Positions 1 through 11,416 of a DNA stretch of 11,416 bases are shown piece by piece. This stretch comes from a bacterium. GTDB taxonomy: Bacteria > UBA9089 > CG2-30-40-21 > SBAY01. The notes beneath the pieces are model-generated. The model made no database searches, was not told the origin of the DNA, and saw only the letters and a program-made list of their open reading frames with translations. Each line of letters opens with the position of its first letter. Position 1 is the first letter of the stretch. The DNA is taken from positions 1 to 11,416 of the forward strand of contig JBFLYA010000122.1 in NCBI GenBank assembly GCA_040757115.1, given 5' to 3'. Position numbers and translations under genes: made by a program.

Positions 1-1
1 T

Positions 2-484
2 GGGACAGTAGGGAGTAAAGTAACTGTTTTTGGTAATGATTTTGCTGGCACAGAAGGGATAGTGATTAGTTTTGGGATAACTCCGAGTATTATTACGAGT
101 ACGACTAATGCCTCTGGAACATTTACAATAGTCTTTACGGTAAATACACAAGCAGGATGTGGGAGTGTAACGATAAAAGTTAAGGGATTAAAATCTAATC
201 TTGAGGTAATGGATAAATTTATGATTTCAGGGAACATTAGTTTGATTACGCCTAATTGTGGAACAGTAGGGAGTATGGTGACTGTCTCTGGCAATGGATT
301 TGGGGCATTGGAGTCAATAACTATTGGATTTGGTATCAATCCTGCGATTACAGTTGTTTCTACCAATGATTATGGGACATTTTCCACAGTCTTTACCGTA
401 GATAAACAGGCGGGATGTGGCACGGTAACGGTTAGTGCCAAAGGCAGTCATTGTGAGGCATTTAGTAAGTTTGTGATTTTGCCA
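2..484 (+). other. Two diverged IPT/TIG-like modules leading into the array
   Basis: Bases 2-232 encode most of one IPT-like module (77 aa visible, first residues outside the window). Bases 233-484 encode a second of exactly 84 aa. Both keep the family pattern GTVGxxVTVxGxxF followed by an I-I-x-FG strand and FTVxxQAGCG. The first module has the Cys of AGCG but lacks the later SHCEA Cys. The second is a hybrid: its first half is diverged (with an extra Cys in PNCGTVG), while from about base 389 it is nearly identical to the amplified units. Unit 0 (233-484) also ends in AFSKF, a variant shared only with unit 2. These are old copies from which the array probably grew. Confidence 0.85.
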
Positions 485-3400
485 AGGATAATTGAGGTTA
501 ATCCGTCATCAGGCACAGTTGGGACTTCGGTAACCGTAAGTGGCGATGGATTTGGGGCAAATGAGGAGATAGTCATAGATTTTGGTGTCAATCCAAGTAT
601 AACCACAACGCAAACAGATGGGCAGGGTGGATTTATTGTTGTCTTTACCGTAGATAAGCAGGCAGGATGTGGCACAGTAACGGTTAGTGCCAAAGGCAGT
701 CATTGTGAGGCATATAGTCCGTTTGTGATTTTGCCAAGGATAATTGAGGTTAATCCGTCATCAGGCACAGTTGGGAGTTCGGTCACTGTGAGTGGCGATG
801 GATTTGGTGCAAATGAGAAAATAGTCATAGATTTTGGTGTCAATCCAAGTATAGCCACAACCCAGACAGATGGCCAGGGTGGATTTAGTGTCATATTTAC
901 CGTAGATAAGCAGGCGGGATGTGGCACAGTAACGGTTAGTGCCAAAGGCAGTCATTGTGAGGCATTTAGTAAGTTTGTGATTTTGCCGAGGATAATTGAG
1001 GTTAATCCGTCATCAGGCACAGTTGGGACTTCGGTAACTGTGAGTGGCGATGGATTTGGTGCAAATGAGAAAATAGTCATAGATTTTGGTGTCAATCCAA
1101 GTATAGCCACAACCCAGACAGATGGCCAGGGTGGATTTAGTGTCATATTTACCGTAGATAAGCAGGCGGGATGTGGCACGGTAACGGTTAGTGCCAGAGG
1201 CAGTCATTGTGAGGCATATAGTCCGTTTGTGATTTTGCCAAGGATAATTGAGGTTAATCCGTCATCAGGCACAGTGGGGACTTCGGTAACCGTGAGTGGC
1301 GATGGATTTGGGGCAAATGAAGTAATAATCATAGATTTTGGTGTCAATCCGAATATAGCCACAACCCAGACAGATGGCCAGGGTGGATTTATTGTTGTCT
1401 TTACCGTAGATAAACAGGCTGGATGCGGCACGGTAACGGTTAGTGCCAGAGGCAGTCATTGTGAGGCATATAGTCCGTTTGTGATTTTGCCAAGGATAAT
1501 TGCGGTTAATCCGTCATCAGGCACAGTGGGAACTTCGGTAACTGTGAATGGCGATGGATTTGGGGCAAATGAAGTAATAATCATAGATTTTGGTGTCAAT
1601 CCAAGTATAGCCACAACGCAGACAGATGGCCAGGGTGGATTTATCGTTGTCTTTACCGTAGATAAACAGGCAGGATGTGGCACAGTAACGGTTAGTGCCA
1701 AAGGCAGTCATTGTGAGGCATTTAGTCCGTTTGTGATTTTGCCAAGGATAATTGAGGTTAATCCGTCATCAGGCACAGTGGGAACTTCGGTCACTGTGAA
1801 TGGCGATGGATTCGGGGCAAATGAAGTAATAATCATAGATTTTGGTATCAATCCAAGTATAGCCACAACCCAGACAGATGGTGATGGTGGATTTATTGTT
1901 GTCTTTACCGTAGATAAGCAGGCAGGATGTGGCACAGTAACGGTTAGTGCCAAAGGCAGTCATTGTGAGGCATATAGTCCGTTTGTGATTTTGCCAAGGA
2001 TAATTGAGGTTAATCCGTCATCAGGCACAGTTGGGAGTTCAGTAACCGTGAGTGGCGACGGATTTGGGGCAAATGAAGTAATAATCATAGATTTTGGTGT
2101 CAATCCGAGTATAGCCACAACGCAGACAGATGGCGATGGTGGATTTAGTATTGTCTTTACCGTAGATAAGCAGGCGGGATGTGGCACGGTAACGGTTAGT
2201 GCCAAAGGCAGTCATTGTGAGGCATATAGTCCGTTTGTGATTTTGCCGAGGATAATTGCGGTTAATCCGTCATCAGGCACAGTTGGAACTTCGGTCACCG
2301 TGAGTGGCGATGGATTTGGGGCAAATGAAGTAATAATCATAGATTTTGGTATCAATCCAAGTATAGCCACAACCCAGACAGATGGCAAGGGTGGATTTAT
2401 TGTTGTCTTTACGGTAGATAAGCAGGCGGGATGTGGCACAGTAACGGTTAGTGCCAGAGGCAGTCATTGTGAGGCATTTAGTCCGTTTGTGATTTTGCCG
2501 AGGATAATTGCGGTTAATCCGTTATCAGGCACAGTGGGGAGTTCGGTAACTGTGAGTGGCGATGGATTTGGGGCAAATGAAGAGATAGTCATAGATTTAG
2601 GTGTCAATCCGAATATAGCCACAACCCAGACAGATGGCAAGGGTGGATTTATTGTTGTCTTTACGGTAGATAAGCAGGCGGGATGTGGCACAGTGACGGT
2701 TAGTGCCAGAGGCAGTCATTGTGAGGCATATAGTCCGTTTGTGATTTTGCCGAGGATAATTGAGGTTAATCCGTCATCAGGCACAGTGGGGAGTTCGGTA
2801 ACTGTGAATGGCGATGGATTTGGGGCAAATGAAGTAATAATCATAGATTTTGGTGTCAATCCAAGTATAGCCACAACGCAGACAGATGGCAAGGGTGGAT
2901 TTATTGTTGTCTTTACGGTAGATAAGCAGGCGGGATGTGGCACGGTAACGGTTAGTGCCAGAGGCAGTCATTGTGAGGCATATAGTCCGTTTGTGATTTT
3001 GCCAAGGATAATTGAGGTTAATCCGTCATCAGGCACAGTGGGGAGTTCGGTAACGGTGAATGGCGATGGATTTGGGGCAAATGAGGAGATAGTCATAGAT
3101 TTAGGTGTCAATCCGAATATAGCCACAACGCAGACAGATGGCAAGGGTGGATTTATTGTTGTCTTTACCGTAGATAAGCAGGCGGGATGTGGCACGGTGA
3201 CGGTTAGTGCCAGAGGCAGTCATTGTGAGGCATTTAGTCCGTTTGTGATTTTGCCAGGGATAATTGGGGTTAATCCGTCATCAGGCACAGTGGGAACTTC
3301 GGTAACGGTGAATGGCGATGGATTTGGGGCAAATGAAGTAATAATCATAGATTTTGGTGTCAATCCAAGTATAGCCATAACGCAGACAGATGGCCAGGGT

Positions 3401-6400
3401 GGATTTATTGTTGTCTTTACCGTAGATAAGCAGGCAGGATGTGGCACAGTAACGGTTAGTGCCAGAGGCAGTCATTGTGAGGCATATAGTCCGTTTGTGA
3501 TTTTGCCAAGGATAATTGGGGTTAATCCGTCATCAGGCACAGTGGGAACTTCGGTAACTGTGAATGGCGATGGATTTGGGGCAAATGAAGTAATAATCAT
3601 AGATTTTGGTGTCAATCCAAGTATAGCCACAACGCAGACAGATGGCCAGGGTGGATTTAGTATTGTCTTTACCGTAGATAAGCAGGCGGGATGTGGCACA
3701 GTAACGGTTAGTGCCAGAGGCAGTCATTGTGAGGCATTTAGTCCGTTTGTGATTTTGCCAAGGATAATTGAGGTTAATCCGTCATCAGGCACAGTTGGGA
3801 GTTCAGTAACCGTGAGTGGCGATGGATTTGGGGCAAATGAAGTAATAACCATAGATTTTGGTGTCAATCCAAGTATAGCCACAACGCAGACAGATGGCCA
3901 GGGTGGATTTATTGTTGTCTTTACCGTAGATAAGCAGGCAGGATGTGGCACAGTAACGGTTAGTGCCAGAGGCAGTCATTGTGAGGCATATAGTCCGTTT
4001 GTGATTTTGCCGAGGATAATTGAGGTTAATCCGTCATCAGGCACAGTGGGGAGTTCGGTAACCGTGAGTGGCGATGGATTTGGGGCAAATGAAGTAATAA
4101 TCATAGATTTTGGTGTCAATCCAAGTATAGCCACAACCCAGACAGATGGCCAGGGTGGATTTAGTGTTGTCTTTACGGTAGATAAGCAGGCGGGATGCGG
4201 CACAGTAACGGTTAGTGCCAGAGGCAGTCATTGTGAGGCATATAGTCCGTTTGTGATTTTGCCGAGGATAATTGAGGTTAATCCGTCATCAGGCACGATA
4301 GGAACCGTGATAACAGTAAGCGGTAATGGTTTTGGAAGTTTTGATTCGATAATAATTGGTTTTGGGAGAAATCCAACTATTACAACAACGATAAGTGATA
4401 ATTGGGGAGTATTCTCTACTTCCTTTACTATTGATACTCAACCCAGTGGGACTACGACTGTTAAGGCTAAAGGGACACATTGTGAGGCAGAAAGTAGTTT
4501 TCTGCTTATTGCCTCAGACCTATGGCTAAAGAAATCAAATCCTGCCGGTATTTTACGAAGTGGAACATTGACCTACACTATTTCCTACGGTAATAAAGGC
4601 AATTTAGCAATCGGTAGTGTTACTATAACAGATTTGATTGGTACCTCACTTGGAACTTTATCACATACTTATCTCTGGTCTAATTTTGGTACCCCAACTA
4701 TTGTTGATGGTTACTATTTTAGTTGGGATATTGGTACATTGACACCGGGAACAACAGGTATTTTGATATTCAAGATTATACCTGCAAGACAACTTCCTGC
4801 CAGTTCAACTATATACAATACTGTCTGGATTACTACTACTCCAGAAGATTTTGATACAACTAATAATATTGCTACCTGTACTACTCATATCCTACTCATT
4901 GATTTAGTAATCAGTAAATATGGTCCTGCAAAAGTAATTAGTGGCAAAGAGATGATTTATCAGATTAATTATGATAATTGTGGTAATAAAGCAGTTGGAG
5001 ATGTGGTTATTTGTGACACCTTACCAGGAAGTGTAACCTTTGTAAGTAGTTCTGTGACACCAGGTACTTTTACTAATGGAGTCTTAACCTGGGAGATAGG
5101 AACAGTTACACCATGGAGTCATGGCAGTTTTACCATAACTGTAAAGGTAGATGATTTAGATGGTTCAATGACCTTGACCAATGTAGTGAAGATTATCTCT
5201 ACCTCTACTGTGGATAATAATCCTGATAATAATCAGGCTACCTGGACAACCCATGTGACAAAACCTATACTGGATTTATGGATTGAAAAGAAAGGACCAC
5301 AAGAAATCGTCTCAGGAGACCTTATCACTTATCAGATTAGTTATGATAACTCAGGTAATACCCCTGCGGGTAATGTAATTATTAAAGATGTACTTCCTAA
5401 ATTTACAAATTATGCAACTAATACTGTTTTAGGCACTCCTACAATTACTTATGGAACACTTACTATTCTCGAATGGAATATAGGTACAGTTTCCCCTGCA
5501 AGTTATGGATACTTTGAATTAACAGTAAAGACAGTAAAAGAAAGTGAAGAGGTGACTAATATAACTAATGTAATTGAGATTAGTACTTCAACCATCGAGA
5601 GTAATTTTGCTAATAATCGTGCTACATGGACTACAAAACTTATATCAAAAGAGATTGATTTAGAAATCTACAAGCAATCTGCAAAAGATGAAATACCTGC
5701 GGGTGAGGAGATGATGTATTATATTAAATATCGTAATTTGAGCAATATCACTGTTACAGGTGTAATGATTACTGATGTACTTCCTGGTAGTGTAACCTTT
5801 GTTTCAAGCACACCAGTTCCGAGTGGCACTTCAGCACAAGGCTTAATATGGAATATTGGGACGATTAGTGCAGGGTATGAAGGATATATTGATTTGAAGG
5901 TAAGGATAGGAGCGGATATACCTGCTTCTAAGACATTAACTAATGTTGCTACGATTACCTGTGACTATAAAGATGGTGATATTACCAACAATCTGGCTAC
6001 TGCGACTACTCATGTTATAACTCCAATAGCTAATATGGTAGTTAGAAAATATGGAATAATAGAAGTGGCTGCAGGAGAGGAGATGGAATATCAAATATTA
6101 TATTATAACCAGGGTAATGCAACTGCAAAAGATGTATCTATGCGTGATATTCTGCCGACAGGAGTAACTTATGCTACTGATACAAGCGGTATTAAGGCTA
6201 CTGTTACTGGTACAGAGGTTAGTTGGAACATAGGCTCAGTACCACCAGGTACTGGTAGTCAATTTACTATGATTGTTTTAGTTGGTACTTCTACATTAGG
6301 TACTTTGACCAATGTAGTTGAAATTTATCAGAAAGGGACATTGAACAGTCGTGCTACATGGACTACACAGAGCTACTTAGCAGAAGTTGATTTGAGTATA

Positions 6401-9400
6401 TATAAATGTTCACCAGAGGAGGTTAAACCGGGTGAAGAATTGAGTTATTGGATAAATTATGCTAATAATGGAAATGTAGAGGCGGGAAGTGTTACTATTA
6501 ATGATATATTGTCTGAAGATGTAGAATTTGTAAACAGTAGTCTGGGTACTCCTACTACTATCAATAATAACAAATTAACATGGAATATAAATACAATTCC
6601 ACCAGGTTCACATAGCTCTTTTATACTCAAGGTAAAGGTAAAAGATGATGTTCCTGGGTCTACTACTTTGATTAATGTAGTTGAAATTGCATTTGTAGGT
6701 ACTGATACTGATTATACTAATAATCGTGCAACTGTAACTACACATGTAGTTGTCCCAGCAATTGATTTGATGATTCGTAAATTTGTACCTTCTTCTGCAG
6801 CTCCTGCTCAGATATTAACTTATGATATTTCATACCGCAATATAGGCAATGCACAGGCTACTAATGTAATTATTACAGATATTTTACCTGAAGGTGTACA
6901 ATATGCAACGGATACGAGTGGTCTACCAGTAGATATTCAACCAGGAGTAATCACATGGCAGGTAGGGATTTTACCTAAATCATATTTATGGAAATCATTT
7001 AAGATGAGTGTTTTGGTAGGAGATTTACCAGCTTCTACTACACTAACTAATGTCATCAAGATTGATGGCTGGGGTGATGAAATTAATCCTGTAAATAATC
7101 AGGCAACGGTGACCACTCATATTACCAGACCTGTCACTGACTTAAAGATTCATAAGAAAGGTAATAAACAGGTTATTGCAGGAGATGAGATAATTTATGA
7201 TATTGGGTATAGAAATATTGGCAATATCCCGGCCCTGGATGTAAAGATTATTGATACCTTGCCTGCAGGGGTAAGTTATGCCACAGATACAAGTGGATTT
7301 CCATTGATTATTACAGGAAATAGGCTTACCTGGTTGGTGGGAACATTAGCGAGTAGTGGTGGTGGCAGATTCAGATTAATTGCTGATGTCCACCCGGAAA
7401 TACAAGGTTCATCTTCGCTGACTAATTTAATTGAAATTACCTCTATTACCAATGAGGAAAACCTGAGTGATAATCAGAGCACATGGACAACTCATGTTGT
7501 TCCTCCAATAATTGATTTAAGGGTATATAAATGGGGTCCAAAGAAGGTCACCAGCGGTAAAAAAATTAAGTATAGAATTAATTATGGTAATAATGGAAAT
7601 GTTGAGGTAAGGAATGTCCATCTTATTGATACCCTACCTGAAGGAGTAGATTTTGTTGCGGATGATAGCGGGTTACCATACACGATTATTGGCAGAGAAG
7701 TTAAGTGGGAAATAACAAGTTTGCCAAAACATACACACCGGACATTTATATTAATTGGGCGAGTAAGTGGTGTCGCGGCTTCTTCGACTTTATCTAATAA
7801 AATTGAGATTACTCTATTACCACAAGATATTAGACCAGAGAATAATTCTTTTATCGTTAGAACACATGTTGTTGACCCACGGGCAGACCTGATTATTCGT
7901 AAACAGGGCACTGGAGCAAGACCTGGACATGAAAAGACTTATTATATTACCTACTGGAATGATGGAACAGCTCGTGCCGATAATCTCAGAATTGTTGATT
8001 ATTTACCTCGTGAAGTAATCTATGTTTCCAGCTCTCCTGAAGCCAGTTATGATTCTATAAATCACACGGTCTCGTGGAATATCCCTGCATTAGAACCTGA
8101 TGAGCTGGGTAATTGCCAGATAAAGGTTAATGTCCTGACAAATCTTGAGCCGGGAACTCAATTACGCAATGAAGTGGTAATTACAACAACGACACCTGAA
8201 AGTAATTATAAGAATAATAAAGATATCGATACTGAACCAATAGTGAGTGCGGTTGACCCGAATGATAAATTAGTCAGCCCACAGTGGTATGTTGGTGGTG
8301 GTGGTGAATTAAATTATAAGATTAGATTTGAGAATGTGCCCGTAGAATATGGAACACATGCTATAGATATTACCATTACCGATAATCTTGATACAATATT
8401 TGACCGCTCAACATTACAATGGGGTGAAATAAGTGTTGGAGAAGGGACATATACCGTAGAAAATTACAATCGTGGCTCACTTACTTATAGTTATGACCAG
8501 ACAACCGGTTTAATAAGATGGGAATTTAAAGGGATAAACCTTATGCCCAATACTACACCGCCTGTTGGAGAAGGATATGTTAGTTTCAAGGTCAAAGCGA
8601 CTAATACCCTTTCTTCCGGCACAGAAGTTAGAAATAAAGCCAGTATTATCTTTGATTTTGCTGACCCAATAGAAACACCAACCTCAACAACAGTAGTTGA
8701 CCTTAATGTGCCGAGTTCAAAAGTTAATACCTTATCGCCATATCAGACTTCAACAACATTCCTGGTAAGCTGGATTGGACAGGATACAGTGGGCACAATA
8801 AGTTACTACACGATTTATGTCTCTGAAAACAATGGGTCGTATACCTGCTGGTTAAATGGCACAAGGGCAGTTTCTGCGGACTTTAAAGGTGTGTATGGCA
8901 ATAGCTATGCGTTTTATAGTCTTGCCGAGGATACTGTCTGGCAAGTGGAATCACCACCTGCTCAACCAGATGCCCGAACAATTATCTCACCATTATCTTA
9001 CTTTAGATTTGCAACATTATCTGTTACCTCAATCTATAGTGGTGGAACGGTAGCGGTGACGCTTACCGCTTGTGAGGCTGATGGTACACCAATTGATACC
9101 TTCAACGGCACAGTAATATTACAAGATAAGGTTGGTTACCTGCAAGAGATAATATTTAACGGCACAAGCACGAGAAATGTGGTTGTTACCATACCGCAAT
9201 CGCCAAATGCTGGAACAGATACGATATTTGCTTACTTTGAGAATCAAATAAGAGGAACAAGCTCATCATTCTTAGTCCTCATAAATAAAGATACCGGTGG
9301 AACTGTAACGCTTACCACCGCTATTGGCACAAGGAGGGTTGAACTGGGAACATTTACCGAAGATTTTTACATTACCATTAATCCCAGCCCGGCGGGCGTA

Positions 9401-10006
9401 AATATTCCAGAAAATGGACTTGCCACCTCTATTAGTGAAATTACTATGTATGGCACGGCGGGGAATTTACTCACAGGTAGTTTATCCGTATATCTTGAAA
9501 TCCCATATTTAGATGCTGACGAGGATGGTGTTGTAGATGGAACAGCAATAGATGAAGATAGTTTGAGGTTACATATCTTCCGCGATAATAACTGGTGGAT
9601 AACTGATAATTCAGGTGTGGATACTACACGAAATGTAGTCTATGGCCAGGCTAATTCTCTTTCAATCTTCATTCCTATTGGCACATCTGTTGCTCCGGAG
9701 ACACTGGGGAAGGTCTCTGTTTATCCTAATCCATTCAAGCCAAATAGCGATTTAGGACATACACACATTACCTTTGGCGCCAAAAATGACTTAAGTCGAA
9801 GATTGACCAGGTATGCCACGATTAAGATATACGATATATCAGGAGAATTAATCAGAACATTAGAGGTAGTCCCGGGAGATAAGGGACAAAAGATATGGCT
9901 TGCAGATAACGATAGCGGTCAGAAGATAGCCAGTGGCATCTACATCTACCTCATTACCAATCCACAAGGGGAAAAATGTATCGGTAAACTGGCGATTGTT
10001 AGATAA
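2..10006 (+). CDS. Giant modular surface/secreted protein, 5'-partial (IPT-like array, DUF11 repeats, sorting-like tail)
   Basis: The frame is open from base 2 to the TAA at 10004-10006, giving 3334 visible residues. The GTG at 62 is not a credible start, because bases 2-61 already encode the conserved GTVGSKVTVFGN part of an IPT-like module, so the start and any signal peptide lie upstream. Visible order by residue: two diverged IPT-like modules (1-161), fifteen near-identical 84-aa units (162-1421), one diverged unit (1422-1504), ten DUF11-type modules (1506-2751), a DPNDK module (2752-2900), an FN3-like module (2904-2993), an unassigned beta-rich region (2994-3236) and a C-terminal FlgD-Ig/type A sorting-like domain (3237-3334). 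All recognisable modules are beta-sandwich types, so it is probably a long stalk or fibre outside the cell. No enzymatic motif is seen, and an adhesin or surface-layer role is inference. The array is visibly more GC-rich than the DUF11 part. I am sure of the coding frame and architecture, not of the function. Confidence 0.95.
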   Translation, partial: GTVGSKVTVFGNDFAGTEGIVISFGITPSIITSTTNASGTFTIVFTVNTQAGCGSVTIKVKGLKSNLEVMDKFMISGNISLITPNCGTVGSMVTVSGNGFGALESITIGFGINPAITVVSTNDYGTFSTVFTVDKQAGCGTVTVSAKGSHCEAFSKFVILPRIIEVNPSSGTVGTSVTVSGDGFGANEEIVIDFGVNPSITTTQTDGQGGFIVVFTVDKQAGCGTVTVSAKGSHCEAYSPFVILPRIIEVNPSSGTVGSSVTVSGDGFGANEKIVIDFGVNPSIATTQTDGQGGFSVIFTVDKQAGCGTVTVSAKGSHCEAFSKFVILPRIIEVNPSSGTVGTSVTVSGDGFGANEKIVIDFGVNPSIATTQTDGQGGFSVIFTVDKQAGCGTVTVSARGSHCEAYSPFVILPRIIEVNPSSGTVGTSVTVSGDGFGANEVIIIDFGVNPNIATTQTDGQGGFIVVFTVDKQAGCGTVTVSARGSHCEAYSPFVILPRIIAVNPSSGTVGTSVTVNGDGFGANEVIIIDFGVNPSIATTQTDGQGGFIVVFTVDKQAGCGTVTVSAKGSHCEAFSPFVILPRIIEVNPSSGTVGTSVTVNGDGFGANEVIIIDFGINPSIATTQTDGDGGFIVVFTVDKQAGCGTVTVSAKGSHCEAYSPFVILPRIIEVNPSSGTVGSSVTVSGDGFGANEVIIIDFGVNPSIATTQTDGDGGFSIVFTVDKQAGCGTVTVSAKGSHCEAYSPFVILPRIIAVNPSSGTVGTSVTVSGDGFGANEVIIIDFGINPSIATTQTDGKGGFIVVFTVDKQAGCGTVTVSARGSHCEAFSPFVILPRIIAVNPLSGTVGSSVTVSGDGFGANEEIVIDLGVNPNIATTQTDGKGGFIVVFTVDKQAGCGTVTVSARGSHCEAYSPFVILPRIIEVNPSSGTVGSSVTVNGDGFGANEVIIIDFGVNPSIATTQTDGKGGFIVVFTVDKQAGCGTVTVSARGSHCEAYSPFVILPRIIEVNPSSGTVGSSVTVNGDGFGANEEIVIDLGVNPNIATTQTDGKGGFIVVFTVDKQAGCGTVTVSARGSHCEAFSPFVILPGIIGVNPSSGTVGTSVTVNGDGFGANEVIIIDFGVNPSIAITQTDGQGGFIVVFTVDKQAGCGTVTVSARGSHCEAYSPFVILPRIIGVNPSSGTVGTSVTVNGDGFGANEVIIIDFGVNPSIATTQTDGQGGFSIVFTVDKQAGCGTVTVSARGSHCEAFSPFVILPRIIEVNPSSGTVGSSVTVSGDGFGANEVITIDFGVNPSIATTQTDGQGGFIVVFTVDKQAGCGTVTVSARGSHCEAYSPFVILPRIIEVNPSSGTVGSSVTVSGDGFGANEVIIIDFGVNPSIATTQTDGQGGFSVVFTVDKQAGCGTVTVSARGSHCEAYSPFVILPRIIEVNPSSGTIGTVITVSGNGFGSFDSIIIGFGRNPTITTTISDNWGVFSTSFTIDTQPSGTTTVKAKGTHCEAESSFLLIASDLWLKKSNPAGILRSGTLTYTISYGNKGNLAIGSVTITDLIGTSLGTLSHTYLWSNFGTPTIVDGYYFSWDIGTLTPGTTGILIFKIIPARQLPASSTIYNTVWITTTPEDFDTTNNIATCTTHILLIDLVISKYGPAKVISGKEMIYQINYDNCGNKAVGDVVICDTLPGSVTFVSSSVTPGTFTNGVLTWEIGTVTPWSHGSFTITVKVDDLDGSMTLTNVVKIISTSTVDNNPDNNQATWTTHVTKPILDLWIEKKGPQEIVSGDLITYQISYDNSGNTPAGNVIIKDVLPKFTNYATNTVLGTPTITYGTLTILEWNIGTVSPASYGYFELTVKTVKESEEVTNITNVIEISTSTIESNFANNRATWTTKLISKEIDLEIYKQSAKDEIPAGEEMMYYIKYRNLSNITVTGVMITDVLPGSVTFVSSTPVPSGTSAQGLIWNIGTISAGYEGYIDLKVRIGADIPASKTLTNVATITCDYKDGDITNNLATATTHVITPIANMVVRKYGIIEVAAGEEMEYQILYYNQGNATAKDVSMRDILPTGVTYATDTSGIKATVTGTEVSWNIGSVPPGTGSQFTMIVLVGTSTLGTLTNVVEIYQKGTLNSRATWTTQSYLAEVDLSIYKCSPEEVKPGEELSYWINYANNGNVEAGSVTINDILSEDVEFVNSSLGTPTTINNNKLTWNINTIPPGSHSSFILKVKVKDDVPGSTTLINVVEIAFVGTDTDYTNNRATVTTHVVVPAIDLMIRKFVPSSAAPAQILTYDISYRNIGNAQATNVIITDILPEGVQYATDTSGLPVDIQPGVITWQVGILPKSYLWKSFKMSVLVGDLPASTTLTNVIKIDGWGDEINPVNNQATVTTHITRPVTDLKIHKKGNKQVIAGDEIIYDIGYRNIGNIPALDVKIIDTLPAGVSYATDTSGFPLIITGNRLTWLVGTLASSGGGRFRLIADVHPEIQGSSSLTNLIEITSITNEENLSDNQSTWTTHVVPPIIDLRVYKWGPKKVTSGKKIKYRINYGNNGNVEVRNVHLIDTLPEGVDFVADDSGLPYTIIGREVKWEITSLPKHTHRTFILIGRVSGVAASSTLSNKIEITLLPQDIRPENNSFIVRTHVVDPRADLIIRKQGTGARPGHEKTYYITYWNDGTARADNLRIVDYLPREVIYVSSSPEASYDSINHTVSWNIPALEPDELGNCQIKVNVLTNLEPGTQLRNEVVITTTTPESNYKNNKDIDTEPIVSAVDPNDKLVSPQWYVGGGGELNYKIRFENVPVEYGTHAIDITITDNLDTIFDRSTLQWGEISVGEGTYTVENYNRGSLTYSYDQTTGLIRWEFKGINLMPNTTPPVGEGYVSFKVKATNTLSSGTEVRNKASIIFDFADPIETPTSTTVVDLNVPSSKVNTLSPYQTSTTFLVSWIGQDTVGTISYYTIYVSENNGSYTCWLNGTRAVSADFKGVYGNSYAFYSLAEDTVWQVESPPAQPDARTIISPLSYFRFATLSVTSIYSGGTVAVTLTACEADGTPIDTFNGTVILQDKVGYLQEIIFNGTSTRNVVVTIPQSPNAGTDTIFAYFENQIRGTSSSFLVLINKDTGGTVTLTTAIGTRRVELGTFTEDFYITINPSPAGVNIPENGLATSISEITMYGTAGNLLTGSLSVYLEIPYLDADEDGVVDGTAIDEDSLRLHIFRDNNWWITDNSGVDTTRNVVYGQANSLSIFIPIGTSVAPETLGKVSVYPNPFKPNSDLGHTHITFGAKNDLSRRLTRYATIKIYDISGELIRTLEVVPGDKGQKIWLADNDSGQKIASGIYIYLITNPQGEKCIGKLAIVR
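485..4264 (+). repeat. Fifteen near-identical 252-bp coding tandem repeats (84-aa IPT-like units)
   Basis: Fifteen units begin every 252 bp at 485, 737, 989 and so on to 4013, without a single indel. Each encodes 84 aa starting RII(E/A/G)VNP, then SGTVG(T/S)SVTV, GDGFGANE, a variable (E/K/V)I(V/I)ID(F/L)G strand, NP(S/N)I, TQTDG(Q/D/K)GGF, FTVDKQAGCGTVTVSA, GSHCEA and FVILP. This fits the IPT/TIG-type Ig fold. Each unit has exactly two Cys, at unit positions 62 and 74. Differences are confined to a handful of positions combined in mosaic fashion, which points to recent amplification with unequal crossing-over or gene conversion. The near-identical DNA block actually runs from about 389 to 4296, roughly 15.5 units, and so is out of register with the protein modules. 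Copy number is likely to vary between strains, and the stretch is hard to assemble from short reads. Confidence 0.97.
4265..4513 (+). other. Diverged terminal IPT-like unit
   Basis: This 83-aa unit starts like the array (RIIEVNPSSGT) but leaves the consensus abruptly at about base 4297. It continues with GFG and NPTITTT strands and ends THCEAESSF. The first Cys of the pair is lost: the AGCGT region reads PSGTT, one residue shorter. The second Cys in HCEA is kept and is therefore unpaired within the module. It caps the array and joins it to the DUF11 block with almost no linker. Confidence 0.85.
4517..8254 (+). other. Ten DUF11-type (conserved repeat domain) modules
   Basis: Ten modules begin with a D-L-x-I-x-K or related strand at 4517, 4901, 5273, 5657, 6029, 6389, 6764, 7139, 7514 and 7886, at spacings of 360-384 bp (120-128 aa). 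Each has the DUF11 pattern: a G-x-x-x-x-Y-x-I-x-Y strand, an N-x-G-N turn, V-x-I-x-D-x-L-P, a W-x-I-G-T-x-x-P strand, a T-L-T-N-V strand, and usually a D-x-N-x-x-N-N loop before A-T-x-T-T-H. Module 5 (6029-6388) is the shortest; its loop is reduced to GTLNSRATWTT, without the acidic DxNxxNN motif. Module 10 is the most diverged at its start (RKQGTGARPG). The copies are clearly related but well diverged at DNA level, unlike the IPT array. DUF11 modules are known from bacterial and archaeal surface proteins, where they act as extended spacers. Confidence 0.9.
8255..8701 (+). other. DPNDK-motif module (DUF7619-like)
   Basis: The module starts with DPNDKLVSP at 8255. It continues with a Gly-rich turn, LNYKIRFENV, an IDITITDNLD strand and an L-x-W-G-x-I segment, and ends with a NKASIIFDFADPIET-type strand at about 8640-8690. 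This is the pattern of the DPNDK module (DUF7619 in my recollection) that often follows DUF11 repeats in secreted proteins of candidate phyla and Bacteroidetes. Its function is unknown; it is probably another beta-sandwich, inserted between the stalk repeats and the C-terminal region. Confidence 0.7.
8711..8980 (+). other. Fibronectin type III-like module
   Basis: About 90 residues start PSSKVNTLSP and contain F-L-V-S-W-I-G-Q-D, ISYYTIYVSENNGSY, WLNGT, a Y-G-N-S-Y-A-F-Y-S-L-A-x-D strand and a closing QPDART. The core W, the YxIYVS strand and the YxFYSxAxD strand are hallmarks of the FN3-like module that commonly follows DPNDK modules. A structural or binding role outside the cell is likely; no ligand can be inferred. 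Confidence 0.75.
8981..9709 (+). other. Unassigned beta-rich region with acidic loop
   Basis: About 243 residues are rich in T, V and I strands. They may form two Ig-like modules, one around SVTSIYSGGTVAVTLTAC to SSFLVLI (9013-9279) and one from 9290 to about 9688. The second contains LDADEDGVVDGTAIDEDSL (loop core 9512-9541), a DxDxDG-type acidic loop that could bind calcium, followed by LRLHIFRDNNWW and a closing SLSIFIPIG strand. Similar stretches often precede FlgD-like tails in candidate-phylum proteins. I do not recognise a named family with confidence. Confidence 0.5.
9710..10003 (+). other. C-terminal FlgD-Ig / type A sorting-like domain
   Basis: The last 98 residues contain KVSVYPNPFKPN (YPNPF at 9722-9736), then IKIYDISGELIRTLE, a G-x-x-x-W strand, ASGIYIYLI and a closing GKLAIVR. 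This order (YPNPF, then a KIYDxxGxxIR strand, then W, then SGxYxY, then K-x-x-V at the end) is shared by FlgD Ig-like domains and the type A sorting domains of type IX secretion substrates. It suggests export and possibly surface anchoring. Whether this host has a type IX system cannot be seen here. Confidence 0.8.
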
Positions 10007-10024
10007 GTAATAACCGTTCAGCCG

Positions 10025-10042
10025 TGTCCATCAGATGGGACA
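10025..10042. repeat. Hairpin, left copy of a GGGACAATAT-associated repeat
   Basis: TGTCCATCAGATGGGACA forms a short hairpin (TGTCCATC against GATGGGACA with one bulge) and is followed by ATAT. It lies 19 nt after the stop of the giant gene. It could slow RNA decay or help termination, but no T-run follows. Confidence 0.45.
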
Positions 10043-10065
10043 ATATCAACTCAAAACTCAAATGT

Positions 10066-10157
10066 CAAAACTCAAAACCTTAAAACTAATAGATTCATTG
10101 AGATTTATTGCGACTGATGGAGAAGTCTTTAGTTTTAAGTTGTAGTTTTGAATTTTG
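10066..10157. repeat. Imperfect A-rich/T-rich inverted repeat
   Basis: The left arm 10066-10087 (CAAAACTCAAAACCTTAAAACT) pairs imperfectly with the right arm 10131-10157 once a few unpaired bases are allowed. The left side from 10048 consists of repeated CTCAAAA-like words. It lies between the two GGGACAATAT hairpins, so all three may be one composite dispersed element. Low complexity makes chance pairing partly possible. Confidence 0.4.
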
Positions 10158-10168
10158 CTTCATTTTAA

Positions 10169-10183
10169 TGTCCCATAGGGACA
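10169..10183. repeat. Perfect hairpin TGTCCC-ATA-GGGACA
   Basis: This is a six-base-pair perfect stem with a three-base loop, followed by ATATATCGGTAGAAAA. It shares the ten bases GGGACAATAT with the hairpin at 10025-10042, in the same orientation. The hairpin plus the ATATCGGTAGAAA tail resembles dispersed intergenic repeats I recall from candidate-phylum genomes; that resemblance needs a search. Confidence 0.5.
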
Positions 10184-10261
10184 ATATATCGGTAGAAAAT
10201 TTATGGAAAGATGAATTATACTGGAGTTTCGTGAATTTTCTATGATTCCTTTCTCCTTTAA

Positions 10262-10337
10262 TCTTTGCGTTCTTTGCGGTCGATTTCTTTGCGTTCTTTG
10301 CGATTAAAAAAGGATAAATCGCAAAGGGCACAAAGGG
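10262..10337. repeat. TCTTTGCGTTCTTTGCG direct and inverted repeat
   Basis: The 17-mer TCTTTGCGTTCTTTGCG occurs exactly at 10262-10278 and again at 10286-10302. The second copy, extended to 10305, forms an imperfect hairpin with AATCGCAAAGGGCACAAAGG at 10317-10336 across an A-rich 11-nt loop. In translation it gives the AKNAK-type peptides often seen in spurious proteins of many uncultured bacteria, which suggests a widespread dispersed intergenic repeat family. Confidence 0.7.
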
Positions 10338-10368
10338 AAGAAAATAAGTGAAGCATTTTTTATCAACT

Positions 10369-10473
10369 CAACTTCAAAGGATAAGTTGCAAAAAAAATCA
10401 TCAGGCTTTTGAGCCTAATTTTGCCATCTTTGAGCAAAATAAACAGATTGAGAAGGATTCAGATAGCCTCAAT
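10369..10473. other. Cluster of four small inverted repeats
   Basis: Four hairpins follow one another: CAACTT/AAGTTG (10369-10388, 8-nt loop), AGGCT/AGCCT (10403-10416, 4-nt loop), ATTTTGC/GCAAAAT (10418-10440, 9-nt loop) and ATTGAG/CTCAAT (10447-10473). All stems are perfect but short. The second is followed by AATTTT on the + strand, and on the - strand by a run of eight T after five bases, so it could be a weak bidirectional terminator. All lie inside the MITE-like segment. Confidence 0.35.
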
Positions 10474-10534
10474 GGCTCCTTAAATTAACGAAACTTCAGT
10501 TGACATCAAATTACAAAAAAATAATTTTTTTATC

Positions 10535-10563
10535 TTGAGATTTTTTAATTCTTGTGGTATAGT
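10535..10563 (+). promoter_or_regulatory. Sigma-70-type promoter for the downstream gene
   Basis: TTGAGA (10535-10540, 5/6 to the -35 consensus) and TATAGT (10558-10563, 5/6 to the -10 consensus) are separated by exactly 17 bp. A TGG immediately before the -10 adds an extended -10 element. The predicted start of transcription, near 10570, leaves a leader of about 28 nt. This promoter would express the second gene independently of the giant gene. Confidence 0.75.
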
Positions 10564-10588
10564 TTATATAAGCTAATAAATGGCTAAG

Positions 10589-10594
10589 AAGGAG
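10589..10594 (+). promoter_or_regulatory. Ribosome binding site AAGGAG
   Basis: AAGGAG ends 4 nt before the ATG at 10599 and 7 nt before the GTG at 10602. The two start codons are adjacent and in the same frame. The ATG is preferred as a codon, while the GTG has the better spacing; the difference is a single residue. Confidence 0.8.
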
Positions 10595-10598
10595 AAAA

Positions 10599-11416
10599 AT
10601 GGTGAAAGTATTTAAAATTGCTTTATATTCCTTTATCCTTTGTTTCCTGCCTATTAGTTTAAATGCAACAGATTTGACTTATCAAGCTAAAAAAATATCC
10701 ACTCTTTCTAAACAAGTCCATAAATTATCATCTCAAATTGCCCCAGAAGGCATATTATCCCCGGAGGCAAAGAAGTTAACTAAGGTAATCGAAGATTTAG
10801 AGTTTTCCCTGAAGGCTACTCTAAAAGACATTAAATCTACCCCCCCCTCAATCAATCATCTAAAAAATCTACAAATAAAGATAGCCAGTGTAATACCGCG
10901 ATTAGATTTAATCGACAAAGATGTCCAGATAAAGTTTAAACAGATAGAACAATTAGTTCAGACAAAGGGGTTTGGTGAAGAAGTATTTGCCAGACATAAA
11001 AGTTATGTTAAAGAGTATGATGAGAAACTATCCAGGCTAAAGAGGTATCTAAATGGATTAATTAATCAAACTACGGACATCGAACAACGGATTACGGAAT
11101 TATTAAAGTACATAGAGACAGAGTTAAAGCTAGATAATGTATATCGTCCTGGTCCACAACCTGAACTACCCGAAAGGCGAATGCCACCTGCAGAGCGGAA
11201 ATATGTGTCTATTGAGGAATTAGAGGGATATGAATCTGTTAAACCTCCTGAAGGAAAATTATTTACACAAGAGGAGTTAAACAAGGCACGAGAACAATTA
11301 TCAACGATTAAAACTATACCTGAATTAACTGCACCTACAAAAGGTGATTTAGACGAGACACATGATATTCAGATTACGCAGGAGATTCAGGATTTAGCTG
11401 CCAGTTTAGACCATAA
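10599..11416 (+). CDS. Exported helical protein, 3'-partial; possible N-terminus of a transglutaminase-like protein
   Basis: The frame is open from the ATG at 10599 to the window edge, with 272 residues visible and no stop. Residues 1-23 are a clear signal peptide: positive VKVFK, then a hydrophobic core (IALYSFILCFLPISL) and probable cleavage after LNA. The Cys at residue 15 sits inside the core, not in a lipobox. Residues 28-180 are K/E/L/I-rich and predicted helical, with coiled-coil character strongest at about 130-180. A proline-rich linker follows (VYRPGPQPELPERRMPP, about 181-197), then acidic helices. The final residues, ITQEIQDLAASLDH, resemble the segment that in my recollection precedes the VKIYEYVRNN-type start of bacterial transglutaminase-like domains, so a thiol-protease or cross-linking fold may lie just outside the window; this is inference. 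Eight consecutive C at 10840-10847 encode the TPPS turn. It has its own promoter and is probably not cotranscribed with the giant gene. Confidence 0.9.
   Translation, partial: MVKVFKIALYSFILCFLPISLNATDLTYQAKKISTLSKQVHKLSSQIAPEGILSPEAKKLTKVIEDLEFSLKATLKDIKSTPPSINHLKNLQIKIASVIPRLDLIDKDVQIKFKQIEQLVQTKGFGEEVFARHKSYVKEYDEKLSRLKRYLNGLINQTTDIEQRITELLKYIETELKLDNVYRPGPQPELPERRMPPAERKYVSIEELEGYESVKPPEGKLFTQEELNKAREQLSTIKTIPELTAPTKGDLDETHDIQITQEIQDLAASLDH
10840..10847 (+). repeat. Poly-C tract (C8) inside the second CDS
   Basis: Eight C residues stand out in AT-rich surroundings and span codons 81-83 (T-P-P). Loss or gain of one C would shift the frame early in an exported protein. It may be a contingency (phase-variation) tract or simply a homopolymer prone to sequencing error. 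In the given sequence the frame stays open. Confidence 0.6.

Follow-up and report, generated by a model that had tools for sequence, protein, structure and literature searches.

When the tandem units of a bacterial gene are nearly identical, did the array arise recently, or have old units been kept alike? The question is raised by a window of 11,416 bp (the whole stretch of DNA analysed here), which is the complete contig C122 of a genome of 4.3 Mb in 462 contigs, from a bacterium that, judged by its SprA relatives, belongs to Ca. Desantisbacteria. A preliminary description, made from the window alone, attributed its 252-bp repeat to very recent expansion or continuing homogenisation. Comparing two genomes, together with the parts of the gene that flank the array, is enough to tell 'recent' from 'kept alike', and the best reading of these comparisons is that the array appears to be old and still reshuffled by mosaic exchange between its units.

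Gene architecture and the repeat array

The array is part of an open reading frame of at least 3,334 amino acids on the forward strand (2-10006), which contains all the modules described below on the same strand and has lost its 5′ end at the contig start. Because the contig starts within the gene, neither a signal peptide nor an adhesive domain can be seen. The left end of C122 is not matched identically by any other sequence of the bin, there are no flush overlaps among the contigs of this genome (G000) that were compared, and no whole-protein relatives were confirmed in the search of genome contigs. The frame opens with about 1.5 diverged TIG-like units (2-388; 51% amino-acid identity to the unit, at 131-382), followed by the homogenised array of 15 complete 252-bp units (389-4168), recognised by a PF01833 match and by the repeat finder. 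The first half of a 16th unit is still homogenised (4169-4296; repeat finder and unit alignment), and its second half, with the 3′ edge of the array, is diverged (4297-4516; unit alignment and orthologue comparison). Further downstream are stalk-type DUF11 modules (PF01345/TIGR01451; 4517-8250, outer bounds approximate; 10 stretches, 441 bits), a DUF7619 domain (PF24595; best stretch 8255-8692, 213 bits) and a tail resembling the T9SS type A sorting domain (TIGR04183; 9719-9973). Another gene starts beyond the frame (10599-11414), with a hydrophobic N-terminus, coiled-coil-like sequence and weak SpiroCoCo/SMC matches.

Tandem Repeats Finder placed the tandem array at 389-4296, with a period of 252, 15.5 copies, 94% matches and 0% indels. 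Identity at a lag of 252 is 0.947 in the array versus 0.29 in the remaining gene, and at the other lags from 200 to 299 it is at most 0.33, which excludes chance as an explanation of the 252-bp period. The array of about 15.5 units with exact spacing and without indels, as first described, is borne out by both measures, and its edges are indeed strongly diverged, namely the TIG-like units at 2-388 and, from 4297 on, the remainder of the 16th unit. The accompanying statement that the units differ at only a few positions was too strong. Pairwise DNA identity among the 15 full units is 90.5-96.8%, with a mean pairwise difference of 6.3%, and 48 of the 252 columns are variable; third codon positions account for 27 of the 48. 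At the amino-acid level, the units are 86-98% identical.

Each unit corresponds to one 84-aa IPT/TIG Ig-like domain (a PF01833 match across four units scores 63.9 bits, above the curated cut-off of 20.9) with two cysteines in 15 of 15 units. The cysteine pair, 12 residues apart (QAGCG...GSHCE), recurs in every array unit (485-4264), and one disulfide per array domain is possible. The same pair is missing from those units of a giant TIG-repeat gene (see below) that were inspected. No relatives of the unit were found among the viral contigs searched. An AlphaFold model of two tandem units with window-only rows reached a pLDDT of 36 and is not usable, and for that reason the rod shape considered below is drawn from the TIG family.

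Age of the array

An orthologue of the gene is present on contig C181 of G001, a genome of the same genus. It is collinear with the window 3′ of the array and 96.4% identical there, and the last, diverged unit of the window (the 16th) shares the same 96.4% identity with its terminal counterpart in G001. The array of G001 is the sole orthologous array, and about 6.2 of its full units are covered before the contig ends. Units of the window differ from one another by a mean dS of 0.150 and those of G001 by 0.194, and the two unit sets differ by 0.218, compared with a between-species dS of 0.076 for the remaining gene and 0.040 for SprA. The highest between-species dS in a 600-bp interval, found in the DUF11 region beside the array, is 0.144, so that the age contrast is locally smaller than gene-wide. 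Further, the same alleles segregate in both species at 25 columns, with 0 fixed differences, and more columns are variable in both species than expected, also when only third positions are counted (p=2e-6). Because unit dS is about twice the between-species 0.076 and alleles are shared at 25 columns, the diversity of the units predates the species split, and on these comparisons the array itself is judged to predate the divergence from the closest sampled relative. Shared alleles could also be created by exchange with other strains, not just between units.

These data bear directly on the very recent expansion that had been proposed. A burst of unit duplication that had only just given rise to the array would agree with the exact 252-bp spacing, with an identity that is high relative to the other modules of the gene, and with the slightly greater similarity of neighbouring units. 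However, synonymous divergence between the units is 2-4 times the between-species divergence, and the 25 trans-species polymorphic columns without a fixed difference contradict such an origin. Minor alleles occur in at least two units at 37 of the 48 variable columns, and only 11 columns are singletons, which argues against a fresh burst, since that would leave mostly singletons. We therefore consider it very improbable that the array was born in this way.

Between-species divergence is itself uneven along the gene. The DUF11 region adjoining the array (4898-6698) has a dS of 0.11-0.14, versus 0.02-0.07 further downstream, and exchange with other strains may have raised it.

Exchange between units

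Within 252 bp, the Hudson-Kaplan Rm is 14, i.e. at least 14 recombination events have occurred in the array. The four-gamete test is failed by 239 of 496 site pairs, linkage disequilibrium (LD) falls with distance (p=0.0015), and similarity is greater between adjacent units than between random pairs (p=0.004). With a PHI-like incompatibility test, the signal over 40 bp is suggestive only (p=0.07). When the two species are compared, the units group by genome (label permutation p=0.0002), and mean identity between window and G001 units is at most 92.5% at any register offset. The single closer pair is located at the 3′ edge, where the last full G001 unit is 96.8% identical to a window unit and stays with the window units in the tree. 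Unit-by-unit positional orthology is thus lost, save possibly at the 3′ edge, which perhaps changes more slowly. The PHI-like test apart, these signals, from Rm and the four-gamete failures through LD decay and adjacency to clustering by genome and lost orthology, support the continuing homogenisation that had been offered beside recent expansion.

The dN/dS among units is about 0.27, which places them under purifying selection. Together with the predominance of third codon positions among the variable columns, this value is what might be cited for units that are alike solely through strong purifying selection on each of them, without any exchange. We regard that reading as extremely unlikely, because four-gamete failures, LD decay, lost positional orthology and clustering by genome need exchange, and because the units are alike at synonymous sites too.

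Security of the unit count

The longest exact repeat in the window is 155 bp, and for this reason the assembled count of 15.5 is provisional. In addition, 64 127-mers occur twice. Repeats in short-read assemblies are expected to stop at contig ends, and the arrays of the G001 orthologue, C87, C152, g12 and g179 all do so. The number or order of units could accordingly be a product of assembly, in which reads of a longer or shorter array, or of several strains, were joined; mixed strains would also look mosaic. Against this, the combination of variants differs from unit to unit, and the frame runs unbroken across 10 kb. G001 independently has this type of array with many common alleles, and the paralogous arrays share only about 60% protein identity, which makes confusion with them unlikely. 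An assembly product is thus less probable than a genuine unit order, although we give it appreciable weight.

Probable secretion and the proposed stalk

The sorting-type tail scores 28.4 bits against a cut-off of 23 in the search of its own genome; in a scan of the full-length protein it scores 20.3 bits. The genome has 46 sorting-tail matches, 27 PorV-family proteins above cut-off, an SprA-like protein of 2,011 aa whose match is below the curated cut-off, and PorU-like peptidase regions, also below cut-off. The gene product is probably, to judge from these matches, a long surface protein secreted by the T9SS. The term 'surface fibre' used in the preliminary description is plausible from the combination of TIG and DUF11 modules with a T9SS tail; the modules and the tail are observed, and we infer from them the rod shape, the secretion and the surface position. 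The variation in fibre length among cells or strains that the preliminary description also suggested is a prediction.

Overall, we think it likely that the array is the stalk part of a T9SS-secreted Ca. Desantisbacteria surface protein, old, reshuffled since the species split, and kept alike by in-register exchange. The 15 IPT/TIG domains of 84 aa, followed by the DUF11 domains, would form a rod at the cell surface, which the C-terminal T9SS sorting tail would hold, and the N-terminal part, encoded beyond the contig, would point outwards. With a DNA identity of about 94% between units, in-register homologous recombination would swap pieces between them, and the same recombination would be able to add or remove whole 252-bp units with the frame intact. 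Such exchange of pieces would keep the units alike and their 252-bp spacing exact, in an array that already existed when the nearest sampled relative branched off and has since been reshuffled under purifying selection.

Relation to known systems

Periscope Proteins are recognised operationally by tandem repeats longer than 50 residues that are at least 80% identical (PMC8201768), and examples include SasG, Sgo_0707, Rib/Alpha C and CdrA (PMC8201768, PMC9704523). Their repeats fold one by one into a rod-like stalk, which is anchored at the cell surface, as a rule through the C-terminus, and projects a functional N-terminal domain; the class owes its name to length variation, the number of repeats being different in related strains. 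The window array, with 84-aa units at 86-98% amino-acid identity, falls within this definition. As in Periscope Proteins, domains that probably fold individually are arranged in tandem in a probable surface stalk, and DNA identity is high enough for homologous recombination. The window differs in that its domain is TIG, its tail is of the T9SS type and not LPXTG or autotransporter, its host belongs to an uncultured candidate phylum, and, with the gene cut at its 5′ end and the orthologous array cut by a contig end, neither an N-terminal adhesin nor length variation is seen. By analogy, the window stalk most likely works like a Periscope protein.

Both TIG (PF01833) and DUF11 (PF01345) have been named as stalk domains of fibrillar adhesin-like proteins (PMC9210967), although highly identical repeats are not required there and the window gene, cut at its 5′ end, shows no adhesive domain. 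The giant open reading frames (ORFs) of Omnitrophota (PMC10066038) offer a second comparison, as very long surface-type ORFs of an uncultured phylum; the genus of the window has a giant TIG gene, whereas the window gene itself is moderate in size. Most of the Omnitrophota ORFs have few annotated domains, in contrast to the TIG genes described here, which consist of arrays with a T9SS-like tail. In open-licence literature, at the level of titles and abstracts, we found no report on Desantisbacteria surface proteins that are repetitive or giant. The kind of system is already known, and the organism, the domain and the secretion route are new details; with them, the range of homogenised and recombining stalk arrays now includes proteins of the T9SS type in an uncultured candidate phylum. 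The locus is also a clear case in which high repeat identity does not equal recent origin, and it indicates that 'recent amplification' read from a single sequence can mislead.

Sister arrays and a giant TIG-repeat gene

Paralogous arrays with TIG periods of 252 bp or 771 bp are present in the same genome, including those on C87 (94% match) and C152 (83% match), and further TIG arrays are present in G001. Recognisable N-terminal parts in some of the sister genes include an M23 peptidase (C87, and C343 of genome G003), a squalene-cyclase-like domain (C177) and beta-propeller repeats (C152). On C177 (G000:C177, L012:1540-3044), a block of three units (771 bp) is present twice with a 98% match, and this block is a better candidate for recent duplication than the window array.

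GC content at fourfold sites is 40-50% in the six homogenised arrays measured versus 20-31% in the remainder of those genes. Values of 0.46-0.50 were obtained at 389-4168 of the window, L027:1-1456, L009:7736-8984 and L051:1-802, and values of 0.36-0.39 in less homogenised arrays. One interpretation is that the 252-bp TIG arrays of paralogous T9SS genes are in permanent exchange with GC-biased conversion, and form a dispersed generator of variants in stalk length and sequence. We find this interpretation improbable. The segregating alleles show no GC bias, with frequencies no higher for GC alleles; the raised fourfold GC possibly stems from founder codon choice.

The giant TIG-repeat gene is represented in the genome of the window by a fully open frame of 28,375 codons with 0 stops (G000:C1:1-85129; L018-L022). 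In G001, contigs C1 and C2 (L057-L064) have a flush 127-bp overlap, and the joined frame spans at least 44,562 codons if the graph overlap is a true join. The G000 contigs C1 and C29 (L023-L024) align in order to this joined frame, the matching 5′ start of the gene is found at G000:C25:2-1408 (L025), and the end of C29 encodes a T9SS-like tail. Taken together, these alignments suggest a predicted product of about 45,800 aa overall. Other genomes of the order contain open frames of 18,588 and 19,075 aa.
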